A stretch of DNA of 64,000 bases from Candidatus Aenigmatarchaeota archaeon (GTDB taxonomy: Archaea > Aenigmatarchaeota > Aenigmatarchaeia > GW2011-AR5), in contig JACPDL010000003.1 in assembly GCA_016184005.1 (NCBI GenBank), positions 444,974 through 508,973 of the forward strand, in the 5' to 3' direction. The position numbers and the translations under genes were made by a program. Shown in pieces: positions 1 to 64,000 of the stretch. The notes below the pieces were generated by a model. It saw only the letters and a program-made list of their open reading frames with translations. It had not been told where the DNA came from and did no database searches. Numbering within the stretch: position 1 is the first letter of the stretch; each line of letters starts with the position of its first letter.

Positions 1-481
1 CGCCGTGCAGCAGGACACCGAAGTCGCCAATCTCCTGCGGTATCTCGTGGAATATCACGGCAAGCGTTGTAGCTATACCAACAGGCACGCTCACAAGATA
101 GGAAGCGACAATTATGAGGCCGTCTATGAAATTGTGGACTGCGTCGCCGAAAAGGTTCATGTAAGCAAACGAATGTACGTGCGCCCGCGATGCTGGTATG
201 TGGCAGTGCCTCCACTGGATTATCTTTTCCATGGCAAAAGACGCCAGTATGCCTGAAAGCACGAAGAAGGATGTCTTCAGGCCAAACCCTGCGCCTTCAG
301 CCACTTCCGGCAGCATGTGAATAAACACGTCGCCGAGAAGGGCCCCCGCGGAGAAGCCTACAAAATAAAGCAGAACTTTCTTGAGCGTGGCGTCTTTTAT
401 AGAGAGCGTAAGGACGCCTGCAAAAGAAACAAGGCTGACGGCGATCACGCTTATCAGCGAAAGCAAGAGAGGGTCAGTCAT
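1..481 (-). CDS. ZIP family divalent metal transporter, 3' part cut by window edge
   Basis: Imports divalent metal such as zinc or iron across the cytoplasmic membrane. The start ATG is at 481 and the frame stays open for 160 codons to the window edge. The first half has three hydrophobic segments. The signature HNFIDG is followed about 30 residues later by HEIPQEIGDF, the paired metal-binding motifs of ZIP membrane helices 4 and 5. A His-containing loop (QWRHCHIP) lies between helices 3 and 4, where ZIP proteins carry variable metal-binding loops. The divergent neighbour is a NikR-like regulator, which suggests but does not prove metal-dependent control. The family call is firm; the metal is not known. 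Confidence 0.93.
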   Translation of the reverse strand, partial: MTDPLLLSLISVIAVSLVSFAGVLTLSIKDATLKKVLLYFVGFSAGALLGDVFIHMLPEVAEGAGFGLKTSFFVLSGILASFAMEKIIQWRHCHIPASRAHVHSFAYMNLFGDAVHNFIDGLIIVASYLVSVPVGIATTLAVIFHEIPQEIGDFGVLLHG

Positions 482-565
482 GGCAAAATTATTATAGTTA
501 TTAAATTTAAGGCTTATTATTAATAACAATTAAAGCATTCCTAGAGATAGTTAATAACGGTATTT

Positions 566-952
566 ATGGTAAAAATCATCAGCGTGTCGCTGAACGAGAA
601 ACTCCTTGAAGAGATAGATGCGGCCAAGAGATTCCTGGGCTTCTCAGGCCGCTCCGAGGTGATAAGGGCAGGCATAGGCCTCCTGCTCGACGACCTGAGA
701 GCAAAGGAAAAGCTCAGGGGCCATGCAGAATGCGTGCTTGTTTTCGTCCACGAAAAGAAGTTCGAGGATTCTTTCACAAGGGTGAAGCACAAATACGAGG
801 GGATAATAAACACGCAGGTTCACAGCAACTTCTGCAACGACAAATGCCTTCAGCTTTGCGTACTTCACGGCCCTGCAGAGAAAATAAACGGGTTTTTCGT
901 GGACATAAGGAAGAACAAGCGGACGGAATATGCTAAGCTCGTCGTGCCGTAA
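566..952 (+). CDS. NikR-like metal-responsive ribbon-helix-helix regulator
   Basis: Predicted metal-sensing repressor of 128 residues. Residues 1-45 form a CopG-type ribbon-helix-helix (VSLNEKLLEEID then SGRSEVIRAGI), and the rest resembles the NikR regulatory domain. Aligned to NikR, the His76, His87 and Cys95 positions are kept (H, 10 residues, H, 7 residues, C), but His89 is Asn, with an extra Cys two residues further on. It diverges from the ZIP transporter gene (84 bases between starts), a plausible target. Its last 20 bases overlap the convergent glycosylase gene. The regulator family is well supported; the metal specificity is open. Confidence 0.85.
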   Translation: MVKIISVSLNEKLLEEIDAAKRFLGFSGRSEVIRAGIGLLLDDLRAKEKLRGHAECVLVFVHEKKFEDSFTRVKHKYEGIINTQVHSNFCNDKCLQLCVLHGPAEKINGFFVDIRKNKRTEYAKLVVP

Positions 953-1544
953 TGCTTTTCTCTTTTCCGAGCCTTTTTTCATGCTCGACTATCAGGGCGT
1001 GGAATTCCTTGTACAGGCCTGCATTGTTCGGCAGGCTTTTCTCGAACATCTCACGCAGCTTATCATAATCTTCGTCGCCCCCGATCAATCCGAGGCGTGA
1101 GAACAGGCGCCTCGTGTACATGTCGACTACAAAAACCGGCCTGTTGCACGCATAAAGCAGCATCGAGTCCGCAGTCTCCCTGCCGATCCCTTTTATCGCC
1201 AGCAGCTCCTCCCTGGTCACGGACTTGTAGAAATCGCCGCCAAAGCTTGTGATGAAACCAGAGAATTCTTTCAGCCTGCCTGCTTTCTGGCGGTAGAATC
1301 CCGAAGGCCTGACAAGCTTCTCCAGCGCGGGCAATGGACACGAACCAATTGATTCCGGCGATGTCTTTCCTGCGCCAACAAGGTTCTGCAAAGCCTTCTC
1401 AACGTTTTTCCAGCTCGTGTTCTGCGTGAGTATGGCGCCAACGCAAACCTCGAATTCCGGGGGCTTGAACGTGCCGGAAATAGGCCACCATTTTTGCGGG
1501 CCTATGTCCCTGAGAAGGCCGTTGTAAACCTGCAGCACTTTCAT
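933..1544 (-). CDS. HhH-GPD DNA glycosylase, MagIII/COG2231 type
   Basis: Base-excision repair glycosylase of the endonuclease III superfamily, 203 residues. The helix-hairpin-helix reads AIKGIGRETADSML and is followed by the catalytic Asp in FVVDMYTRR. The Lys of bifunctional endonuclease III is replaced by Glu, and the C-terminal four-cysteine cluster motif is absent. Both points match the cluster-free 3-methyladenine glycosylase III group rather than Nth, so a monofunctional alkyl-base glycosylase is the best guess. The gene converges on the NikR-like gene with a 20-base overlap. Confidence 0.85.
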   Translation of the reverse strand: MKVLQVYNGLLRDIGPQKWWPISGTFKPPEFEVCVGAILTQNTSWKNVEKALQNLVGAGKTSPESIGSCPLPALEKLVRPSGFYRQKAGRLKEFSGFITSFGGDFYKSVTREELLAIKGIGRETADSMLLYACNRPVFVVDMYTRRLFSRLGLIGGDEDYDKLREMFEKSLPNNAGLYKEFHALIVEHEKRLGKEKSITARRA

Positions 1545-1576
1545 GGTTCAGGTTTACCTGAAGACTTTAAGAGAAT

Positions 1577-2128
1577 TCATCCTGTTGTGCCAAGGGAAAG
1601 CAGGACTTCTTCTGCAGCAAATTCCCTGCCATCAGGCGTTGTCAGTGCAATCTCAAAGAATCCATAGTCGTTTGGCTGTGGCACATAAGACCTGAAAGGC
1701 AGCACCAGCCTGTAGCCGTAATCGTCGTAGCCTGATTTTGATATGCTGATGCCAGACCACGACTCGATAAGATCCCCGTGCATCCTGGTGCCGTTGACGT
1801 CGTATGCAGAACGCCAGATTCTTGCGTTTATTGTGCCGTCAGTCATCTCCAGGTTTCCATATGCATCCTTTGGGGAAAGGACGACTTCAATGGCGTCTCT
1901 TTCGGCATCGCTGTCAAAATTCCTTGCGCGCGGCAGGATTGTGCTGAGGCCGGCAACCTTTGTAGGCTCTGCCGCCCGGATGTTCGTTTCTCCCGGTTCA
2001 TTTTTCATCGCATTTTCCGTGCTGCCCGGGACACTGGTTCCGGGTCCAAAAAGGAAGAACAGGGCTGCAACCAGGACAGCAACAATGAAGATTATAGGCA
2101 CTATATTGTTAGATTTCTTCTTGCTCAT
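1577..2128 (-). CDS. Membrane-anchored protein of unknown function
   Basis: A 183-residue protein not recognised as a named family. Residues 8-27 form one strong hydrophobic helix after a basic start (MSKKKSNN), giving an N-in anchor with the rest outside the membrane. Residues 30-60 are a low-complexity linker. The remainder is rich in aromatic residues and beta-prone, compatible with an immunoglobulin-like or carbohydrate-binding domain. No catalytic motif is visible. It lies 32 bases upstream of the glycosylase gene on the same strand. Confidence 0.75.
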   Translation of the reverse strand: MSKKKSNNIVPIIFIVAVLVAALFFLFGPGTSVPGSTENAMKNEPGETNIRAAEPTKVAGLSTILPRARNFDSDAERDAIEVVLSPKDAYGNLEMTDGTINARIWRSAYDVNGTRMHGDLIESWSGISISKSGYDDYGYRLVLPFRSYVPQPNDYGFFEIALTTPDGREFAAEEVLLSLGTTG

Positions 2129-2184
2129 GAAGAAGACATCCCTTCAAACCTTTAAGAATCTGAAAAGCGGGCCTTTGAGAACTA

Positions 2185-3027
2185 CTAATCTTTCTTTTTC
2201 AGACGTAAGATATTCAAACCTTTTTTAGGACCAATAGCCATTTCCCAGTCCAATTCTTTCTGATAACAAGGAGCAGCTCCGATTAATGACAATGGACCAT
2301 ATGAATGCAAGTATCTCATTACCATGGTCATATTCTCACCGGACCTGACAATATCTTCAACACTAATTACTTTTTTTCCGGTAGTATTTTCGTTTATTGC
2401 AGCCACATGTTCGGGCACAACTTTTAATCCAGAGTCTTTAGAAAACTTTACAAATCCAATATTGCATTCAAGCATTTCTGCAAGCGGCATTGCTATTTCT
2501 GTGGCTCCGCAAGCACATCCTACCAGATAGTCCGGAATCTCCACACCATCGCCAGCAGCTTGTAGAAATCTCCTTAGAAAAACTAATACATCATCTGGTG
2601 TAGGCATGTCAGGATCGTCGGAACGATCCAGATTTCTCTGCCTTCTTCTATAGCTCATTCCATCGATTGCTGACAAGTCACTTTCTGAAGCTTCAAGCCA
2701 TTCATTGAATACTGCATTCTGAGGACTGCCCTGATAATACCCCGAAAGGAAAGTTCTGCCAACAGCAGTCAGGCTATCTAGAAGTCCTAGTGCCCTTTCC
2801 CTCCTTTCTCCTGGCAGTTCCCAAAACAATCCATCAAAAAGAGGCTGCCAAAGATAGAATATGCCATGCCTGACAGCATCTGGCTCGCTGCTTTCCTTTG
2901 CAAGTTTCGCGAATGCGTAAAATGAACCGGCTTGCCTATATTCGTGATTATAAACAGTCACATCTCGCAAATCTGCCGGCAAGAGTCTTGCTTTTTCCCT
3001 TAAGTCACTTTTCATGGCTGGCATCAT
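2185..3027 (-). CDS. Phosphoribosyltransferase-like protein
   Basis: A 280-residue protein. The C-terminal half looks like a type I phosphoribosyltransferase: an entry strand and loop (PDYLVGCACGATEIAMPLA), then a PRPP-loop-like motif KKVISVEDIVRSG that matches the usual hydrophobic run, two acidics and Thr/Ser-Gly. The N-terminal 140 residues are unassigned. Codon choice leans to AGA/GGA and T-rich third positions, unlike the upstream repair genes. Several in-frame ATGs lie near the start (3027, 3024, 3015). The substrate cannot be read from sequence, and a non-catalytic PRTase-fold regulator is also possible. Confidence 0.65.
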   Translation of the reverse strand: MMPAMKSDLREKARLLPADLRDVTVYNHEYRQAGSFYAFAKLAKESSEPDAVRHGIFYLWQPLFDGLFWELPGERRERALGLLDSLTAVGRTFLSGYYQGSPQNAVFNEWLEASESDLSAIDGMSYRRRQRNLDRSDDPDMPTPDDVLVFLRRFLQAAGDGVEIPDYLVGCACGATEIAMPLAEMLECNIGFVKFSKDSGLKVVPEHVAAINENTTGKKVISVEDIVRSGENMTMVMRYLHSYGPLSLIGAAPCYQKELDWEMAIGPKKGLNILRLKKKD

Positions 3028-3058
3028 TTAACCAGAGCAGCAAAGTTTTAAAATTAAG

Positions 3059-3171
3059 CGGGCCCGGAGGGATTCGAACCCCCGACCTCCATAGACGCTT
3101 TCATCAAAAGCTTGGTCCGAAGCATCGCCATTATTCATTCAGACGCTCTATCCAAGCTAAGCTACGAGCCC
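3059..3171 (-). tRNA. tRNA-Arg(UCG) with two non-canonical introns
   Basis: Nucleotide 1 is at 3171 and the discriminator G at 3059. The acceptor stem (GGGCUCG with CGGGCCC), D arm, and T arm with loop UUCGAAU are complete. Two inserts break the anticodon arm: 3124-3139 (16 nt, position 30/31) and 3091-3112 (22 nt, position 41/42). The first is framed by CGUC pairing GGCG with bulges UG|A and AU|G. The second is framed by GGAC pairing GUCU with bulges CA|A and AU|G, plus an intron hairpin GCUUU/AAAGC. Removing both gives anticodon stem UCUGG/CCAGG with loop CUUCGGA, a 75-nt tRNA. A TATA-like stretch lies about 25 bases upstream. No intron sits at the usual 37/38 site. Confidence 0.85.
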
Positions 3172-3213
3172 ATTTTAGATATGTTTATATTCTTGGACTT
3201 AAAGATTGAAATA

Positions 3214-3585
3214 ATGGATATAGAATATCCTTCCGTTGATGACGTCATTGACGCAAACAAGAAGGCAGTAGAACTATTGAAAGCAACTAAAGCAGAAAGA
3301 CACAAATTGCTTGCGCATAAAAACAAAATACAGGAGACTCTGGATAAAGTAAAAGGGCTAGAAGGCGGCATAAAGAAAAAGGCTGCATTTCTATTGCAGG
3401 AAATAAACAAAAATCACTATTTTGAAAGTGCCAATAAAAGAACATCCTTTATAATAGCGGCTGATTTTCTTCTTGCTAATGAAGGTAGAATTCCTTTAAA
3501 AAGCAAGGATGACGTAAAATTTTTAATAGAAATAAGAGAAGGTAGAAGAACACTAGAAGATATAGAAAGGTGGTTGAATGAATAA
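3214..3585 (+). CDS. Fic/Doc family protein
   Basis: A 123-residue Doc-like protein. The Fic core reads HYFESANKRTS, keeping the catalytic His, the N-K-R anion-binding segment and Thr, but with Ala where most Fic proteins have Gly. Doc proteins act as toxins by modifying a target such as EF-Tu, while other Fic proteins transfer AMP; which applies here is unknown. ATG 3214 is preferred to ATG 3181 because the product then begins like Doc proteins (IEYPSVDDVI); both starts lie outside the tRNA-Arg gene. No Phd antitoxin lies upstream, but a 32-residue ORF overlaps the 3' end. Confidence 0.85.
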   Translation: MDIEYPSVDDVIDANKKAVELLKATKAERHKLLAHKNKIQETLDKVKGLEGGIKKKAAFLLQEINKNHYFESANKRTSFIIAADFLLANEGRIPLKSKDDVKFLIEIREGRRTLEDIERWLNE

Positions 3586-3676
3586 ATTTTCCTGGAATAA
3601 AGCTACAGAAGAGGTAATAAGGAAGAACAGAGAATTTTTGATCGCTTTAGGCAAGCAAGAAAAAGACAGGAAGTGA
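3578..3676 (+). CDS. 32-residue ORF overlapping the Fic gene, candidate antitoxin or Fic-binding peptide
   Basis: The ATG lies inside the last codons of the Fic gene (8-base overlap), as in translationally coupled pairs. The product is short, charged and probably helical (FSWNKATEEVIRKNREFL then a Lys-rich tail). It has no recognised family. Its position and size suit a small Fic-inhibiting helix, but that role is inferred from context only. The membrane microprotein gene follows five bases downstream. Confidence 0.45.
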   Translation: MNKFSWNKATEEVIRKNREFLIALGKQEKDRK

Positions 3677-3681
3677 TATAA

Positions 3682-3852
3682 ATGGAGACCAAGATGATTG
3701 CAGGAGCGCTCATAATGCTTTTCGGAACGGTAATGCTTCTTGCAAACCCAATAAGCTTTACAAATCCCTCATCGCTTTTTACTGTACTGGGCTTAATCGG
3801 ATTTGTCGTATTTGCTATCGGCTTCTACTACACGTTCAAAGAATTGAAATAG
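3682..3852 (+). CDS. 56-residue membrane microprotein
   Basis: Two hydrophobic helices (about residues 5-21 and 30-50) are joined by a short polar loop containing NPISFTNPSS, and the tail is basic (YYTFKELK). No family is recognised. It begins five bases after the coupled Fic ORF and is followed ten bases later by another small two-helix protein, so these genes probably share a transcript. Confidence 0.6.
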   Translation: METKMIAGALIMLFGTVMLLANPISFTNPSSLFTVLGLIGFVVFAIGFYYTFKELK

Positions 3853-3862
3853 GTGCACAAAA

Positions 3863-4090
3863 ATGAAAGAACAGCTTGCTTCGATGGCAATGAAGCACCA
3901 CAGGCTCCAGACGCTGTTTCTTTCTGTCCTGCTGGTTTATTCGATTTATGCACTGGCAGTGGTCGTTGCGCCTGTAGGCCTGTACTCCAAGGGCATTGCC
4001 GTATTTTTCGCCGGCGGTCCTGCTGGAATGCTCCTTTATCATGTATGGAGAAAAATGCGCGACATAGAGCATGCTGCAGGGCAGATCTGA
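3863..4090 (+). CDS. Small two-helix membrane protein
   Basis: A 75-residue protein with hydrophobic helices at about residues 17-38 and 43-60, framed by charged ends (MKEQLASMAMKHHR and WRKMRDIEHAAGQ). No catalytic residues or family could be recognised. It directly follows the 56-residue membrane microprotein gene and ends one base before the convergent gatB stop. Confidence 0.7.
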   Translation: MKEQLASMAMKHHRLQTLFLSVLLVYSIYALAVVVAPVGLYSKGIAVFFAGGPAGMLLYHVWRKMRDIEHAAGQI

Positions 4091-5467
4091 TCAGTTTATT
4101 TTCTTGTGCAGTATCTTCCTTATGGTGTCTGCATCGCCGCGGCCTTCTGTCTGCTTCATTATCTGCCCGACAAGGAAGTTGAAGGCCTCCTGCTTGCCTG
4201 ACTTGTAGTCCATCAGCGTCTTGGGGTTCTGGTCGATAACCTTCTGGACAACCGGCTCGAGCACAGATTCGTCATAGATCCTGGCGCGCTTTGCAACGAG
4301 CTTTCCGGGGTCCATCGGGTGCGTAACAATCTCGCGGAGCATCATCTCGGCGCTCCTGTCTGTGAGCTGCTTATTTTCAATCATGCGCAGCAAGCTTACC
4401 AGGTGCTTTGCTTCAAGCCCGGTGCCTTTCATGCGCAGGTTGCTGTAATTCAGGGTCTTCTTGATCTCGCCGGCAAACCATTTCGCAGCCAGCTGGGGAT
4501 CTATTTCTTCTATGACTTGCTCGAACATCATTGCAAGATCCGGCTCGCTTACAATAGACATAGAAAGCTCCAGCGGTATTTTCAGTTCCTTTGTATAGCG
4601 GCTTATCTTCTGCGCAGGCAACTCGGGCATCGCCGCCTTTATCTCTTCAATCACTTCCTTTTCTATTGTTATCCTCGGCAAGTCGGTATCAAATATGTAT
4701 CCGTAGTCCTCCTCGCCTTCTTTCAGGCGCATGGATCTTGTGACTCCGGCAACATCATCCCAGGCGCGCGTCTCGCGGAGCACTTTTCCCTTTCTTCTTA
4801 TTTCGTTCTTCTGCCTGACGATCTCATAATTCAGCGCGCGCTCGACTTCTTTGAAGCCGCTTATGTTTTTCACCTCAACGCGCGCAGATTCCAAGGAAAT
4901 ATTGGCGTCGCAGCGCATGCTTCCCTCGATATTCGGGTCGAAAACGCCCAAGTACTGCAGTATGCTTGAAAGCTTGTCGAGAAACATCCTGGCTTCCTTT
5001 GGAGATGAAAAATCAGGCTCGGTAACTATCTCAACAAGCGGCGTGCCGCTGCGGTTGTAATCGACAAGAACGTAATCGCCGCCAAGGCCGCCCACATGCA
5101 CAAGCCTTGCCGGATCTTCCTCAAGCTGGATCCTGGTTATCCTGATCTTCTTTTTGTTGACGACAACGCAGCCCTCGCGCGCGAAAGGCAGCTCGTACTG
5201 CGTTATCTGGAAGTTCTTTGACATGTCCGGATAGAAATAAGACTTGCGCGAGAAGAATGCTTCCTTGTGGAACTTGCAGCTAAGTGCAAGCCCTATCTTC
5301 ATCGCATACTCAGTGGCTTTCCTGTTCGTCCTTGGCTTGCTGCCCGGCATGCCCAGGCATGTCGGGCATGTCAGCGTATTCGGCTCCTTGGAAACGTCAT
5401 TCCTGCATCCGCAGAACAGCTTTGTCTTCGTCAACAGCTGGCAGTGCACTTCGAGCCCGATTTTCAT
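4091..5467 (-). CDS. gatB: Aspartyl/glutamyl-tRNA amidotransferase subunit B
   Basis: Subunit B of GatCAB, which converts Glu-tRNA(Gln) and/or Asp-tRNA(Asn) to the amide forms; B carries the kinase site and binds the tRNA tail. The 458 residues start with the diagnostic KIGLEVHCQL and a zinc motif (CGC then CPTCLG). The nucleotide region LVEIVTEPDF and the C-terminal YqeY-like tail (FLVGQIMKQTEGRGD) are present. It is the last gene of a run that starts with gatC at 9661 and overlaps the upstream phosphatase gene by four bases. The complex fits the tRNA-Gln in this window and an archaeon that lacks GlnRS. Confidence 0.97.
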   Translation of the reverse strand: MKIGLEVHCQLLTKTKLFCGCRNDVSKEPNTLTCPTCLGMPGSKPRTNRKATEYAMKIGLALSCKFHKEAFFSRKSYFYPDMSKNFQITQYELPFAREGCVVVNKKKIRITRIQLEEDPARLVHVGGLGGDYVLVDYNRSGTPLVEIVTEPDFSSPKEARMFLDKLSSILQYLGVFDPNIEGSMRCDANISLESARVEVKNISGFKEVERALNYEIVRQKNEIRRKGKVLRETRAWDDVAGVTRSMRLKEGEEDYGYIFDTDLPRITIEKEVIEEIKAAMPELPAQKISRYTKELKIPLELSMSIVSEPDLAMMFEQVIEEIDPQLAAKWFAGEIKKTLNYSNLRMKGTGLEAKHLVSLLRMIENKQLTDRSAEMMLREIVTHPMDPGKLVAKRARIYDESVLEPVVQKVIDQNPKTLMDYKSGKQEAFNFLVGQIMKQTEGRGDADTIRKILHKKIN

Positions 5468-6228
5468 GATTTCCTCTCCCTGAAAATGCTTATCACTTCT
5501 TCATGCAGTTTCTTGTTTGTTGCCAGATAATCCCCGGAATAGATTGTATCTTTTCCTTCGATATCGGTGAGTTTTCCTCCTGCTTCTTCTATAATTATTT
5601 TTTGGGCGGCTATGTCCCATGGTTTTGCTTTGAGGTTTAAATCAATGTCTACAGAACCCTGGGCAAGAAAGATGCAGCCCCATTGCTGTCCAAAGCCCCT
5701 GTGACGTGCACACGTTGCCACCATCTTCATGAGCTCCTTGTCATAATTTTTGCTGTAATATTCGTCTATATCGCCGTAAACAAAAAATGCATCTTCCAGT
5801 TTTGATATTCTGGAAACCCTTGCTTTCTTGCCGTTTATGAAGCACCCTTTTCCTTTTGTTGCATAAGCCAGGATGTTCATCTTAGGAAGGTGCACTACCC
5901 CTGTTATTATTTTGCCATCTTTCTCCAATGCAATGAATGTTGCAAAGAAAGGGACTTTCCGGATGAAGTTCTTGGTTCCGTCTATGGGATCTATAATCCA
6001 TTTGTACTCAGAATCCGTCTGCTGGTACGGGAATTCTTCTCCAAGGAAATTATGGTCAGGAAACTGTTTCTTTATAATGGAAACTATCTTCTTTTCAGCT
6101 TCTTTGTCTGCAATTGTAACAGGGGAATTGTCGGCTTTTTTTTCTACCTTGAGGTTTGAATCGAAATACCTGTTTATTATATTCCCTGCTTCCTTCGCAG
6201 CTTGTATCGCAACCTTCAGTTCTTTCAT
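5464..6228 (-). CDS. Inositol monophosphatase family phosphatase
   Basis: Mg-dependent, Li-sensitive-type phosphatase of 254 residues. Metal ligands are visible in GEEF, DPIDGTKNF and KPWDIAA, the three signature blocks of the IMPase/FBPase/HisN/CysQ superfamily. The N-terminal block ADNSPVTIADKEAE is common in histidinol-phosphatase and IMPase-like members. In archaea this fold often also shows fructose-1,6-bisphosphatase activity, so the substrate is left open. It overlaps gatB and the HAD gene by four bases each and belongs to the gat operon. Confidence 0.9.
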   Translation of the reverse strand: MKELKVAIQAAKEAGNIINRYFDSNLKVEKKADNSPVTIADKEAEKKIVSIIKKQFPDHNFLGEEFPYQQTDSEYKWIIDPIDGTKNFIRKVPFFATFIALEKDGKIITGVVHLPKMNILAYATKGKGCFINGKKARVSRISKLEDAFFVYGDIDEYYSKNYDKELMKMVATCARHRGFGQQWGCIFLAQGSVDIDLNLKAKPWDIAAQKIIIEEAGGKLTDIEGKDTIYSGDYLATNKKLHEEVISIFRERKS

Positions 6229-6845
6229 ACATGAACACCCAATTTCTTCAACTCTTTTTCCAGCTGCTTCGCATCCTTGAACAGGACAGCTTTAGCGCCT
6301 TTTTTCTTTACAGCATCAAGGAATTCTTTCTTGTCGTCAACAAGGATGCAATCCTTCGGGTTTACATTCATTTTCTTTGCCGCTGCCATGAAAAATTTAG
6401 CGCCGTCGTCTTTTGTCAGGCCGTAATCAAAGGAAAAGTGGTGCTCGTGGAAATGCTTCAGCATCCCGTATTTCCTTTCTAGATACCGGACTCTTTCCGG
6501 TATATTGCCTGAAAGAACAACAACGCGATAGTGTTTCCTTAGTTTTTTTACAAGCTGCGGCATACCTTTCAGCGGCTTGTACGACGAGTGCCAAGTGAAC
6601 TCCACATTTTTCATGTTTTTTGCAGGTATGTCAAGTTTCCTGGAGATTATTTCAATAAATTCCTGCCTTGTTATCTTTCCTTTCCTGTATTCTTGGGTGG
6701 CATGAAAATCTTTCAGCGCTTTGTATACTTTCTTTTCCCGCAGTTTGTACTTCCTTGCTATTTTTTTGCTCGCTATCCTGCCGCCTTCGCTAAAGTAAAC
6801 CCCGCCAAAATCTATCATTATGACAGGCTTGTTGTGTGTTTTCAT
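6225..6845 (-). CDS. HAD-superfamily hydrolase
   Basis: A 206-residue HAD hydrolase. Motif I is MIDFGGVYF, keeping the nucleophile Asp but with Gly at the second acidic position, as in the subgroup around epoxide-hydrolase N-domains and YihX. Motif II is VVLSGN, the conserved Lys follows, and motif IV is CILVDDKKEFLDAVKK. The helical cap occupies about residues 20-90. It overlaps both neighbours by four bases in the gat operon. A small phosphomonoester substrate is likely but cannot be named. Confidence 0.85.
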   Translation of the reverse strand: MKTHNKPVIMIDFGGVYFSEGGRIASKKIARKYKLREKKVYKALKDFHATQEYRKGKITRQEFIEIISRKLDIPAKNMKNVEFTWHSSYKPLKGMPQLVKKLRKHYRVVVLSGNIPERVRYLERKYGMLKHFHEHHFSFDYGLTKDDGAKFFMAAAKKMNVNPKDCILVDDKKEFLDAVKKKGAKAVLFKDAKQLEKELKKLGVHV

Positions 6846-7405
6846 CGCAGCACCTTGTACATGATTATGTCATCCGTGTATTTTCCCTTTCTTTTGATGC
6901 CTCTCGGGATCTTTCCTGCATAGGCAAACCCGAGCTTTTTGTAAAGTTTTTGCGCCACCCTGTTGTTTTTGTACACGCTCAGCTTTACAATCTCGATATT
7001 GAGGCTGTCTTTCGCAATCCTGAGGACATGCCATGAAAGCCTTTTTCCCAGTCCCTTGCCGGTGTATTCTTGCAGGATGCAAATGCCATAAACTCCCTCA
7101 TGCTTGTGCGTCTGCAGCCCCTCTCTTGTAACGGTAGCCGAGCCGACAATCTTCTCCTTGTGCTCCGCAACAATATAGATCTCGTTCTTTTTTCTCATGC
7201 CTTCCATGGTTTCCCTGAACCATTTCGCCTCTTCCTTTCTGCTTACAGGCGTTATCCGTGCAAGAAAGGGCGTTTCCTTTATGACTTTATTGTAGAATTT
7301 CCATATTTTTGTGAGATCGCTTTTCTTCGGATATCTGATAACTATCTCTATTTCCTTGTTTCCTTTCTTTATTTTTACCCTGTCAACTGTCTTTCCTTCC
7401 TTCAT
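6842..7405 (-). CDS. GNAT-family N-acetyltransferase
   Basis: A 187-residue acetyltransferase. The acetyl-CoA loop is visible in LQEYTGKGLGKRLS (Q/R-x-x-G-x-G pattern), followed by the motif B segment RVAQKLYKKLGFAYAGK, which resembles RimI/PseH-like members. The N-terminal part (IRYPKKSDLTKIWKFYN) starts the fold. It overlaps the HAD and gatA genes by four bases each. The acceptor may be a protein N-terminus or a small amine. Confidence 0.9.
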   Translation of the reverse strand: MKEGKTVDRVKIKKGNKEIEIVIRYPKKSDLTKIWKFYNKVIKETPFLARITPVSRKEEAKWFRETMEGMRKKNEIYIVAEHKEKIVGSATVTREGLQTHKHEGVYGICILQEYTGKGLGKRLSWHVLRIAKDSLNIEIVKLSVYKNNRVAQKLYKKLGFAYAGKIPRGIKRKGKYTDDIIMYKVLR

Positions 7406-8814
7406 TTCTTCCCATCCCTTGCTGCTGCTTCGAATGCAGCGGCTGTTTCTATCAGCTTTGATTCCTGGAGATGATCGGCCATCAAGTGCAAACCGACAGG
7501 AAGGCTGCTTATGAAGCCGCAGTTTATTGAGAGCTGCGGTATGCCTGCCACATTAGAAGGCACAGTCAAGACATCCATCCGGTAATTCTCGAGCGGCGTC
7601 AGCTTTGCAATATCAGAAAATTTAGGCGGCAGTATTGGCATCGTCGGCGCTGCCAGCACGTCGCATTTCTTGAACGCTTTCTTGAAATCATCAATTATCA
7701 TAGTGCGCACTTTCATTGCTTTCAGATAATACGCGTCGCGATAGCCTGACATTCTAGCGAAAGTACCGAGTATGATGCGCCTCTTTGCTTCCAGCCCAAA
7801 GCCGGCAGAGCGCACTTTGGAGAAATAATCGCTGAAGTTTCCTTCGATGTCCAGATGCAGGCCATAGCGCATGCCGCAGTATTTCGAAAGGTTTGTTGAG
7901 GCTTCTGCTGTCGCTATAATATAGTATGCTGCGAGAGCGTACCTGGTCATTGGCAAGGATATCTTTACGCTTTTCGCGCCAAGGCTTTCCAGTTTCTCTA
8001 TTGCTGACTCCACCTGCCTGATTATTTTTGGATCCACGCCGTCAAAATATTCCTTGGGGACGCCAATGCGCAGCCCTTTCAGGTCTTTTTTTGCCGCGGA
8101 TTTCGTGTAATCCTGTTTCTTGGTGTTCAATGACGTGCTGTCCATTGAATCATGGCCGCCAATATGAGAAAGCAAGAGCGCTGCATCGTGGACGCAGCGC
8201 GCCATAACGCCAATCTTGTCCAGGCTGTTTGCATAATCAATGAGGCCGTAACGCGAGACAAGGCCGTAAGTCGGCGTGAGTCCTACAACGCCGCAGAAAG
8301 CAGCAGGGCAGGAGATGCTGCCGCCTGTGCTCTCAGCCAGTGCTATATGAGGCATTTTCAGCGCTGCTGTGATGCCTGCAGCTCCGCCTGAAGAACCACC
8401 GCAGCTCCGCTGCGGGTCGTAGGGGTTCTTTGGCACGCCGTATGCGCTGTTCGTGGAGAATGTGCCAAATCCGAATTCGTCCTGATTTGTCTTCCCGAGC
8501 ACCCTTGCTCCAGACTCCTTTATTCTTGCGACGGCTGTCGCGTCGAAAGGCGGCATGTAGCCTTGCAGGATTTTCGAGCCGGCAGACGACTGCATGCCCT
8601 TCACGCATATGCAATCCTTGACAGAGACAGGCAAGCCGTACAATGGCACTTCTGCTGCAGCCCGCTGCCTGAAGTTCGCAACAAACTGGAAGAAATTATA
8701 AGTCTCGTTCAATGCGCTTGTCTTTTCTGTCACGGCTGAGCAAAAATCAGCGTAATTTATGCTGCCGTTTTTGCTTTCATCCATGAATTCTTTCACGGAA
8801 ATATTGTATTTCAT
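7402..8814 (-). CDS. gatA: Aspartyl/glutamyl-tRNA amidotransferase subunit A
   Basis: Amidase subunit of GatCAB, releasing ammonia from glutamine for the amidation done on subunit B. The amidase-signature triad Ser-cisSer-Lys is visible: Lys in PVSVKDCICV, the cis Ser in RSCGGSSGGAAG, and the nucleophile Ser in ESTGGSIS. The 470-residue length is normal for the family. It lies downstream of gatC, with a Nudix gene between them, and overlaps that Nudix gene and the GNAT gene by four bases each. Confidence 0.97.
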   Translation of the reverse strand: MKYNISVKEFMDESKNGSINYADFCSAVTEKTSALNETYNFFQFVANFRQRAAAEVPLYGLPVSVKDCICVKGMQSSAGSKILQGYMPPFDATAVARIKESGARVLGKTNQDEFGFGTFSTNSAYGVPKNPYDPQRSCGGSSGGAAGITAALKMPHIALAESTGGSISCPAAFCGVVGLTPTYGLVSRYGLIDYANSLDKIGVMARCVHDAALLLSHIGGHDSMDSTSLNTKKQDYTKSAAKKDLKGLRIGVPKEYFDGVDPKIIRQVESAIEKLESLGAKSVKISLPMTRYALAAYYIIATAEASTNLSKYCGMRYGLHLDIEGNFSDYFSKVRSAGFGLEAKRRIILGTFARMSGYRDAYYLKAMKVRTMIIDDFKKAFKKCDVLAAPTMPILPPKFSDIAKLTPLENYRMDVLTVPSNVAGIPQLSINCGFISSLPVGLHLMADHLQESKLIETAAAFEAAARDGKK

Positions 8815-9356
8815 GATATCAATCCCAAAGACTGCACTCCAAAAATGCCTGCGACAGAAGGTGCGGAGTTTATCTCTCCCTTTCTAACGAGCTCAAAGGC
8901 TTTCTTTAAGTCAATTTCAACAACTTCAAGAAATTCATTTTCATCTTCTTTCGCCTTTTCCTTGGCTGTCCTGAGGTTTGTTGCAAGGAACACAGTAGTT
9001 TTTGATGCAGACCTGCCGATAAGTGAATGATAATGAGCTATTTCCTTTATTTTTCCTGCTTTGTAGCCTGTTTCTTCCTCGAGTTCGCGCAGGGCTGCAA
9101 TCTTGGCCGTTTCGCCTTTGTCTACAGCCCCGGCCGGAACTTCAAGCGTGATTTCATCGAGAGCCGGTCGATATTGCTGGACAAATAATATTTTTCTGTC
9201 CTTTGTTACAGCAATAATGCCAACAAAATCAGGACATTCTAAGATTTCATAGTCAGTAATTCTCCCGTTATGAATTTTTAGCGTGTCTTTTCTCACAGCT
9301 ATACGGTTGCCGTTGAAAAGTTGCCTGGATTTGACCAGCTTCCATTTCTTGATCAT
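8811..9356 (-). CDS. Nudix hydrolase, ADP-ribose pyrophosphatase type
   Basis: Hydrolyses a nucleoside diphosphate linked to another group, most likely ADP-ribose. Of its 181 residues the Nudix box is clear: GAVDKGE, then AALRELEEETGYK. The preceding strands (ILFVQQYRPALDEITLEVPAG) match the ADPRase subgroup. The start is set at ATG 9356, which overlaps the gatC stop by one base (TGATG), rather than further upstream inside gatC. The gene sits between gatC and gatA, an unusual break in that trio. Confidence 0.9.
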   Translation of the reverse strand: MIKKWKLVKSRQLFNGNRIAVRKDTLKIHNGRITDYEILECPDFVGIIAVTKDRKILFVQQYRPALDEITLEVPAGAVDKGETAKIAALRELEEETGYKAGKIKEIAHYHSLIGRSASKTTVFLATNLRTAKEKAKEDENEFLEVVEIDLKKAFELVRKGEINSAPSVAGIFGVQSLGLIS

Positions 9357-9661
9357 CAAATCACCTTGGGCCCCCTGAAGAATCCTTTCTCCTTGTGCGC
9401 CGTGTTGTCCAACGCCTTTTCCTGCGGCAGGCATTCTTCCGGCTGGTCTTCGCGCAATACGTCTTTTATCTCCATTGGATGGAAGCTGGCTTCTTCGTTT
9501 GTCTTGATTTTGTCCAGTTCCTTGAAAGCAATAAGTACATCTGCAAGATCCTTCTGAAACTGCTTCACCTCGCTGTCTGAAAGCGTTATCTTTGCAATGC
9601 CTGCAACATGCCTGACTGTTTCCTGAGAAATCGCATCGGGTTTTTTGTCTTTTGCGGCCAT
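9356..9661 (-). CDS. gatC: Aspartyl/glutamyl-tRNA amidotransferase subunit C
   Basis: Small belt subunit that holds GatA and GatB together. The 101 residues include VRHVAGIAKITLSDSEV and the following FQKDLADVLIAFKELD, typical of GatC; the tail LREDQPEECL matches the segment that wraps GatA. ATG 9661 is chosen because the upstream extension is hydrophobic and would run through the promoter. A TATA-like box lies about 22-30 bases upstream, shared with the divergent glycosylase gene. It is the first gene of the seven-gene operon ending with gatB. Confidence 0.93.
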   Translation of the reverse strand: MAAKDKKPDAISQETVRHVAGIAKITLSDSEVKQFQKDLADVLIAFKELDKIKTNEEASFHPMEIKDVLREDQPEECLPQEKALDNTAHKEKGFFRGPKVI

Positions 9662-9682
9662 AAGGAAATAATCATAAAGAAA

Positions 9683-9692
9683 GTATAAAAAT
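9683..9692. promoter_or_regulatory. Shared TATA box between gatC and the uracil-DNA glycosylase gene
   Basis: The sequence GTATAAAAAT reads as a TATA box on both strands. It is about 20-30 bases from the gatC start at 9661 on one side and about 25-35 bases from the ATGs at 9712 and 9724 on the other. Such spacing fits archaeal promoters with very short or absent leaders. One bidirectional element could serve both transcription units. Confidence 0.5.
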
Positions 9693-9723
9693 TCGCCACA
9701 ACACTTATGGAATGGTATTCTCA

Positions 9724-10260
9724 ATGAAGAAGGACAGGATAGAGCAGCTTAACAGAAAGATCACAAAGACATTCCATAAGAAATACGGGAAGATCGTTTT
9801 TGGACACGGCAAAATAAATGCCCGAATCATGCTGATCGCAGAAGCACCGGGGAGGCAGGAAGAAATACACGGCAGGCCTTTCGTTGGCAGGGCAGGAAAA
9901 GTGCTGGACCACGCCTTGGCTAAAGCAAATATAGCTAGAAATGATGTTTACGTATCCAACACAATAAAATTCAGGCCTCCAAATAACAGGAAACCTAAAA
10001 GAACAGAAATCGAGGATTTTCTTCCTACGCTGCATGAGGAAATAGGCATAATAAAACCAAAGATAATCTGCCTGCTGGGCCTGACAGCAATAGAAGCCCT
10101 TCTTGGCAAAGGCTATACGATCAGAGACAACAACGGCAAAATCATAGAAAAGAACGGGATGCGGTATCTTATTTCTTACCACCCTGCAGCTATACTGAGA
10201 AACGCAACCCTGAAGCCTGCATTTGAGTTATCCATAAGCAAGCTGGAAGCATTCAGGTAA
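9724..10260 (+). CDS. Family 4-like uracil-DNA glycosylase lacking the iron-sulfur cysteines
   Basis: Removes uracil from DNA in the family 4 UDG fold. About 178 residues contain motif A (IAEAPGRQEE), the following GRPFVGRAGKVLD typical of family 4/5, and the C-terminal HPAA loop. Family 4 enzymes carry four cysteines for a 4Fe-4S cluster; here there is one Cys in the whole protein (IICLLG), and the usual KCRPP segment reads KFRPP. ATG 9724 gives the more usual start; ATG 9712 is in frame. Loss of the cluster is a direct sequence observation; retained activity is inferred from the intact motifs. Confidence 0.87.
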   Translation: MKKDRIEQLNRKITKTFHKKYGKIVFGHGKINARIMLIAEAPGRQEEIHGRPFVGRAGKVLDHALAKANIARNDVYVSNTIKFRPPNNRKPKRTEIEDFLPTLHEEIGIIKPKIICLLGLTAIEALLGKGYTIRDNNGKIIEKNGMRYLISYHPAAILRNATLKPAFELSISKLEAFR

Positions 10261-10291
10261 CTGTTTTAATCTTTGTTCTCGAGTTAATTCT

Positions 10292-11851
10292 ATGCAAAAC
10301 GTGCAAATTGGCAAAGAGGCTAATCCTGCTTACGATGAAATAATCGAAAAGATAAGGAACGGCCAGATCAAAAACAAGCAACAGCTCGAAAAAGTTAAAA
10401 CCCGTCTTGCCAAGAAATACGGCCTCATGAGGCTGCCAAAGAATGCAGAACTCATAGAATTTGCAAACGACAGCGAAATTTCAATACTCCTAAGGACAAA
10501 ACCCGTGAGAACTCTTTCTGGTGTTGCAAATATTTCGGTCATGTGGCTTCCTCAAGATTACAAAAATTCATGCCCTGCAAAGTGCGTCTATTGCCCGCAA
10601 GGCATAAGCGTCCCAAAAAGCTACACAGGCACAGAACCAACTACGATGCGCGCAATCATGTTTCATTTCGATCCGCGCCTGCAAGTAAGCAGCCGCCTGA
10701 GGCAATTTCATATTCTTGGCCACCCGACTGACAAGTGCGAGCTCATCGTAATGGGCGGCACATTCATGGCATGGCAGAAAGACAAAAGGGAAGCCTTCGT
10801 CAAAGGATGCTTTGATGCGTTCAATGGCTGCGAAAGCTCAAGCCTGGAAGAAGCACAAAAAATAAACGAAACCGCTGCGAACAGGTGCGTAGGCTTGACA
10901 ATAGAGACTAGGGCTGATTTCTGCAAGCCGCAGGACATGCTTTATCTTGGCTGCACCCGCGCAGAAATAGGCGTGCAGTCTACAGACAATAATATCCTAA
11001 GAATGATAAAACGCGGCCATAATGCGCAAAAAAACAAGGATGCCTTTGCGACCCTCCGGGAAGCCGGGCTGAAGGTTTGCGCTCACTGGATGCCAGGCCT
11101 TACGGGGCTCTATGGAAAAATTGATATAGAAAAAGAAATCCAGGGTTTCAAGGAATTATTCGAGAATCCTGATTACAAACCTGACGAGCTCAAGATATAT
11201 CCTGTATGGGTCATAGAAGATACCGAGCTGCATGAAATGTGGAAGCGCGGCGAATATGAAGCGCTGACTGCGGAAAAAGCTGCAGAACTTATAATAGAGC
11301 TGAAAAAACTGGTGCCGAAATACGTGAGAATAAAGAAGATGATGCGCGACATCTCGCACCACCAAGTAAAATCAGGCCCGGCTGTAACAAACCTGCGGCA
11401 ACTCATCAGGATGGATATGAAAAAGCGCGGACTAAGATGCATGTGCATACGCTGCAGGGAAGCCGGATTGCTAAAGAAAGAAAGCTATATGGAACCGCAG
11501 GACATTGGCTTGCAGGTGATCGAATACGATGCATCTGGCGGCCAAGAACTCTTCCTGGGCTTCGAGGATGCAAAACAGGGCATACTCATGGGCTTCCTGC
11601 GCCTTCGGATGGACGAAAGCATGACGGCAAAAATCCGCGAACTGCACGTATACGGTGAAATGGCAGAAATCGGGAAGGCAGGAACTGTGCAGCACTCGGG
11701 TTATGGCAAGAAGCTTCTAGCCAAAGCTGAAGAAATCGCCCAAAGCAACGGGAAAACAAAGATGCAAGTGACATCAGGCGTTGGTGCTCGCGAGTACTAC
11801 AGGAAACTAGGCTACCGGAAGGAAGGATTCTACATGACAAAACGAGTTTAG
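10292..11851 (+). CDS. elp3: Archaeal Elp3, tRNA U34 carboxymethyluridine synthase
   Basis: Radical SAM plus acetyltransferase enzyme that adds a carboxymethyl group to wobble U34 of tRNAs. Of its 519 residues, the radical-SAM cluster motif is CPAKCVYCPQG followed by the Elp3-specific PKSYTGTEPTTMRA. The C-terminal 150 residues are a GNAT domain ending in GVGAREYYRKLGYRKEGFYM. A zinc-like pair (CMCIRC) lies between the domains, as in Elp3. Two tRNAs with U34 in this window (Gln UUG, Pro UGG) are possible substrates. The next gene starts on the base after its stop codon. Confidence 0.95.
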   Translation: MQNVQIGKEANPAYDEIIEKIRNGQIKNKQQLEKVKTRLAKKYGLMRLPKNAELIEFANDSEISILLRTKPVRTLSGVANISVMWLPQDYKNSCPAKCVYCPQGISVPKSYTGTEPTTMRAIMFHFDPRLQVSSRLRQFHILGHPTDKCELIVMGGTFMAWQKDKREAFVKGCFDAFNGCESSSLEEAQKINETAANRCVGLTIETRADFCKPQDMLYLGCTRAEIGVQSTDNNILRMIKRGHNAQKNKDAFATLREAGLKVCAHWMPGLTGLYGKIDIEKEIQGFKELFENPDYKPDELKIYPVWVIEDTELHEMWKRGEYEALTAEKAAELIIELKKLVPKYVRIKKMMRDISHHQVKSGPAVTNLRQLIRMDMKKRGLRCMCIRCREAGLLKKESYMEPQDIGLQVIEYDASGGQELFLGFEDAKQGILMGFLRLRMDESMTAKIRELHVYGEMAEIGKAGTVQHSGYGKKLLAKAEEIAQSNGKTKMQVTSGVGAREYYRKLGYRKEGFYMTKRV

Positions 11852-12559
11852 ATGGATATGAAGCAAGAGAAATTAGCTGATAATTATTCACAAAATGTAG
11901 CAAGCAAATATTCAAGAATGCAAAACAATAGAATAAAAATTGACATATCTCCTTTCCAAACAATCAAAAAATTGGGCATCAAAGACAAAACAATATTAGA
12001 CTTCGGGTGTGGAGACGGAAGTTATTCAAAAAAGTTTATAGAAGAAAGAGCGAAAAAGGTTATTGGTATAGACAACAGTTCTTCAATGATTCAGATTGCA
12101 AAAGTGAAGCATAGTGATCCGAGTATAGAATACTTTAAACAAGACGGTGCCAAACTGCTGTTGCCTAAGAACTCTTTCGACTTGGTTTTTGCAAGTTACG
12201 TTCTCCAGAATTTTAAAAATGCGACAGTTCCGTTGAAGCAAATATACAAAGTACTGAAACAAGGAGGATATTTAGTTGCTATTGTCCCGATAACCTTATT
12301 GAAGCCGAAAAATGAAAAACTAGCAAATACTATTATCAAAATATGCATTGAAAAGAAAATTACAATCAATGTTTACATCAAGACGGACAAAGAGCTACAA
12401 TCAAACATTAAAAAAGCAGGATTTTCAATAGAGAAAGTGAAAAAAGAAGATAATCCGCTTGCAGAAGTTGAGGGCAAATATAAATCCAAAATCAAAGCAT
12501 ATAAGTCTAATATATACGTGGCTCAGAAACCTGCTAAAGAAGGAATATATCACCACTGA
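11852..12559 (+). CDS. Class I SAM-dependent methyltransferase, UbiE-like
   Basis: A 235-residue methyltransferase. Motif I is ILDFGCGDGSY, the acidic ribose-binding strand is VIGIDNSS, and a motif IV-like segment is SFDLVFASYVLQNF followed by LKQGGYLVAIVP. The substrate is not readable. The ATG follows the elp3 stop with no gap, so they are probably co-transcribed. Codon use is much more AT-rich and Lys/Asn-rich than elp3, which suggests a different origin. Confidence 0.85.
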   Translation: MDMKQEKLADNYSQNVASKYSRMQNNRIKIDISPFQTIKKLGIKDKTILDFGCGDGSYSKKFIEERAKKVIGIDNSSSMIQIAKVKHSDPSIEYFKQDGAKLLLPKNSFDLVFASYVLQNFKNATVPLKQIYKVLKQGGYLVAIVPITLLKPKNEKLANTIIKICIEKKITINVYIKTDKELQSNIKKAGFSIEKVKKEDNPLAEVEGKYKSKIKAYKSNIYVAQKPAKEGIYHH

Positions 12560-12574
12560 ATCTGTAATTTATGC

Positions 12575-13186
12575 CTAGAAATATTTACCAGGATTGAATC
12601 TTCTTAGTGCCTGCAAGTAAGCTGAATAACTGTCAACACGTTGCCAGAATTCAGGATTCACTTCAGTTCTGCCAAAATGGATATTGACTTCTTCTATTAA
12701 GCTAACGACATTGTCTGATCCATGTATTGCGTTATACTGAACTGCTACTTTTCTTTCACCGTATTTTCCTGCGGCACATCTGCCTCTAATAGTGTTTTTT
12801 CCGGCTGCCTCAGGATCTGTAGCACCAACAATTTCACGAAAGCTATTTATTGCATCTGATCCTGTCAGTATAAACTGCCTTGTCGGACCTTCTGTTACTG
12901 TTCTAATAAGATCATCAAAGAATATCCTTTCTCTGTGCGCCTTATAATGCCTTTCAGCTTCATCTCTTGTGACTCTACGCTCCTTCTCACAGATAACAAC
13001 CAACGGCATGTCTCTTTCTCTGCTTAAGCTTTCGATGTCGCTCATTATTTCTCTCCAGTAATGGTAAGCATGCGGTTTTACAAGTCCAAAGGTATAAACA
13101 GGGGAAGTAGTTTCGCCTGTAATATCACGAACAGAGCCATCTGTATAAATCAAGAGCGGCGGTTTGCGTTTTGATCTTTCCTTCAT
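12575..13186 (-). CDS. Nucleoside diphosphate kinase-like protein
   Basis: Transfers the terminal phosphate between nucleotides through a phospho-histidine. The active-site segment NAIHGSD is intact, as are FILTGSDAIN and FREIVGATDPEAAGKNTIRG. Differences from standard NDK: the N-terminal KPDA motif reads KPHA, about 30 extra residues precede it, and a short insert (CAAGKYGERK) separates the GTIR segment from the active site. At 203 residues it is longer than the usual 135-150. It diverges from a hypothetical gene at 13252. The NDK fold is firm; normal activity is likely but not certain. Confidence 0.82.
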   Translation of the reverse strand: MKERSKRKPPLLIYTDGSVRDITGETTSPVYTFGLVKPHAYHYWREIMSDIESLSRERDMPLVVICEKERRVTRDEAERHYKAHRERIFFDDLIRTVTEGPTRQFILTGSDAINSFREIVGATDPEAAGKNTIRGRCAAGKYGERKVAVQYNAIHGSDNVVSLIEEVNIHFGRTEVNPEFWQRVDSYSAYLQALRRFNPGKYF

Positions 13187-13251
13187 ATATCTGGCTATAA
13201 CACAAACACTTTTAAAGGTTTTTATAACTAAAGAGTAAGGAAAGAGTTCAT

Positions 13252-13743
13252 ATGGAAGCTATGGCAGTCAGATCATGTGATTTGGTTAGTTCTCTTAGAA
13301 GTCTTCAGCCACGAATTCACGGAACACCGCTTTATAGACCTTTGACCGCTAGAAATTTACCGACTTATGAAACAGGAGAAACTTTGATGCCGTATGAAGA
13401 AGTCGATCTTCTTTTTAGCGGTGTTATATTTTATTTTGATCCAGCATGCGTAAACAGACAAGCAAAAATAGTTGTTGTATCTTCTTTAGAAAAACTATCA
13501 AAAGGTAGGAAAGTTGTAGATACTAGAAGTCCAGGTTATGAAACTGAATTCAAAGAACAGCTCGAAAGAGAAAGAGGAACAGGACAATTTTCGTGCTGGG
13601 ATATTTGGCAAAGAGTTACGCAAAATGATACTATAGCCACAAAAGGCCCAGTTACTCCAGAAAATCCGAGAGGTTTAGAGATATATGTCGCAAGACTTCC
13701 TGTAACAATGGAAGATCTATTTTTTGACATTAAAGTTGAATAA
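13252..13743 (+). CDS. Protein of unknown function
   Basis: A 163-residue soluble protein with no recognised domain. It has a hydrophobic strand (LLFSGVIFYFDPAC), a basic KIVVVSSLEKLSKGRK segment, and an aromatic centre (FSCWDIWQRV). Codon choice is AGA/GGA- and T-rich. It diverges from the NDK gene with 65 bases between starts, room for a shared promoter, and converges on the dehydrogenase gene. Confidence 0.65.
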   Translation: MEAMAVRSCDLVSSLRSLQPRIHGTPLYRPLTARNLPTYETGETLMPYEEVDLLFSGVIFYFDPACVNRQAKIVVVSSLEKLSKGRKVVDTRSPGYETEFKEQLERERGTGQFSCWDIWQRVTQNDTIATKGPVTPENPRGLEIYVARLPVTMEDLFFDIKVE

Positions 13744-13747
13744 AATT

Positions 13748-14653
13748 TTATACTTTTTCAAACTTTATTCCTGCGTTCCTTTCTAACAACTTTACTATGG
13801 ATACAAAATCTTCTTCTTGCCAGCCATTTTCCATTGCCTGCTGGAAGACACTCAGGAGTTTTTTGCTTAGAGGGAGATCTAATCCTATTTTGTTTATTTC
13901 CTGCATTGCCAGATTCACATCTTTGTTCATCAACTCAAGCTTGAAAGAAGGGGAGAAATCTCTTCTGAGTATAGAGGGCATCTTTGCAAATCCAACTCCG
14001 CTTTTTGCTCCAGAATTTTCAAATATTTCCAGCATCTTTTCCAGAGGCACGCCATTTTTTACACCCAGCATAATTCCTTCTAGGTGGCTTTGAAGCATCA
14101 AAGATTGTGCAAGATTCAGGGCAATCTTGGCTTTCTGGCCATGACCGCTGGCGCCACAATAAACAACTCTTTTTCCCATCGCATTGAAAATGTTCATACG
14201 TTGGTCAACAATATCTTTCTTACCACCAACCATGAACATTAAAGTTCCGTTCTCGGCGCCTGTTTTTCCGCCTGTTATCGGTGCATCAATAAACTCCACG
14301 CCAATTGCATAACATTCCTGCATTATTTTTTCAGTCAAATCAACTGATGTAGTGCCTGAATCAATCAATATTTTGTTTTTATTGAGCGCCTTGAATACCC
14401 CATTTTCTGAGAATAGGACATCTTTCAGAGCAGCGTCGTTTGATACGCACGTTATGATTACATCTGATTGATCAGCAGCTTCCCGTGGAGAATTCATAAC
14501 AACAAGATTTTCGTGCTTTATGTTATCCAGTTTCTCTTTTGTTCTGTTGTACGCATATATACGAAAACCTGCTTTAAACAGGTTCTGGACCATGCCTTTT
14601 CCCATTGTACCTATTCCAATGAAACCTATTTTGACAGGCTGCAAAATTTTCAC
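13748..14653 (-). CDS. Beta-hydroxyacid dehydrogenase (3-hydroxyisobutyrate dehydrogenase family)
   Basis: NAD(P)-dependent dehydrogenase of 301 residues. The Rossmann motif is IGFIGIGTMGKGMVQNL, the substrate motif is FIDAPITGGKTGAENGTL, and the catalytic Lys lies in GHGQKAKIALNLAQS, the family order. YNRTKEK after the second strand (Arg at the ribose-2'-phosphate position) favours NADP over NAD. Substrates in this family include glyoxylate, succinic semialdehyde and hydroxyisobutyrate; no neighbour narrows the choice. Confidence 0.92.
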   Translation of the reverse strand: MKILQPVKIGFIGIGTMGKGMVQNLFKAGFRIYAYNRTKEKLDNIKHENLVVMNSPREAADQSDVIITCVSNDAALKDVLFSENGVFKALNKNKILIDSGTTSVDLTEKIMQECYAIGVEFIDAPITGGKTGAENGTLMFMVGGKKDIVDQRMNIFNAMGKRVVYCGASGHGQKAKIALNLAQSLMLQSHLEGIMLGVKNGVPLEKMLEIFENSGAKSGVGFAKMPSILRRDFSPSFKLELMNKDVNLAMQEINKIGLDLPLSKKLLSVFQQAMENGWQEEDFVSIVKLLERNAGIKFEKV

Positions 14654-14744
14654 CTTTTAACATCAGAGTTCAAACCTTTAAGTCCTTTCCACGACAAATT
14701 TATTTAGATATTTTGTTTGTTCTTGACGCAGAAAGGTGTTGTCT

Positions 14745-14969
14745 ATGGCACTCGAGGAACAGATGCGCGTTGAAGTCAGGCGCCTTGAAAAAGAGATCGT
14801 TCTCATTGACGAAGAGCTTGCAAGGCTTTACAAAAGGATAGAGCATGCTCTGGCGCTGAGAAAGAAAAAAGGGCATGATCTGCAGATTCTAAGGGAAAAC
14901 TTTGGCGAGCCTGAAAAAGATATGGAAATAAAACTCAGCTTGGCAAACATACTGAAGGAAAAGATATAA
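14745..14969 (+). CDS. Short coiled-coil protein
   Basis: A 74-residue, highly charged and almost wholly helical protein (EVRRLEKEIVLIDEELARL), with heptad spacing through residues 5-55. It is not assigned to a family. ATG 14745 is preferred because a GAAAGGTG ribosome-binding site lies six bases before it; an in-frame GTG at 14736 would sit inside that site. It converges on the VTT protein gene with three bases between stops. Confidence 0.7.
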   Translation: MALEEQMRVEVRRLEKEIVLIDEELARLYKRIEHALALRKKKGHDLQILRENFGEPEKDMEIKLSLANILKEKI

Positions 14970-14972
14970 GCG

Positions 14973-15677
14973 TTATTTCTTTCCGCGGAGTTTGTTTACG
15001 TGTTTTCTTACATGCCTGCCCACATGATGATCCATGTGCCTTACGATATGCTTGCGGTGTTTGTACAGGAAGTAAGCGGCGATAAGCATCATAGAGGCAA
15101 GGAAGATGTTCTCCATGAATGTAAAGCTGCCTGCCACGCTTAAGTATGCAGAGCCGAAATACCACCCCAAGAAAGATAGCACAAATATGCGCGGTATAGA
15201 CCCGATGAAAGTTGCTATAGCATATTTCTTAATGTCAAGGCGCAAAGCACCTGCAAGGAAAGACACTGGCGACGTTGGAAACACAGGAACTGCGCGCAGG
15301 ACAGCTATGCTCAACCAGACCTTCCTGCCCTTCCCTAGCTTTTTGCTGGACTTCTGCACATCATTCCAGTTAAAGTCTACAAAACGGCCAAAACGCTGCA
15401 GCAAAGGCTTGCCTCCAAAATAGCCGATACCGTAAACAAAGAAAGAACCGACAACCGTCCCTAGTGATCCGGGGACAACAATTGTAAAGAATATCATTGG
15501 CAGCGCACTTGAAAGAGGGATACCTGTAGGTATCAGCAAGGCGCCGGCTCCCATGATAACAAGCGGCGATGGTATGGGAACAATGACTTCTTCCAGAACA
15601 ACGCCGATGAAAACGCTTATTGGGCCATAGGCTTTTATCAGCTCAAACAGCCAAACAGCAATTTCCTCGAAAGCCAT
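14973..15677 (-). CDS. VTT/DedA-family membrane protein
   Basis: A 234-residue membrane protein with about five hydrophobic segments. The VTT/SNARE-associated core is visible: LEEVIVPIPSPLVIMGAGAL, GSLGTVVGSFFVYGIGYFGG, and the arginine motif LRAVPVFPTSPVSFLAGALR. DedA-type proteins act as lipid scramblases or proton-coupled transporters. The tail is unusually rich in His, Arg and Lys (HRKHIVRHMDHHVGRHVRKH), perhaps for metal or lipid head-group contact. It starts six bases after the thrS stop, so the two are probably co-transcribed. Confidence 0.88.
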   Translation of the reverse strand: MAFEEIAVWLFELIKAYGPISVFIGVVLEEVIVPIPSPLVIMGAGALLIPTGIPLSSALPMIFFTIVVPGSLGTVVGSFFVYGIGYFGGKPLLQRFGRFVDFNWNDVQKSSKKLGKGRKVWLSIAVLRAVPVFPTSPVSFLAGALRLDIKKYAIATFIGSIPRIFVLSFLGWYFGSAYLSVAGSFTFMENIFLASMMLIAAYFLYKHRKHIVRHMDHHVGRHVRKHVNKLRGKK

Positions 15678-15683
15678 CTAAAA

Positions 15684-17393
15684 TCACTTGCTTTTCTTTT
15701 CTATCTCATCCAGTACCTGGTCAATAAATTCATTGGGTTGCACATCGAATTTGACTTCTTTGATATCTCTTTTCCGTACAGCAACAGTGCCTTTCTCCTG
15801 CTCCTTGTCGCCTATGACTAATATGTAAGGCACTTTCTGGAGTTCAGCTTCCCTTATCTTGTACTGCAGCGTATGGTTGCGCGCGTCTAATTCAGCACGT
15901 ATGCCTTTTTTCCTCATTTCAGCAACAAGTCTTTCTCCAGCCGCAATATTCCTGTCTGTCACAGATACTACAGCAACCTGTACAGGCGCCAACCACAAAG
16001 GCAATCTGCCTTCAGTCTGTTCAAGCAGGTACGCAATGAATCGCTCATAGCTGCCAAGTATTGCGCGGTGTATTACTATAGGCGTTTTCTTGTTTCCGTC
16101 TGTGTCAACATAAGACAAGCCCATCCTTTTCGGAACAACAATATCAACCTGGGATGTTGCAATTGTTTCTTCCTTGTCATGCGCGTTCTTTATCTGCACG
16201 TCTATTTTTGGTCCATAAAAGGCTGCTTCGCCTGTTCCTTCAGCAAAACTCACGCCGAATTCTTTCATCGCAGACCGTATCTCTTCGGAGGCATGATTCC
16301 AGTCTTTTGGATCGCCGGTGAATTTATCTGGATTAGCCTTGAAATCTGGCAACGAAAGCCTGAACCAGTAATCCTTGATCCCCATAACATCATAAACATC
16401 CTTGAAAAGCCGCAAGACTTTGATGAATTCGTCCTTGAGCTGGCCAGGCGTAACATAGATATGCGAGTCATTCTGCGTGAAGCATCTTACCCTGATTAAG
16501 CCATACGTCACGCCTGACAATTCATTCCTATAAGTCATGCCTGCTTCTGCAAGACGCAGCGGCAAATCGCGGTAACTCTCAACAAGCTTGCTGTAAATCA
16601 CGTGGTGGTGCGGGCAGTTCATGGGCTTGAGGTAATATTCTTCCTCTTCTATGGCAACGGGCGCGTACATTGTATCTTTGTAATAAGGCAGATGGCCTGT
16701 CTTTTCATACATGGAACCTCTTGTGATGTGAGGCGTGCTGACATACTTGTAGCCATGCTGTTCTTCAACCTGGCGCATGTACTGAACAAGTACATTCCTC
16801 AGCGTCTCGCCTTTCGGAAGCCATAAAGGCAATCCAGGGCCTATATCATCAGAAAGATGAAAGATGCCAAGCTGCTCACCAAGAATCCTGTGATCGCTGG
16901 GCTGCAAATCCCTTCTGTCAAGAATTATCTTGCTTGCGGGCTGCTTTTTTTGTTCTTTCGGTTTTTCTGCTTCCTTTACAACTCCGCTTTCCCTGATCTC
17001 GCGCGAAAGCTCCGAAAGAGGATGGCCTTTGCATTTCAATGTGAAGCTCTTGTACCAGCCAAAAGGCGCGCGAAAGGTTTCGTAGTCCTTGCTCAGCTCC
17101 TTTTCTATCTCCTTGAGAAGATGCAAAGCTATCTGCGGCTTTGATGGGCTTGCAGTGAGGTGCACAAAAGGGTAAATGACTATTCTTTTCGTCTCAACCT
17201 GCTTGGCTACATTCCTGATCTCGCCGGCAGTATTGCCAACTACATTATCCGTGTCTCCTTCTTCGGAAGAGCAGAAGACAACAAGACAGTCGTCAACCCT
17301 GAAGTGTCTTTTCTCTATTTCCTCTGCATTAGCTATGGCCTTTTTTCTTGGCTCGTATTCTATGAAATCAGAATGAACAAGAAGTATTTTCAT
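15684..17393 (-). CDS. thrS: Threonyl-tRNA synthetase, archaeal type
   Basis: Charges tRNA-Thr. Of its 569 residues, 1-135 form the archaeal editing domain, related to D-Tyr-tRNA deacylase (KILLVHSDFIEYEP, IYPFVHLTASPSKPQ), which removes mischarged Ser. The class II core follows with motif 2 around YRNELSG and zinc ligands including the Cys of MNCPHHH. The C-terminal anticodon-binding domain contains VAVVSVTDRN. The length is slightly short for archaeal ThrRS (about 610-640). It is the likely first gene of a unit with the VTT protein. Confidence 0.96.
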   Translation of the reverse strand: MKILLVHSDFIEYEPRKKAIANAEEIEKRHFRVDDCLVVFCSSEEGDTDNVVGNTAGEIRNVAKQVETKRIVIYPFVHLTASPSKPQIALHLLKEIEKELSKDYETFRAPFGWYKSFTLKCKGHPLSELSREIRESGVVKEAEKPKEQKKQPASKIILDRRDLQPSDHRILGEQLGIFHLSDDIGPGLPLWLPKGETLRNVLVQYMRQVEEQHGYKYVSTPHITRGSMYEKTGHLPYYKDTMYAPVAIEEEEYYLKPMNCPHHHVIYSKLVESYRDLPLRLAEAGMTYRNELSGVTYGLIRVRCFTQNDSHIYVTPGQLKDEFIKVLRLFKDVYDVMGIKDYWFRLSLPDFKANPDKFTGDPKDWNHASEEIRSAMKEFGVSFAEGTGEAAFYGPKIDVQIKNAHDKEETIATSQVDIVVPKRMGLSYVDTDGNKKTPIVIHRAILGSYERFIAYLLEQTEGRLPLWLAPVQVAVVSVTDRNIAAGERLVAEMRKKGIRAELDARNHTLQYKIREAELQKVPYILVIGDKEQEKGTVAVRKRDIKEVKFDVQPNEFIDQVLDEIEKKSK

Positions 17394-17471
17394 TTATCAA
17401 ACCCACCTACAATGTGGCTTTGATTATATGAATGAAAATATTCTTAAAGAAAAAGATACTGGGATGTCCAG

Positions 17472-17606
17472 CTAGAGTCTGTATTTATCTCGTCTTTGTT
17501 CTTCTAAGTCAGGTCCTTTGTAGTCCTTGGGTCCTATAGTCGCGTATGCGACAGACCACGCAGGTACTCTTTCCTGTACTGGTAATTCTTGACTTTCTTG
17601 TTCCAT
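17472..17606 (-). CDS. 44-residue protein of unknown function
   Basis: A short polar ORF beginning MEQESQELPVQER, with a central AWSVAYATIGPKD and a basic C-terminus. A clear ribosome-binding site (GAGGTGA) lies six bases before the ATG, the main reason to call it a gene. A TATA-like TTTATATT lies about 100 bases upstream, with two stem-loops in between. No family is recognised. Confidence 0.6.
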   Translation of the reverse strand: MEQESQELPVQERVPAWSVAYATIGPKDYKGPDLEEQRRDKYRL

Positions 17607-17635
17607 TTTTTTCACCTCGTCGAAGCCTATTTTCT

Positions 17636-17680
17636 CAAAAAGCGCAGCTTTTTGGAATCTCGGAGAAGCGAAGCTTCTCC
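17636..17680. repeat. Paired stem-loop repeat, copy 1
   Basis: Two adjacent perfect hairpins, each with an 8-bp stem and three-base loop: CAAAAAGC-GCA-GCTTTTTG (17636-17654) and GGAGAAGC-GAA-GCTTCTCC (17662-17680), followed by CAAGATT. The 14-mer GCTTCTCCCAAGAT recurs at the element near 34324, and the same architecture recurs at 58698. It lies 30 bases upstream of the 44-residue ORF. Terminator, leader element or mobile repeat are all possible. Confidence 0.6.
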
Positions 17681-17831
17681 CAAGATTTATGCGAACCTCA
17701 ATATAAAGGTTTCTTTGGTCAATTAGGGAGCTTCTCTAATACTGGTTTTGGTACAAAGACCGAAAATTAGTACAACGTTTGAAACGAAGAAAGTATGAAG
17801 AACATTTTCTTTGGATGTTCGATAGTATGAA

Positions 17832-18278
17832 TTATTCCGAGACGTCTGCAATAGTTGGTTGTGAGAATTTTATCACATCTTCTATCTTCAACTCAATAAC
17901 ACGGTTTGTTGCTCCTCCGCCTGCCCAAGCTGTTTGCATATCCAGAACTTTTTCGTCCATGAAAATGCGCAGATTCCTGTGCCCGATCGGCGGAACAGCG
18001 CCAACTTCATAGCCCGTGGACTCTTTTACTTTATCCGGTGAGGCAAGTCTTGTGTCGCTTACGCTAAGCAATTTTTTGAGCTTCTTTGTGCTTACGCGAT
18101 CAACAGCCCGTGCAATGACAAGATAGACCTCATCGGCTGTCTCAAAGGCAAGAGTTTTGATTATCTTGTCGTAAGGCACTCCTGCATTGTCTGCCGCCTC
18201 TCTTGCAGACTTTGTGCTGTGGCTTTCTTTGAACTGATGCCATGTCTTATTTTTCTCAAGAAAGCGGTCTAAGTCCAT
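17832..18278 (-). CDS. YbaK/ProX-type aminoacyl-tRNA editing protein
   Basis: A 148-residue free-standing editing domain that hydrolyses mischarged aminoacyl-tRNA, such as Ala- or Cys-tRNA(Pro). Diagnostic segments are IIKTLAF near the N-terminal third, a Lys pair after it, and GYEVGAVPPIGHRN in the second half, matching the YbaK/ProXp family. It lies on the opposite strand just upstream of tRNA-Gln. Which mischarged tRNA it edits is not readable; ProRS is encoded elsewhere in the window. Confidence 0.9.
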   Translation of the reverse strand: MDLDRFLEKNKTWHQFKESHSTKSAREAADNAGVPYDKIIKTLAFETADEVYLVIARAVDRVSTKKLKKLLSVSDTRLASPDKVKESTGYEVGAVPPIGHRNLRIFMDEKVLDMQTAWAGGGATNRVIELKIEDVIKFSQPTIADVSE

Positions 18279-18341
18279 AATCTGTTTCTCCTAGCTTGGC
18301 TTATTTAAGATTTATTTTGAAACTAATTCTAAGCCCTGTAC

Positions 18342-18502
18342 AGCCCCGTGGAGGAGAGTAAAATCTTCACGGATTGTAGTGGTCAAACTTCAAAAATAGG
18401 ACTATGCATAGTGGGCTTTGGTTGCCAAAACTAAAGGCTTTAGCGGGAGACCGCGATGACAAAGGATACCCACTGACGGCAGTTCGAATCTGCCCGGGGC
18501 TA
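18342..18502 (+). tRNA. tRNA-Gln(UUG) with three introns
   Basis: Acceptor AGCCCCG pairs CGGGGCU with discriminator A, and the T arm is GGCAG-UUCGAAU-CUGCC. Three inserts are removed. 18352-18374 (position 10/11) is framed by CCGU:ACGG with bulges GG|A and AU|U. 18387-18405 (21/22) is framed by GGUC:GACU with bulges AA|A and AU|G. 18422-18467 (canonical 37/38) is framed by CUUU:AAGG with bulges GG|U and AU|A. The 73-nt product has D stem GUGU/GCAU and anticodon stem GUGGG/CCCAC around loop CUUUGGA. Exon and intron lengths (73 + 88) sum exactly to the gene. A TTTAAGATTT promoter-like stretch lies about 30-40 bases upstream. Amidation by GatCAB would supply its glutamine. Confidence 0.9.
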
Positions 18503-18510
18503 TTGGTAAT

Positions 18511-18960
18511 ATGCGCTCTGAAAACGTGAAAGATATAGCGGCGTTAGGCGGCAATCCCGTCTACTTCTTGGTAGGCGGCCTGTTCTGGTTTTTTGGCCAG
18601 CCTCAAGTGACATATCAGCTTATTGTAAGTTTGATTCTGTGCTACATGCTTACAACATTGTTTCGCATGGCTTTTTTCAGGCAAAGGCCTCTGAAGCAGC
18701 AGTACAAAAACTTCCTGGAAAGAATAGATGCATCTTCATTTCCTAGTTTGCATTCAATGCGTGCGGCTGTCATAGCTGTGACAATAGGCATGTTTTTCAA
18801 CCAGCCGCTAGTCTGGATTCTTGCTGCTATTGCTGCAGTATCGGCAGCAATAGCACGCGTGCTGCAGAAAAGACATTACAAGAGTGATGTAATTGCAGGA
18901 TTAATTATCGGGGTTGCTATAGCGGCTGTTTCTCCGCTTATGCTCAGCTTGGTGTTGTGA
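18511..18960 (+). CDS. PAP2-superfamily membrane phosphatase
   Basis: A 149-residue integral membrane protein with about four to five helices. The three PAP2 phosphatase motifs are visible in reduced form: RQRPLKQ, SFPSLHSMRA, and RVLQKRHYKSDVIAG with the catalytic His and Asp. Likely substrates are isoprenoid diphosphates or phospholipid phosphates at the outer face. It begins eight bases after the tRNA-Gln gene and overlaps trm56 by one base (TGATG), so it may share the tRNA promoter. Confidence 0.87.
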   Translation: MRSENVKDIAALGGNPVYFLVGGLFWFFGQPQVTYQLIVSLILCYMLTTLFRMAFFRQRPLKQQYKNFLERIDASSFPSLHSMRAAVIAVTIGMFFNQPLVWILAAIAAVSAAIARVLQKRHYKSDVIAGLIIGVAIAAVSPLMLSLVL

Positions 18961-19478
18961 TGATTACCATTCTTAGGCTTGGCCATCGTCTGGGAAGAGA
19001 CGACAGAATAAGCACCCACTGCGGCCTTGTAGCGCGCGCTCTGGGCGCCGATGCTATAATCTACAGCGGCGACCATGATGGCAGCATGATAGAAGGCTTG
19101 AAGAAAACGTCAAAGAGGTGGGGTGGCAAATTCAAGATAAGCTATGAAGCAAAATGGAAGAAGATACTTGATTCACACAAGAAAAAAGGCTTTTGCATCG
19201 TGCACGCAACAATGTACGGCCTGCCGCTGCAAAAAAGGATAAAAGAAATCAGGAAAAAGAAGAAGATTCTTTTTGTCATCGGGGGTGAAAAGGTGCCCGG
19301 CGAACTCTATTCTTTAGTGAATTACAATATAGCTGTAACAAACCAGCCGCACAGCGAGGTTGCTGCGCTGGCCATATTCATGCATGAATACTTCAAAGGC
19401 AAAGAGCTTGACAACAGATTCAAGGGAAAAATAAACATCGTTCCGCAGGAAAAAGGCAAGAAAGTTATCGAGCGCTAA
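18960..19478 (+). CDS. trm56: tRNA (cytidine-56-2'-O)-methyltransferase
   Basis: SPOUT-family enzyme that methylates the 2'-O of C56 in the T loop of archaeal tRNAs. The 172 residues start with the diagnostic ILRLGHRLGRDDRISTHCGL and continue with FVIGGEKVPGELY and NQPHSEVAALAIF, the knotted SAM-binding region. ATG 18960 gives the family's usual start. Coupling to the PAP2 gene is one base. The adjacent tRNA-Gln, like the other two tRNAs here, has C at position 56. Confidence 0.95.
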   Translation: MITILRLGHRLGRDDRISTHCGLVARALGADAIIYSGDHDGSMIEGLKKTSKRWGGKFKISYEAKWKKILDSHKKKGFCIVHATMYGLPLQKRIKEIRKKKKILFVIGGEKVPGELYSLVNYNIAVTNQPHSEVAALAIFMHEYFKGKELDNRFKGKINIVPQEKGKKVIER

Positions 19479-19603
19479 GTCTCAATAGCTATTATCATCA
19501 TAACTGTTAGAATAATTCCTAGAATAAGAAAGCTATCCCTAAACAAGTAAGATATCAGCATGCTTACCGCCAGGTAAGCCCCCAACCTTACTAACAGCGA
19601 CAT
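19475..19603 (-). CDS. 42-residue membrane microprotein
   Basis: An ORF coding mostly hydrophobic residues (LLVRLGAYLAVSMLISYLF, then FLILGIILTVMMIIAI): two helices with a short charged turn (RDS). A TATA-like AAATATATTTT lies about 35-45 bases upstream on this strand, and no ribosome-binding site lies close to the ATG. Its last four bases overlap the convergent trm56 end. No family is recognised; the regular hydrophobic pattern and promoter support it only moderately. Confidence 0.45.
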   Translation of the reverse strand: MSLLVRLGAYLAVSMLISYLFRDSFLILGIILTVMMIIAIET

Positions 19604-19762
19604 TTTGTGTTTTTCTGATAATAATCTCCTTGATATTCTATATGCAGAAAATATATTTAAAATAAATAGATTTACTGCTAAATTCTTAAAAAATTCTAGA
19701 AGAAATTCTCAAAATTTTTGTTTGATCTTTCTTTTTTAAGTTTATTTGTTTCGATAAACTCA

Positions 19763-20809
19763 ATGTTTGATCTTTTTCAGCAGGTAAGAGAAGAACTTCA
19801 ATTAGAAGTTGTGAGAGACGGTGAATTAGTAAGACCACTAGTTTATCAAAAATCTGGAAATGCTCAAATGTGCTACAATTCTGGTGGACGGGGCATTGTT
19901 TTCCCTTATGAAAACAGGGCAATAAGAGTGAAAGGAATTATAGACCCGGATGGCAAATTGACTAGAAGAATTGCAGCCTCTCCCAGAAATCAAATAGAGG
20001 ATGTTAAGAGATTTACACAATACAGACCCGATAATCTTTCGAATGGCAAACCTTTTGCAGTTCTGTCACAACAAGCTGCTAAAAGAGAACAGGAAGCTGT
20101 AAGCAGGTTGAACTGGAGTTATTGGAAAATTGGACTGAAACATCCTTACTCTGTCTTAGATGTCGTTCCAACAGGCCAAACTTTTGATGGCGGTCCAACA
20201 GTCCAGCTATACTTTGATCTTCCCAGTGTAGAAGACGATTTGCGTGTTGAAGAATTGAACGGTTTGCTCAGAGCTAAAATGAATCGTTTGTCATCACAGG
20301 AAATAAAGGAAAGAGAAGGAGATGTTTTGAAGCTTTATCACAGATTTATGCAATGGCATGGTTTTAGCGCAAGATGTTTAACAATATCAAAGTTACTGCC
20401 AACACCAGAGTCGTTTGTGCCACAAAATTATGTTATATCACATGTTAAAGGCGGTTATGGTTTATTCCGCGTAGACCATACATCTACTGTACCAAAAGAC
20501 GTTGATGATGAAAAGGCTGTTTTTGAAGAATTAGTAAGAAGGATTTCAAAAGGACAATCTGACGGGCCAATATCAACGTTCGGCAACTTGCCAACAGCTG
20601 TTGTACTTGCAGCAAACCATTCTGATCAAGTTCCAATGGATAGTAGATCGCTGTTTGAAAGATGTTATTATTTTGATGGAAGGTTCAAGGCAAGCGATAG
20701 ATATTTACAAGCCTTGAATATTTTCTACAGGCAATTTACTAATGGCATCAGGATGCCACAACCAGAACCAATAGAAGAAGAATTCTTTAGGAAACCGCTT
20801 GCTGACTAG
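19763..20809 (+). CDS. Protein of unknown function (348 residues)
   Basis: A soluble protein without a recognised domain. Segments that look conserved in character include YWKIGLKHPYSVLDVVPTG, a beta-rich VQLYFDLPS, and WHGFSARCLTISKLLPT; the C-terminal third is helical. ATG 19763 is chosen because the upstream 15 codons are hydrophobic and overlap the promoter region. Codon use is T- and AGA-rich, like several other standalone genes here. The stop overlaps taw1 by four bases in convergent orientation. Confidence 0.65.
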   Translation: MFDLFQQVREELQLEVVRDGELVRPLVYQKSGNAQMCYNSGGRGIVFPYENRAIRVKGIIDPDGKLTRRIAASPRNQIEDVKRFTQYRPDNLSNGKPFAVLSQQAAKREQEAVSRLNWSYWKIGLKHPYSVLDVVPTGQTFDGGPTVQLYFDLPSVEDDLRVEELNGLLRAKMNRLSSQEIKEREGDVLKLYHRFMQWHGFSARCLTISKLLPTPESFVPQNYVISHVKGGYGLFRVDHTSTVPKDVDDEKAVFEELVRRISKGQSDGPISTFGNLPTAVVLAANHSDQVPMDSRSLFERCYYFDGRFKASDRYLQALNIFYRQFTNGIRMPQPEPIEEEFFRKPLAD

Positions 20810-21801
20810 TCATCACCAGGCAAGAATTCTTTCGGCTTGCCGTCGCGGGTCATTAGCACTACACGGCTGTCTTCCTTGTGGTCGATTATCTTGTAAGAGC
20901 TGTTCCTCTCAATGTTTTCTGCGAAATCCAAGATCTCTGAATCGCTTGGCATCAGCTCGTAAGCAAGTCTCTCGCGGGCGCCGCCGACTGACATGAACGC
21001 CTTAACTTCCAGATAGTCAGGTGAAGCCTTGTCGACAATTTCTGCATAGCCTTCAGGACTTACTAGATTCAGGTTCTTCACAAGAGTAAGCCTGATAACA
21101 GACCTCTTGAACTGTTCGAGCATAGCCAGCGAAGCCATCAATCTTTCCCAAGCATCATCAAACATCGGCAGCGCAGTTTTCCTCAGCGTCTCATTGTCGG
21201 GAGCTGCGAGCGTGATGTAAAGCTGGGTTGGCTGCTGATCATTATCAAGCAGGCTTTGCAATCTTTCAGGAAGTGTGCCGTTTGTTACAAGAAAGGCAGT
21301 CATTTTCCTCTTGATTATTTCTTCAACAAGACTGCCTATCTTTGGATAGAGAGTTGGTTCACCGGAAAGCGAAATGGCGACGTGCTTGGGGCGCATAGCA
21401 TAATAGAATTTTTTGTTGTCTGTGTTCGGATTGCCGCCAAACCCTTGCAGCAAATCGCGCTGCGCTTCAATGCACCCGTCTAAAATCTCGCTTGGCTCGT
21501 CCCATTCATCGCCCTGCCCGGGCATTGTGTAGCGAAGCGGCCTCCAGCAAAAAAGGCAGTTCTCGCTGCAAACCAGCGCAGTGGGCGACATCTGGATGCA
21601 TTGGCTCGATTCTATGCCATAAAACTTCTGCTTGTAGCAGTGACCTTTTTCATTCAGCGAGGACTTGCACCAGCTGCATATCTTTACTGCAGAGTGCTTC
21701 CGTTTTCCGACAAACCTGTAGCCGGCTTTTTCCATCTTTTCCATCATTCGCTCGCGGTAAGACTTCGCAGAATTCTGGTTGAAGATCACGTTGCTTTGCA
21801 T
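20806..21801 (-). CDS. taw1: tRNA 4-demethylwyosine synthase Taw1
   Basis: Radical SAM enzyme that condenses m1G37 of tRNA-Phe with pyruvate to form 4-demethylwyosine. Of its 331 residues, the radical-SAM triad is CSENCLFCWRP, and the upstream cysteines (CSWCKSS, HCYKQKFYGI) form the second cluster typical of archaeal TYW1. SLSGEPTLYP is the family SAM-contact segment. It is divergent from taw2 with 51 bases between starts, and trm5 lies 1.5 kb away, so the pathway is grouped. Confidence 0.95.
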   Translation of the reverse strand: MQSNVIFNQNSAKSYRERMMEKMEKAGYRFVGKRKHSAVKICSWCKSSLNEKGHCYKQKFYGIESSQCIQMSPTALVCSENCLFCWRPLRYTMPGQGDEWDEPSEILDGCIEAQRDLLQGFGGNPNTDNKKFYYAMRPKHVAISLSGEPTLYPKIGSLVEEIIKRKMTAFLVTNGTLPERLQSLLDNDQQPTQLYITLAAPDNETLRKTALPMFDDAWERLMASLAMLEQFKRSVIRLTLVKNLNLVSPEGYAEIVDKASPDYLEVKAFMSVGGARERLAYELMPSDSEILDFAENIERNSSYKIIDHKEDSRVVLMTRDGKPKEFLPGDD

Positions 21802-21852
21802 TTTTGCTAGTCCGTTTAGCAGATACTTAAAACTTGTTCACTGAGTTTATCT

Positions 21853-22674
21853 ATGGCTTTCAAGCAGAAGCTGGCAAATGTAACAGGCCTCAAACCGAGC
21901 CTGATACCAAGCAGCTACCAGATTCTCGGGGACATAATGCTTCTGAAAGTTCCCAACGCTACACAAGCTGAGAAAAATAAGATAGCTCGGGGCGCAATGC
22001 TGTTGCTGCCTTACGTCAGGAGCGTGTGCGAAATAAAAGAGGTCAAGGGTGAATTAAGGCAACCTGCCGTGAAGCTTATTGCTGGAGAAAGAACGGAGAC
22101 TATACATACAGAAAACAACGTCAAGTATCATCTTGATGTCTCAAAAATCATGTTCTCCAAGGGCAATCTCAATGAGCGACAAAGGCTTATCAAAAAAATA
22201 AAGAAAGATGAGACAATAGTCGACATGTTTGCAGGCATAGGCTATTTCTCGCTCCCGATAGCCAAACACACCAAGGCAAAAAAGATTGTTGCAATAGAAA
22301 AGAATCTGGACGCATTCAGATTCCTCAAGAACAACATACAGCTCAACAATCTGACAAATGTGCAAACAATATGGGGAGACTGCAAGGATTTTGCAAAGAG
22401 CGTAACAAACTTTGCAGACCGGATTATAATGGGATATTTTCCTGATACAGAGGAATTCCTGCCTTATGCCGTGAGGATAGCAAAAAACAATGCAATAGTG
22501 CATTTTCACAACATTTATTCTGCAAAAGACCTGTGGAAGAAACCCTTGAAGCAGATAGAGGAAGCATGCAGCCAGCAGTCATGTGGTTTTGAGGTTCTCG
22601 AAAAGAAGAAAGTAAAGAGCTACAAACCCGGCGTTTTTCACGTTGTTGTAGATTTCAAAATCATCAAGGAATAA
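21853..22674 (+). CDS. taw2: Trm5-family enzyme, probable Taw2 (wyosine aminocarboxypropyl transferase)
   Basis: Transfers the 3-amino-3-carboxypropyl group of SAM to C7 of demethylwyosine. The 273-residue protein has the Trm5/TYW2 core: VSKIMFSKGNLNERQR, motif I VDMFAGIGYFSLPIA, and VAIEKNLDAFRFLKNNI. Where Trm5 methyltransferases have an N-(L/P)-P motif this protein reads IIMGYFPDT, as in TYW2-like members. Together with adjacent taw1 and a second Trm5-like gene (23345) that has the methyltransferase-like motif, Taw2 is the better call. Confidence 0.85.
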   Translation: MAFKQKLANVTGLKPSLIPSSYQILGDIMLLKVPNATQAEKNKIARGAMLLLPYVRSVCEIKEVKGELRQPAVKLIAGERTETIHTENNVKYHLDVSKIMFSKGNLNERQRLIKKIKKDETIVDMFAGIGYFSLPIAKHTKAKKIVAIEKNLDAFRFLKNNIQLNNLTNVQTIWGDCKDFAKSVTNFADRIIMGYFPDTEEFLPYAVRIAKNNAIVHFHNIYSAKDLWKKPLKQIEEACSQQSCGFEVLEKKKVKSYKPGVFHVVVDFKIIKE

Positions 22675-23344
22675 TCTCGTCAAGATGATGGGCACGCAGA
22701 AACCCGTTAGATTTTCTGGCCGGCCTCTTAGAATTGTATTTTGCTTTAAGCACCAGGAATTTTATTCCGCCGGCTTTCGCAGCCTTTAATACATCTACCC
22801 CGTCGTCAACAAAAAGTGTTTTTTCATTATCATAACGGACAATTTTCTTTAGTCTTTTCCAGAAAAGCTTTTCATGCTTTGCTTTTTTTATGTCAAATTG
22901 GTTGTAAATTCCGTCAAAATAAGGCCTTATCTTGGAATGTGACAGTTTCAAGTCGACATCTCTTGGCTCGCTTGCGGTTACAAGGTATATTTTCTTGTTG
23001 TTTTTCCTGAGAAATTTTAGAAATCTGATAGTATGGGGGTGAAGTTTTATGAGATGTTTAATCTGGTATCGAATATCCCATAATTGTATGCCAAACTTCT
23101 TTTCCCAGAAATCCACAGAAGACCAGTTGAATGTTCCTTCATGTTTCATTATTTCCTCGTTTGTTATTTCAAATGCCTTATTTACTGAAATGCCATTTTT
23201 CTTTGCGTAAGCTCTTGGAAGAAGAGTACTCCAGAAATATCCTTCATAATGATGATCAACAAGAGTGCCGTCCATGTCAAGCAACACCGTATCAATTTCG
23301 TTCCAGTTTATCTTGATTTGTTTCTTAGAAATTTTCTTAGACAT
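22664..23344 (-). CDS. HAD-superfamily phosphatase
   Basis: A 226-residue HAD phosphatase. Motif I is LLDMDGTLVDHH (both Asp present), motif II is YLVTASEPRD, the conserved Lys follows in the DIKKAKHEK region, and motif IV is TLFVDDGVDVLKAA. A helical cap of about 70 residues follows motif I, as in phosphoglycolate-phosphatase-like enzymes. It ends by overlapping taw2 (11 bases, convergent) and starts one base from the trm5 stop. Substrate unknown. Confidence 0.88.
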   Translation of the reverse strand: MSKKISKKQIKINWNEIDTVLLDMDGTLVDHHYEGYFWSTLLPRAYAKKNGISVNKAFEITNEEIMKHEGTFNWSSVDFWEKKFGIQLWDIRYQIKHLIKLHPHTIRFLKFLRKNNKKIYLVTASEPRDVDLKLSHSKIRPYFDGIYNQFDIKKAKHEKLFWKRLKKIVRYDNEKTLFVDDGVDVLKAAKAGGIKFLVLKAKYNSKRPARKSNGFLRAHHLDEIIP

Positions 23345-24172
23345 TTAGCCAACCTCTATATCCATCCTGTACTTGTTTATTCTGGGACCATAAGGAAGCA
23401 CTTTTCTTGCCTGAACTATATGTTTTTTACCCTTTCCAAGCATTTTCCTGGCTTTCCTTTTCCATTCCGCGATCTTTTCTTCTTCCGAAAAGAAATAAAG
23501 GTGTATAACCCCTTTCTTTTTCAGGCATTTTGCTGCATCCTCAAGATAGTCTATCGCGGTCTCCGGCAAGGGCATTATAACCCGGTCGCATTTGCCATAA
23601 TAATCCCTTGCTTTCTGCTTAACGTTGCCATGGACAACGTCGACGTTTTCTAGCTTGTTCAGCTTCACATTCTTCCAGAAATAATCAATGGCTGCTTCGC
23701 TTAATTCGATGCCTATCACGCGCTTGGGTTTGGATTTCTTTGCAATGACAATTGCAAAAGGGCCTGCGCCGGCAAAAAATACCATTACAATTTCTTTTTT
23801 AGATACCTGCTGGACAATTCTCTGCCTTTCTGTGCCTTCGCGGGGAGAGAAGTAAACTTTTTGCGGATCGAGAAGCAGCCGGCAGCCGTTTTCAACGTGC
23901 ATTATTTCCGTATTTTTGTCGCCCTTAATGAAACCGTAATCCCTTGTCCTGTAAATACCTTTTCGCGGGGAAGATTTTTCTAGCACGCTCTTCACATTCC
24001 TGTGCTGCTTCATGAGGGCGTTAGCAATGATCCGACTCTTCTTTTGCAGCTTTTCAGGGATTTCTATTATCGCCACGGCTTTCTCGCGGTTGCCTATGAT
24101 GTCAAAAGATGTGGGCACCAGAGACAGCTCTTTTTTTGTAAGCTTATTTTTCAAAAGATCCTTGAGTCCCAT
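23345..24172 (-). CDS. trm5: Trm5-family tRNA (guanine-37-N1)-methyltransferase
   Basis: Forms m1G37 in tRNA, the first step of wyosine synthesis in tRNA-Phe and a frame-keeping modification in others such as tRNA-Pro. The 275 residues carry KVYFSPREGTERQRI, a divergent motif I (VMVFFAGAGPFAIVIA), VIGIELSEAA and a catalytic-loop-like CDRVIMPLPETA. ATG 24172 is preferred; the upstream in-frame extension runs into the promoter between this gene and the divergent kinase. Motif I has Phe-Phe instead of Asp-Met/Pro, so activity deserves a check. Confidence 0.85.
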   Translation of the reverse strand: MGLKDLLKNKLTKKELSLVPTSFDIIGNREKAVAIIEIPEKLQKKSRIIANALMKQHRNVKSVLEKSSPRKGIYRTRDYGFIKGDKNTEIMHVENGCRLLLDPQKVYFSPREGTERQRIVQQVSKKEIVMVFFAGAGPFAIVIAKKSKPKRVIGIELSEAAIDYFWKNVKLNKLENVDVVHGNVKQKARDYYGKCDRVIMPLPETAIDYLEDAAKCLKKKGVIHLYFFSEEEKIAEWKRKARKMLGKGKKHIVQARKVLPYGPRINKYRMDIEVG

Positions 24173-24216
24173 GATAAGTTTAAATCCAACCAAGCTTTAA
24201 ACCTAGTGGATTGGAG

Positions 24217-24765
24217 ATGAAACTGGAATCTATCATAGCTATAACAGGCCTAATTGGCAGCGGCAAAAATGAGGCAGCTGATTACATAGCCAAAAATTAT
24301 AGCTATGTTATTTTTGATTATGCTGATCTAATAAGAGAAATGATGCGAAAAGAGGGCATTGAGCCTACACGCATAAACATTCAGAATTACAGATTAAAAC
24401 ATGGCAACAATTTCCTGGCAGAAGCTATTGTAGAAAAGATACAAAACAGCTCCCATGAAAGGGTTCTGCTAACTCCAATAAGAAGGCCAGAAGATTATGA
24501 AATGCCAAAAAAGGCCTTTGGTGCAAGCATAATAATGATTCATATTGATGCAGACGAGCAGATAAGATTTGAGCGATTAAAGTCACGAAGAAGCGCCAGA
24601 GACCCAAAGACACCCAAAGAATTCAAAGAGCAGGAAAAGAGAGAATTGGAAATATTTAACTTTAAAAAAACATTCAAATATGCTAACTATACTATAGAAA
24701 ATAATGGAACGCTCGAAGAGCTTCACAAAAAACTGAATTCTCTGATGAAAAAGGTATCAACATGA
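24217..24765 (+). CDS. P-loop nucleotide kinase-like protein (dephospho-CoA kinase-like, UPF0200)
   Basis: A 182-residue kinase-fold protein with Walker A GLIGSGKNEAADYI and an adenylate/dephospho-CoA-kinase-like layout: LLTPIRRPED in the middle and the LID-like FERLKSRRSARDPKTP. In archaea this group is annotated as UPF0200 or dephospho-CoA kinase-like, with no settled substrate. ATG 24217 follows a weak GGAG-like site. The stop overlaps adk by four bases, so the two kinases are co-transcribed. Confidence 0.8.
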   Translation: MKLESIIAITGLIGSGKNEAADYIAKNYSYVIFDYADLIREMMRKEGIEPTRINIQNYRLKHGNNFLAEAIVEKIQNSSHERVLLTPIRRPEDYEMPKKAFGASIIMIHIDADEQIRFERLKSRRSARDPKTPKEFKEQEKRELEIFNFKKTFKYANYTIENNGTLEELHKKLNSLMKKVST

Positions 24766-25391
24766 ACATAATAATCATCGGCCCGCAGGGGTCTGGCAAG
24801 GGAACTCAGGCGAGAATGATAGCCGAAAGATTCGGGATATCCCATGTCTCGACAGGCGACATGCTGCGGGAAATTGCAAGGCAGAATACAGACACGGGCG
24901 CCCATATCGACCTGTTGATAAGGAAAGGCTCGCTTATACCCGATGATATTGTCACAGACCTTCTCAGCCGGCGCCTTTCAGAAGACGACTGCAAAAAAGG
25001 TTTTGTTCTTGACGGCTATCCAAGGAACGCCAACCAGGCAAAGCTGCTCGAGGTCATAGCAAAGATAGAGGCAGTGATTTACCTGAAACTCTCGGATGAA
25101 GAAGCGGTGAAAAGGCTTGCGACAAGGTTTGTATGCAACAAGTGCGGCGAGATTTATGGCATTGTTAAGCAGCCTGCAGAAGAAGGAAAATGCGATGCGT
25201 GCGGCGGCGACCTGTATCAGCGAAACGATGAAAGCGAGTTTGCTGTGCGCCGAAGGCTGGAAATATTCCACAAGGACACCAAGCCGCTTATAGACCACTA
25301 CAGATACAAAAGACTTTTGCACGAGATAAACGCGAATCAGAGCATAGAACAGGTATTCAGTGACATATCGCTGATTGTTGAGAATCTCTAG
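24762..25391 (+). CDS. adk: Adenylate kinase, bacterial type with zinc-finger LID
   Basis: Interconverts AMP, ADP and ATP. The 209 residues contain IIIGPQGSGKGTQA (Walker A), STGDMLR, VLDGYPRN (the AMP site) and a LID with CNKC and CDAC, the four-Cys zinc site of the long bacterial form. Many archaea instead use the short AdkA type, so this gene points to a lineage such as DPANN or to transfer from bacteria. It is coupled to the upstream kinase by ATGA overlap. Confidence 0.96.
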   Translation: MNIIIIGPQGSGKGTQARMIAERFGISHVSTGDMLREIARQNTDTGAHIDLLIRKGSLIPDDIVTDLLSRRLSEDDCKKGFVLDGYPRNANQAKLLEVIAKIEAVIYLKLSDEEAVKRLATRFVCNKCGEIYGIVKQPAEEGKCDACGGDLYQRNDESEFAVRRRLEIFHKDTKPLIDHYRYKRLLHEINANQSIEQVFSDISLIVENL

Positions 25392-25392
25392 A

Positions 25393-25917
25393 TCAGGAAG
25401 CTGCAACCACTATCCCGGCAACAACTAATAGTGAAATAGCGTAACTTATTTTTAGATTCAGCCCGTAAAAGTTTCTTATCAGCAACGCGCCTATGCTGAC
25501 AGTTACTGCAGACCAGAGTATCTCCACAGGCAGCGCGTACCATGGGCCACCAACTGCGAAGACTATGTAGTAAAACGGCCCGAAGAAAGGGAAGATGACA
25601 TAAGTCAGGGAAAAGAGGAACGTAAGCAGTGAAGATATGAACATCGCCTTCAGGAAATCCTTCTTTGCGTTGAAAAGCGCTGTTGACGCGTGCAAGGCAA
25701 ATCCCAGAATAAAAGACTGCCCAACGGCCAGAATAATCGCAGGGACCAGAAACAAGTCACCAATTGCAAGCCTGTAGCTTCCGTCTGGCAGGCCCGGGAT
25801 GAGTATGTCAAAGAAACTGAAATAGATAGCAATAGCCAGAATCAAGAAGCAAGCCGAAGCCACAAGCAGCTTGTTGTTCTTTTCATGTTCAAGGACATTA
25901 CGCCATAATGCTGTCAT
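25393..25917 (-). CDS. Multi-pass membrane protein
   Basis: A 174-residue protein with about five transmembrane helices (first: LLVASACFLILAIAIYFSFF). The second helix region is YRLAIGDLFLVPAIILAVGQ. The size and helix count resemble small S-component-like or QueT-like transport proteins, but no diagnostic motif supports that. ATG 25917 is used because sequence upstream enters a hairpin element. The gene converges on adk with one base between stops. Confidence 0.65.
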   Translation of the reverse strand: MTALWRNVLEHEKNNKLLVASACFLILAIAIYFSFFDILIPGLPDGSYRLAIGDLFLVPAIILAVGQSFILGFALHASTALFNAKKDFLKAMFISSLLTFLFSLTYVIFPFFGPFYYIVFAVGGPWYALPVEILWSAVTVSIGALLIRNFYGLNLKISYAISLLVVAGIVVAAS

Positions 25918-25925
25918 GTGAAAAA

Positions 25926-26000
25926 CCACTGTCTAAAGACAGTGGCATCTTGGAATTTATAAAAGATGCCACTTAATAGCACCATCTAAAAGATAGGTGG
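25926..26000. repeat. Palindromic repeat cluster 1 (nested hairpins)
   Basis: Three hairpins lie between divergent genes. CCACTGTC-TAAA-GACAGTGG (25926-25945) overlaps an 11-bp inverted repeat AGTGGCATCTT/AAGATGCCACT (25941-25973), so the two folds are mutually exclusive. CACCATCT-AAA-AGATAGGTGG spans 25980-26000. The same TAAA-capped hairpins occur in clusters at 47720 and 59207. They resemble the terminal hairpins of IS200/IS605-type elements; no transposase is in the window. Confidence 0.65.
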
Positions 26001-26062
26001 TATGTTCAGGTATTAAATAAATGTTAAGCAAAACTAATAAATAGGAAGGAATTTGTGTGAAA

Positions 26063-26491
26063 ATGAAGATTCCAAAGACAAAAAACAGGATGGCGCACAA
26101 AGTGCGCCTATCGGACATTGGATGGAAAAAAAGCCTTACCGCCGAACAATTCAACATTCTGCGCAAAAAAGCCACCGAGGCGCCTTTCACTGGTAAACTG
26201 CTGCACAACAAGAATACAGGAGCTTACTTATGCGCTGGTTGCGGGGCTGAAGTGTTCTCTTCAGACAAAAAATTTGACTCAGGCACGGGCTGGCCAAGCT
26301 TTTCTGGCGCAGTAAAGAAAAATGTAGAGACCAGAAAGGATACCAGTCATGGGCTGCAGAGAACCGAGGTTCTGTGCAAGCGATGTGGCGGTCATCTGGG
26401 ACATATCTTTGATGACGGGCCGTTGCCTAGCAAAAAGCGTTATTGCATTAACTCTTGCGCGCTGGATTTTAAGAAGAATAAAGAGAAATAA
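26063..26491 (+). CDS. msrB: Peptide methionine (R)-S-oxide reductase
   Basis: Repairs R-methionine sulfoxide in proteins. The 142-residue SelR domain has both zinc CXXC pairs (CAGCG and CKRCGG), the FDSGTGWPSF block, GHLGHIFDDGP, and the catalytic Cys in RYCINSCALDF. ATG 26063 is preferred to the in-frame GTG 26057. No signal peptide, so it is cytoplasmic; its electrons would come from a thioredoxin. Confidence 0.95.
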   Translation: MKIPKTKNRMAHKVRLSDIGWKKSLTAEQFNILRKKATEAPFTGKLLHNKNTGAYLCAGCGAEVFSSDKKFDSGTGWPSFSGAVKKNVETRKDTSHGLQRTEVLCKRCGGHLGHIFDDGPLPSKKRYCINSCALDFKKNKEK

Positions 26492-26557
26492 CTTATACTA
26501 TTACTGCCAAGATCGCGCCCAGCAAGTTTAAATGATTCCATGCCTTGTATATTCATT

Positions 26558-26710
26558 ATGGCTCTTCTCGAATCATTGCTATCAATAATAGTCCTCGTCG
26601 CTGTCATATTCATCGGGCTGAAAATAATCAAGAACTTTATCATTATTGCAGTTCTTGTTGTACTGTTGGCAGCCGTTCTCTATTACTTTGGCTACTTGCT
26701 GCCGTTTTGA
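26558..26710 (+). CDS. 50-residue membrane microprotein
   Basis: Two hydrophobic helices (LLSIIVLVAVIFIGL and FIIIAVLVVLLAAVLYYFGY) joined by KIIKN, with almost no polar surface. A TTTAAAT box lies about 25-30 bases before the ATG, consistent with a leaderless transcript. No family is recognised. It stands between msrB and the GIY-YIG gene on the same strand. Confidence 0.6.
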   Translation: MALLESLLSIIVLVAVIFIGLKIIKNFIIIAVLVVLLAAVLYYFGYLLPF

Positions 26711-26786
26711 TAAGATAGACGAGTGTCTGCTGGCAAACTAAAATAAATCTGCTTCTCTTTAAGATTTTGACAATCTACTTAGAATA

Positions 26787-27038
26787 ATGTTCTATGTCTA
26801 CGTGCTGAAATGCAGGGATGGATCACTCTACACAGGCTACACGAATAATGTGGAGAAAAGGCTCATTATGCATATAAGTGGAAAAGCTTCAAGATATACC
26901 AGGAACCGTCTTCCTGTTGAGCTGGTGACTCACTGGAAGTTTAAAACGAAATCAGAGGCAATGAGGCACGAGATTATGTTCAAGTCATTGACCCGCAAAG
27001 CAAAGATGGAAAGAATACTGAAAAGCGGATTATCTTAA
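26787..27038 (+). CDS. GIY-YIG nuclease domain protein
   Basis: An 83-residue single-domain GIY-YIG protein of the YhbQ/UPF0213 type. The motif reads VYVLKCRDGSLYTGYTNN (Y-V-x(11)-Y-T-G), with the catalytic Arg in KRLIMHISG and the downstream Glu in RHEIMFKSLTRKAK. Such proteins are linked to DNA or RNA repair, without a settled role. It overlaps the convergent gene at 27030 by nine bases. Confidence 0.92.
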   Translation: MFYVYVLKCRDGSLYTGYTNNVEKRLIMHISGKASRYTRNRLPVELVTHWKFKTKSEAMRHEIMFKSLTRKAKMERILKSGLS

Positions 27039-27899
27039 TTTGTCCAGGAATTCGTAGAAAGATTCAATCATGTCTTCCCTGCTTTCAAAATCCGCAAGCG
27101 CTGCAGAGAGATCCCTGAGTCCGATCTTCTTTTTCTTGAGGAACTGGACGATGGCAAAAGGCGTGCATTTTTTCTTGACTGCTGAACGCTGAGGCATCAG
27201 GTTCTTGAGCGACATATAATAATAGATTGCCGCAGAGACGTCCCTGGCTGTAGCTTCCTTGATTCTTTTTTTCACTTCTTCAGCGAATTCCTCGCCTTTC
27301 TTCATGAAATATTTGTCGTCTTCATAGAACTGATAATAGGGCCCTATTTCATTGTTGATGAATTTTTTCATATGCCAACTGGGCGGGCAGAAATCATAGC
27401 CGTAGCCAATAGAATGCAACCATAGGATTATTTTAGTATATTTTATGTTTGATACATCCTCGTTGTTTGCGAGATCTTCAATGAATTTCCACGTTTTTTC
27501 CTTTGTATCCAGGTCTTTAGCCAGACTTTCTGGCGTTATGCCATTCAAAAAACGCGCACTGCCCTTGATAGAATAGCTTATTCTGAATATTTCCTTCTGA
27601 AACTCTTTGAGCACAGCTTTGCTGTCTGCGTCCTGAATCCTTGGCATGCGCTCATTCAGAAGTTCTTCAACTTTGTCACGCCAATCCTCGCCTTTTATAG
27701 CAAGAACTTGATCAAACTGGACAAGATTTTTGCTCCTGAGAAGTTTCATGATGAACTGGATATCAGGTTCGGAACGCTTGCCGCCCATGAATATGACTGA
27801 AAGTAATTTTTCCCATAACTCCTCCCTTGTTTGTGGCGGCTTAGGCCGCTCTTTCATTGCTAAGGCTACCAGATCGTAGAATCCTTTTTGGATAGTCAT
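27030..27899 (-). CDS. Protein of unknown function (289 residues)
   Basis: A mainly helical soluble protein without a recognised family. The first half includes LLSVIFMGGKRSEPDIQFIMKLL-type helices; the middle has an aromatic patch (ILWLHSIGYGYDFCPPSW). The helix-rich, compact plan is reminiscent of HhH-type glycosylases but no HhH motif or catalytic Asp can be pointed to, so no function is claimed. Its upstream side is the first of the 80-bp repeats. Confidence 0.7.
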   Translation of the reverse strand: MTIQKGFYDLVALAMKERPKPPQTREELWEKLLSVIFMGGKRSEPDIQFIMKLLRSKNLVQFDQVLAIKGEDWRDKVEELLNERMPRIQDADSKAVLKEFQKEIFRISYSIKGSARFLNGITPESLAKDLDTKEKTWKFIEDLANNEDVSNIKYTKIILWLHSIGYGYDFCPPSWHMKKFINNEIGPYYQFYEDDKYFMKKGEEFAEEVKKRIKEATARDVSAAIYYYMSLKNLMPQRSAVKKKCTPFAIVQFLKKKKIGLRDLSAALADFESREDMIESFYEFLDKLR

Positions 27900-27944
27900 C
27901 TCTAAAACATGTGCAATGGTTTTTATTAATCTTTCCCGTTTGTC

Positions 27945-28024
27945 GTGTTCGTAGCTGTGTTATGCCCCTTGTCTGGTTCTGTGCAGGACGGATGCAGGCT
28001 GTGGGTGGTTGGTTGGTAGTCTAC
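27945..28024 (+). ncRNA. 80-base repeat copy 1 (most divergent), candidate small RNA
   Basis: Aligns without gaps over 80 bases to copies at 28515 and 29982. Conserved blocks are TCGTAGCT (6th base on), GTGCAG in the middle and TGTGGGTGGTTG near the 3' part. An AT-rich TTTTTATTAAT lies about 15-27 bases before it, as expected for a TATA box. The 3' end CTAC can pair with GTAG near the 5' end, as in the other copies. The tRNA-like GGGCTC start has decayed to GTGTTC here. Transcription is inferred, not shown. Confidence 0.5.
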
Positions 28025-28074
28025 TCTTTACCCTAAATAATCAACAACTTTATAACCGACGAATAAAATGTATT

Positions 28075-28473
28075 ATGATGAAACGTACAATACTTTACGG
28101 AATTATTTTGATACTAGTTTTTGGTATAGTTTTTGCCTGGATGCAATACTCAGAAATTTCTTTCTTGCCAAAAGAAACTGGGAAGACATGGGTAAAGACA
28201 GATCCTGTTCAGTGCCTAGGAAATCCTTGGCAGCAAGATTGGCGGTTTTCGAACAACAGAACAGAAGAATATCCTAGAGATCGAGAAAATGAAATAATCA
28301 CTGCTTACTATAACAAGCAGGGTACAACAATCTTCTCCATTAAAACTAAGAATACATATGAAGGAAAAGCAATCTGTCTGGCTTGCAGTTGTCCACAGGG
28401 CTATACACTCTACCTGCTTGTTCTCGATTCCGATGTGGGCAAAATGTTAGGTTATGGGTACAAAACTGCGTAA
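28075..28473 (+). CDS. Single-pass membrane or secreted protein of unknown function
   Basis: About 132 residues: a basic start (MMKRT), one hydrophobic helix (ILYGIILILVFGIVFAW), then a polar domain with four Cys (CLG, then CLACSC) that may form disulfides outside the cell. No family recognised. ATG 28075 and 28078 are both possible; a CTTTATAACC TATA-like box about 25 bases upstream points to a leaderless start here rather than at upstream in-frame codons that cross the 80-base repeat. It lies between repeat copies 1 and 2. Confidence 0.65.
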   Translation: MMKRTILYGIILILVFGIVFAWMQYSEISFLPKETGKTWVKTDPVQCLGNPWQQDWRFSNNRTEEYPRDRENEIITAYYNKQGTTIFSIKTKNTYEGKAICLACSCPQGYTLYLLVLDSDVGKMLGYGYKTA

Positions 28474-28514
28474 ATGGTTGTTTTAAGTTTACTCTCAATA
28501 TACTTCTTTCTATA

Positions 28515-28594
28515 GGGCTCGTAGCTTTATTTGGCTGATGGCTTGGTTCGGTGCAGGATAATCGTGGGTTGTGGGTGGTTGATACGTGGTCTAC
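28515..28594 (+). ncRNA. 80-base repeat copy 2, candidate small RNA with tRNA-like 5' end
   Basis: Starts GGGCTCGTAGCTT, identical to the first 13 bases of tRNA-Arg and, with the upstream CTTTCTATA, sharing 19 bases with the start of tRNA-Pro. A TTTTAAGTTTA box lies about 20-30 bases upstream, similar to the tRNA-Pro promoter region. The ends can pair (GGGCU with GGUCU or GUAG with CUAC), and a hairpin forms at positions 28-31/40-43. The 3' half is G/U-rich and lacks a T arm, so it is not a tRNA. It lies between two convergent genes. Confidence 0.55.
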
Positions 28595-28609
28595 AAAACA
28601 AACTGATTT

Positions 28610-29821
28610 TTAACTCGTTAGCCACTTCCAAACAGGCATTATTATAACTTTTTTATTGGCAACCGATAATTCATCTTCCTGATTAAATGTTAATATCATG
28701 CCCTCCTTAAGATTAAGGACGTCGAGAGCTTCCTGAAGCCCTTTGATTTCACGCTCTTTGTTGTCATCATTCAGTTCATAGCATACCTGAATAGCGGCTG
28801 TTATATTGTTCTTTTCTCCAGCCAGGAAATCACATTCATGTTTTTCTCTGAAGTAAAATACATTTTTATATTTTCTCCTAAGATGCAGGAAAACTGTATT
28901 TTCAAGCATCCTTCCCTTATCTTCAGAGAACGATGCAGAATTAGTTGCTGATAACCCATTGTCTATAGCATATACTTTCTTAGGATTTTTAATCTGTTTT
29001 TTTAAAGAATGGCTGAATCTTGGAATAGTAAATAGCAAATAGCTGTCCTCAAAGTAAGAAATTAGTGATATTATAGTATTTACTGAACCAAGCCCAAATG
29101 TTTCATTTAATGACCTGTAAGAAAACTCTTTTCCAATATTTGTTAATAGATATATTGCGACTTCTTTAACTAATCTGGGGTTGCGCAAATTATACCTCAC
29201 AACAATATCGCGCACTATTATGTCATTCAGAAGCTCGTAAAGTATCTCGTTTCGATTATCTTTAAGATATTGAGGAAAACCGCCTCTTTTCATATAAGAT
29301 TCAAATGAGTTTATACCGGATTTTGATTTTGTGATCTTCAGAAATTCGCCAAAAGAAAATGGGAAGAGCTCAAACCTTATATGCCTTCCAGTAAGCCTCG
29401 TTCCAAGCTCCTTGCTGAGTAATGAAGCATTAGACCCTGTAAGCACAAAATGCATTTTCTTGTCTAACATTTGCCTTACAAAAAGCTCCCATTTCTGCGC
29501 ATTCTGTATTTCATCAAAAAAATAACAATCTGCTTTTCCGTATTCTTCAGCAAAGACGTCATTAAGCTTTTGAAAATCACCTGCTTCAAAAGATGCCGCC
29601 CTCGGGTCCTCGAAATTGAAATAATAGAAGTTTTTTCTTTTCCTGATTAGCTGAAGAAGTAGTGTGCTTTTTCCGCATCTTCTAACGCCTGATATAACTA
29701 GCGCAAAAGGCAGGTTAATGTCTATATCATCTAGTTTTTCTCTTATTACTCCTATTTCAAGCCCTTCCATGTCCTTGCGCTGTGACTTGACAATCTCCCT
29801 CAGTGTTTCCTTTAGCATCAT
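28610..29821 (-). CDS. AAA ATPase with DUF4143 (AAA_14 family)
   Basis: A 403-residue ATPase of the archaeal AAA_14 type. Walker A is GVRRCGKSTLLLQLI, Walker B is DCYFFDEIQN, and sensor 1 is VLTGSNASLLSKELGTRLTGR. The C-terminal DUF4143 region ends in a PDDEXK-like segment (FYFREKHECDFLAG then AIQVCYEL). The family is widespread in archaea, often mobile, with unclear function. A CTTTATATAC TATA box about 25-35 bases before the start suggests a leaderless transcript. It lies between repeat copies 2 and 3. Confidence 0.9.
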   Translation of the reverse strand: MMLKETLREIVKSQRKDMEGLEIGVIREKLDDIDINLPFALVISGVRRCGKSTLLLQLIRKRKNFYYFNFEDPRAASFEAGDFQKLNDVFAEEYGKADCYFFDEIQNAQKWELFVRQMLDKKMHFVLTGSNASLLSKELGTRLTGRHIRFELFPFSFGEFLKITKSKSGINSFESYMKRGGFPQYLKDNRNEILYELLNDIIVRDIVVRYNLRNPRLVKEVAIYLLTNIGKEFSYRSLNETFGLGSVNTIISLISYFEDSYLLFTIPRFSHSLKKQIKNPKKVYAIDNGLSATNSASFSEDKGRMLENTVFLHLRRKYKNVFYFREKHECDFLAGEKNNITAAIQVCYELNDDNKEREIKGLQEALDVLNLKEGMILTFNQEDELSVANKKVIIMPVWKWLTS

Positions 29822-29862
29822 GCTGAATCATTAGATTACTGAGTATATAAAGTTTTCAGCCT

Positions 29863-29903
29863 TAATGAACACTAATATTCATTACTAATGAACACTATCA
29901 GAG
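29863..29903. promoter_or_regulatory. Inverted and direct repeats upstream of the ATPase promoter
   Basis: AATGAACACTAATATTCATT contains inverted halves AATGAA/TTCATT, and AATGAACACTA recurs directly after it. The block lies just upstream of the TATA box of the ATPase gene, where an archaeal activator or repressor would bind. The assignment as an operator is inferred from position and symmetry only. Confidence 0.35.
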
Positions 29904-29981
29904 TATTTGCCTACGGGTTTGATTCTGTTGGTTAAGAATTAGGCTGATAAAAGTTGCTAAAATTATCAGCATAAAATACCC

Positions 29982-30061
29982 GGGCTCGTAGCTGTGTTAG
30001 GCTGATGGCTTGGTTTTGTGCAGACTAATCGTGGGTTATGGGTGGTTGATTCGTAGCCTAT
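29982..30061 (+). ncRNA. 80-base repeat copy 3, candidate small RNA with tRNA-like 5' end
   Basis: Starts GGGCTCGTAGCTG. Its ends pair as GGGCU/AGCCU (and CG/CG), and a D-arm-like GCUG/UGGC with GG in the loop can form. Compared with copy 2, substitutions at stem positions mostly keep pairing (for example C-G to C-G and U-G to U-A on the 3' strand). An 8-bp inverted repeat GCTGATAA/TTATCAGC lies just upstream, with AT-rich promoter-like sequence inside it. Its last four bases overlap the end of the small gene at 30058. Confidence 0.55.
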
Positions 30062-30264
30062 AAAATGCCGTGCCTAGAATCTTCTAGATTTTTAATTATC
30101 ATGTCAAGAAGAAGATTCCATTGTTCTTTAGTAAAATCGGCTCGCCTGTCTAGAATCAATTTTAGTCCTGTTTGAATTTCTTCATGAGAAAAATAGTTTA
30201 GATTCTGCAGAAAGCTATGAACCGTAGCTTCTGGATAATTTACTTTGTTGGCGAAATTATTCAT
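30058..30264 (-). CDS. Small protein of unknown function (68 residues)
   Basis: A polar, helical protein (FLQNLNYFSHEEIQTGLKLIL, then a QWNLLLDMIIKNLE helix). No family is recognised. Codon use is AT-rich. It is the last of three minus-strand genes downstream of the lipoprotein at 31276 and abuts repeat copy 3. Confidence 0.5.
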   Translation of the reverse strand: MNNFANKVNYPEATVHSFLQNLNYFSHEEIQTGLKLILDRRADFTKEQWNLLLDMIIKNLEDSRHGIL

Positions 30265-30311
30265 ATACTCTAATGCGGCAGAACTTCCTAGACAAAACAG
30301 TGCTCTATAAT

Positions 30312-30632
30312 CTAGCCATCTTTCATTATATTTCCCTTTTTCATAAGCATCATTATCGGAATCGAAGGGTTCTTAATTTCAGTTTTAGTTGAATCATGTT
30401 TAATTTCTTGTACCATATCCAAAAGTTTTTTATTTATTTCTTCTGTGTCACCTTGAATTGTAATTTCTATTTTGCCTTCTTGAGGATACTGAAAGAAATA
30501 AAACTGCTCAACTTTCTCGCCTGATGTGAGTTTAAAAATCAGCGGTTTTAGATTATTTCTTATGATATTCTGTAAATTTTCTTGTGTAAAAAGAGTTAAC
30601 CGTATCCATTTGTTATTTGCCACAAAAATCAC
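30312..30632 (-). CDS. Protein of unknown function (106 residues)
   Basis: A small soluble protein with alternating strands and helices (KVEQFYFFQYPQEGKIEITI). No domain is recognised. Its start overlaps the lipoprotein stop by four bases, so it is probably translated with it. Strongly AT-rich codons, like its neighbours in this accessory stretch. Confidence 0.55.
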   Translation of the reverse strand: MIFVANNKWIRLTLFTQENLQNIIRNNLKPLIFKLTSGEKVEQFYFFQYPQEGKIEITIQGDTEEINKKLLDMVQEIKHDSTKTEIKNPSIPIMMLMKKGNIMKDG

Positions 30633-31276
30633 GAAATATTTATTGAATTTGAAGAATCTACTCTGTTGTAATACTCTGAATTTATATTGCCCATATCAAC
30701 AATTACGGCTTTTTTGGATAAAGTTTCGTTTGCTATGCAATCCATAATATCTATTTGCACCAAATATTGGCCTGTTTGGTTTACAACAAGATTTTCGGTC
30801 CATAAAAATACACCAGCATGAGCAAATCCTTTGGTTGGTCTTAATGGTTCTGCGTTGGGATAGCAACCTGAATCGTATTTTTTGATGACACTGGAATTAA
30901 ATACGATATATGTTAGGTATCTTGTGTATAGATTCGTACATCCGGTGTTAACGACTGACTCTACAATGGTGTCAAAAGTGCCTTCTTTTGTAGAAGGTAT
31001 CCATTTCGAATTGAGGTAAAACCCATGTCCTATAGAACTTCTGTTGTAGTTATTAGGATTTGAACAGTCAATACTGTTTATAGATTCTAAATATGGAAGT
31101 GTAGTTTTTTCTTTAAGATCTAGCGAAACTCCATCATTATCATAACGTAAATTCTCGTTTTGTTTAATTGTCTGTGTATTTGAGTTATAGTTACTATTAC
31201 TAATACATCCAGCAATCACAATAACAGATATCAACAGTATAGCTAAACCTATATTTTGCCCTAACGTAAACCACAC
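30629..31276 (-). CDS. Predicted lipoprotein of unknown function
   Basis: A 215-residue secreted protein. Residues 7-24 form a signal helix ending in a lipobox (VIVIAGC), which suggests lipid attachment at Cys23. The mature part is Asn/Ser-rich with several Cys that could form disulfides, and beta-prone (YLTYIVFNSSVIKKYDSG). No family is recognised. It is the first gene of a three-gene unit in the accessory stretch upstream of tRNA-Pro. Confidence 0.65.
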   Translation of the reverse strand: MWFTLGQNIGLAILLISVIVIAGCISNSNYNSNTQTIKQNENLRYDNDGVSLDLKEKTTLPYLESINSIDCSNPNNYNRSSIGHGFYLNSKWIPSTKEGTFDTIVESVVNTGCTNLYTRYLTYIVFNSSVIKKYDSGCYPNAEPLRPTKGFAHAGVFLWTENLVVNQTGQYLVQIDIMDCIANETLSKKAVIVDMGNINSEYYNRVDSSNSINIS

Positions 31277-31335
31277 CTTATAGACCTTTAGAAAAGAGTG
31301 TTTTTAAACTTACAAGAAAAAAGAGTCTTTCTATA

Positions 31336-31524
31336 GGGCTCGTAGTCTAGTTTGGTCAGGACCCGAGCTTAAGAAATTGCTCAATGGGTGGAAGCCGCTA
31401 AGAGGGTGAAAACCAATGAAGGTGGTTTTCCGAACCAGCTTGAAACCCCGGTTCAAACGGCCCTTTTCAAAAAGCGCCGGCGGAAAACGGCAGCGAAAAG
31501 AGCCTGAAATTCCGGGCGAGCCCA
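31336..31524 (+). tRNA. tRNA-Pro(UGG) with three introns and a four-base anticodon exon
   Basis: Acceptor GGGCUCG pairs perfectly with CGAGCCC, discriminator A. Introns: 31371-31384 (14 nt, position 33/34; GAGC:GCUC, bulges UU|A and AA|U), 31389-31436 (48 nt, canonical 37/38; UUUG:CGAA, bulges GG|U and CC|A), and 31458-31510 (53 nt, T loop 59/60; UUCA:UGAA, bulges AA|C and AU|U, long stem GGC(C)CUUUUC/GAAAAG(A)GCC). The 74-nt product has anticodon stem CGAGC/GCUUG, loop UUUGGGA and T arm CCCGG/CCGGG. Exon 2 is only UGGG (31385-31388). The second intron's helix spans the first splice junction, so intron 1 should go first. ProRS is encoded just downstream. Confidence 0.9.
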
Positions 31525-31547
31525 TTCTTACTTCACTTGGTGAAAAA

Positions 31548-31877
31548 ATGATATCGGCTGAAGATTTTCACAAGGTTGAAATGCGAGTTGGAAGGATAGT
31601 TGACGTGCAGGATTATCCAGAGGCGAAAAAGCCTTCATACAAGCTTGCAATAGATTTCGGCTCTTTCGGGATAAAGAAGTCATCGGCGCAGCTTTGCAGC
31701 AACTACAGCAAGGAAGAACTGATTAACAGGCTTGTAGTTGCTGTGACAAATTTTCATCCCAAGCAGATAGGCAACTTCATGTCAGAAGTCCTTGTTCTTG
31801 GGCTGCCAGACGAGAAAGTCGAATGCGTCTTATTAAAACCGGAAAGAGAAGTTGAATTAGGCTCAAGGGTGTATTGA
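31548..31877 (+). CDS. CsaA-like tRNA-binding OB-fold protein
   Basis: A 109-residue stand-alone tRNA-binding domain related to CsaA and the MetRS C-terminal domain (EMAPII-type OB fold). Diagnostic segments are FHKVEMRVGRIVDVQDYPEAKKPSYKL-like, here seen as MRVGRIVDVQ and AKKPSYKLAIDFG, then NFHPKQIGNFMSEVLVLG. ATG 31548 follows a GGTGA site six bases upstream; reading further 5' would enter the tRNA-Pro gene. It directly abuts proS, suggesting a tRNA-delivery or chaperone role beside ProRS. Confidence 0.9.
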   Translation: MISAEDFHKVEMRVGRIVDVQDYPEAKKPSYKLAIDFGSFGIKKSSAQLCSNYSKEELINRLVVAVTNFHPKQIGNFMSEVLVLGLPDEKVECVLLKPEREVELGSRVY

Positions 31878-33326
31878 ATGGAATCTGAAGAGAAAACGAC
31901 GCTTGGCATAACGGTCAAGAAGAATGAGGATTTCAGCGAGTGGTACAACGAGGTTGTGCTTAAGGGAGGACTGGCTGATTTCGCAGATCTCAAGGGATTC
32001 ATGGTGATAAAGCCGCACGGCTATGCGATATGGGAAAAGATCCAGCAGCATTTTGATGCTGAAATAAAAAAGCTCGGTCACAAGAACGCATATTTTCCAG
32101 CTGTCATACCTGAAAAGTTCTTCGAGAAGGAAAAGGAGCACGTGGACGGCTTTTCGCCTGAGGTCTTCTGGATAACAGAAGCTGGAAAAGAGAAGTTAAA
32201 CGAAAAGTTAGCTTTGCGACCGACTTCTGAAACTATAATCTACGATTCATATTCCAGGTGGATCAGGTCGTGGCGCGATCTGCCTGTGCTGATAAACTGC
32301 TGGAACTCCGTGTTCCGCAGCGAAACAAAGATGACGAAACTGTTCCTGCGCACACGCGAATTCCTGTGGCAGGAAGGTCACACGTGCCATGCTACAAATG
32401 AAGAAGCGGACAAAGAAGTAATGGCCATTCTCAATATCTACAAAAAGCTGATGGAAGAGCTGCTGGCAATACCTGTCATAACAGGCAAAAAGACAGAATC
32501 CGAGAAATTCGCGGGCGCGTTGTACACAACAACGCTCGAGGCGTTAATGCCGGACGGACGTGCAATACAGATGGGAACCTCGCACAACCTCGGCCAGCAT
32601 TTTTCCAAAGCATTCGGGATAAAGTTTTCAGACAAAGACAGGCAGGAAAAATATGTCTGGCAAACCTCATGGGGCATTTCAACAAGACTGATAGGTGCTG
32701 TTGTAATGGCGCATGGGGACGACAAGGGCCTTGTGCTGCCGCCAAGCATTGCGCCTGTGCAGGCTGTGATAATTCCCATAGTCTTCGAGAAGAGCAAGAA
32801 AGCAGTGATCAACAAATCCGAGGAAGTCAGGGACTTGCTTTCAACCCAGTTCAGCGTGGAGCTGGATGACCGCGAAGGCTATTCGGCGGGCTTCAAGTTC
32901 AACGAATGGGAGCTGAAAGGCGTGCCAATAAGGATAGAGATAGGGCCAAAAGACGTGGAGAAGAACCAGGCTGTTCTTGTCAGGCGCGACACAGGAGAAA
33001 AGGAAATTGTCAAGCTGCCTGAGATTGGAAAAAAAGTGAAGCAGACGCTAGAAATGGTGCAGAAAAATCTCTTTGAAAAGTCAAAGAAACTCCTGAAAGA
33101 AAATACTCATGAAGCTTCTGATCTCAAGCAGTTCAAAAAGCTGATTGAAAACCGCGGAATGATAATCGCAAACTGGTGCGGCGATGCAAAATGCGAGGAA
33201 CAAGTAAAGACTGATACAGGCGCCACAATAAGATGCATGCCTTTCGAAAAAATAGACAAGAAGGGCAAATGCATCGCCTGCGGAAAAGACGGCCACTTGC
33301 GCGCTTATTTCGCGAGGGCTTATTAA
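31878..33326 (+). CDS. proS: Prolyl-tRNA synthetase, archaeal/eukaryotic type
   Basis: Charges tRNA-Pro. The 482 residues show class II motifs in ALRPTSETIIYDSYSRW (motif 1/2 region) and TKLFLRTREFLWQEGHT. The C-terminal zinc domain has CGDAKC, RCMP and CIACG, and the protein ends in the conserved Tyr of this type (FARAY). It follows tRNA-Pro and the CsaA-like gene with no gap, a compact proline-charging unit. Confidence 0.97.
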   Translation: MESEEKTTLGITVKKNEDFSEWYNEVVLKGGLADFADLKGFMVIKPHGYAIWEKIQQHFDAEIKKLGHKNAYFPAVIPEKFFEKEKEHVDGFSPEVFWITEAGKEKLNEKLALRPTSETIIYDSYSRWIRSWRDLPVLINCWNSVFRSETKMTKLFLRTREFLWQEGHTCHATNEEADKEVMAILNIYKKLMEELLAIPVITGKKTESEKFAGALYTTTLEALMPDGRAIQMGTSHNLGQHFSKAFGIKFSDKDRQEKYVWQTSWGISTRLIGAVVMAHGDDKGLVLPPSIAPVQAVIIPIVFEKSKKAVINKSEEVRDLLSTQFSVELDDREGYSAGFKFNEWELKGVPIRIEIGPKDVEKNQAVLVRRDTGEKEIVKLPEIGKKVKQTLEMVQKNLFEKSKKLLKENTHEASDLKQFKKLIENRGMIIANWCGDAKCEEQVKTDTGATIRCMPFEKIDKKGKCIACGKDGHLRAYFARAY

Positions 33327-33339
33327 CAAAAAGAAAAGT

Positions 33340-33609
33340 TTAAATCGTCCTGTCGGCTTTGATTTTTTCGTTCATTACTTCGAGAAGCGAGACGATATTC
33401 CATATTTGCGTTCGTGTGTAGACAGGCACGTTCGGGTCAGCTGAGACTTCGTCAAGTATGGATATCACTGAATTTATCCTGATGGGCATTTCCTGTTTCT
33501 GGTCGTTCAGGTGGGCTTTGGCTTCCATGACCAGCGTCCTTATGTTCCTCGGCACGCTCCTGTCAGTGTTTATTTCGTCGAGCAAGCCGCTTATTCCTTC
33601 TATGTCCAT
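33340..33609 (-). CDS. UPF0147 family protein
   Basis: An 89-residue helical protein of the archaeal UPF0147 family. The duplicated pattern is visible: ISGLLDEINTDRSVPRNIR in the first half and ISILDEVSADPNVPVYTR in the second. Function unknown. It lies four bases after the prefoldin gene on the same strand, in the transcript that begins with eL43. Confidence 0.9.
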   Translation of the reverse strand: MDIEGISGLLDEINTDRSVPRNIRTLVMEAKAHLNDQKQEMPIRINSVISILDEVSADPNVPVYTRTQIWNIVSLLEVMNEKIKADRTI

Positions 33610-33613
33610 GGTT

Positions 33614-33952
33614 TCACCCGCCAGAGCCGCCCTGAGTCAGGGACTGAAATCTTTCCTGCATAGATTTTATCTTCTGCTTTATCCTGATTTCCTGTTTTTC
33701 AAGAGCCTTTACCTTGAGTTCTGTTTCCTCCCGGCCTTCCTCAAGATCTTTTTTTATTGCCTCTTTTGAGGTCTTCACAAGTATCGGCCCGATGCTCTTG
33801 AATATTTCCTCGCCGCCTGATTTTTCTATCTCTTCAAGCGCCTTTTCCATTTCCTTGTCCTGAATCATTAGCGACTGCTTTTGCATCATGACTGTCTGAA
33901 GCTGCTGGTTGTGCAGCTGCAGTTCGTTAAGGGCATCTTCTAATTCGGACAT
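33614..33952 (-). CDS. pfdB: Prefoldin subunit beta
   Basis: Beta subunit of the hexameric prefoldin chaperone, which holds unfolded proteins and hands them to the thermosome. The 112 residues form two long coiled-coil helices (LNELQLHNQQLQTVMMQKQS and the C-terminal KALEKQEIRIKQKIKSMQER) around a short hairpin containing EEIFKSIGPILVK, the beta-class signature. It lies four bases downstream of rpo12. Confidence 0.95.
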   Translation of the reverse strand: MSELEDALNELQLHNQQLQTVMMQKQSLMIQDKEMEKALEEIEKSGGEEIFKSIGPILVKTSKEAIKKDLEEGREETELKVKALEKQEIRIKQKIKSMQERFQSLTQGGSGG

Positions 33953-33956
33953 TTAT

Positions 33957-34082
33957 TCACCTGGCCTTTACGCGTTTCCTGAAAACAGGCCGTTTCTTTG
34001 ATATTATGCGGAAACCGCAGAATGGGCAGCGAACGCGGTCTTCCATCATAAACTCCTGCCGGCATTTCAAACATATATACAT
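33957..34082 (-). CDS. rpo12: DNA-directed RNA polymerase subunit Rpo12 (P)
   Basis: Smallest zinc-binding subunit of archaeal RNA polymerase, 41 residues. It begins MYICLKCRQEF and continues VRCPFCGFRIISKKRP, giving two CXXC zinc pairs, and ends in the basic tail usual for Rpo12/RPABC4. The GGTGA site lies four bases before the ATG. It sits between eL43 and prefoldin beta, a common archaeal arrangement. Confidence 0.95.
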   Translation of the reverse strand: MYICLKCRQEFMMEDRVRCPFCGFRIISKKRPVFRKRVKAR

Positions 34083-34103
34083 TTTATCACCGCTAACCTA
34101 GAT

Positions 34104-34295
34104 CTAAGACCTGAATTCGTATGCGCCTGAAGCAAACTTGCGGCCGCATTTTTTGCACAGCCAGACGCCTACTGCAGTTCGTCTGACAGACTTGCGCGAG
34201 CACGAAGGGCACATGTAGCTCTTTGATGTTTTTGACTTGACAAGTGCTACAGTTTCCCTTAGGCGCTTACCGTATCCGACGACCACAAAAACCAC
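34104..34295 (-). CDS. rpl37ae: Ribosomal protein eL43 (L37Ae)
   Basis: Zinc-ribbon protein of the large ribosomal subunit, 63 residues. The ribbon has YMCPSC and LCKKCGRKFASGAYEF, the family C-terminal signature. The N-terminus is shorter than usual (about 20 residues before the basic stretch). The paired-hairpin repeat lies 29 bases upstream. It heads the transcript with rpo12, pfdB and UPF0147. Confidence 0.93.
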   Translation of the reverse strand: MVFVVVGYGKRLRETVALVKSKTSKSYMCPSCSRKSVRRTAVGVWLCKKCGRKFASGAYEFRS

Positions 34296-34323
34296 TCCAA
34301 AATCTAATTATTCAAAATTCTCA

Positions 34324-34338
34324 AGAAGCTTCGCTTCT
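34324..34338. repeat. Stem-loop repeat, short copy 2 of the paired-hairpin family
   Basis: AGAAGC-TTC-GCTTCT, followed by CCCAAGATCAAC. The string GCTTCTCCCAAGAT is shared exactly with the copy at 17673-17686, and AAGATCAAC is shared with the copy at 58698-58750. It has only one of the two hairpins. It lies just upstream of the eL43 start on the minus strand. Confidence 0.55.
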
Positions 34339-34400
34339 CCCAAGATCAACTAAAGTAATTTTTTGATAAAGTATTTAAAAGCTAGAAAGATAACCATTCG

Positions 34401-34637
34401 ATGCCAGGCAGATACAGTGTAGAACAGGCTGCTTTCTTGGCAGAAAAATTGCTTGATGTAGTAGGCGAAGTAGAATACCCATTGAGACCTATTGAGATAA
34501 AACTTAGATTGGCTAAAAGCCGTCATTCCTTCGAAGGCGATAAAATTCCTTTAGAAGATGTCAGCGATTATGTTGATGATATGATAAGGTTAAAGGTATT
34601 AACAACACAAGTCGGATTGACTTATACAGTTGATTAA
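34401..34637 (+). CDS. Small protein of unknown function, possibly winged-helix
   Basis: A 78-residue charged protein with helices (VEQAAFLAEKLLDVVGEVEY, VSDYVDDMIRLKVL) and a short C-terminal strand (GLTYTV). The order helix-helix-helix-strand is compatible with a small winged helix, but no family is recognised. AT-rich codons. Its stop overlaps the convergent fttA end by four bases. Confidence 0.55.
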   Translation: MPGRYSVEQAAFLAEKLLDVVGEVEYPLRPIEIKLRLAKSRHSFEGDKIPLEDVSDYVDDMIRLKVLTTQVGLTYTVD

Positions 34638-36493
34638 CGCAATCTTATCGTTTCCAGGTTCTTGGGCGCAGAGCTCTCGATGCCGAAGGCCTTGTGGATG
34701 TTTCTCGCAAGCTCCATGCAGTTTAAATTGTCTCCATGGTTTACAATGACTTTCTTTGGCTTGCTTCGCAAATGCTGCACAAAAGACATCAGCTGACGGA
34801 AGTCGCTGTGCCCCGATAAGCCTTCAACGGTTGCTATTTCCATCTTAAGCTCGAGCATCTTTCCGTTCTCGAGCTGTATATTCTTCCAGCCCTTTTGTAT
34901 TCTCCTGCCCATTGTGCCTTCTGCCTGGTAACCGACAAAAAGAAGCATGTTCTTGGGATCACCGCAGAACTGCTGCAGGTATTCAAGAGCAGGACCTCCC
35001 ATCAGCATGCCTGAAGTGGCCAGAACAACGCACGGCTCACTGCTGCTGACAACCGCTTCTCTTTCTTTCTGGGATCCTATTCCCTTCAGCCGCGGGTCTA
35101 TGAAGGGGTTTTTTCCTTTATGCAGTATCAGGCTCTGCATGTTTTTCGACATGAATTCAGGGTATGCAGTATGTATTGCAGTCGAGTCCCAAAGCATGCC
35201 ATCGAGATATATTGTGCAGTCAAGGTTGCTTTCAACAAGCATCGCTATGACATCCTGTGCGCGGCCTACGGCAAACGTAGGGATGAGTGCCTTGCCGCCC
35301 CTTTCAACCGTGCGTCTTACAATTTCTACCAGCTTATGCTCTCCGTCGCTGTGCGGCGGAAGCAGGGCCTGGGGGTTTCCATAAGTAGATTCGATTATAA
35401 GCGCTTCAACGCGGGCGTAGTCTGTCGATGTCCTGTCGAACATTAATGTGTTTTCGTATTTTATATCGCCCGTGTAAAGGACATTGAATAAGCCTTCACC
35501 TATGTGAACGTGGCATGTTGAAGATCCCAGTATATGGCCTGCGTTGCTGAGAGTAAGACGCATGTCAGGAGTAATGTCTGTCACCTCGCCGTATTCCAGA
35601 GGTATGGTATGTCTTATCATTTCTTCTATGCCCTTTGAGGTGTAGGGCGGCTTCTTGTTTTCGCGCTGGCAAATCTGTATATAATCCAGCTGCAGCAACG
35701 CTGACAAATCCCGTGTTGGCGCGGTTGCGTACAACGGGCCCTTGTAGCCATACTCCCACAGGAACGGGAGCATCCCGCTGTGGTCCAGGTGGGCATGAGA
35801 ACAGATAACTGCATCCAGGTCTTGAATATTGAATTCAGGTATTTCAAGATACGGAAAAGGCTTGACTGTCGAGGAAACTGATATGCCGCAGTCAAGAAGG
35901 ACCTTGCTTTCAGGGGTCTGCAACAAGACGCACGAGCGCCCGACTTCACGAAATGCTCCGAGGCAGGTAACCCTTATCCAGTCCGTCTCTTTGCCTGTTG
36001 AGTAGATTTTAGATCCAAGGTTATTCAGGAATTTTTTCCTGTATCCCGCTTCCCTGTGCAGCATTCTCCTGACAGACTTGATTATTTCCGAATCTATGAC
36101 AGGCGCGCGCTTGATGTCAGGGGTCCAGAATGTCTTGTCCTTTATCGCTATCAGCGTCTCGCCGCTTTTGCCTATGACAAGCCCCGGCTTCTCTGCATGT
36201 ATAACGACCTTTGCGAATTCAGGCTCGAAATAAATGTCCTTGATGCCTGCCTCAGGCGGCACAACTTTCCTTATGAATTCGGCTGTTTTTTCCTCGTCCA
36301 AGACAATGCCGGGGTCCGCCCGCACTTCTATCCTTTTCTTCACGGTGCCGACAATCTTCTTTATCAGATCAAGCGAGGACTTCAAAAACTCCTTGCTTTT
36401 AGTATAAAGAATTATTTCGCTGCCTTCGTAGCTGATGTCAGAAATCATAGCGTTCTTCGGCAGCTGTGATTTTATTTCTTCTAGAACTGTCAT
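34634..36493 (-). CDS. fttA: Transcription termination factor FttA (aCPSF1), KH/beta-CASP ribonuclease
   Basis: Archaeal CPSF73 homologue that cleaves nascent RNA and terminates transcription. The 619 residues start with two KH-like domains (about 1-175, with VIGKSGETLIAIK), then a metallo-beta-lactamase domain with metal ligands in SHAHLDHSGML, and a beta-CASP domain (FAVGRAQDVIAMLVE). The C-terminus has LSGHSDF and VNHGD. ATG 36493 gives the usual family start. Length is typical. Confidence 0.97.
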   Translation of the reverse strand: MTVLEEIKSQLPKNAMISDISYEGSEIILYTKSKEFLKSSLDLIKKIVGTVKKRIEVRADPGIVLDEEKTAEFIRKVVPPEAGIKDIYFEPEFAKVVIHAEKPGLVIGKSGETLIAIKDKTFWTPDIKRAPVIDSEIIKSVRRMLHREAGYRKKFLNNLGSKIYSTGKETDWIRVTCLGAFREVGRSCVLLQTPESKVLLDCGISVSSTVKPFPYLEIPEFNIQDLDAVICSHAHLDHSGMLPFLWEYGYKGPLYATAPTRDLSALLQLDYIQICQRENKKPPYTSKGIEEMIRHTIPLEYGEVTDITPDMRLTLSNAGHILGSSTCHVHIGEGLFNVLYTGDIKYENTLMFDRTSTDYARVEALIIESTYGNPQALLPPHSDGEHKLVEIVRRTVERGGKALIPTFAVGRAQDVIAMLVESNLDCTIYLDGMLWDSTAIHTAYPEFMSKNMQSLILHKGKNPFIDPRLKGIGSQKEREAVVSSSEPCVVLATSGMLMGGPALEYLQQFCGDPKNMLLFVGYQAEGTMGRRIQKGWKNIQLENGKMLELKMEIATVEGLSGHSDFRQLMSFVQHLRSKPKKVIVNHGDNLNCMELARNIHKAFGIESSAPKNLETIRLR

Positions 36494-36613
36494 ACGAATC
36501 AAACTGTTATGCTATCTAAATCTTGTCGTTTGAAAAATTGGTTTTCATATTACCATCACAAGCAGCAAAACAAACAGAAATTTTTCAGCTATAAGGAATA
36601 TTTTTAATAGGCT

Positions 36614-37240
36614 TCACTTCGCGATTTCTTTTATCTTTTCCTTGTCAACGAGTCTGAGCCCGTCCTTGTCAATAACTATAACATTGATATCGCGGCCGCC
36701 CGAAAACACGTCTCTTTCGCGCGCTGATCTTATTGCACGCACAGCGATGCGGATTCCCTCTTCTCTTGGAATCCCTTCCTTGTACTCATTTTCCATCACG
36801 CCGTATGCCATCGGCGATCCAGAGCCTGTTGATATGAACTTGTCGTCCTCCATGCCGCCGACAGGATCAATGCTGTAGATGTGGAAGCCGTCCTTGTCGA
36901 CGCCGCCGACGATCGGCATAACCATGTAAGGATACCACCTGCTTCCTATGAGTATATTTGACAGCAGTGTTGTCGCAGCCTTCACAGTTATATCCGCATG
37001 CCTTGTGAGCTTGTAGATGTTTATCTCGGCTTTCAGGATCCTGATAAGTGCCTGTGCGTCGCCCACTCCGCCAGATATAGTCATTGCTATCTTATCGTCT
37101 ATCTGGTATATCTTCTGCGCCGTCTTGCTGGAAATAAGCCAGCCCATTGTTGACTTTGATTCAGCAGCGAGTATGACGCAGTCTTTGCATACCATGCCGA
37201 CGGTTGTTGTTCCTGTTTTTAACTTTTTTTGTTGTAGCAT
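36614..37240 (-). CDS. psmB: Proteasome subunit beta
   Basis: Catalytic subunit of the 20S proteasome. Of 208 residues, a nine- to ten-residue propeptide ends in KTG and exposes the Thr of TTTVGMVCKD as nucleophile; the catalytic Lys lies in the ESKSTMGWLIS region. ISGGVGDAQ and TGSGSPMAYG are family segments. The propeptide is short, as in other archaea. No alpha subunit gene is in the window. Confidence 0.96.
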   Translation of the reverse strand: MLQQKKLKTGTTTVGMVCKDCVILAAESKSTMGWLISSKTAQKIYQIDDKIAMTISGGVGDAQALIRILKAEINIYKLTRHADITVKAATTLLSNILIGSRWYPYMVMPIVGGVDKDGFHIYSIDPVGGMEDDKFISTGSGSPMAYGVMENEYKEGIPREEGIRIAVRAIRSARERDVFSGGRDINVIVIDKDGLRLVDKEKIKEIAK

Positions 37241-37346
37241 TTGAATCACTTCAGAAAAGTTAGAAAATGAATCTAAATCTTATTTTTAGTATCATCTATT
37301 TAAGGTTGATGCAGGCCGAAAAATGAAATCTGATGGTTCTATTGCT

Positions 37347-37733
37347 TTACAAGAATCGCCTGATTGTTTTGTAATCCTGTCTGGAAAAGGTGGCTGTTTT
37401 TCTGAAGCCCTTTATTAAGGGCCCTGATTTCCTCCTAAGCCGCAATCCGCCAGTTAATGTCCTTCTTGCTTCGGTCTGCCTGTTTAGTTCATGATATGGC
37501 CACGGAAATCTGGAATCTTCTAATTTCTTCAGATCCTTGAGGAAGAGAACGTAAGGAAACGTATCTAACGGCTCTGTGAATTCATTCCGCACAACCACTG
37601 CCTTTTCACCCTTACCGTAATAAAGTTTGCTGCCTTCATGCATCTCTTCTTTATCTTTTCCATAGCCAACTAAAAACCCTTCCTTGAACGGTGTATATGC
37701 AAAATCCGCAGGTTTTACTGCAGCAGAATTCAT
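37347..37733 (-). CDS. Protein of unknown function (128 residues)
   Basis: A basic, partly beta-rich protein (EGFLVGYGKDKEEM, FPYVLFLKDLKKLEDSRFPW) with an Arg-rich C-terminal half (RRTLTGGLRLRRKSGP). No domain recognised. The basic tail could bind nucleic acid, which is only a suggestion. It lies between psmB and a small Cys-rich gene on the same strand. Confidence 0.55.
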   Translation of the reverse strand: MNSAAVKPADFAYTPFKEGFLVGYGKDKEEMHEGSKLYYGKGEKAVVVRNEFTEPLDTFPYVLFLKDLKKLEDSRFPWPYHELNRQTEARRTLTGGLRLRRKSGPLIKGFRKTATFSRQDYKTIRRFL

Positions 37734-37770
37734 GTTTGTTATATTTAATCAAAATTATTTAACTGTTTAG

Positions 37771-37962
37771 TCATCTTTCGCCTTTGTCGTCCGCTTTCTT
37801 CTTGTGGCCGCAAATGTGATGGAACTTCTGGTCGTAGCAGTCCAGGTTCGCGAAGCCTCCCGCAAGGCAGTGCATGTTGCTGGACATGTAAGGGCACTTC
37901 TTCCACTTGGTCTTTTCAGGCGTATTGTCGAGAATACCCGTATTAACAACATCCTCTTGCAT
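37771..37962 (-). CDS. Small Cys/His-rich protein, probable zinc binder
   Basis: A 63-residue protein with Cys and His spread through KKCPYMSSNMHCLAGG, LDCYDQKFHHICGHKKK. Four Cys and three His could bind one zinc or an iron-sulfur centre. The basic C-terminus is Lys-rich. No family recognised. A second reading frame across the same bases is Arg/Thr-rich and lacks such a pattern, so this frame is preferred. Confidence 0.55.
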   Translation of the reverse strand: MQEDVVNTGILDNTPEKTKWKKCPYMSSNMHCLAGGFANLDCYDQKFHHICGHKKKADDKGER

Positions 37963-38135
37963 AATTATACTAGGCAGTGGTCCTCTATATAAAAATACGG
38001 TAATCCAGCATGTGTCAAGAATTTACTGTGATTTCGCGGGAGCACTAATGCATTACGCGGTTTCGTGGGGCTTATAAACAGAAGTTGCGCCGAAATTTTA
38101 AATACGGCAGGCAACAAGTAATAGAAGGTGTTTTG

Positions 38136-38480
38136 ATGGCAATAAAGAGATTTTTTGACAGGCTGAAAACTGAGGAAGAAGAGTACGTGGAAATTGGTAA
38201 CGAGCAGGATGAAGTATCGCCAACGATGCTCATCGAAGTCGAGAAAATAGGTGATTTTGCGGATTCTGACAGGATACAGAAGAAAGTCCGTGACGGAAGG
38301 GTGCTTCTTGTAAAGATTAAAGAGCTCAAAGAGAAAGATATGACAGAGCTCAAGCGCGCCATAGAGAAGATCAAGAAAACCTGCACGGCGATAAACGGCG
38401 ATATTGCCGGCATAGGGGACGACTGGATCGTTGTCACCCCGTCTGTTGCGCGCGTTCACAGGGAAAGCGCCCTAGATTAA
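38136..38480 (+). CDS. sepF: Archaeal SepF cell-division protein
   Basis: Membrane anchor for FtsZ rings in archaea. The 114 residues start with an amphipathic helix (MAIKRFFDRLKTEEEE) that binds membrane, and the core has VEKIGDFADSDRIQKKVRDGR and the C-terminal IAGIGDDWIVVTPS, matching the SepF/DUF552 fold. An AGGTG site precedes ATG 38136. A single-helix microprotein gene with a strong ribosome-binding site follows 20 bases downstream. Confidence 0.93.
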   Translation: MAIKRFFDRLKTEEEEYVEIGNEQDEVSPTMLIEVEKIGDFADSDRIQKKVRDGRVLLVKIKELKEKDMTELKRAIEKIKKTCTAINGDIAGIGDDWIVVTPSVARVHRESALD

Positions 38481-38500
38481 GAGGAGGAATCCGGTTGAAA

Positions 38501-38578
38501 ATGAACAAATGGCTGATTGCAGGCGTGGCAGTTGTTGTCGTGCTCATAGCGGCTTACATGCTGTGGCCAAAGGCATGA
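38501..38578 (+). CDS. 25-residue single-helix membrane microprotein downstream of sepF
   Basis: The product is one hydrophobic helix with short charged ends (NKWLIAGVAVVVVLIAAYML, then WPKA). A strong site GAGGAGG lies 12 to 18 bases before the ATG; an in-frame TTG at 38495 has better spacing and would add two residues. The stop is adjacent to the convergent cca stop. The ribosome-binding site and coupling to sepF are the evidence; its role is unknown, possibly linked to division at the membrane. Confidence 0.55.
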   Translation: MNKWLIAGVAVVVVLIAAYMLWPKA

Positions 38579-39931
38579 TTAGACGCGCAGCGAAGAAAAG
38601 TATTTTTCTCGCAAGAACGCAGAAATTGCTTTTTTAGTTTTTGCTAATTTCCAGACATCTTTTACTATAACAGACTTTTTCATAGGTTTTGCTATGTTGT
38701 CAGGTATGCCTATTGCTATGAGATCCTGATGAAGCAGGGCTTTCAGCAGGTTTTCAGGTGTTGTAGATTCCCTTTTCTTTTCTATTACCCACCTGTCATC
38801 TTCTATGTAAGGGCCGTAGTCAGGAGACTTGTATTTTTCCAGGAACTCTTGGGTATGCGTGTGAGAGGATAGTGGCGGGCCGACCATCTTCTTTATGTTG
38901 GGCAAGCTGGCTGTTTCTATCTCGAAAATCAGGAATATCCCGTTTTCATTGATAGTTTCGTAGCATCGCATAACGGAGAAGCCGTTTTGCATGAAGATTG
39001 TTTCCAGGCGCCTCAGGGTTTTCCTAAGCTGCGGATAAAGCACGTCGTCTATTATATCCGGTTTTTTCAATGAAAGAGCGATGAAAATCGTGCCGCGCTT
39101 CTGGAGCAGCTTTATTTCCGGCGCCGAAAGCCTGTCCGGTTCCTGCTTGTAAAAATATTTTTTGTCGGATTGCCTGATGAAACTGCGGGCAGAGGCGATG
39201 AACTTGACAAGATTCTCCCCGCTCACATTTGCAGCTGCGTTTCTGCTGGGGTCTGTAGGATCTATGATAATCAGGGGCTGCTTGAAGTTTCCTTTTACTG
39301 CACCGAAAGACACTATCTGGGGGGTTCTCCAGTTTGCAGCTGATGCAAGCACTGATTCAAAGCTGCCGTATTTCATCACAAGAAGTTCGCATATGTAGCC
39401 CGAGAAGCCAAGGTGCCGGGCATCGCTGCCGTAAACCGAGATGCCTTTGCAGAACTGCTTTAACAGCCTGACTTCATCCTGCTGCCCGTCCTTGAGGGTT
39501 TTCAGCACGTATTCGAGATGCAGCGGCGACCTGTCGACTGCAGACTTGATGCTTTCGCCGTTTGCAATCCTGTAGCACGGCACGATATCAACGTCAAAAC
39601 CGCCGATGAATGCATGAACATAGGGATGCTCGGCATATTTTATCCGCCATTTGCCGCGCATTTCTGAAGCTATCTTCTTTCCCAGTTCAAGCCCGCGCTT
39701 TTCCAGCTCTTCGCGCGGTGCCTCCGGCGGGAACATGATAAACAAATCAACGTCATGGTCGCCGCGGAGCCACGTGAATTTCCCAAGTGACCCGACGAGG
39801 ACGCAATCCATCCCGCTTATGGATCTTGAAACCAGCAGCAGCTTATTGGCAAATTTTTTTACCCGCTCCTCTTCCTCTTTCCCGGGCTTTATGTTCTTCA
39901 GCACATCTGCCTTCACAGAGTCTATGCGCAT
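38579..39931 (-). CDS. cca: CCA-adding tRNA nucleotidyltransferase, class I
   Basis: Adds or repairs the CCA end of tRNAs. The 450 residues contain the class I catalytic core: VLVGSLGKFTWLRGDHDVDLFI (as GSLGKFTWL and HDVDLF, the two Asp for metal) and the third carboxylate in GFDVDIVPCYR. The head, neck, body and tail layout and length are typical of archaeal enzymes. None of the three tRNA genes in this window encodes CCA, so the enzyme is needed for all of them. Confidence 0.96.
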   Translation of the reverse strand: MRIDSVKADVLKNIKPGKEEEERVKKFANKLLLVSRSISGMDCVLVGSLGKFTWLRGDHDVDLFIMFPPEAPREELEKRGLELGKKIASEMRGKWRIKYAEHPYVHAFIGGFDVDIVPCYRIANGESIKSAVDRSPLHLEYVLKTLKDGQQDEVRLLKQFCKGISVYGSDARHLGFSGYICELLVMKYGSFESVLASAANWRTPQIVSFGAVKGNFKQPLIIIDPTDPSRNAAANVSGENLVKFIASARSFIRQSDKKYFYKQEPDRLSAPEIKLLQKRGTIFIALSLKKPDIIDDVLYPQLRKTLRRLETIFMQNGFSVMRCYETINENGIFLIFEIETASLPNIKKMVGPPLSSHTHTQEFLEKYKSPDYGPYIEDDRWVIEKKRESTTPENLLKALLHQDLIAIGIPDNIAKPMKKSVIVKDVWKLAKTKKAISAFLREKYFSSLRV

Positions 39932-39960
39932 AACATAAATTGTGCGAAGGTGTTTATAAA

Positions 39961-41232
39961 TCAGGATTTATAGCGCGTATCCATTTTGTAGGCGGGCTTG
40001 TTCATGTACGGGTTTTCTGATTTGTAAGGGGAGGTTATTATGTTGCCTACCTCAGCCTTCCATTCGTAGCTTTTCTTCAGCGTTTCAGGCTTCCAGTCGG
40101 AGAAACTGAACGGCTTCTTTTCTGTTGCATCCACTATTTCTATGAAATCCGTTAGAAAATCTTTCGGAGGAACAGGCGCCGAGCCCGTCTTGAATTTCCA
40201 TATAACTTTCTTATCGCGCAAACGTATTGCGTACAGGTAACTGTCCCAAGACCCAAAGTAAAGAATGCCGCCAATGGCTATAGGCGGAGACATCACGGGG
40301 CCTCCTGTCAGGAATTTCCAGGCCTGGGTTCCGTCTAGATTCAGCGCATACAAACTGTTGTCATAGCAGCCAAAATAAGCAGTATTGTTTTCTATGCAGG
40401 CGGGCGTATCAATGAGGCCGCCTGTTACAAATCTCCAGTTCATCACGCCGTTTTGCTTTAACGAATAGAAATTCTTGTCCGTTGAACCGAAATAGATGCT
40501 GCCGTCATGTACAGCCGGCGGCGCGCCAACCCTTTTGCCTGTAAGGAATTTCCAGTTGAATTTGCCGTCCAGGGACAGGGAATAAAGGCAGTTGTCATAA
40601 GAACCCAGGTAGATGTTGCCGTTTGCATTCCTGTTTCCGTGACGGTCAGTAACGCTCCATGCTTGCCCTGATTCATCGGATATGCAGTATGCCCATTCCA
40701 GACGGCCGCCTGTAAGAAACTTCCATTTCATTTTGCCATCTAAATCCAGGCAATAAAAATTGCTGTCAAAAGAACTGCAATAAACCAGGCTGTTTATCAC
40801 GGCAGGGTATCCGATCATGAAACCGCCTGTACGGAAATTCCAGATCATTCTTCCGTCTTCAGGTGATAGGCAGTAAACATTGCTGTCATTGCATCCTATA
40901 TACAGGTTTTCTGCAAATGTTATGGACATCGGCCATTCTGGAAATATCTTCTTCCATATCAGGGTTCCATCTCCAAGCTCAATGCAATAAAGATATTTGT
41001 CTGAGGACGAGAAAAAAACTTTATCCTTAACAATTACAGCTCCCGAAAATATAGCGCCGCCTGTTATGAATTTCCATAGTATTTTTCCTGTCCTTATATC
41101 CAGACAATACAGATGCTTGTCCAAGGCCCCAAAAATAAGCTTGTCGCCGGATATTACAGGCTCGCACCAGGAGATGCTGCCTCCTTCTGGTATCACGGAT
41201 TCCTTGATTAGTTGCTCGACATCCTTGGGCAT
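39961..41232 (-). CDS. PQQ-like eight-bladed beta-propeller protein
   Basis: A 423-residue propeller built from eight recognisable repeats, each ending in a G-x-x-x-W-x-F/K-x-T-G pattern such as GKILWKFITGG, GRMIWNFRTGG, GKFNWKFLTGK and GTQAWKFLTGG, and containing the strand motif VYFGSxDxxLYxLxLDG. No signal peptide after ATG 41232, so it is likely cytoplasmic. PQQ-like propellers act as assembly scaffolds or sensors; no catalytic domain is attached. It diverges from the Hef helicase gene with 39 bases between starts. Confidence 0.87.
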   Translation of the reverse strand: MPKDVEQLIKESVIPEGGSISWCEPVISGDKLIFGALDKHLYCLDIRTGKILWKFITGGAIFSGAVIVKDKVFFSSSDKYLYCIELGDGTLIWKKIFPEWPMSITFAENLYIGCNDSNVYCLSPEDGRMIWNFRTGGFMIGYPAVINSLVYCSSFDSNFYCLDLDGKMKWKFLTGGRLEWAYCISDESGQAWSVTDRHGNRNANGNIYLGSYDNCLYSLSLDGKFNWKFLTGKRVGAPPAVHDGSIYFGSTDKNFYSLKQNGVMNWRFVTGGLIDTPACIENNTAYFGCYDNSLYALNLDGTQAWKFLTGGPVMSPPIAIGGILYFGSWDSYLYAIRLRDKKVIWKFKTGSAPVPPKDFLTDFIEIVDATEKKPFSFSDWKPETLKKSYEWKAEVGNIITSPYKSENPYMNKPAYKMDTRYKS

Positions 41233-41271
41233 AAATAACTGATTGCCTAAAACTGTATAAAGTGATAAATA

Positions 41272-42816
41272 ATGAAAGCTCAATTCATTTCACATCCATG
41301 GCTCAATGAGAATGCCATAGAGAAGCGCACATACCAGGAAAATCTCGTCACAACGGCACTCAAAGGAAATACGCTTTGCGTGCTCCCTACAGGACTCGGA
41401 AAGACAAACATTGCTGCAATGGTAACAGCGGAAAGGCTTTCTCAGGACGGCGAAAAGAAAATACTCTTCATGGCGCCCACAAGGCCCCTAGTAAACCAGC
41501 ACATGAAAACTTTTCAGAGATTTTTCAAGACAGGACTGACATTCAATGCGATTACAGGAGAAACCAAGCCCGGGGACAGGATGGAGCTCTACAAGGATTC
41601 TGACATAGTCTTCTCAACACCCCAGTGCGTGGCAAACGATCTCAAGTCCGGCATCTTCAACCTTGCAGAATTCTCCTTATGCATATTTGACGAGGCGCAC
41701 AGATGCGTGGGCAACTATGCCTACACATATGTTGCAAAGAGGTACATATTCCAGGCGAAGAAGCCATTGATACTCGCGCTCACGGCGTCGCCGGGCTCGC
41801 ACAGGCAAAGGGTGGACGAGATGAAGCAGAAACTCTACATCGATTACGTCGAGGTCCGTGACAGGGAAGACGAGGACGTCAAGCCGTTTGTCCAGCCATT
41901 GAAGGAGGAGTGGATAGAGGTTGAATTGCCTACATCAATGAAAACGATAAAAGGCTACCTGGAGGCTGTGAAGAACGAGAGGATCAAGAAACTGATGGAA
42001 TGGAGGATAATAAACACAAATAGCATATCAAAAAAACAAATCCTTGAATTGCAGCAGAAGCTTGCAAAAAAAGGCACAGGCGTTGGCTACGCAGCGATGT
42101 CAATGCTTGCAGAAGTACTGAAGCTGGATCATGCCCTGATACTGCTGGAAACACAAAGCATCTATTCATTGCAAAGATACCTGGAAAAATTAAAAGTAGA
42201 AACAACGCGCGCCGTGGCTCGGCTGCAGAAAGAAGAGAATTTCCAGAACGCAGTGCGGCTTGCCGGGGAACTCTACAAGGAAGGCGTAGAGCATCCGAAA
42301 ATAGAGAAGCTCAGGCAAATAGTAGGCGGGGAACTGCAGAAGAACAAATTCGCCAAGATTATCATTTTTGCACAGTACAGGGACACCATCACGCGCATAA
42401 CCGAGGCCCTGGAAGACGTGCCTTTGGCGGCACCTGTGGAATTCATAGGCCAGGCAAAGAAAAAAGGGAAAGGGCTGAGCCAGAAGGAGCAGCTGCAGAT
42501 TATCAACGAATTCAGCATGGGATTCTACAACGCACTGATCGCGACGCAGATAGGGGAAGAAGGGCTTGACATTGCCGAGACGAATCTGGTGATTTTCTAC
42601 GAGCCCGTGCCTTCGGCCATCAGGATGGTGCAGCGCATCGGAAGGACTGCAAGAACCCAGCCCGGAAGGGCGGTAATGATGATAACAAAAAAGACGCGCG
42701 ACGAAGCCTACCACTGGTCTGCAAAAAACAAGGAAAAGAAGATGCGGACACTGCTTTACGCCGCGCAGAAGCAGACCCAGAAAAGTATCGGGGAATTCAA
42801 GCCTAGCCAAAAGTGA
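41272..42816 (+). CDS. Hef-type SF2 helicase without the nuclease domain
   Basis: XPF/FANCM-like helicase of 514 residues that acts at stalled replication forks. Motif I is LPTGLGKTNIAA, motif II DEAHR, motif III LTASPG, motif V ATQIGEEGLDIAETN and motif VI QRIGRTARTQPG; the thumb-like insert between the two RecA lobes (about residues 210-310) is present. In euryarchaeal Hef a nuclease follows in the same chain; here it is a separate gene at 50602. The 3' end overlaps the convergent thioredoxin-like gene by 14 bases. Confidence 0.92.
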   Translation: MKAQFISHPWLNENAIEKRTYQENLVTTALKGNTLCVLPTGLGKTNIAAMVTAERLSQDGEKKILFMAPTRPLVNQHMKTFQRFFKTGLTFNAITGETKPGDRMELYKDSDIVFSTPQCVANDLKSGIFNLAEFSLCIFDEAHRCVGNYAYTYVAKRYIFQAKKPLILALTASPGSHRQRVDEMKQKLYIDYVEVRDREDEDVKPFVQPLKEEWIEVELPTSMKTIKGYLEAVKNERIKKLMEWRIINTNSISKKQILELQQKLAKKGTGVGYAAMSMLAEVLKLDHALILLETQSIYSLQRYLEKLKVETTRAVARLQKEENFQNAVRLAGELYKEGVEHPKIEKLRQIVGGELQKNKFAKIIIFAQYRDTITRITEALEDVPLAAPVEFIGQAKKKGKGLSQKEQLQIINEFSMGFYNALIATQIGEEGLDIAETNLVIFYEPVPSAIRMVQRIGRTARTQPGRAVMMITKKTRDEAYHWSAKNKEKKMRTLLYAAQKQTQKSIGEFKPSQK

Positions 42817-43846
42817 AGGTGTACAATTCAAATCCAGGAGATGCGTCTATTTCAAGCAGGTGCGTGCCGTAATCAGGTGTTGAGACGATATTGTACAGCC
42901 TGTGACTGCTTATATTCGATATCGCGCTTTGGTCTTCTTTAACCGTGTCCTTTCCAAATGCATTTTCAGAAAGGGGCTTCCCGTCAAGAAGAGTGCTTAT
43001 TTTTGATTCGCCACCAGCTACGATGTTAACATTCTTTGCCTTATACTTGAGAAAGATTTTTGAATTGTTGACAGAAATAATCCTGTCCGCTTCATTCTTC
43101 CATTCTCCTGAGAGATATATTGTGTTGCCCTGTACTGGCTCTTTATACTTGTAGTCAACAACATTGCCAGTTGAAAAGCCTTCTTCGTTTCCGAGAGGCG
43201 CCCTTGCAAACGCGTAGCCAAGGTACAATTCTGGAGTGCCTATCTGGGAAAAATCAGTGCCAGACGATAAGTTTGTAGTGCTTGACGCTGGCTCTTGAAG
43301 AAGCTCCTGAATAACCTTCTCTGTTTCCTCATAAGCGCCTTCGCCTATATGGTCGTACCGGATATTTCCTTCTTTATCAATTATATATTTTCTCGGCCAA
43401 TAGCTGTTCTTGTAAGCCCTCCATGTTGCGTAGTCATTGTCCATAGCCACAGCATATTTGAGTTCGTATTTCTCCACGGCATTTCTGACATTATTATAAT
43501 CCTTCTCAAACTCGAATTCTGGCGTGTGAATGCCTATGATAACCAGACCTTTGTCTTTATATTTTCCATGCCAGTCTTTAAGATACGGCAGCGTCCTTAT
43601 GCAGTTTATGCAGCTGTAAGTCCAGAAGTCGGCGAGAACAACCTTGCCTTTCAGGTTTTCTATTGTCAGTGGTTCTGAATTTATCCACGTCTTGATGCCG
43701 GCAATCTCAGGCGCTTTTCCGAGATTCGGAAGTGAGGATTTTTCCTGCTGCGGGATTGAGGCAAAAATAGCTATAGTAATAACAAACAGCGCTATTAAGC
43801 CGAATACAATAACTTCAGGTCCTAGTTTCTTCCTGCTTTTCTTCAT
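42803..43846 (-). CDS. Membrane-anchored TlpA/DipZ-like thiol-disulfide protein
   Basis: Extracytoplasmic thioredoxin-fold protein. Of 347 residues, 11-31 form a membrane anchor; residues 60-190 are a TlpA-like thioredoxin domain with the active-site CINC in DFWTYSCINCIRTLPYL; the last 150 residues are the beta-sandwich found at the C-terminus of DipZ (LDGKPLSENAFGKD, GTHLLEIDASPGFELY). It is the third gene of an operon with CcdA and a thioredoxin lipoprotein, so together they replace the single DipZ chain. Confidence 0.9.
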   Translation of the reverse strand: MKKSRKKLGPEVIVFGLIALFVITIAIFASIPQQEKSSLPNLGKAPEIAGIKTWINSEPLTIENLKGKVVLADFWTYSCINCIRTLPYLKDWHGKYKDKGLVIIGIHTPEFEFEKDYNNVRNAVEKYELKYAVAMDNDYATWRAYKNSYWPRKYIIDKEGNIRYDHIGEGAYEETEKVIQELLQEPASSTTNLSSGTDFSQIGTPELYLGYAFARAPLGNEEGFSTGNVVDYKYKEPVQGNTIYLSGEWKNEADRIISVNNSKIFLKYKAKNVNIVAGGESKISTLLDGKPLSENAFGKDTVKEDQSAISNISSHRLYNIVSTPDYGTHLLEIDASPGFELYTFTFG

Positions 43847-43866
43847 TTTATCACCAAGAATGAGAA

Positions 43867-44589
43867 TTATTTCTTTTTCCTTACCTCAGCAGCTGTCGTG
43901 CCTGCCATGTAGGAGAAGAATGCAGGCAGCAATGGCAATATGCAGGGGGACAGGAAAGTCACTATACCCGCCAGGAAAGACGCTATCAGGCTCAGGCTTC
44001 CTTCTGCTCCTGTTGAACCGGGACCCACGAAGAAGCTGGATATAATTCCGATGTAATTGAATGCCACCATCGCTCCTATCGCTATGAGCAGCAAACCTCC
44101 GATTATGTTGAAGTATTTCAGAAGTCTCTGGGATTTTTCCAGGAAAACAGAAAGTCGCGACGTGAAGGCTCCAGCCAGCAAGAAAGGCAATCCTATGCCC
44201 AGGGAGTAAGCAAAAAGAAGCAGAAAGCCGTAGCCTGGAGATGTTGCAGCAAGCGCATAAATTGCACCTAGTATGAAACCTACGCAGGGCGTCCAGCCGA
44301 TGGCAAAAGCCACACCGAAGACAAAAGATGTTATGTAGCTGCTGCTAAACTTCCTCACATGGATCTTGTGTTCGCTGGACAGAAAGGGTATGCGGTATTT
44401 GAGGGACGCTATAAGCAGAACGCCAAGCAAAATGATTATTGCGCCGCCTATTGTGCGCAATACATTGACAGCATCAAACGCAACAGCAGAAAGCGCTGTC
44501 TGCAGCAGCACGCCTACAAGGGAAAAAACAATCGTGAATCCCAGGACAAATGCCACTGAATTAAGAAAAATGACACTCCTGTTGTTCAA
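43867..44589 (-). CDS. ccdA: CcdA-like thiol-disulfide electron carrier
   Basis: Carries reducing equivalents across the membrane from cytoplasmic thioredoxin to outside thiol proteins. The 240 residues have about six transmembrane helices. The first active Cys is in FLAGIVTFLSPCILPLLP near the C-terminal side of this ordering, and the second is in GWTPCVGFILGAIY, the two conserved CcdA cysteines, though their order is swapped relative to the usual layout. It sits between the DipZ-like and lipoprotein genes. Confidence 0.85.
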   Translation of the reverse strand: MNNRSVIFLNSVAFVLGFTIVFSLVGVLLQTALSAVAFDAVNVLRTIGGAIIILLGVLLIASLKYRIPFLSSEHKIHVRKFSSSYITSFVFGVAFAIGWTPCVGFILGAIYALAATSPGYGFLLLFAYSLGIGLPFLLAGAFTSRLSVFLEKSQRLLKYFNIIGGLLLIAIGAMVAFNYIGIISSFFVGPGSTGAEGSLSLIASFLAGIVTFLSPCILPLLPAFFSYMAGTTAAEVRKKK

Positions 44590-44607
44590 ACAACCACCTA
44601 AGAATAT

Positions 44608-45228
44608 TTAGCTACCTGCTTTATTTATCTCGCTCAGATACCTGGCCTTGTCCCAGGTTTCAGGCGATTTCAGCACGATTTGGCCGTTTTTCAGGAACAC
44701 CTTTGTGTGCTGATAAGGAACGCCGAACTGCTTGGCTAAAGCTCTTTCGTCGTTGTCTGTGCTGCCGTCATTGAAGTTCACCCTGAAGCCCACGACTTTC
44801 TCAGTTGATAGCTCATTGAAAGCATCATAAAGCTTAGGCACTTCCGCCCTGCATATAGGGCACCAGTCTGCATAGAAATAAAGCACAACAAGCTTATCAG
44901 AAGCTATTGCCTTGTCGTAATCCGCCTTTGTAAAGTCCAAGAGCTGTGCCTTGCTGCCTGCAAGCACTGTGCCTGAATATTCTTTCATCATTGTTTCATT
45001 TTCTTTTTTCATCCCTTTCTCTATCATCGTGCCGTTAGGCAAGATCATTGTACCGTCCGGTTTGACCATAGTTCCATCGGGCTTTATCATAGTGCCGTCT
45101 GGTTTTATCATGGTTCCGTCAGGCTTGACCATAGTGCCGTCAGCAAGTCTCTGTTCCTGCTGCGATACGCATGCAGAAGCAAAAACAACCGCTACAAGGA
45201 AAAGTGGCAAGATAAGCTTCAACATCAT
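44608..45228 (-). CDS. Thioredoxin-domain lipoprotein with heptapeptide repeats
   Basis: About 206 residues. The signal helix (LKLILPLFLVAVVFASAC) ends in a lipobox, so the protein is lipid-anchored outside. Next come five near-perfect seven-residue repeats of the type T-M-V/I-K-P-D-G ending in NGTMIEKG, a spacer. The thioredoxin domain has CPIC in FYADWCPICRAEVPKL. It is the first gene of the operon with ccdA and the DipZ-like gene and is likely the outer reductant or a thiol repair protein. ATG 45228 matches the leaderless promoter at 45246. Confidence 0.9.
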   Translation of the reverse strand: MMLKLILPLFLVAVVFASACVSQQEQRLADGTMVKPDGTMIKPDGTMIKPDGTMVKPDGTMILPNGTMIEKGMKKENETMMKEYSGTVLAGSKAQLLDFTKADYDKAIASDKLVVLYFYADWCPICRAEVPKLYDAFNELSTEKVVGFRVNFNDGSTDNDERALAKQFGVPYQHTKVFLKNGQIVLKSPETWDKARYLSEINKAGS

Positions 45229-45245
45229 AGAGCTAGAAGCGTGTA

Positions 45246-45256
45246 GCATATATATA
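45246..45256. promoter_or_regulatory. Shared symmetric TATA box between the thiol operon and its wHTH gene
   Basis: ATATATATAG-type run centred near 45252. It is about 24-26 bases from the ATG of the lipoprotein (45228) on one strand and from the ATG of the wHTH gene (45278) on the other, the exact archaeal TATA-to-start distance. Both transcripts would then be leaderless. A regulator bound here would control both directions. Confidence 0.55.
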
Positions 45257-45277
45257 GATTTTCCCAGATTAAACATT

Positions 45278-45583
45278 ATGCTGGCAGGAGATGAAAAAAT
45301 TCTCAGAAGAATACTGCACATGCACCTGTCTGGCACTCGAGGCGGTCCTGTAAGATTGAAAATATTACTAATGCTTGAAAAAAAGCCCCATAACATAAAT
45401 GAACTTGCTACGAAAATTCCACTGGACTACAAGACTGTACAGCATCACATAAGGGTGCTTCATAAATCAGGTTTTATAATCCCTTCAGGCAAAAAGTACG
45501 CAAACAGCTACAGCCTTGCAGAAATAATCAGGATAAATAAGAGGCTGCTAAAAGAAATCAATGATATGGGAAAAAGTAAATAA
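45278..45583 (+). CDS. ArsR-like winged-helix transcription regulator
   Basis: A 101-residue regulator. The winged helix is clear: GPVRLKILLMLEKKPHNINE, then TKIPLDYKTVQHHIRVLHKSG and the wing IPSGKKYANSYSLAE. No metal-binding cysteines are seen. It diverges from the thioredoxin lipoprotein across one TATA box, so autoregulation and control of the thiol operon are likely. The downstream membrane gene follows 21 bases later. Confidence 0.88.
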   Translation: MLAGDEKILRRILHMHLSGTRGGPVRLKILLMLEKKPHNINELATKIPLDYKTVQHHIRVLHKSGFIIPSGKKYANSYSLAEIIRINKRLLKEINDMGKSK

Positions 45584-45604
45584 AGCAGGAAGGATTTGAT
45601 TAAT

Positions 45605-45883
45605 ATGGTAGAAATGATAAGCAGTGCCTTGCACTTGGTAAACATACTCCTTGCCTTAGGTCTTCTTTACATATACTCGCAGAACTACAGGAAACTGAAA
45701 TCAAAGTACACCATAGGCCTGATGATCTTTTCGCTGTTCTTCCTGGTGCAAAGCGCTATGGGACTTTACTTTGATGCGTCAATGGTCATGTACTACTCAA
45801 CGCAGGCAGAAACAGCGGCTATGGCGCTAGAAGGCATAAAAGCAGTTGCGCTAGCCGTGCTCCTAAAGATCAGCTGGGAATAA
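45605..45883 (+). CDS. Small three-helix membrane protein next to the wHTH gene
   Basis: A 92-residue protein with hydrophobic helices at about residues 7-23, 37-57 and 69-88 (LVNILLALGLLYIYS, IGLMIFSLFFLVQSAMGLYF). An AGGAAGGA site lies 10-17 bases before ATG 45605. Pairs of an archaeal ArsR-like gene and such a membrane protein are common, and the membrane partner may modulate the regulator. No named family is claimed. Confidence 0.75.
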   Translation: MVEMISSALHLVNILLALGLLYIYSQNYRKLKSKYTIGLMIFSLFFLVQSAMGLYFDASMVMYYSTQAETAAMALEGIKAVALAVLLKISWE

Positions 45884-45896
45884 GCTTTATATAATA

Positions 45897-45927
45897 TGTT
45901 AAACATATGTATAACATAAGTTTAACA
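45897..45927. promoter_or_regulatory. Inverted-repeat operator upstream of the AbrB/PIN pair
   Basis: TGTTAAAC and GTTTAACA form a perfect 8-bp inverted repeat with a 15-base centre. A TTTATATAAT box lies just upstream (45885-45895), and ATG 45938 is 11 bases downstream. The position fits autorepression by the AbrB-type antitoxin, as in other VapBC systems. Confidence 0.55.
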
Positions 45928-45937
45928 AGTGGTATTC

Positions 45938-46150
45938 ATGCCAGACCTTAAAGTAAGAAAAATTGGGAATTCTTTAGGTGTTATATTTCCCAGTGAGCTT
46001 GTCAAAGAGAAAAAATTAAGAGAAAATGAAACTGTCTTTGTTAGCGTTGCAAAGAAGGGGGACTTAAGCAAGTTATTTGGTTCGCTTAAAGGCTGGAAAA
46101 TAGATGCGCAGAAAGTTAAAGACGAAGCTCGCCGAGACTGGAACAGATGA
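45938..46150 (+). CDS. AbrB/SpoVT-type antitoxin (VapB-like)
   Basis: A 70-residue DNA-binding antitoxin. The swapped-hairpin AbrB domain is visible in KVRKIGNSLGVIFPSELVKEK, followed by a C-terminal helix that would wrap the toxin (LFGSLKGWKIDAQKVKDEARRD). Its stop overlaps the PIN gene start by four bases. An inverted repeat upstream of its promoter is the likely autoregulatory site. Confidence 0.9.
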   Translation: MPDLKVRKIGNSLGVIFPSELVKEKKLRENETVFVSVAKKGDLSKLFGSLKGWKIDAQKVKDEARRDWNR

Positions 46151-46515
46151 CAGATAATGCCTATTTTTTTGACACTTACGCTCTTATAGAAATTTTCAAA
46201 GGAAATGCGAATTACGAAGAATATTCAAAATCTGATATTGCAACATCTTACTTCAATCTTCTCGAGCTTTATTATAATTTAATAAAAACCTACGACAAAA
46301 AAATTGCGATGAAGTTTATAGAAACCCTCAAAGATTTTTGCGTTCCGATAAATATTGATATGATTTTTGATGCGTCAACGTTCAAGCTAAACTATCCGAA
46401 AAAGTTCTCTTATGCAGATTCTATAGGATACATAATTGCAAAAAGACTGGGGTTAAAATTCCTTACAGGTGATATGCAATTCAAAGAACTGGACAACGTT
46501 GAATTCGTGAAATGA
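46147..46515 (+). CDS. PIN-domain toxin (VapC-like)
   Basis: A 122-residue PIN ribonuclease. Acidic active-site residues are visible: FFDTYALIEIF (first Asp), a Glu in TSYFNLLELYYN, YADSIGYIIAKRLG, and FLTGDMQF. These match the four-carboxylate PIN pattern. Such toxins usually cut tRNA or rRNA. The coupled AbrB gene upstream completes a type II toxin-antitoxin pair. Confidence 0.9.
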   Translation: MTDNAYFFDTYALIEIFKGNANYEEYSKSDIATSYFNLLELYYNLIKTYDKKIAMKFIETLKDFCVPINIDMIFDASTFKLNYPKKFSYADSIGYIIAKRLGLKFLTGDMQFKELDNVEFVK

Positions 46516-46547
46516 TTTTATAAGGATTAGATGTGTAGCAGAGCAGA

Positions 46548-47678
46548 ATGGATTACAAAGCTTCTGGCGTAAATATCGAACTTGGCGATGATGCTTCTAG
46601 AGTTCTATACGAAGCTGCCAAATTAACTTGGAACAACAGACAAGGAAGATTAGGCGAAGTTGTTGAGCTGTTTCCAGATTTCACTGGCTTGAGGGCGATA
46701 CATGTTGGTGGACTACCTTCTGATGCATACATGAATATTGGTTTTGATGGTGTAGGCACAAAGATGGAATTAGCAGAAAGAACAGGACAACATGAAACAG
46801 TTGCTTATGATCTATTTGCTATGGTTTGTGACGACGCTGTTGTTAGGGGAGCAGAACCTGTACTTGTTGGTTCAATTCTTGATGTCAGAAGCTTAGGAGA
46901 AAATGTTGAAGATGAAGAAATATCTTATGTTAATTTTGTTAAGGAACTTGCAAAAGGTTATATCAATGCTGCTAGTGAGGCTAACGTAGCAGTAGCCAAC
47001 GGAGAAGTTGCTGAACTTGGAGCACGAGTAAGCGGGTATGGACCATTTAATTATAATTGGGGAGCAGGCGCTGTATGGTTTGCAAGAAAGAGTAGAATGC
47101 TTACAGGATATGAAATAAAAGAAGGAGATGACATTGTAGGACTTAGAGAAGATGGTTTCAGGTCTAATGGTTTGTCCCTTGTAAGAAAAATAATGAAAAA
47201 AGTTCACGGTGATGACTGGCATACAGTCAGCCATCAAGGCAGAAATTTAGCAGAATCAGCTCTTCATTCTTCAAGAATCTATACTCGTGCAGTTGTAGAC
47301 ATGTTCGGCGGATTTGATAGTGAACCTCGTGCAAAAGTTCATGGTGTTGCTCATATAACAGGCGGAGGAGTTCCGGGAAAATTAGGAAGAATCCTTAAAC
47401 CAAGTGGTTTAGGAGCCTATATTGATGACCCTTTCGAACCTTGTGATTTGATGCTTTATTGCCAAGAAAATGGAGGTGTTCCAGACATAGTTGCTTATAA
47501 TACATGGAATATGGGACAAGGAATGTTAATTGTAACTCCGGAACCTCATAGTGTAATGAGAGTTGCATCACAATATGGAATTTCAAGTAAAGTTATTGGC
47601 AGGATTCGTCAACAGCCAGGCATTACTATCAGAAACAAAGGCTTGAATTCTGCCAATGAGAGAGAACTATTTTTCTAA
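46548..47678 (+). CDS. purM: Phosphoribosylformylglycinamidine cyclo-ligase (AIR synthase, PurM)
   Basis: Closes the imidazole ring in purine synthesis. The 376 residues carry PurM-family segments: MNIGFDGVGTKMELAE near residue 65, CDDAVVRGAEPVLVGSILDV, and VHGVAHITGGGVPGKLGRIL. The N-terminus DYKASGVNIELGDDAS matches the family start. No other pur gene is in the window, and codons are AGA/T-rich, so it may be a lone acquisition. A related AIR synthase-like enzyme such as SelD or ThiL is less likely because the PurM-specific segments are present. Confidence 0.85.
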   Translation: MDYKASGVNIELGDDASRVLYEAAKLTWNNRQGRLGEVVELFPDFTGLRAIHVGGLPSDAYMNIGFDGVGTKMELAERTGQHETVAYDLFAMVCDDAVVRGAEPVLVGSILDVRSLGENVEDEEISYVNFVKELAKGYINAASEANVAVANGEVAELGARVSGYGPFNYNWGAGAVWFARKSRMLTGYEIKEGDDIVGLREDGFRSNGLSLVRKIMKKVHGDDWHTVSHQGRNLAESALHSSRIYTRAVVDMFGGFDSEPRAKVHGVAHITGGGVPGKLGRILKPSGLGAYIDDPFEPCDLMLYCQENGGVPDIVAYNTWNMGQGMLIVTPEPHSVMRVASQYGISSKVIGRIRQQPGITIRNKGLNSANERELFF

Positions 47679-47719
47679 TCTTGAGTTTTAATTCGTTGCA
47701 GTCCAACTTTATTTATCAA

Positions 47720-47836
47720 CAACCATCGTTTGAAAACGGTGGTATGTGGTATTACTAAACGATGGTTGTGATACCAGGAAACCACATTTATATTTGTGGA
47801 TTTACTGGTTTTCTCCACCATCTGAAGATAGGTGGT
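47720..47836. repeat. Palindromic repeat cluster 2 (nested hairpins)
   Basis: About 117 bases of consecutive palindromes: a perfect 12-bp inverted repeat CAACCATCGTTT/AAACGATGGTTG (47720-47768), a second imperfect one joining ACCAG..CCACA to TGTGG..CTGGT (about 47772-47810), and CCACC-ATCTGAAGAT-A-GGTGG (about 47815-47836). The last resembles hairpin 3 of the cluster at 25926. It ends nine bases before the Nudix start. Likely a non-autonomous IS200/IS605-like remnant. Confidence 0.6.
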
Positions 47837-47845
47837 ATCCTGAGT

Positions 47846-48259
47846 ATGAAGCGCGAGAAATCATGCGGCGTTGTTGTTTTTCATAAAGCAAGCAAAGAAT
47901 ATCTGCTCCTGCACTACCCCAGCGGACACTGGGATTTTCCCAAGGGCCATGTTGAGGAAGGGGAAGAAGAGGAAGACACGGCCCGGCGGGAAACGAAGGA
48001 AGAAACAGGGCTTGATATTAACATTATTCCGGGCTTTCGCAAAAGAATAAGCTATTTCTACCGCCATAAAGACCTTATCGTAAAAGACGTCATCTTTTTC
48101 CTTGCTGAGTCAACAACCAGGGAAGTGCGTCTCTCCGCTGAGCACAGGGGCTTCAAGTGGCTGCCTTTTGAAGACGCCATGAAACTCACCACCTACCAGA
48201 ACTCGAAGAACGTATTGGAAAAGGCGGATGAATTCCTGAAGGAAAAATCAACTTTATAA
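47846..48259 (+). CDS. Nudix hydrolase, diadenosine-polyphosphate type
   Basis: A 137-residue Nudix protein like archaeal Ap4A hydrolase. It begins KREKSCGVVVFHKASKEYLL; the Nudix box is GHVEEGE then ARRETKEETGLDI, with the preceding HWDFPKGH common to the Ap4A/MutT-like group. FKWLPFEDAMKLTTYQNSK is the family C-terminal segment. ATG 47846 avoids reading through the palindrome cluster. Confidence 0.9.
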   Translation: MKREKSCGVVVFHKASKEYLLLHYPSGHWDFPKGHVEEGEEEEDTARRETKEETGLDINIIPGFRKRISYFYRHKDLIVKDVIFFLAESTTREVRLSAEHRGFKWLPFEDAMKLTTYQNSKNVLEKADEFLKEKSTL

Positions 48260-48282
48260 GATTGTTTCTTATTATCAATTAT

Positions 48283-48387
48283 ATGGAACCGCATCTAGTA
48301 GCCTTCGTGGAAAACAAGGTTGTGTGCTACTACAAAATCGGAAGCCATAAGATATTCATGGATGGTTCGCCGGATATCGGAGACTGA
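48283..48387 (+). CDS. Possible 34-residue ORF; rest of the gap to 48578 has no clear gene
   Basis: A short ORF starting MEPHLVAFVENKVVCYYKIG with a TATA-like ATTATCAATTATATGG upstream. The product has a beta-hairpin-like pattern but no family, and no ribosome-binding site lies close to the ATG. From 48388 to 48578 nothing else with coding, tRNA or strong hairpin character was found; it could hold a decayed gene. Low confidence. Confidence 0.25.
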   Translation: MEPHLVAFVENKVVCYYKIGSHKIFMDGSPDIGD

Positions 48388-48578
48388 GAATTTCTTCCTC
48401 AAGAAGCCTGGCCAGAATACATGATATGACAACCGATCATAACCCATGGCGTATCTCAACTTACAGATATTGGATTAGATCCCTGTAATGAAAGAGAACG
48501 GAATGATTCCCGAGGCTGTAAGCGCAGAATAAATTTTCTGGCGTAACTAGAATCAATCATAAAATAAGAGCTGGTGCT

Positions 48579-49301
48579 TTATTCTTTAACACCAATAAAC
48601 AATCCTCTGTCTTTCAGCAAACCATTTTTGGTAAATCTTGCTTTAAGACCTGCTTGTTTCATAAATTGCAAGGTTTTATCAATTTCGAATAATCCAAGCT
48701 CGTGTCTATCAACAAAATGTTTCACTTCTTTGTTTCGTTCAGCAATTAAATAATGCATATCCATTTCTGAAACATTTCCTTTAACTTTAGACACGGCCAA
48801 CCTTGCAATTTTGATATCTTTGTTTTCATAAATTGTCATGTGGGGAGAGCCTGCTTTGTAAGCAGATTTGGTAAACCATGGCTCGATTATTACTACACCA
48901 CCTGTTTTCAAGTGCTTTGCAAAATTTTCCAATGTTTTTTCTAGATTTTGGTAAGTTTTGACATATCCAATGGAGCTAAAAAGACACGTGATTACATCAA
49001 ATTTCTTATTGAGATTAAAATTAATCATATCAGCTTTTTTTAAAGTGATATTCTTGATTTTCTTTTTAGCGACATCCAAAATACCCTGATTTAAATCAAT
49101 TCCCGTGCAGGAAAACTTTTGCTTAAAATACTGAAGGTGGTGTCCCGTGCCGCATGCAACCTCAAGCAGGTCTTTACCGTTTGATTTTTTGTATCTTGCA
49201 ATGAGTTTTTTGATTTTATCTGCTTCTTTTTTGTAGTTTTTCCGAGTGTAGATTAAATCGTAATATGATGCAAGTTCGCGATAAAGGGATTGTTTTTTCA
49301 T
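48579..49301 (-). CDS. Class I SAM-dependent methyltransferase
   Basis: A 240-residue methyltransferase with N-terminal YRELASYYDLIYTRKNYKKE, motif I LLEVACGTGHHLQYF, the acidic strand GIDLNQG, and FDVITCLFSSIGYVKTYQNL followed by LKTGGVVIIEPW. The pattern matches small-molecule or glycine/sarcosine-like methyltransferases. ATG 49301 is chosen; reading further upstream runs into the divergent Hef nuclease fragment. AT-rich codons. Confidence 0.85.
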   Translation of the reverse strand: MKKQSLYRELASYYDLIYTRKNYKKEADKIKKLIARYKKSNGKDLLEVACGTGHHLQYFKQKFSCTGIDLNQGILDVAKKKIKNITLKKADMINFNLNKKFDVITCLFSSIGYVKTYQNLEKTLENFAKHLKTGGVVIIEPWFTKSAYKAGSPHMTIYENKDIKIARLAVSKVKGNVSEMDMHYLIAERNKEVKHFVDRHELGLFEIDKTLQFMKQAGLKARFTKNGLLKDRGLFIGVKE

Positions 49302-49373
49302 AATATCATTATAAAGAATAAAGCATATTATAAAGTATCGAAAAGCCCCTAGATAGCCTGTGAAGTGATAGCC

Positions 49374-49547
49374 ATGCAAACCGCATTCAAGGGCGATAAA
49401 AGCGTCGTCATATACGCAGACCACAGGGAGCTAAGCTCAAAGGCCGCAATGATACTCAAGAAACACTGCGACCTCAGGGAGCAGCTGGAAGTGGCGGAAA
49501 TTTTATATACTTATTGGTTCAAATATGGTACATATGGTTCAAAATAA
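49374..49547 (+). pseudogene. Truncated copy of the Hef nuclease start
   Basis: The first 19 bases and a 72-base block (49413-49484) are identical to the start of the intact nuclease gene (50602-50620 and 50641-50712). The 20 bases between differ but code the similar GDKSVVIYA instead of DGKSIVIYA. After the block one CAG codon is missing, then homology fades (EVAEI instead of DVADY) and the frame stops at 49547. The MNT-HEPN insert follows. It is the 5' end of an allele cut off by the insertion. Confidence 0.8.
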
Positions 49548-50088
49548 AGACGGTATAGAATCGGAAATAATACTCCTCCTTCTCAGAGGTGAAAATCACT
49601 TACGAGGCATAGCCAAACAACTAAATGAATCACATTCAACAATTTTAAGAAAGGTGGATAAATTGGCAAGTGCGAATGTCTTAGATTTTAAAAAAGAAGG
49701 CAGAAACAAAGTTTTCTTCGTAAGAAAGAACTTGCAGGCAAAAAACTATGTATTCAATGCAGAACGCTACAAGCTGATAAAGCTTCTGAAGAAATATCCA
49801 GAATTAAGCATAATCATAGATGAACTCCTTAAGAAAAGCAAGGAGAAGCTGATAGTTCTATTCGGCAGCTATGCAAAATTTTTGGCAAAGGCCGACAGTG
49901 ACATCGACATATATGTAGAAACAAGAAGCAGAAAAGTCAAGGATGAAATGAAGTCAGTCCATTCAAAAATTAGGGTACAAATAGGTGGTTTTGATCTCAA
50001 TTCATATTTGATAAAAGAAATAATAAAAAATCACATCATATTAAAGGGGGTGGAAGACTTCTATGAAAAAACCAAGTTTTTTGCGTAA
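49534..50088 (+). CDS. HTH-nucleotidyltransferase (MNT) protein, likely antitoxin of an MNT-HEPN pair
   Basis: A 184-residue protein. Residues 5-60 are a winged helix (LRGIAKQLNESHSTILRKVDKL, wing KKEGRNKVFFV), and residues 100-170 a minimal nucleotidyltransferase: LIVLFGSYAKFLAKADSDIDIYVE has the GS and paired Asp motif. MNT partners AMPylate and silence HEPN toxins. ATG 49534 or 49525 are both possible; a TTTATATAC box lies about 25 bases upstream, and the palindrome ATATGGTACATAT overlaps the start. It overlaps the HEPN gene by 26 bases. Confidence 0.87.
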   Translation: MVQNKDGIESEIILLLLRGENHLRGIAKQLNESHSTILRKVDKLASANVLDFKKEGRNKVFFVRKNLQAKNYVFNAERYKLIKLLKKYPELSIIIDELLKKSKEKLIVLFGSYAKFLAKADSDIDIYVETRSRKVKDEMKSVHSKIRVQIGGFDLNSYLIKEIIKNHIILKGVEDFYEKTKFFA

Positions 50089-50551
50089 GCTGAAGAAAGA
50101 AGGCAAACTAGAATTAGTAGAACCCTCTGAAGAAATCTGCAGGTCTTATACAGAGAAAGCTGATAATTGCCTAAAGTCAGCGAAGTTGTTATTGCAACAT
50201 AATTTATACGAAAACTCAGTGTCTATGTCGTATTATACAATGTACAATTTACTGACAGCATTGCTGTTCAAATGCGGGATGAAATGCGAAAACCACGCAG
50301 CCTCTATAATTCTTTTCAAGAGGCTATTTGGCAGGGCAGATCTGTTCAAAATAATATCATTTGCAAAGGAAGAAAGAATAGACAAGCAGTATTATGTGAC
50401 ATCTGAAAAGGATTTTGTTCTAACGAAGGAAGCTACAGAAGATATGTTGAAGATGGCAGAAGACTTTCTGGTCAAAATGAAATTATTGACAGCAGAACTC
50501 AAAAACGAGCAGATAGTTAACCTTAGAGAAAAATTCAAAACTATAGAATAG
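50063..50551 (+). CDS. HEPN-domain protein, likely toxin of an MNT-HEPN pair
   Basis: A 162-residue all-helical protein. The HEPN core is KADNCLKSAKLLLQHNLYEN then VSMSYYTMYNLLTALLFKCG, followed by the C-terminal KCENHAASIILFKRLF with the conserved polar and His residues near the RNase motif. HEPN toxins cleave RNA and are kept off by the paired nucleotidyltransferase. It overlaps the MNT gene and ends 51 bases before the intact Hef nuclease gene. Confidence 0.85.
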   Translation: MKKPSFLRKLKKEGKLELVEPSEEICRSYTEKADNCLKSAKLLLQHNLYENSVSMSYYTMYNLLTALLFKCGMKCENHAASIILFKRLFGRADLFKIISFAKEERIDKQYYVTSEKDFVLTKEATEDMLKMAEDFLVKMKLLTAELKNEQIVNLREKFKTIE

Positions 50552-50601
50552 CCAGTAAAAATCCATAATATTCATTTTTGAAATTATTGTAGTGATGTAT
50601 C

Positions 50602-51282
50602 ATGCAAACCGCATTCAAGGACGGCAAGAGCATTGTGATCTACGCAGACCACAGGGAGCTAAGCTCAAAGGCCGCAATGATACTCAAGAAACACTGCGAC
50701 CTCAGGGAGCAGCAGCTGGATGTCGCTGATTACCTGCTCAGCGACAGGGTTGCTTGCGAAAGGAAGACGGCAAAGGATTTCGTTGCCAGCATCATGGACC
50801 AGCGGCTTTTCAGCCAGCTTTCGAACATGAAGCAGTTTCCTTCGCCGGTGCTGCTGATAGAAGGTGAAGAGGTTTTCGATACGGGCATAAACATGCATCC
50901 CAATGCGATTCGCGGAGCCCTGGCCAGCATTATAGTTGACTATTCAATGCCTATCATCTGGACGAAAACGCCTTTGGAAAGCGCGCAGATGCTTTATACC
51001 ATAGCGAAGCGCGAGCAGATGCAGGAAAAAAGGTCTGTGGCAATACGCGGCAAAAGGCCCGCGAAGAGCACAAACCAGGAGCAGGAGTTCCTCGTATCCG
51101 GATTGCCGGGCGTATCAACGATAAAAGGCAAGAACCTGCTGAAGCATTTCCTGACGCCTGAGAAAATTTTCGCGGCTAATGAAAAACAACTGCAGCAGGT
51201 AGAAGGAATAGGTGAAGGCATGGCAAAGCGCATCCGTCGGCTTCTCAGCAAAAAATACGAGAAATCTATCCTGGAGGATTAG
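50602..51282 (+). CDS. ERCC4-type nuclease, separate Hef/XPF nuclease subunit
   Basis: Structure-specific DNA endonuclease for branched or stalled forks, 226 residues. The nuclease core starts IVIYADHRELSSKAAMIL and has CERKTAKDFVASIMDQRL, the ERK-x3-D catalytic motif. The C-terminal tandem HhH domain includes LVSGLPGVSTIKGKNLL and QQVEGIGEGMAKRI. The helicase half is a separate gene at 41272, so Hef is split. The first 110 bases are duplicated upstream around an MNT-HEPN insert. Confidence 0.95.
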   Translation: MQTAFKDGKSIVIYADHRELSSKAAMILKKHCDLREQQLDVADYLLSDRVACERKTAKDFVASIMDQRLFSQLSNMKQFPSPVLLIEGEEVFDTGINMHPNAIRGALASIIVDYSMPIIWTKTPLESAQMLYTIAKREQMQEKRSVAIRGKRPAKSTNQEQEFLVSGLPGVSTIKGKNLLKHFLTPEKIFAANEKQLQQVEGIGEGMAKRIRRLLSKKYEKSILED

Positions 51283-51283
51283 C

Positions 51284-51523
51284 ATGGCGGCAAAAGACAT
51301 TAAGAATCTTATTGCTACAATCATAATTGTAATTATAGGCGTGCATCTGCTCGTTTATGTATCAAAGGGCTACATTCCTCAATATTCTTCCCTGCCAGGA
51401 GCCGAAATATTCTCCTCGCTTGAAGCAATGTCAAGCCTTATAACAATTGTGCTTGTTATAATCATCTTGTTTTTGCTGCCGTTTTACTTTTCAAAGAAAA
51501 GCGGGGAGAAGAAGATACGATGA
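51284..51523 (+). CDS. Small two-helix membrane protein
   Basis: A 79-residue protein with helices at about residues 8-27 (LIATIIIVIIGVHLLVYVS) and 47-70 (LITIVLVIIILFLLPFYF) and a short outside loop (GYIPQYSSLPGAE). No family. It starts one base after the nuclease stop and overlaps the ureohydrolase by four bases, so it is in that transcript. Confidence 0.75.
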   Translation: MAAKDIKNLIATIIIVIIGVHLLVYVSKGYIPQYSSLPGAEIFSSLEAMSSLITIVLVIIILFLLPFYFSKKSGEKKIR

Positions 51524-52320
51524 TGTACACATCAAACACATTTGTTCCGAATAACTATGAGCCGCGTGAAGCAGATGTTGTTTTCCTTGGCGTGCCGTTC
51601 GGTGCCACAAGCGTGAGCAAGCCGTCCATATACGGGCCAGTAATGGTGAGGCAATCCCTGAAGATAGTCGAGGATTTTGTGCCTGCGATGTATGAGAAGA
51701 TAAAGGTCTGCGATCTTGGTGACCTGGAATTCGTTCCCGGTTCTTTCGAACTCACTGCAGAAAGGGTGCGGGAAACAGCAAAAGACATAATGGCTGTAAA
51801 CAAGAAGGCGTTCATAATTCTGGTGGGTGGAGAGCACTCGATGACCCTGCCTTTGGCTGAGGCACTGGAACCAAAGACCATAGTGCACTTTGATGCGCAT
51901 GGTGACTGCCTTCCAGATTACTTAGGCAACAAATACACGCACCAGACATGGGCGTGGCATGCCAGCAGGTTTTCGCGCATTATCCAGCTGGGAGTAAACA
52001 CGAAAACACCCGGTGAAGAGAGAATAGTAAAAGAGCGGAATATAGAACGCTTCGGGTTTGCAGAATTCATTAAAAAGACACCAAAAATGCAAAAACCTGT
52101 CCATGTAAGCATTGATATTGACGTCTTCGATCCGTCATTCATAGGTGAAACAGGCTACTATGAAGGCAAAGCCACCAAGGAAGAAGTCTTTGGAGCCTTA
52201 GATAAAATAGGCGCAGATTCCCTTGATATAATGGAAATATGCGATGATAAATTGCCAAGCAAGTCAGGATTCCTTGCTGCTGATATCATACAGCGCGTCC
52301 TTGCAAAGAGGTTTTTGTGA
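51520..52320 (+). CDS. Ureohydrolase family protein (agmatinase/arginase-like)
   Basis: Two-manganese hydrolase of the arginase/agmatinase superfamily, 266 residues. The metal ligands are visible in LVGGEHSM, VHFDAHGDC and SIDIDVFDPSF. Substrate-loop residues that separate agmatinase, arginase and formiminoglutamase are not decisive here; polyamine-linked agmatinase is a common archaeal role. Start ATG 51520 or 51523. It overlaps the genes on both sides by one to four bases. Confidence 0.88.
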   Translation: MMYTSNTFVPNNYEPREADVVFLGVPFGATSVSKPSIYGPVMVRQSLKIVEDFVPAMYEKIKVCDLGDLEFVPGSFELTAERVRETAKDIMAVNKKAFIILVGGEHSMTLPLAEALEPKTIVHFDAHGDCLPDYLGNKYTHQTWAWHASRFSRIIQLGVNTKTPGEERIVKERNIERFGFAEFIKKTPKMQKPVHVSIDIDVFDPSFIGETGYYEGKATKEEVFGALDKIGADSLDIMEICDDKLPSKSGFLAADIIQRVLAKRFL

Positions 52321-52595
52321 TGGCTATAGAAAAAGGCACTATAAAGGTCGTATGGATAACCAAGGATACGAAGAGAATACACTCCAAGATGTTCGATGAT
52401 ATCAGTATGGCAAAGGATTTCGGAGAAAAGAAAAAAGACTATTTAGTATTCAAGCTCCTGCGGCACAAGAACTTCAATGAATTCTCATGGGCCCTTTTGC
52501 CTTATGGAAATTATAAGCTGTACCAGAATGCCCTGGCTTTTTACCAGAAGCACAGGAACAGCAAGCTGGCTATTGAAAGGTTATTCAGGCTTTAG
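52320..52595 (+). CDS. Protein of unknown function (91 residues)
   Basis: A small basic protein with early strands (TIKVVWITKDTKRIHSKMF) then helices (FKLLRHKNFNEFSWALLPYG, FYQKHRNSKLAIERLFR). Not assigned to a family. ATG 52320 is linked to the ureohydrolase stop by one base, and dphB follows three bases later, so it is part of the operon. Confidence 0.65.
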   Translation: MAIEKGTIKVVWITKDTKRIHSKMFDDISMAKDFGEKKKDYLVFKLLRHKNFNEFSWALLPYGNYKLYQNALAFYQKHRNSKLAIERLFRL

Positions 52596-52598
52596 GCG

Positions 52599-53321
52599 AT
52601 GACAATGCTCTACTTGATAGGTCTTGGAATATGGGATGAGACGGACTTAACCCTGAGGGCGATAGAAGCACTAAAGACATGCGACAAGATCTATTGCGAG
52701 CTTTACACGGCCAACTGGAAAGGCGACCTGAAAGCAATAGAAAAAATGACAGGCAAGAAAATCCAGATGCTTGAAAGAGAAATTGTTGAAAGTGACCTGA
52801 TTCCAGCTGAAGCCAGGAAGAAAAGAATAGCTTTGCTTGTGCCAGGCGACCCGCTGGTAGCCACGACGCATCTCCAGCTGGTTCAGGACGCAAAAAAGAA
52901 GCATGTGAAAACAACTATAATCCATTCATCTAGCATCTACACTGTTGTAGCTGAAACTGGATTCTCGATATACAAATTTGGCAGGACAACGACACTAGCT
53001 TACCCGGAAAAAGGCTACGACCCGCATTCGCCTTATGAGATCATACTGCTCAACAGAAAGATTGGCCTGCACACACTCGTGCTGCTGGATACAAAGAACA
53101 GCGGCATGACAATATCGGAGGCATTGGAACTGCTTGAAAAGATGGACAAGGAAGAAATCCTGACAAAGACCAGGATTGCTGTCGCTGCAAACATGGGCGG
53201 CGGCAGGCAGACAATAAGATACGGTTATGCAAAAGACCTGAAAATAAAAGATACGGGCATAATCATTATTCCAAGCATCCTGAACTACAACGAAGAAGAG
53301 GCTATGAAATTATGGCAATAG
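52599..53321 (+). CDS. dphB: Diphthine synthase
   Basis: SAM methyltransferase that trimethylates the histidine of elongation factor 2 in diphthamide synthesis. The 240 residues show the tetrapyrrole-methylase fold: MLYLIGLGIWDETDLTLRA at the start, LLVPGDPLVATTH, and GRTTTLAYPEKGYDPHSPYE typical of Dph5. ATG 52605 (MLYLIGLG) is an equally possible start. Dph6, the last-step ligase, is encoded at 60091. The stop overlaps the DUF357 gene. Confidence 0.95.
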   Translation: MTMLYLIGLGIWDETDLTLRAIEALKTCDKIYCELYTANWKGDLKAIEKMTGKKIQMLEREIVESDLIPAEARKKRIALLVPGDPLVATTHLQLVQDAKKKHVKTTIIHSSSIYTVVAETGFSIYKFGRTTTLAYPEKGYDPHSPYEIILLNRKIGLHTLVLLDTKNSGMTISEALELLEKMDKEEILTKTRIAVAANMGGGRQTIRYGYAKDLKIKDTGIIIIPSILNYNEEEAMKLWQ

Positions 53322-53539
53322 ATGAAGACTTGCGCAAGGAAACGGAGAGATGGCTCGCTAAAATAGAAGAAGAAAGGAAGAAGATAGGCTCAGGAGACGA
53401 TTATATAATAAAGAATATTGACGCCTATATCTCCGACTCAAGGCATTTCATGGAAAAGGGGGACTTGATCAGGGCTTTTGAGGCCGTTGTGTGGAGTTGG
53501 GCGTACATTGAGATAGGCCGGCAAAAAAAATTGATTTAG
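53312..53539 (+). CDS. DUF357 family protein
   Basis: A 75-residue helical protein of the archaeal DUF357 family: ERWLAKIEEERKKI, then YISDSRHFMEKGDLIRAFEAVVWSWAYIE-like segment (seen as DSRHFMEKGDLIRAFEA and WSWAYIEIG). Function unknown. It overlaps dphB by ten bases and a convergent small membrane gene by four. Confidence 0.88.
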   Translation: MAIDEDLRKETERWLAKIEEERKKIGSGDDYIIKNIDAYISDSRHFMEKGDLIRAFEAVVWSWAYIEIGRQKKLI

Positions 53540-53703
53540 AACTTGAAAGGGCTTATCGACCTGAATACGTAGAACCAGACGAATGCCACGATGATAAAAG
53601 TGATTATACCGACTGTTATTCTAACAAGCTTATGGTCCATTTCTGCAAAGTCTTCCAATGACATTCTCCAGAACGTTCTGAAAATGCCCTTGATCGTCTC
53701 CAT
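53536..53703 (-). CDS. 55-residue single-pass membrane protein
   Basis: A short protein with an amphipathic N-terminal part (IKGIFRTFWRMSLEDFAEMD) and one strong helix (VRITVGIITFIIVAFVWFYV). The layout is similar in size to SecE-type subunits, but the diagnostic SecE residues are not evident, so that is not claimed. It overlaps the convergent DUF357 gene by four bases. Confidence 0.55.
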   Translation of the reverse strand: METIKGIFRTFWRMSLEDFAEMDHKLVRITVGIITFIIVAFVWFYVFRSISPFKF

Positions 53704-53770
53704 TTTAGACATATTATCACTAATTAACTCTACAGCCGCAAGATATATATATTTTGTAATTGAAGAAAAA

Positions 53771-54520
53771 TCACAGTTTCTTTATCTTTCCGGGCTTTGG
53801 CTCGAAGCAGACGCCTTCTTCAAGGAGTTCGTTGACAACAGAGTCAACATCTTCCTCGCTTATGCCTGATTGCGCTATGAGATCCGTGTAGTCGCAACCC
53901 TGGCCGGCATCAAGGCTTACCATAAGCTCGAGCACTTTCTGCTTGTTGTTCTTTTCCTCGACAGCTTCTTCCTCGTTTTCAGAGGAAGCCATTATGCCCT
54001 CAACCTCTTCCTCGCCTATGCCGAATCTTTCGCGCAGGAATCTTTTCAGTTCTGCCAGGTCGCTGACCTGTGCCTTGTGCTCAAGCACTATTTCTCTTTT
54101 CCTTTTCCATTCTTCCGTTTGCTTCCTGATCTCAAGTTCGAACAGCGTCCCTATGTTTGGATCCTGGCATTGCATTATCACTTCAGGCATGATATAGATC
54201 TCGCCCTGATATTCCTTTACCCTGCCGATTGTGTAAACAATATCGCCTGTATTGACGGTTTCTAAGAGCGACAAGGCATTGAATATCTTTGCACGAATGG
54301 TATCTGTGCCGTCATCGAGTGTTATTGAAGCGAACTTCCCGCTTTCAGCAACAAACTTGTCAACAACCGTAGCAAGCAGCCTCACACGGGAAAGGCGAAC
54401 GCCGTTTTTCGTCAGCACGTAATTTGGATTGAAGCCTTCCTGAGGCATATATTTTCCAGTAGTTATCTGCCTGATTTTTGTCTTCACGGCTGTTAATCTT
54501 TTCTTTTCGATTATAATCAT
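53771..54520 (-). CDS. RPA-like single-stranded DNA-binding protein (OB fold plus winged helix)
   Basis: A 249-residue OB-fold protein like archaeal RPA32-type or RPA-associated proteins. The OB core is RLSRVRLLATVVDKF, ITLDDGTDTIRAKIF and GDIVYTIGRVKEYQGEIYI; an acidic, Glu-rich middle (residues 165-200) leads to a C-terminal winged-helix region (CDYTDLIAQSGISEEDVDSV). It lies 40 bases downstream of mcm on the same strand, matching roles in replication. Confidence 0.87.
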   Translation of the reverse strand: MIIIEKKRLTAVKTKIRQITTGKYMPQEGFNPNYVLTKNGVRLSRVRLLATVVDKFVAESGKFASITLDDGTDTIRAKIFNALSLLETVNTGDIVYTIGRVKEYQGEIYIMPEVIMQCQDPNIGTLFELEIRKQTEEWKRKREIVLEHKAQVSDLAELKRFLRERFGIGEEEVEGIMASSENEEEAVEEKNNKQKVLELMVSLDAGQGCDYTDLIAQSGISEEDVDSVVNELLEEGVCFEPKPGKIKKL

Positions 54521-54560
54521 CTCTGCTTATTGTTTTCGATAACTAACTCATCTTTAACTA

Positions 54561-57500
54561 TTAAAGTTTCCTCACGAAGCCGGCGCGGGGCTCGAAGATG
54601 GTGCCCTGGCGCTTTAGCTCTTCTATTATGTCTTCTGCGTTTGTGATGCCTTGGCTCTCTGCTTCAGCCATCACATCCTCTATTGCGACTTCCTTTCCTG
54701 TTTCCTTCCCCAGGGTAGCAATGATGTCTATGATGCCGCTTATCTTTTTCCTTCTGCTTGCTGTGATGCCAGATTCAAGCTTGTCTATGTCAATCTGGCC
54801 TGTCTCGATATCATAGCCTAACTGTGTCAGTGAGAATTTTACCAGTCTGATTGCCCTGTTTGCATCTTCTATCAGGATTTTATCGCCGAGCCTTATTTTT
54901 GCGGAGGCCTCGGCGAGCCTCAGCAGCGCCTCGTACTGCCGGAGCGTGATGCTCACGACGCTTGTTTCGGAAGCCGAATATCTGTTGCGCATATCAACGT
55001 AGAAGTTCTTCAGCAGCTGCGCTGCTTCGTCTGTAAGCTCCAGCGAGTTTATCTGTTTTGCATAAGCAATGTATTTTCTCAGAAGGCCTGTGCTTATAAT
55101 CGGCTCTATTCTTTCCGGCTGCCTCCTGGAAATTATTATGTGCTCTGCAAGCTTCTCATCTACTGTTTTGTCCGGTTTGTCCATGAGTGCGAATTTCAGG
55201 TCAAATCTTGAAAGCAACGTCTCCGGTATATCTATCTGCTCAACTATCGAGCGCGCGATGTCGAAGCGGCCGAACTTCGGGTTTGCGGCAGCAAGTACGG
55301 CTGTCTGCGCAGGCAATGTCGCCACTATAGATGCCTTTGCTATGCTCACTGTTTCTATGCTTGTTGCCTCATGCATGGCTATCTGGTCGTCGAGTGACAT
55401 CTTGTCGAATTCATCTATTGCTATCAGGCCCTTGTTGCACAGGATCAGCGCGCCCGCCTCAAGCACCCAGCCGCCTATGGCTTCATTCTTGACAACAGTC
55501 GCAGTGAGCCCGGCGCCCGAGACTCCCGAGCCTGAAACGTAGCGGCCTCTTGGCACAACTGATGAAACAAGCTTGAGAAGGACGCTTTTACCGGTATTAT
55601 GGGATATTACGCCGTTGGCAATGAATCTATGGCTGCGCGGCACTTCTATGTCGTAAACATCTTCAGGCGGGTGCTTGATTATTTTTACAATCTTCTCTGT
55701 CCTCTGCGATTTGAAATGCTTGAAACCTTCCGCTGATTTTGCAAGTTGCGCAAGTTTTGTGCGCTTTTTTTCAGAAACAAAACCTATGTGCTTCGCAAAC
55801 TTTAGCATTGATTCTCCCCGCCTGATCATCAGGTTATCGCCGACAACTCGAGAATGAATAGCGAACCGTAAAAGAAGTATCTGGACGTCTCTGAGCAGCT
55901 CAATTTTGCTGGATTTGAGATTTATTGATCTGTTGCCTCTGCCTTTGTCAAATACGCTGCCATCGGCTTCATAGAGCCATTTCAAAAAAGAAGCAGCGAC
56001 TTTGTTGCCGGATCTAAGAATAAGTTCTGGAACACGTTTTGTTCTAAGAAAGTTCAGATTATATGCTATATCCTTTGAATTTATAGTGGCATAAACCAAT
56101 GGTATCTTTCTTTTTATCAGCCTTCCATCTGTTATGCTATCTTTAAGTTTACGGGTTTTTATTGACTGTTTTATCAAGAACAAAGTTTCTGATATATTTA
56201 CCAATTTGTCTAGGATGTCGATTTCAGGTTCTGCAACAACAAATCCTACTTCGTACTTGTCCACCCATCCGTCGCCAAGAACGTAGCCCATTAAAGCTGC
56301 CAGATTTTCATCCAAATATTCAGGCAATTTCCCTTTGAATTTCGGGCCGTATTTTCTTGCAGCAGATGTGAAACCTGTCTCAAGATGCTTGGTGATTGTG
56401 CAAGGTATACCCGTCACAACAGCCAATTTATCTCCAATTTTCATTTCATCCAAACGGCTCCATTTTCTGACAAGCCTTCCATTGTCGTTGCTTATGCACA
56501 TCAGCGGATGGTTGTAAGTACCCTTTATGCTCTTACCGCTTTCAGTAATGACCTCGATTACTGGTTGTTTTTTGTAAATGTGAAAAACCGAGGCCTTGTC
56601 TCTTTTCTTCCCGCCTTCTCCTGTTAAAATACTGACATCAATCTTTTGCAGGTGTTCCTTTCCAATGTCCTGCATTTTTGAAATTGCACCATTTCCCAGT
56701 ACAATTCTTTCATCGCCAACCAAGCATCCGGGGTCGCCGGTTATTAAAATATGAATGTTTCCCCTGATTCTTGTGTTATCGGGAAGCTTGTGTGAAACGC
56801 CGCCGAACAGCTGAAATACCAGCGCCTCCTTTATTTCATCAAAACCGTATATCCCGGGCGCGATGGATTCCTTAAGCTTCTCATAGATGCCGGGATCGCC
56901 GGCAAACTCCTTTATTCTCCTCTCATCCTCTTCTGAAATATCAAGCTCCTCAAACTCAATCTCGCTAGGCAAGACATTCACAGCATCTACGTATGTGTCC
57001 ATCTTCGTCGAAAGCTTGCCTTTTATCCTCTTCGGGAGTTCCTTCAGGATGCCAACAACCTTTATCTTGTTCCCGGGATCTGTCTTTTTCTGCATGCGCG
57101 GCGTTGTGAGGTCCTCCTTGAGCAATATGCTTATCTCCCCGGGGCGCTCTCCCGTTGTCAGCTCGAAAGGCTCCACGCCGACAAGCCACCTGATGTCATA
57201 CATTTTTTTTTCTATGAGCGTGAAATCTCCCCTGTAACCGCATTCGCACATCCAGGGCTTCTGCAGCAAGTTGGTTTCCTGGGGCATTACTATGTTTGTA
57301 GAGCATGTTGGGCACTGGTATATTGCCTCGTATATCTGCGGCTTGACCTCGCTTGCAGCGCGGATAATGGTGTCGATCTGCATGAGCTTGCCTATGTGCT
57401 TTGACCTTAGGTTTCGTATCCTGATCTCCCTGCTGGCAGGCAGGTTCTTTATCCTGACATTTGTTTTCTCGTCAAGGATGTTATGCGCCGCTTCGTTGAG

Positions 57501-57671
57501 ATTTTTCAGTATGATCTCCGGCATTTCAAGAAGCTGGTCAGCAAGCAACGGGTCCGACCTGTTAAGGTCTGAGAAATCAATGACAGCTGCCTGCTCTTCC
57601 ATGCTTGATTTCGCAAGCTCTGTGTAATACTTATCACGCAAGAAGTCCTCGAGGCGGTTGACAGCATCCAT
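54561..57671 (-). CDS. mcm: Replicative MCM helicase containing an intein
   Basis: Hexameric helicase at the replication fork. The 1036-codon product is a 659-residue MCM plus a 377-residue intein. N-terminal domain: zinc motif CPTC...CECG (residues 120-145). AAA core: Walker A GDPG/TGKS (split by the intein), Walker B LIAIDEFDKM, sensor 1 LAAANP, arginine finger in LSRFDLKFAL. The C-terminal winged helix spans about the last 75 residues (KEVAIEDVMAEAESQ). Splicing is required for a working Walker A. Confidence 0.97.
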   Translation of the reverse strand: MDAVNRLEDFLRDKYYTELAKSSMEEQAAVIDFSDLNRSDPLLADQLLEMPEIILKNLNEAAHNILDEKTNVRIKNLPASREIRIRNLRSKHIGKLMQIDTIIRAASEVKPQIYEAIYQCPTCSTNIVMPQETNLLQKPWMCECGYRGDFTLIEKKMYDIRWLVGVEPFELTTGERPGEISILLKEDLTTPRMQKKTDPGNKIKVVGILKELPKRIKGKLSTKMDTYVDAVNVLPSEIEFEELDISEEDERRIKEFAGDPGIYEKLKESIAPGIYGFDEIKEALVFQLFGGVSHKLPDNTRIRGNIHILITGDPGCLVGDERIVLGNGAISKMQDIGKEHLQKIDVSILTGEGGKKRDKASVFHIYKKQPVIEVITESGKSIKGTYNHPLMCISNDNGRLVRKWSRLDEMKIGDKLAVVTGIPCTITKHLETGFTSAARKYGPKFKGKLPEYLDENLAALMGYVLGDGWVDKYEVGFVVAEPEIDILDKLVNISETLFLIKQSIKTRKLKDSITDGRLIKRKIPLVYATINSKDIAYNLNFLRTKRVPELILRSGNKVAASFLKWLYEADGSVFDKGRGNRSINLKSSKIELLRDVQILLLRFAIHSRVVGDNLMIRRGESMLKFAKHIGFVSEKKRTKLAQLAKSAEGFKHFKSQRTEKIVKIIKHPPEDVYDIEVPRSHRFIANGVISHNTGKSVLLKLVSSVVPRGRYVSGSGVSGAGLTATVVKNEAIGGWVLEAGALILCNKGLIAIDEFDKMSLDDQIAMHEATSIETVSIAKASIVATLPAQTAVLAAANPKFGRFDIARSIVEQIDIPETLLSRFDLKFALMDKPDKTVDEKLAEHIIISRRQPERIEPIISTGLLRKYIAYAKQINSLELTDEAAQLLKNFYVDMRNRYSASETSVVSITLRQYEALLRLAEASAKIRLGDKILIEDANRAIRLVKFSLTQLGYDIETGQIDIDKLESGITASRRKKISGIIDIIATLGKETGKEVAIEDVMAEAESQGITNAEDIIEELKRQGTIFEPRAGFVRKL
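55596..56726 (-). mobile_element. Intein with LAGLIDADG endonuclease in the MCM Walker A
   Basis: 377 residues placed between GDPG and TGKS. Block A starts CLVGDERIVL with Cys1; block B is GTYNHPL; the end is VYDIEVPRSHRFIANGVISHN shortened here to its His-Asn end, followed by Thr as the +1 residue. Two DOD-type LAGLIDADG motifs are seen: LMGYVLGDGWV and FLKWLYEADGSV. All residues for splicing and homing look intact. The insertion site is the ATP loop, a known hot spot in MCM and other ATPases. Confidence 0.95.
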
Positions 57672-57808
57672 GCTAAGAATATGAGTCGAACACTTTTAAG
57701 CACCAGACCTGCATTTCGCGTGCTATACGGGAATTTCCTGTGGAGAAATGACTCTGTCTTTTCCGAATCTAAAGATGCGGGTTTTCTGACGAATTCAAAA
57801 ATAATGAG

Positions 57809-58021
57809 CTATCTAAGATATGGGCATTTACCTTTATCGGTAGTAAATTCTGCATGACATTCTTCGCCTATAGAATATCTACATAAAACGTCTGTTTTTC
57901 CGCCCGTATAAACGTTCACTATAACAGGTTGTCCTATAGTAGGTTGTACAAAAACAGGTGATCCGTTTGCCTTTATTCCTCCACACATAAAGTGGTGTGA
58001 TGCCACTACTTCTTTTGACAT
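57809..58021 (-). CDS. Small Cys-containing protein of unknown function
   Basis: A 70-residue protein with Cys at MCGGI, VLCRYS, EECHAEF and KCPYL, and several His, so metal binding is possible. A beta-rich centre reads GSPVFVQPTIGQPVIVNVYT. No family is recognised. AGA/T-rich codons. It lies on the minus strand between mcm and tbp. Confidence 0.55.
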   Translation of the reverse strand: MSKEVVASHHFMCGGIKANGSPVFVQPTIGQPVIVNVYTGGKTDVLCRYSIGEECHAEFTTDKGKCPYLR

Positions 58022-58063
58022 ACTACAGGAAAAGGCAGTAAAGGTTTTAAATGGATAGCACAG

Positions 58064-58606
58064 CTATACACCAAGCGTCTTGAGCTTGGCTTCGAGCTTC
58101 TTGACAGCGAGCTTGACTGCGTCGAGGCTCTTTGCGCCCGCGCATACGACGCGGCCCGAAGAGAACAGAAGGAATGCGACTTTTGGATCATATATGCGGT
58201 ACACGAGTCCCGGGAATTGTTCCGGCTCGTATTCGCTGTCTTCAAGACGGAAGGCGAGCTGGTCAAGGTTAAGGTCTTTGCCGAGGTCGATGGCAACAAC
58301 TATGTTTTCTATCTTTACTTTGATGTTGTTTTCATTTACCCGGATGCCTATGCGCTTGATGTTCTTCACCGTTTTTCTCAGCGCTACCTTTGCATCTGCC
58401 GTGGAGCGGGCGCCTACGCAGATTATCTTGCCCGAGCGGAATATCAGCGTTGCTACGCGCGGCTCATCAAGACGATAAACTAATCCGGGGAATTGTTCCG
58501 GCTCGTATTCGCTTGCTTCAAGCACTGTGAGCAGCTTGTCAAGGGATATAATCTTCTTTATGTCAGTAGAAGCGACTACGTTTTCGACCTTTATCTTTTC
58601 AGCCAT
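58064..58606 (-). CDS. tbp: TATA-box binding protein
   Basis: Core transcription initiation factor. The 180 residues form the two-fold TBP saddle: the repeat EYEPEQFPGLVYRL in the first half and EYEPEQFPGLVYRI in the second, with IFRSGKIICVGA and LFSSGRVVCAGA. The two halves are very similar, as in archaeal TBP. A GGTGG site lies before ATG 58606. A paired-hairpin repeat lies 92 bases upstream. Confidence 0.98.
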   Translation of the reverse strand: MAEKIKVENVVASTDIKKIISLDKLLTVLEASEYEPEQFPGLVYRLDEPRVATLIFRSGKIICVGARSTADAKVALRKTVKNIKRIGIRVNENNIKVKIENIVVAIDLGKDLNLDQLAFRLEDSEYEPEQFPGLVYRIYDPKVAFLLFSSGRVVCAGAKSLDAVKLAVKKLEAKLKTLGV

Positions 58607-58697
58607 GTAGACCACCTTTTAAAGAATCTGTCTTTAAATAGGGTATTTAAACGTCATAAACTATTTAAACTCACAATAAGTCGAGAACATCCTTGCT

Positions 58698-58744
58698 CAG
58701 AGAAGCATAGCTTCTCTGGCACGTCAGAAAGCTTTGCTTTCTGA
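58698..58744. repeat. Paired stem-loop repeat, copy 3
   Basis: CAGAGAAGC-ATA-GCTTCTCTG (58698-58718) and TCAGAAAGC-TTT-GCTTTCTGA (58724-58744), each a 9-bp perfect stem with a three-base loop, then AGATCAACC. The two hairpins share the core GAAGC/AAAGC-NNN-GCTT with the copy at 17636, and the tail AAGATCAAC with the copy at 34324. It lies in the divergent region between tbp and yjbQ. Confidence 0.6.
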
Positions 58745-58803
58745 AGATCAACCTCCTCTCCTAATTAAAATATATTATAAACGCCCATCAATGAGATGAT
58801 AGC

Positions 58804-59205
58804 ATGTTCTACAGAGAGATCATTCAGACAGAAACGAAGCGGGGAATAAGCTGCAGGGATATTACAGACATTGCAGTGAAGATCGTAAAGAACTCGGGGA
58901 TAAGCGAAGGGTTGTGCAACGTTTTCGTGACAGGAACCACTGCCGGACTGCAGATAAATGAGAATGACAGGTTCCTCGCAGAAGACACGAAGAGGTTTTT
59001 CAAGAGCCTGATAGATGAAGATAAACCTTATGGCCATCCAGAAAACGCGGTCTCCCACATGCGCGCGTCTTTGCTTGATGCCGACATCACGGTGCCTGTT
59101 GCAAGCAACAAGATAGTTCTCGGCAGATGGCAGTCCATACTTCTCTGGGAATTTGCCAAGGAAAAAAGAACCAGGCAGCTGGTAATCACGGTTCTTGGGG
59201 AATGA
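58804..59205 (+). CDS. YjbQ/UPF0047 family protein
   Basis: A 133-residue protein of the YjbQ family, some members of which act as secondary thiamine-phosphate synthases. Family segments are ITDIAVKIVKNSGISEGLCNVF, TGTTAGLQINEND, HMRASLLDADITVPVASNKIVLGRWQ (as its HMRASLLD and LGRWQSILLWEF parts) and the C-terminal TRQLVITVLGE. Conserved His and metal-contact residues are present. Its in vivo role in archaea is unknown. Confidence 0.92.
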   Translation: MFYREIIQTETKRGISCRDITDIAVKIVKNSGISEGLCNVFVTGTTAGLQINENDRFLAEDTKRFFKSLIDEDKPYGHPENAVSHMRASLLDADITVPVASNKIVLGRWQSILLWEFAKEKRTRQLVITVLGE

Positions 59206-59206
59206 T

Positions 59207-59315
59207 ATGCTCTTAATACTCCCGTGACTAAAATCGTGGGTTTCTGAGAGCATGTCATCCCAACATTGTTTATGTAATATCTGCTGTCTAAAGACAGCAG
59301 TTTTAAGCAATGTTG
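59207..59315. repeat. Palindromic repeat cluster 3 (nested hairpins)
   Basis: Two composite palindromes. 59207-59253: ATGCTCT/AGAGCAT enclosing CCCGTGA-CTAAAA-TCGTGGG. 59261-59315: CAACATTG/CAATGTTG enclosing CTGCTGTC-TAAA-GACAGCAG (59281-59300). The inner hairpin matches the one at 25926 in stem core and loop (xxxTGTC-TAAA-GACAxxx). The CCGTGACTAAAATCGTGGG form is like IS200/IS605 terminal hairpins. No transposase nearby. Confidence 0.65.
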
Positions 59316-59336
59316 TGGATAAAATCACAAATTAAG

Positions 59337-59657
59337 TTAACGAGGTTGTCCATAAAATCTTGGAATTCCTACTGGTTTTGTTTCAGCACTACAATACTTG
59401 CTTGCTATCTCATTAAAAGTTGAAGCATCATAAGCTTGTTCAAATGTTTTAGGTGTATAAACAGCAAAAGTCGGTGCTGAAAAAAAGTGATCTTTTCTAT
59501 ACTCTCCGATATCAATGCCAGCCATTGATACTCTCCATAGATCTCTAACTGGAGCTGGAGGTCCGAGTATAGAAGATAAATAAGAACGTCTTTTTTCTAA
59601 AGTAAATCCTTTCATTTGTAATTCTAATTCCATTCTTACTGTAGGAAGAATCTTCAT
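59337..59657 (-). CDS. Protein of unknown function (106 residues)
   Basis: A soluble protein with LELQMKGFTLEKRRSYLSS near the start and an aromatic region (YRKDHFFSAPTFAVYTPKTF). No domain recognised. T/AGA-rich codons, like other standalone genes here. A TATA-like stretch (TTAAATAATACAACTATATAG on this strand, in part) lies close to the start. Confidence 0.55.
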   Translation of the reverse strand: MKILPTVRMELELQMKGFTLEKRRSYLSSILGPPAPVRDLWRVSMAGIDIGEYRKDHFFSAPTFAVYTPKTFEQAYDASTFNEIASKYCSAETKPVGIPRFYGQPR

Positions 59658-59718
59658 ATGTTACTACTATATAGTTGTATTATTTAAAGCTTTCTGTAAT
59701 CTGCTATACAGTTCATTT

Positions 59719-60039
59719 TTACTTTTCAAGCCTGTCAATTTTGGCTGCCACTATAAAATCGTTCTCGCTGAGGCCTCTTATCGCATGCGTTGAAAGATCA
59801 AGTCCCACGCGATTCCATGAAATACGGATATCGGGGTGATGCCTTTCTGACTCGGCAATTTCTGCAACCTTGTTAACGAATTTCATGGCTTCCTTGAAGT
59901 CCTTAAAAACAAATTCTTTCCCTATTTTATGACCTGCAAGACTCCAGTCCTTCACCTGAGAAAGATATTCCTCCGCTTCTTTTTTCGTCATGGGCTTTAT
60001 CCCGCCTTCGCAGGGGACGCATTTCCTGTTCGCCAGCAT
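59719..60039 (-). CDS. Pterin-4a-carbinolamine dehydratase (DCoH/PCD)
   Basis: A 106-residue DCoH-fold protein. Family segments are VPCEGGIKPMTKKEAEEYL at the start, FKDFKEAMKFVNKVAEIAE, and the catalytic RHHPDIRISWNRVGLDLSTHAIRGLSENDF (seen as the RHHPDI and STHAIRGLSENDF parts) with the three His. In archaea lacking aromatic amino-acid hydroxylases, a role in pterin or molybdopterin chemistry is often proposed. It diverges from dph6. Confidence 0.93.
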   Translation of the reverse strand: MLANRKCVPCEGGIKPMTKKEAEEYLSQVKDWSLAGHKIGKEFVFKDFKEAMKFVNKVAEIAESERHHPDIRISWNRVGLDLSTHAIRGLSENDFIVAAKIDRLEK

Positions 60040-60090
60040 TATAGGCCTATGTGCTCACAGCTTAAGAACTTTATTTCTGTTATAGGCATC

Positions 60091-60786
60091 ATGAAATTAG
60101 CAGCGTTGCTTTCAGGCGGAAAGGACTCTATGTACGCCATGTACCAGCTCAGGAAGCAGGGGCATGATATCGTGCAGATAGTATCGATGCTTTCTGAAAA
60201 TCCTGAAAGCTACATGTTCCACGTGCCCAACGTGCATCTGGTTGCAGAGCAGGCAAAGCTCCTCGGCCTGCCAGTAACCTTTGCTGGAACAAAGGGGGAG
60301 AAAGAGCTGGAACTTGAAGACCTGAAGCGGGTCTTTCAGCGGCTTAAGGAACAAGGAATCGAAGGCGTTGTAACGGGCGCAGTAGCAAGCAGGTACCAGA
60401 AGCAGCGGATAGACAAGCTTTGCAAAGAAGCCGGTTTAGAGTCACTGGCACCCCTGTGGTTTCAGGCGCCGAAAGAGCTGCTGATAAACATGATCAAAGA
60501 CGGATTCGAAATAATGATTGTTGCCGTAGGCGCCCCGCCGCTCGATGAATCATGGCTTGGAAGGATAGTGGATTACAAATGCGTCGGTGAGCTCGTGAAA
60601 CTTAACATGCAATACGGCATTCACGTGACTTTTGAAGGCGGAGAAGCGGAAAGCTTCGTTCTAAACTGCCCGATGTTCTCGAAAAGGATTATTGTCGAAG
60701 ATTCCGAAAAGGAATGGGACCAGAAGACGCGCTCAGGCGTGCTGCTGATCAAGAAGATAAGATTCGAAGATAAAGGCCGGTTGTAA
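60091..60786 (+). CDS. dph6: Diphthine-ammonia ligase
   Basis: ATP-dependent amidation, the final step of diphthamide on EF-2. The 231-residue protein starts with the PP-loop AALLSGGKDSMYAMYQL, followed by SMLSENPESYMFHVPN and the family segments GAVASRYQKQRI and EGGEAESFVLNCP. This is the archaeal Dph6 group (MJ0570-like). Combined with dphB at 52599, two diphthamide steps are present; the dph2 gene is not in the window. Confidence 0.93.
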   Translation: MKLAALLSGGKDSMYAMYQLRKQGHDIVQIVSMLSENPESYMFHVPNVHLVAEQAKLLGLPVTFAGTKGEKELELEDLKRVFQRLKEQGIEGVVTGAVASRYQKQRIDKLCKEAGLESLAPLWFQAPKELLINMIKDGFEIMIVAVGAPPLDESWLGRIVDYKCVGELVKLNMQYGIHVTFEGGEAESFVLNCPMFSKRIIVEDSEKEWDQKTRSGVLLIKKIRFEDKGRL

Positions 60787-60859
60787 TTCACTCGTAATTC
60801 ATTCGTCTTGATACTTTTATCCGTGATAATTTTTAATTGTTCATAGCGGGAATTATCTG

Positions 60860-61321
60860 ATGGAACGGCCAAAGATTGCGAAGCGCCTCGGTCTTCTGCC
60901 TGCCGAATACTTCTACAAAACGGCCGGGGTTGTTGGTGCGATAGGTGCTGTTTTTGGCGAAGATGAAGGCACGGGTTATGAGTACACCAGCAGAATCACT
61001 AATGGCATTAAAGCATTCCAGAAAGCACCCGAGTGGTTATATGATAATGCTGAAACAGCAAGAGGGTTTGCATATTCAGAAAATCTTTTTGAAGTAAGCA
61101 ACTATTTTTCTGGGGTAGCTAAACTGTTTCAATCATTCGCCACAGCATACGATAATATGGCAAATAATTGGCTTATGACTTCTCTGGCTGCTGGAACAAT
61201 ATTTGCTCTAGGTTTCGGGATGGGTGAAGTAGTTAGATATTATCGTACCGAAGGCAGGGGAAGTTTCTGGAGAGAATTCATGAGAAAAAAAGGGCAGGAA
61301 AAATACGGCTGGAAAGGCTAG
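60860..61321 (+). CDS. Protein of unknown function with a C-terminal membrane helix
   Basis: A 153-residue protein. Two hydrophobic stretches are visible: a short one near residues 22-32 (AGVVGAIGAVFG) and a strong helix near 104-122 (LMTSLAAGTIFALGFGMGEV), followed by a basic tail (RYYRTEGRGSFWREFMRKKG). The middle is amphipathic and aromatic. No family is recognised. Confidence 0.6.
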   Translation: MERPKIAKRLGLLPAEYFYKTAGVVGAIGAVFGEDEGTGYEYTSRITNGIKAFQKAPEWLYDNAETARGFAYSENLFEVSNYFSGVAKLFQSFATAYDNMANNWLMTSLAAGTIFALGFGMGEVVRYYRTEGRGSFWREFMRKKGQEKYGWKG

Positions 61322-61440
61322 CTGGCGACATTCTTGATCTTCTCAGCGACGAGCGGGGCAACGCTTATCTCCGTTGCCGGGCTTTCTGTTGTGCCCATGG
61401 CGACAAACTTTGAAGCGCGCGAGGAAATCTTTCCAGCGCA

Positions 61441-61471
61441 CTGCCTGCAAGCACGGCATGCAAGCAGGCAG
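61441..61471. repeat. Hairpin upstream of the POR operon
   Basis: CTGCCTGC and GCAGGCAG form a perfect 8-bp stem around a 15-base loop, about 80 bases before porG. The 61322-61550 gap holds no convincing gene; minus-strand frames there are shadows or too weak to call. The hairpin may terminate the upstream transcript or regulate the operon. Confidence 0.35.
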
Positions 61472-61550
61472 CTGCATGTCCTGTTAGTACATAAATGTGC
61501 ATTCGCATCTGAATCGAAAACTGATTTAAGCTGCGGCAAGAATTATTCAT

Positions 61551-62081
61551 GTGTTTGAAATCCGCATACACGGCAGGGGCGGGCAGGGGGCCGTGACTGC
61601 AAGCGAGATGCTTGCGGCTGCTGCATTCATCGACGGCAAATACCCGCAGGCATTCCCGAAATTCGGGCCTGAGCGGACGGGGGCGCCCGTGGAGGCGTTC
61701 TGCCGCATCAGCGACAGGCCGATAAGGCTGAGGTCTCATTCTTACGAGCCGGACTGCGTGATCGTCATGGACAAGAGCCTTGTTGACGCGCTGGATGTCA
61801 CGGCCGGCATAAAAGGCGCGGGCATGATACTGATCAATTCGAACAAGGACGTGAATCTCGGGCACAAAACATACGAGGTCGACGCGACAAAAATCTCGCT
61901 GGAAACGCTTGGAAAAAACATAGTGAGCGGAACGATGCTTGGGGCGTTCTCGAAAGCCTCGGGGCTTGTTTCCCTGAAGGGCATACTGGGCGCCATAAAG
62001 GAAAGGTTTTCCGGCAGCGTTGCGGAAAAAAACATGCAGGCTGCCGGAAGGGCGTACGAAGAATGCAGGGAGGTGCTGTGA
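61551..62081 (+). CDS. porG: Pyruvate:ferredoxin oxidoreductase, gamma subunit
   Basis: Gamma chain of POR, which converts pyruvate and CoA to acetyl-CoA with reduced ferredoxin. The 176 residues contain IRIHGRGGQGAVTASEMLA and PKFGPERTGAPVEAFCRI, the family signatures. The start is GTG 61551, since no in-frame ATG precedes the conserved region. It overlaps porD by one base. A 2-oxoisovalerate oxidoreductase is an alternative that sequence alone cannot exclude. Confidence 0.93.
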   Translation: MFEIRIHGRGGQGAVTASEMLAAAAFIDGKYPQAFPKFGPERTGAPVEAFCRISDRPIRLRSHSYEPDCVIVMDKSLVDALDVTAGIKGAGMILINSNKDVNLGHKTYEVDATKISLETLGKNIVSGTMLGAFSKASGLVSLKGILGAIKERFSGSVAEKNMQAAGRAYEECREVL

Positions 62082-62320
62082 TGTTTCCCGCAACAGAATC
62101 TTCAACTGCCGGAAACAAGACAGGCTCGTGGCGCGTTTTCAGGCCGGTTGTAAACGACAAATGCATCGGCTGCAAGCTGTGCTATTACAGCTGCCCGGAT
62201 GACTGCATACAGATCACGGACAAAAAGGCGATAATAGATTACGACTACTGCAAAGGATGCCTCATATGCCTGAATGTGTGCCCGCACGGCGCGATTACAA
62301 AGGAGATGGAAAAGAAATAA
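62081..62320 (+). CDS. porD: Pyruvate:ferredoxin oxidoreductase, delta (ferredoxin) subunit
   Basis: Electron-carrying subunit with two 4Fe-4S clusters, 79 residues. The cluster motifs are CIGCKLCYYSCP and CKGCLICLNVCP, both complete C-x2-C-x2-C-x3-C-P. It starts at ATG 62081, overlapping the porG stop (TGATG), and is followed 16 bases later by porA. It delivers electrons to free ferredoxin. Confidence 0.95.
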   Translation: MFPATESSTAGNKTGSWRVFRPVVNDKCIGCKLCYYSCPDDCIQITDKKAIIDYDYCKGCLICLNVCPHGAITKEMEKK

Positions 62321-62336
62321 TAATAGTTGATGAAAC

Positions 62337-63470
62337 ATGCAGGTCACAAAAGTGATAGAGGGCTCGCACGCGATTGCCGAAGCCGTGAAGATCGCAGGAC
62401 CGAAGGTTATCGCTGCCTATCCTATCACGCCGCAGACGCACATCATTGAAATGCTCGCGGACATGGTGGCCGCCGGCGCGATAGATGCCGAATACATTAA
62501 CGTGGAATCTGAGCATAGTGCGCTCGCCGCGTGCATCGGTGCACAGGCAACAGGCGTAAGGACGTTCACGGCCACGTCGTCGCAGGGCCTGGCGCTCATG
62601 TTCGAGCTTCTTCACGTGACTTCAGGCATGCGCCTGCCCCTGGTGATGGCTGTCGGCAACCGCGCTTTGTCGGCGCCGCTGAACATATGGAACGACTGGA
62701 GCGATTCAGTCTCTTGCAGGGACAGCGGCTGGATCCAGCTATACTGCGAGAGCCCGCAGGAGGCTTACGACACTGTAATACAGGCTTACCGCATCGCTGA
62801 GCACAAGAGGGTGCTGCTGCCTGTCATGGTGTGTGTTGACGGATACTATCTCACGCATACGTCTGAGCCCGTGAGCATGCTCACGTCCCTCGACGGTTTT
62901 CTGGGGGATTATGAGCCTGAATTCAAACTTGACACTGAAAACCCGTTGTCCCTGGGTGAATACGCAAACCCGGATTATTACCAGGAATTCAAGGAGGCGC
63001 AGCACAACGCAATGGGCAATGCGCTTTCAGTAATCGGCGAGGTAAATGAAGAATTTGCAAGAAAATTCGGGCGCGGCTACGGCAACGGCGTCATAGAAAC
63101 GTTTAACATGGAAAACGCCTCGCACGCAGTGCTTACAATGGGCACGCTGTCGAGCACGATAAAATATTTCATAGAGAGGGAAAAAAGCGATGTCGGCCTT
63201 ATCCGCCTGCGATCATTCAGGCCGTTTCCGTCAGAGGACCTGAAGAAGATATGCAGCGATGTCGGAAGCATAGCCGTCATAGAGAAAGACGTCTCTTTCG
63301 GCTCGGGCGGGGCGGTGGCGACTGAATTAAGAAGCGTCATGGACATCCCTGTCGCGTCTTTTGTCGGCGGTCTCGGCGGCCGCGACATCACGCTGCAGCA
63401 GATAAAGGAGATATTCAACTCCGCCGGGAAAAGCGGGGAAGGGCTTACGTTTGTGGGCTCCAGGCCGTGA
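62337..63470 (+). CDS. porA: Pyruvate:ferredoxin oxidoreductase, alpha subunit
   Basis: Alpha chain, 377 residues. Family segments: VIAAYPITPQTHIIEMLAD near the N-terminus, NVESEHSALAACIGAQATG, RTFTATSSQGLALMFE, and the C-terminal domain II segment SIAVIEKDVSFGSGG. These match the pyrimidine-side domain of thiamine-diphosphate binding. Length is normal. Next comes porB, two bases downstream of the stop. Confidence 0.95.
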   Translation: MQVTKVIEGSHAIAEAVKIAGPKVIAAYPITPQTHIIEMLADMVAAGAIDAEYINVESEHSALAACIGAQATGVRTFTATSSQGLALMFELLHVTSGMRLPLVMAVGNRALSAPLNIWNDWSDSVSCRDSGWIQLYCESPQEAYDTVIQAYRIAEHKRVLLPVMVCVDGYYLTHTSEPVSMLTSLDGFLGDYEPEFKLDTENPLSLGEYANPDYYQEFKEAQHNAMGNALSVIGEVNEEFARKFGRGYGNGVIETFNMENASHAVLTMGTLSSTIKYFIEREKSDVGLIRLRSFRPFPSEDLKKICSDVGSIAVIEKDVSFGSGGAVATELRSVMDIPVASFVGGLGGRDITLQQIKEIFNSAGKSGEGLTFVGSRP

Positions 63471-63472
63471 TT

Positions 63473-64000
63473 ATGATGGGTGAACTTTTCTCTTCAGGCC
63501 ACACGGCATGCGCGGGATGCGGGATGACAAATGTCATAATAAACATACTGCGCGCGGCAGGGCCGGACACAATAATTTCCAATGCGACGTCGTGCAGCGA
63601 GATAGTTTCGTCGCAGTATCCGTGCAGCGCATGGCGCGTGCCTTACATCCATGTTGCATTTGAATGCAGCGCCGCTGTCGCCTCTGGAATAGAAGCCGCC
63701 CTGAAAAGGCAGGGAAAAAAGTCTAACGTCATAGTCATCGCCGGAGACGGAGGCACCTTTGACATAGGGCTTCAGTCCTTGTCAGGGATGGTTGACCGCG
63801 GACACAACGTGCTCTACATCTGCTACGACAACGAGTGCTACGCAAACACTGGCGTGCAAAGAAGCAGCGCGACGCCGCACGGCGCGTGGACGACAACATC
63901 GCCTTACGGCGCTGAAATGCACGGCAACCCGGCGGGGAAAAAACCGATAGCTGAAATGATGGCTGCACAGGGCTGCAAGTATGTCGCGACATCAAGCGTT
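63473..64000 (+). CDS. porB: Pyruvate:ferredoxin oxidoreductase, beta subunit, 3' part cut by window edge
   Basis: The first 176 codons of the beta chain. The thiamine-diphosphate motif is VIAGDGGTFDIGLQSLSGMVDRGHNV, seen as the GDGGTFDIG core and the following YDNECYANTG. Cluster-type cysteines are in HTACAGCGM and TSCSEIV. ATG 63473 and 63476 are both possible starts. The frame runs open to the end of the window, so the stop is not seen. Confidence 0.95.
   Translation, partial: MMGELFSSGHTACAGCGMTNVIINILRAAGPDTIISNATSCSEIVSSQYPCSAWRVPYIHVAFECSAAVASGIEAALKRQGKKSNVIVIAGDGGTFDIGLQSLSGMVDRGHNVLYICYDNECYANTGVQRSSATPHGAWTTTSPYGAEMHGNPAGKKPIAEMMAAQGCKYVATSSV

What the first reader, a model, noticed from the sequence alone, without database searches (positions are those of the whole stretch)
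31336..31524. tRNA-Pro(UGG) with three introns and a four-base anticodon exon
Seen directly: three inserts (14, 48 and 53 nt) at positions 33/34, 37/38 and 59/60, each framed by a four-base-pair helix and two three-base bulges with cuts between bases 2 and 3. The 74-nt product has every stem paired. Exon 2 is only UGGG, the anticodon plus base 37. The 37/38 intron helix uses U32-G35, which straddles the first splice site, so intron 1 should be removed first: an ordered splicing path. Multi-intron tRNAs are known from Thermoproteales and a few other archaea; a microexon of this size is striking, and standard tRNA finders would probably miss the gene.
Basis: partly seen in the sequence, partly recalled or inferred. 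Interest (0 to 1): 0.8.

Follow-up and report, generated by a model that had tools for sequence, protein, structure and literature searches.

The report
Proline tRNA gene cut by three introns
A tiny archaeon (phylum Aenigmatarchaeota) carries its only detectable proline tRNA for UGG in four pieces separated by three introns, one piece just four bases long, so the pieces must be joined in a set order; such tRNAs are known from other archaea, and what stands out is that no intact tRNA gene could be found anywhere in this genome.

Summary
Window 31336-31524 (+) is a tRNA-Pro(UGG) gene with introns of 14, 48 and 53 nt at 33/34, 37/38 and 59/60. The spliced 74-mer is called tRNA-Pro(tgg) by ARAGORN; ARAGORN and Rfam miss the unspliced gene. 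Shuffled introns almost never give motifs this good (P about 1e-4, 1e-3, 5e-5). The sister species keeps all three introns. A related genus has the same tRNA, beside the same tRNA-binding/ProRS pair, with no introns and one contiguous anticodon arm. Two other genera share the 33/34 intron with different intron sequence. The ordered path holds: the 37/38 motif exists only after intron 1 is out.

One correction: intron 1 is a relaxed motif (its 5' bulge is essentially a hairpin loop), not a strict bulge-helix-bulge.

The kind is known: P. islandicum tRNA-Pro(UGG) also has three introns, and order-dependent removal is built into tRNAscan-SE 2.0. So this is a new member in a new phylum with a very small exon. 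Wider context is more striking: none of about 30 tRNA loci detected in the 919-kb assembly is uninterrupted, and the single splicing endonuclease found has Ala in place of the catalytic Lys. Splicing itself was not tested.

The parts
31336..31370 (+). exon 1, tRNA positions 1-33
   Evidence: spliced product recognised as tRNA-Pro(tgg)
31371..31384 (+). intron 1 (14 nt) at 33/34; relaxed helix-bulge-helix motif
   Evidence: same position with other sequence in G009/G010
31385..31388 (+). exon 2, microexon UGGG: anticodon 34-36 plus base 37
   Evidence: contiguous in intronless relatives
31389..31436 (+). intron 2 (48 nt) at 37/38; BHB forms only after intron 1 removal
   Evidence: homologous position in G008 (L134)
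31437..31457 (+). exon 3, positions 38-59
31458..31510 (+). intron 3 (53 nt) at 59/60 in the T loop; strict BHB
   Evidence: sister copy folds the same way despite 2 changes
31511..31524 (+). exon 4, positions 60-73
31365..31382 (+). intron-1 central helix GAGC (31365-31368) : GCUC (31379-31382)
   Evidence: pair probability 0.93 in the full precursor
31362..31388 (+). temporary helix C25-C27 (31362-31364) : G35-G37 (31386-31388) that must be undone after intron 1 leaves
   Evidence: pair probability 0.91 in the precursor
31369..31434 (+). intron-2 central helix U32 U33 (31369-31370) + U34 G35 (31385-31386) : CGAA (31431-31434)
31452..31508 (+). intron-3 central helix UUCA (31452-31455) : UGAA (31505-31508)
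31301..31308 (+). TTTTTAAA, possible TATA box about 30 nt upstream of the tRNA
   Evidence: sequence reading only; similar TTTTTAA upstream in sister L030
31548..31877 (+). tRNA-binding domain protein (likely start ATG 31548)
   Evidence: PF01588, E=4e-15
31878..33326 (+). prolyl-tRNA synthetase
   Evidence: PF00587, PF03129, PF09180

Best explanation
This is the functional and apparently only tRNA-Pro(UGG) gene of an Aenigmatarchaeota species. The transcript first folds so that 28-31 pair with the end of intron 1 and C25-C27 pair with G35-G37, exposing intron 1 to the tRNA splicing endonuclease (EndA). Removing intron 1 joins U33 to U34; the anticodon stem can then form, and U32-G35 can pair with the end of intron 2, creating the 37/38 motif for the second cut. 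The T-loop intron is independent and can leave at any time. Ligation gives the 74-nt tRNA. Shown here: exons, product, motifs, conservation, single copy, and dependence of motif 2 on loss of intron 1. Inferred: transcription, cutting, ligation, and that EndA alone does it.
For: Spliced 74-mer is tRNA-Pro(tgg). Motifs far above shuffles. Motif 2 absent with intron 1 present and present after its removal. Precursor fold: intron-1 helix p=0.93, anticodon stem p=0.00; after intron-1 removal anticodon stem p=0.66. Sister species L030/L111 has identical exons and introns 1-2, and two changes in intron 3 that keep its hairpin. G009 and G010 keep the 33/34 intron and its GAGC:GCUC helix with introns of 37 and 22 nt, and their spliced forms are tRNA-Pro(tgg). 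G008 has only the 37/38 intron. G004 has none, at the same place before the same two genes, with CCGAGCTTTGGGAGCTTGA contiguous. No other tRNA-Pro(UGG) in the assembly; Pro(GGG) and Pro(CGG) are separate intron-bearing genes. One clear EndA gene.
Against: No RNA evidence. The nearest-neighbour model gives motif 2 almost no probability by itself even after intron 1 leaves: the full motif-2 structure is about 4 kcal/mol above the optimum, so EndA would have to trap it. The only EndA found lacks the catalytic Lys and is a short single-gene type, of the kind reported to prefer strict motifs (PMC6379350). The assembly is about 94% complete, so a second gene could be missing.
Confidence: 0.93

Rival explanations
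1. A decaying tRNA pseudogene: the introns disable it and another tRNA reads CCA codons (for example a modified Pro(GGG) or an unseen Pro(UGG)).
For: Unspliced gene is invisible to ARAGORN and Rfam; assembly incomplete (94%).
Against: All stems intact; exons 74/74 identical to the sister species while flanking DNA has diverged; all three motifs intact; no other Pro(UGG) found; every other tRNA gene found is also interrupted.
Confidence: 0.04
2. Same gene, but splicing is not strictly ordered: the endonuclease might cut intron 2 using another helix while intron 1 is present.
For: G009/G010, with the same 33/34 intron, have a second intron at 40/41 whose weak motif is present both before and after intron-1 removal.
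Against: In this gene no BHB-like motif exists at 37/38 while intron 1 is present; U32-U33 are 14 nt away from U34-G35.
Confidence: 0.1
3. Chance resemblance: tRNA-like ends around unrelated sequence.
Against: Shuffle test, conservation and synteny, reversed-sequence control of the finder tops out at 16.0 while this gene scores 20.1.
Confidence: 0.005

Closest known systems
pre-tRNA-Pro(UGG) of Pyrobaculum islandicum (three introns; Sugahara 2008, cited in PMC4390854)
   Same: same isoacceptor, three introns removed by the archaeal splicing endonuclease
   Different: different phylum (Thermoproteales, with (alpha-beta)2 enzyme); the exact intron positions there could not be read here
Two-intron tRNA-Pro of Methanothermobacter thermautotrophicus, 32/33 + 37/38 (from memory, not checked)
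   Same: two introns flanking the anticodon, tiny exon between, one removed before the other
   Different: as I recall exon 33-37 is 5 nt; here the cut is one base later, leaving 4 nt; no third intron
Nested archaeal tRNA introns handled iteratively by tRNAscan-SE 2.0 (PMC8450103)
   Different: known set mainly Crenarchaeota and Thaumarchaeota; no Aenigmatarchaeota case found in the library searched
Intron-rich tRNA sets of Atabeyarchaeia/Freyarchaeia (92-95% of tRNA genes; PMC11291895)
   Same: nearly every tRNA gene interrupted, often more than once and at non-canonical positions
   Different: Asgard archaea; here no intact gene at all was detected, in a 0.92-Mb DPANN genome with one short EndA

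Membership tests
Archaeal BHB (EndA-type) tRNA introns | removal of inserts restores a complete tRNA | tested here: met
   ARAGORN tRNA-Pro(tgg) on the 74-mer
Archaeal BHB (EndA-type) tRNA introns | 4-bp helix between two 3-nt bulges at each junction (strict) | tested here: inconclusive
   met for introns 2 (after intron 1) and 3; intron 1 only relaxed (no stable intron-side helix)
Archaeal BHB (EndA-type) tRNA introns | splicing endonuclease gene in the genome | tested here: met
   one gene, C3:114234, PF01974 E=1.4e-28; catalytic Lys replaced by Ala
Archaeal BHB (EndA-type) tRNA introns | cleavage and ligation in vivo | not testable with these tools
   no RNA data
Multi-intron tRNA genes with ordered removal | a later motif is absent until an earlier intron is removed | tested here: met
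   motif 2: none with intron 1, score 6.1 without it
Multi-intron tRNA genes with ordered removal | broad-specificity endonuclease ((alpha-beta)2 or epsilon-2); a usual correlate rather than part of the definition | tested here: not met
   only a short alpha-like gene found; no beta subunit or epsilon-type gene, (a divergent beta could be missed)
Split or permuted tRNA | exons in separate or reordered transcripts | tested here: not met
   all four exons in order in one 189-nt stretch
Group I intron in tRNA | group I catalytic core | tested here: not met
   introns of 14-53 nt are too short and Rfam finds none

The most novel reading that the evidence does not exclude
In this Aenigmatarchaeota genus no intact tRNA gene remains, so all translation depends on splicing, including relaxed and nested motifs that create a 4-nt anticodon exon. 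It is all done by one short EndA in which the catalytic lysine (M. jannaschii Lys156) is replaced by alanine, so catalysis and broad specificity would rest on other residues, perhaps the lysine-rich insert LKKGPKSAKEH beside the catalytic histidine.
Probability: 0.4. Interest if true: 0.75.

Novelty: new member of a known kind. Interest (0 to 1): 0.48.

Why it matters
It extends ordered multi-intron tRNA splicing to a DPANN phylum and gives a compact test case: an essential tRNA whose anticodon sits on its own 4-nt exon and whose precursor must refold between two cuts. Relatives with 0, 1, 2 and 3 introns in the same tRNA within one family make the history of intron gain and loss directly readable. 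It also warns that tRNA-based completeness estimates and ordinary annotation fail badly on such genomes: ARAGORN's default mode finds no tRNA in 919 kb. The paired question, how one short EndA without the usual catalytic lysine removes relaxed introns, is testable with a purified protein.

Tried and rejected
Rejected: chance; pseudogene; split or permuted tRNA (exons in order); group I intron (too short).

Led nowhere: a loose class-wide pattern for 33/34 plus TGGG exons matched every genome and told nothing; the tighter version gave only G000, G001, G009 and G010 among 31 genomes of the order. ARAGORN with lowered thresholds returns mostly noise. Rfam on the repeated element at 28.5 and 30.0 kb gave nothing above chance. 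Sugahara 2007 is not in the library, so the published exon-size record could not be checked. I did not predict the EndA structure: without coordinates it would not locate a replacement lysine.

Full report
What is there. The stretch 31336-31524 (+) splits into exons of 35, 4, 21 and 14 nt and inserts of 14, 48 and 53 nt. Joined, the exons give a 74-nt sequence that ARAGORN calls tRNA-Pro(tgg), with acceptor 7/7, D 4/4, anticodon 5/5 and T 5/5 pairs. Neither ARAGORN nor the Rfam tRNA model sees the unspliced gene in the window, and ARAGORN's intron mode misses it as well.

Chance. At each junction I scored the 4-bp helix, the two 3-nt bulges and the flanking helices, then shuffled the intron 20,000 times. 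The observed score was reached in 0.0001 (33/34), 0.00095 (37/38, after intron 1 removal) and 0.00005 (59/60) of trials. The junctions do not rest on the motifs alone: relatives with the uninterrupted gene fix them (below).

Order. With intron 1 in place no bulge-helix-bulge motif exists at 37/38; once it is removed the motif scores 6.1, because its central helix is U32 U33 U34 G35: CGAA. In the full precursor the predicted ensemble has the intron-1 helix at p=0.93 and C25-C27:G35-G37 at 0.91, with the anticodon stem at 0.00; after intron-1 removal the anticodon stem rises to 0.66. So a refolding step lies between the two cuts. A weak point: the model does not favour motif 2 even then, the full structure lying about 4 kcal/mol above the optimum. 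The T-loop motif is independent.

Relatives. The ProRS next door identifies the organism as close to Aenigmatarchaeota archaeon RIFCSPHIGHO2_01_FULL_AR5_44_11 (98% ProRS identity). That sister species keeps all exons and introns 1 and 2 unchanged and has two changes in intron 3, both compatible with its hairpin. In the same family: G009 and G010 have the 33/34 intron with 37 and 22 nt and the same GAGC:GCUC helix, plus a second intron at 40/41 with a weaker motif, leaving a 7-nt exon; G008 has a 37/38 intron only; G004 and G007 have none. In G004 the intronless gene stands before the same tRNA-binding protein gene and ProRS, and shares CCGAGCTTTGGGAGCTTGA contiguously across both of our anticodon-loop junctions. 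Among 31 genomes of the order the 33/34 intron is seen only in these four genomes of three genera, and the 4-nt exon only in this genus.

Is it the only copy? In 919 kb (about 94% complete) I found no contiguous UGG anticodon arm with tRNA surroundings and no other tRNA-Pro(UGG). The other two proline tRNAs, GGG and CGG, are separate genes with their own introns. ARAGORN in default mode finds no tRNA at all in the assembly. Pooling ARAGORN intron mode, Infernal and my motif-aware finder gives about 30 loci, a few of them doubtful, and none uninterrupted. The finder's reversed-sequence control peaks at 16.0; accepted hits start at 16.4 and this gene scores 20.1. Relatives still have several intact tRNAs of 71-75 nt.

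Machinery. One EndA gene was found, of short alpha type, with no beta or epsilon-type gene. Tyr and His of the triad are present, but the position of M. jannaschii Lys156 is Ala, here and in 35 of 38 class homologues whose motif could be read, with one Thr; the two that keep Lys are long epsilon-like proteins in another family of the order. Alanine at this position abolishes activity in ARMAN-2 and A. fulgidus enzymes (PMC12397907). [quoted passage not shown] How this enzyme works is therefore open; splicing by it is inferred, not shown.

Against the literature. Three-intron tRNAs are known, including tRNA-Pro(UGG) of P. islandicum (PMC4390854). The need to remove one intron before the next motif forms is stated in the tRNAscan-SE 2.0 paper (PMC8450103). 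Near-complete interruption of a tRNA set is reported for Asgard archaea, 92-95% of genes (PMC11291895). I found no report for Aenigmatarchaeota in the open-licence library searched, which is not proof of absence. I therefore file the gene as a new member of a known kind, with an unusually small exon and a new position pair as far as I could check, and rate the genome-wide context above the single gene.

Noticed in passing
whole assembly G000: ARAGORN default finds no tRNA gene in 919 kb; about 30 tRNA loci found by intron-aware methods, none uninterrupted, introns in D, anticodon and T arms.
   Followed up: partly
L140 (G000 C3:114234-114512) and orthologues: EndA with Tyr and His but Ala at the catalytic Lys156 position, nearly uniform across the class, with a Lys-rich insert (LKKGPKSAK) before the catalytic His.
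   Followed up: partly
window 3059-3171 (-): tRNA-Arg(UCG) with two anticodon-arm introns (16 and 22 nt) and an 11-nt exon between them.
   Followed up: partly
window about 28514-28610 (+) and 29981-30080 (+): Two copies of a roughly 95-nt repeated element (GGCTCGTAGCTGTGCTTGGCTGATGGTTTGGTT...), further copies elsewhere in the genome and in sister L030; no Rfam match; shares a leader and first 10 nt with the tRNA-Pro gene. Possibly a small-RNA family.
   Followed up: partly
L112 at 505 (-), L128 at 226 (-): tRNA-Pro with anticodon AGG in G004 and G017, unusual for archaea as far as I know.
   Followed up: no
L141 at 1501 (-) and L146 at 1501 (+): Nearly identical 46-nt T-loop introns in tRNA-Pro(CGG) of two genera, TGAACTTTTCC...GTTCATGAAA, suggesting shared descent or intron movement.
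   Followed up: no
L200, L201 (G027, G022): A second, roughly 410-aa epsilon-like EndA with normal catalytic Lys beside the short Lys-less one in family f5.
   Followed up: no
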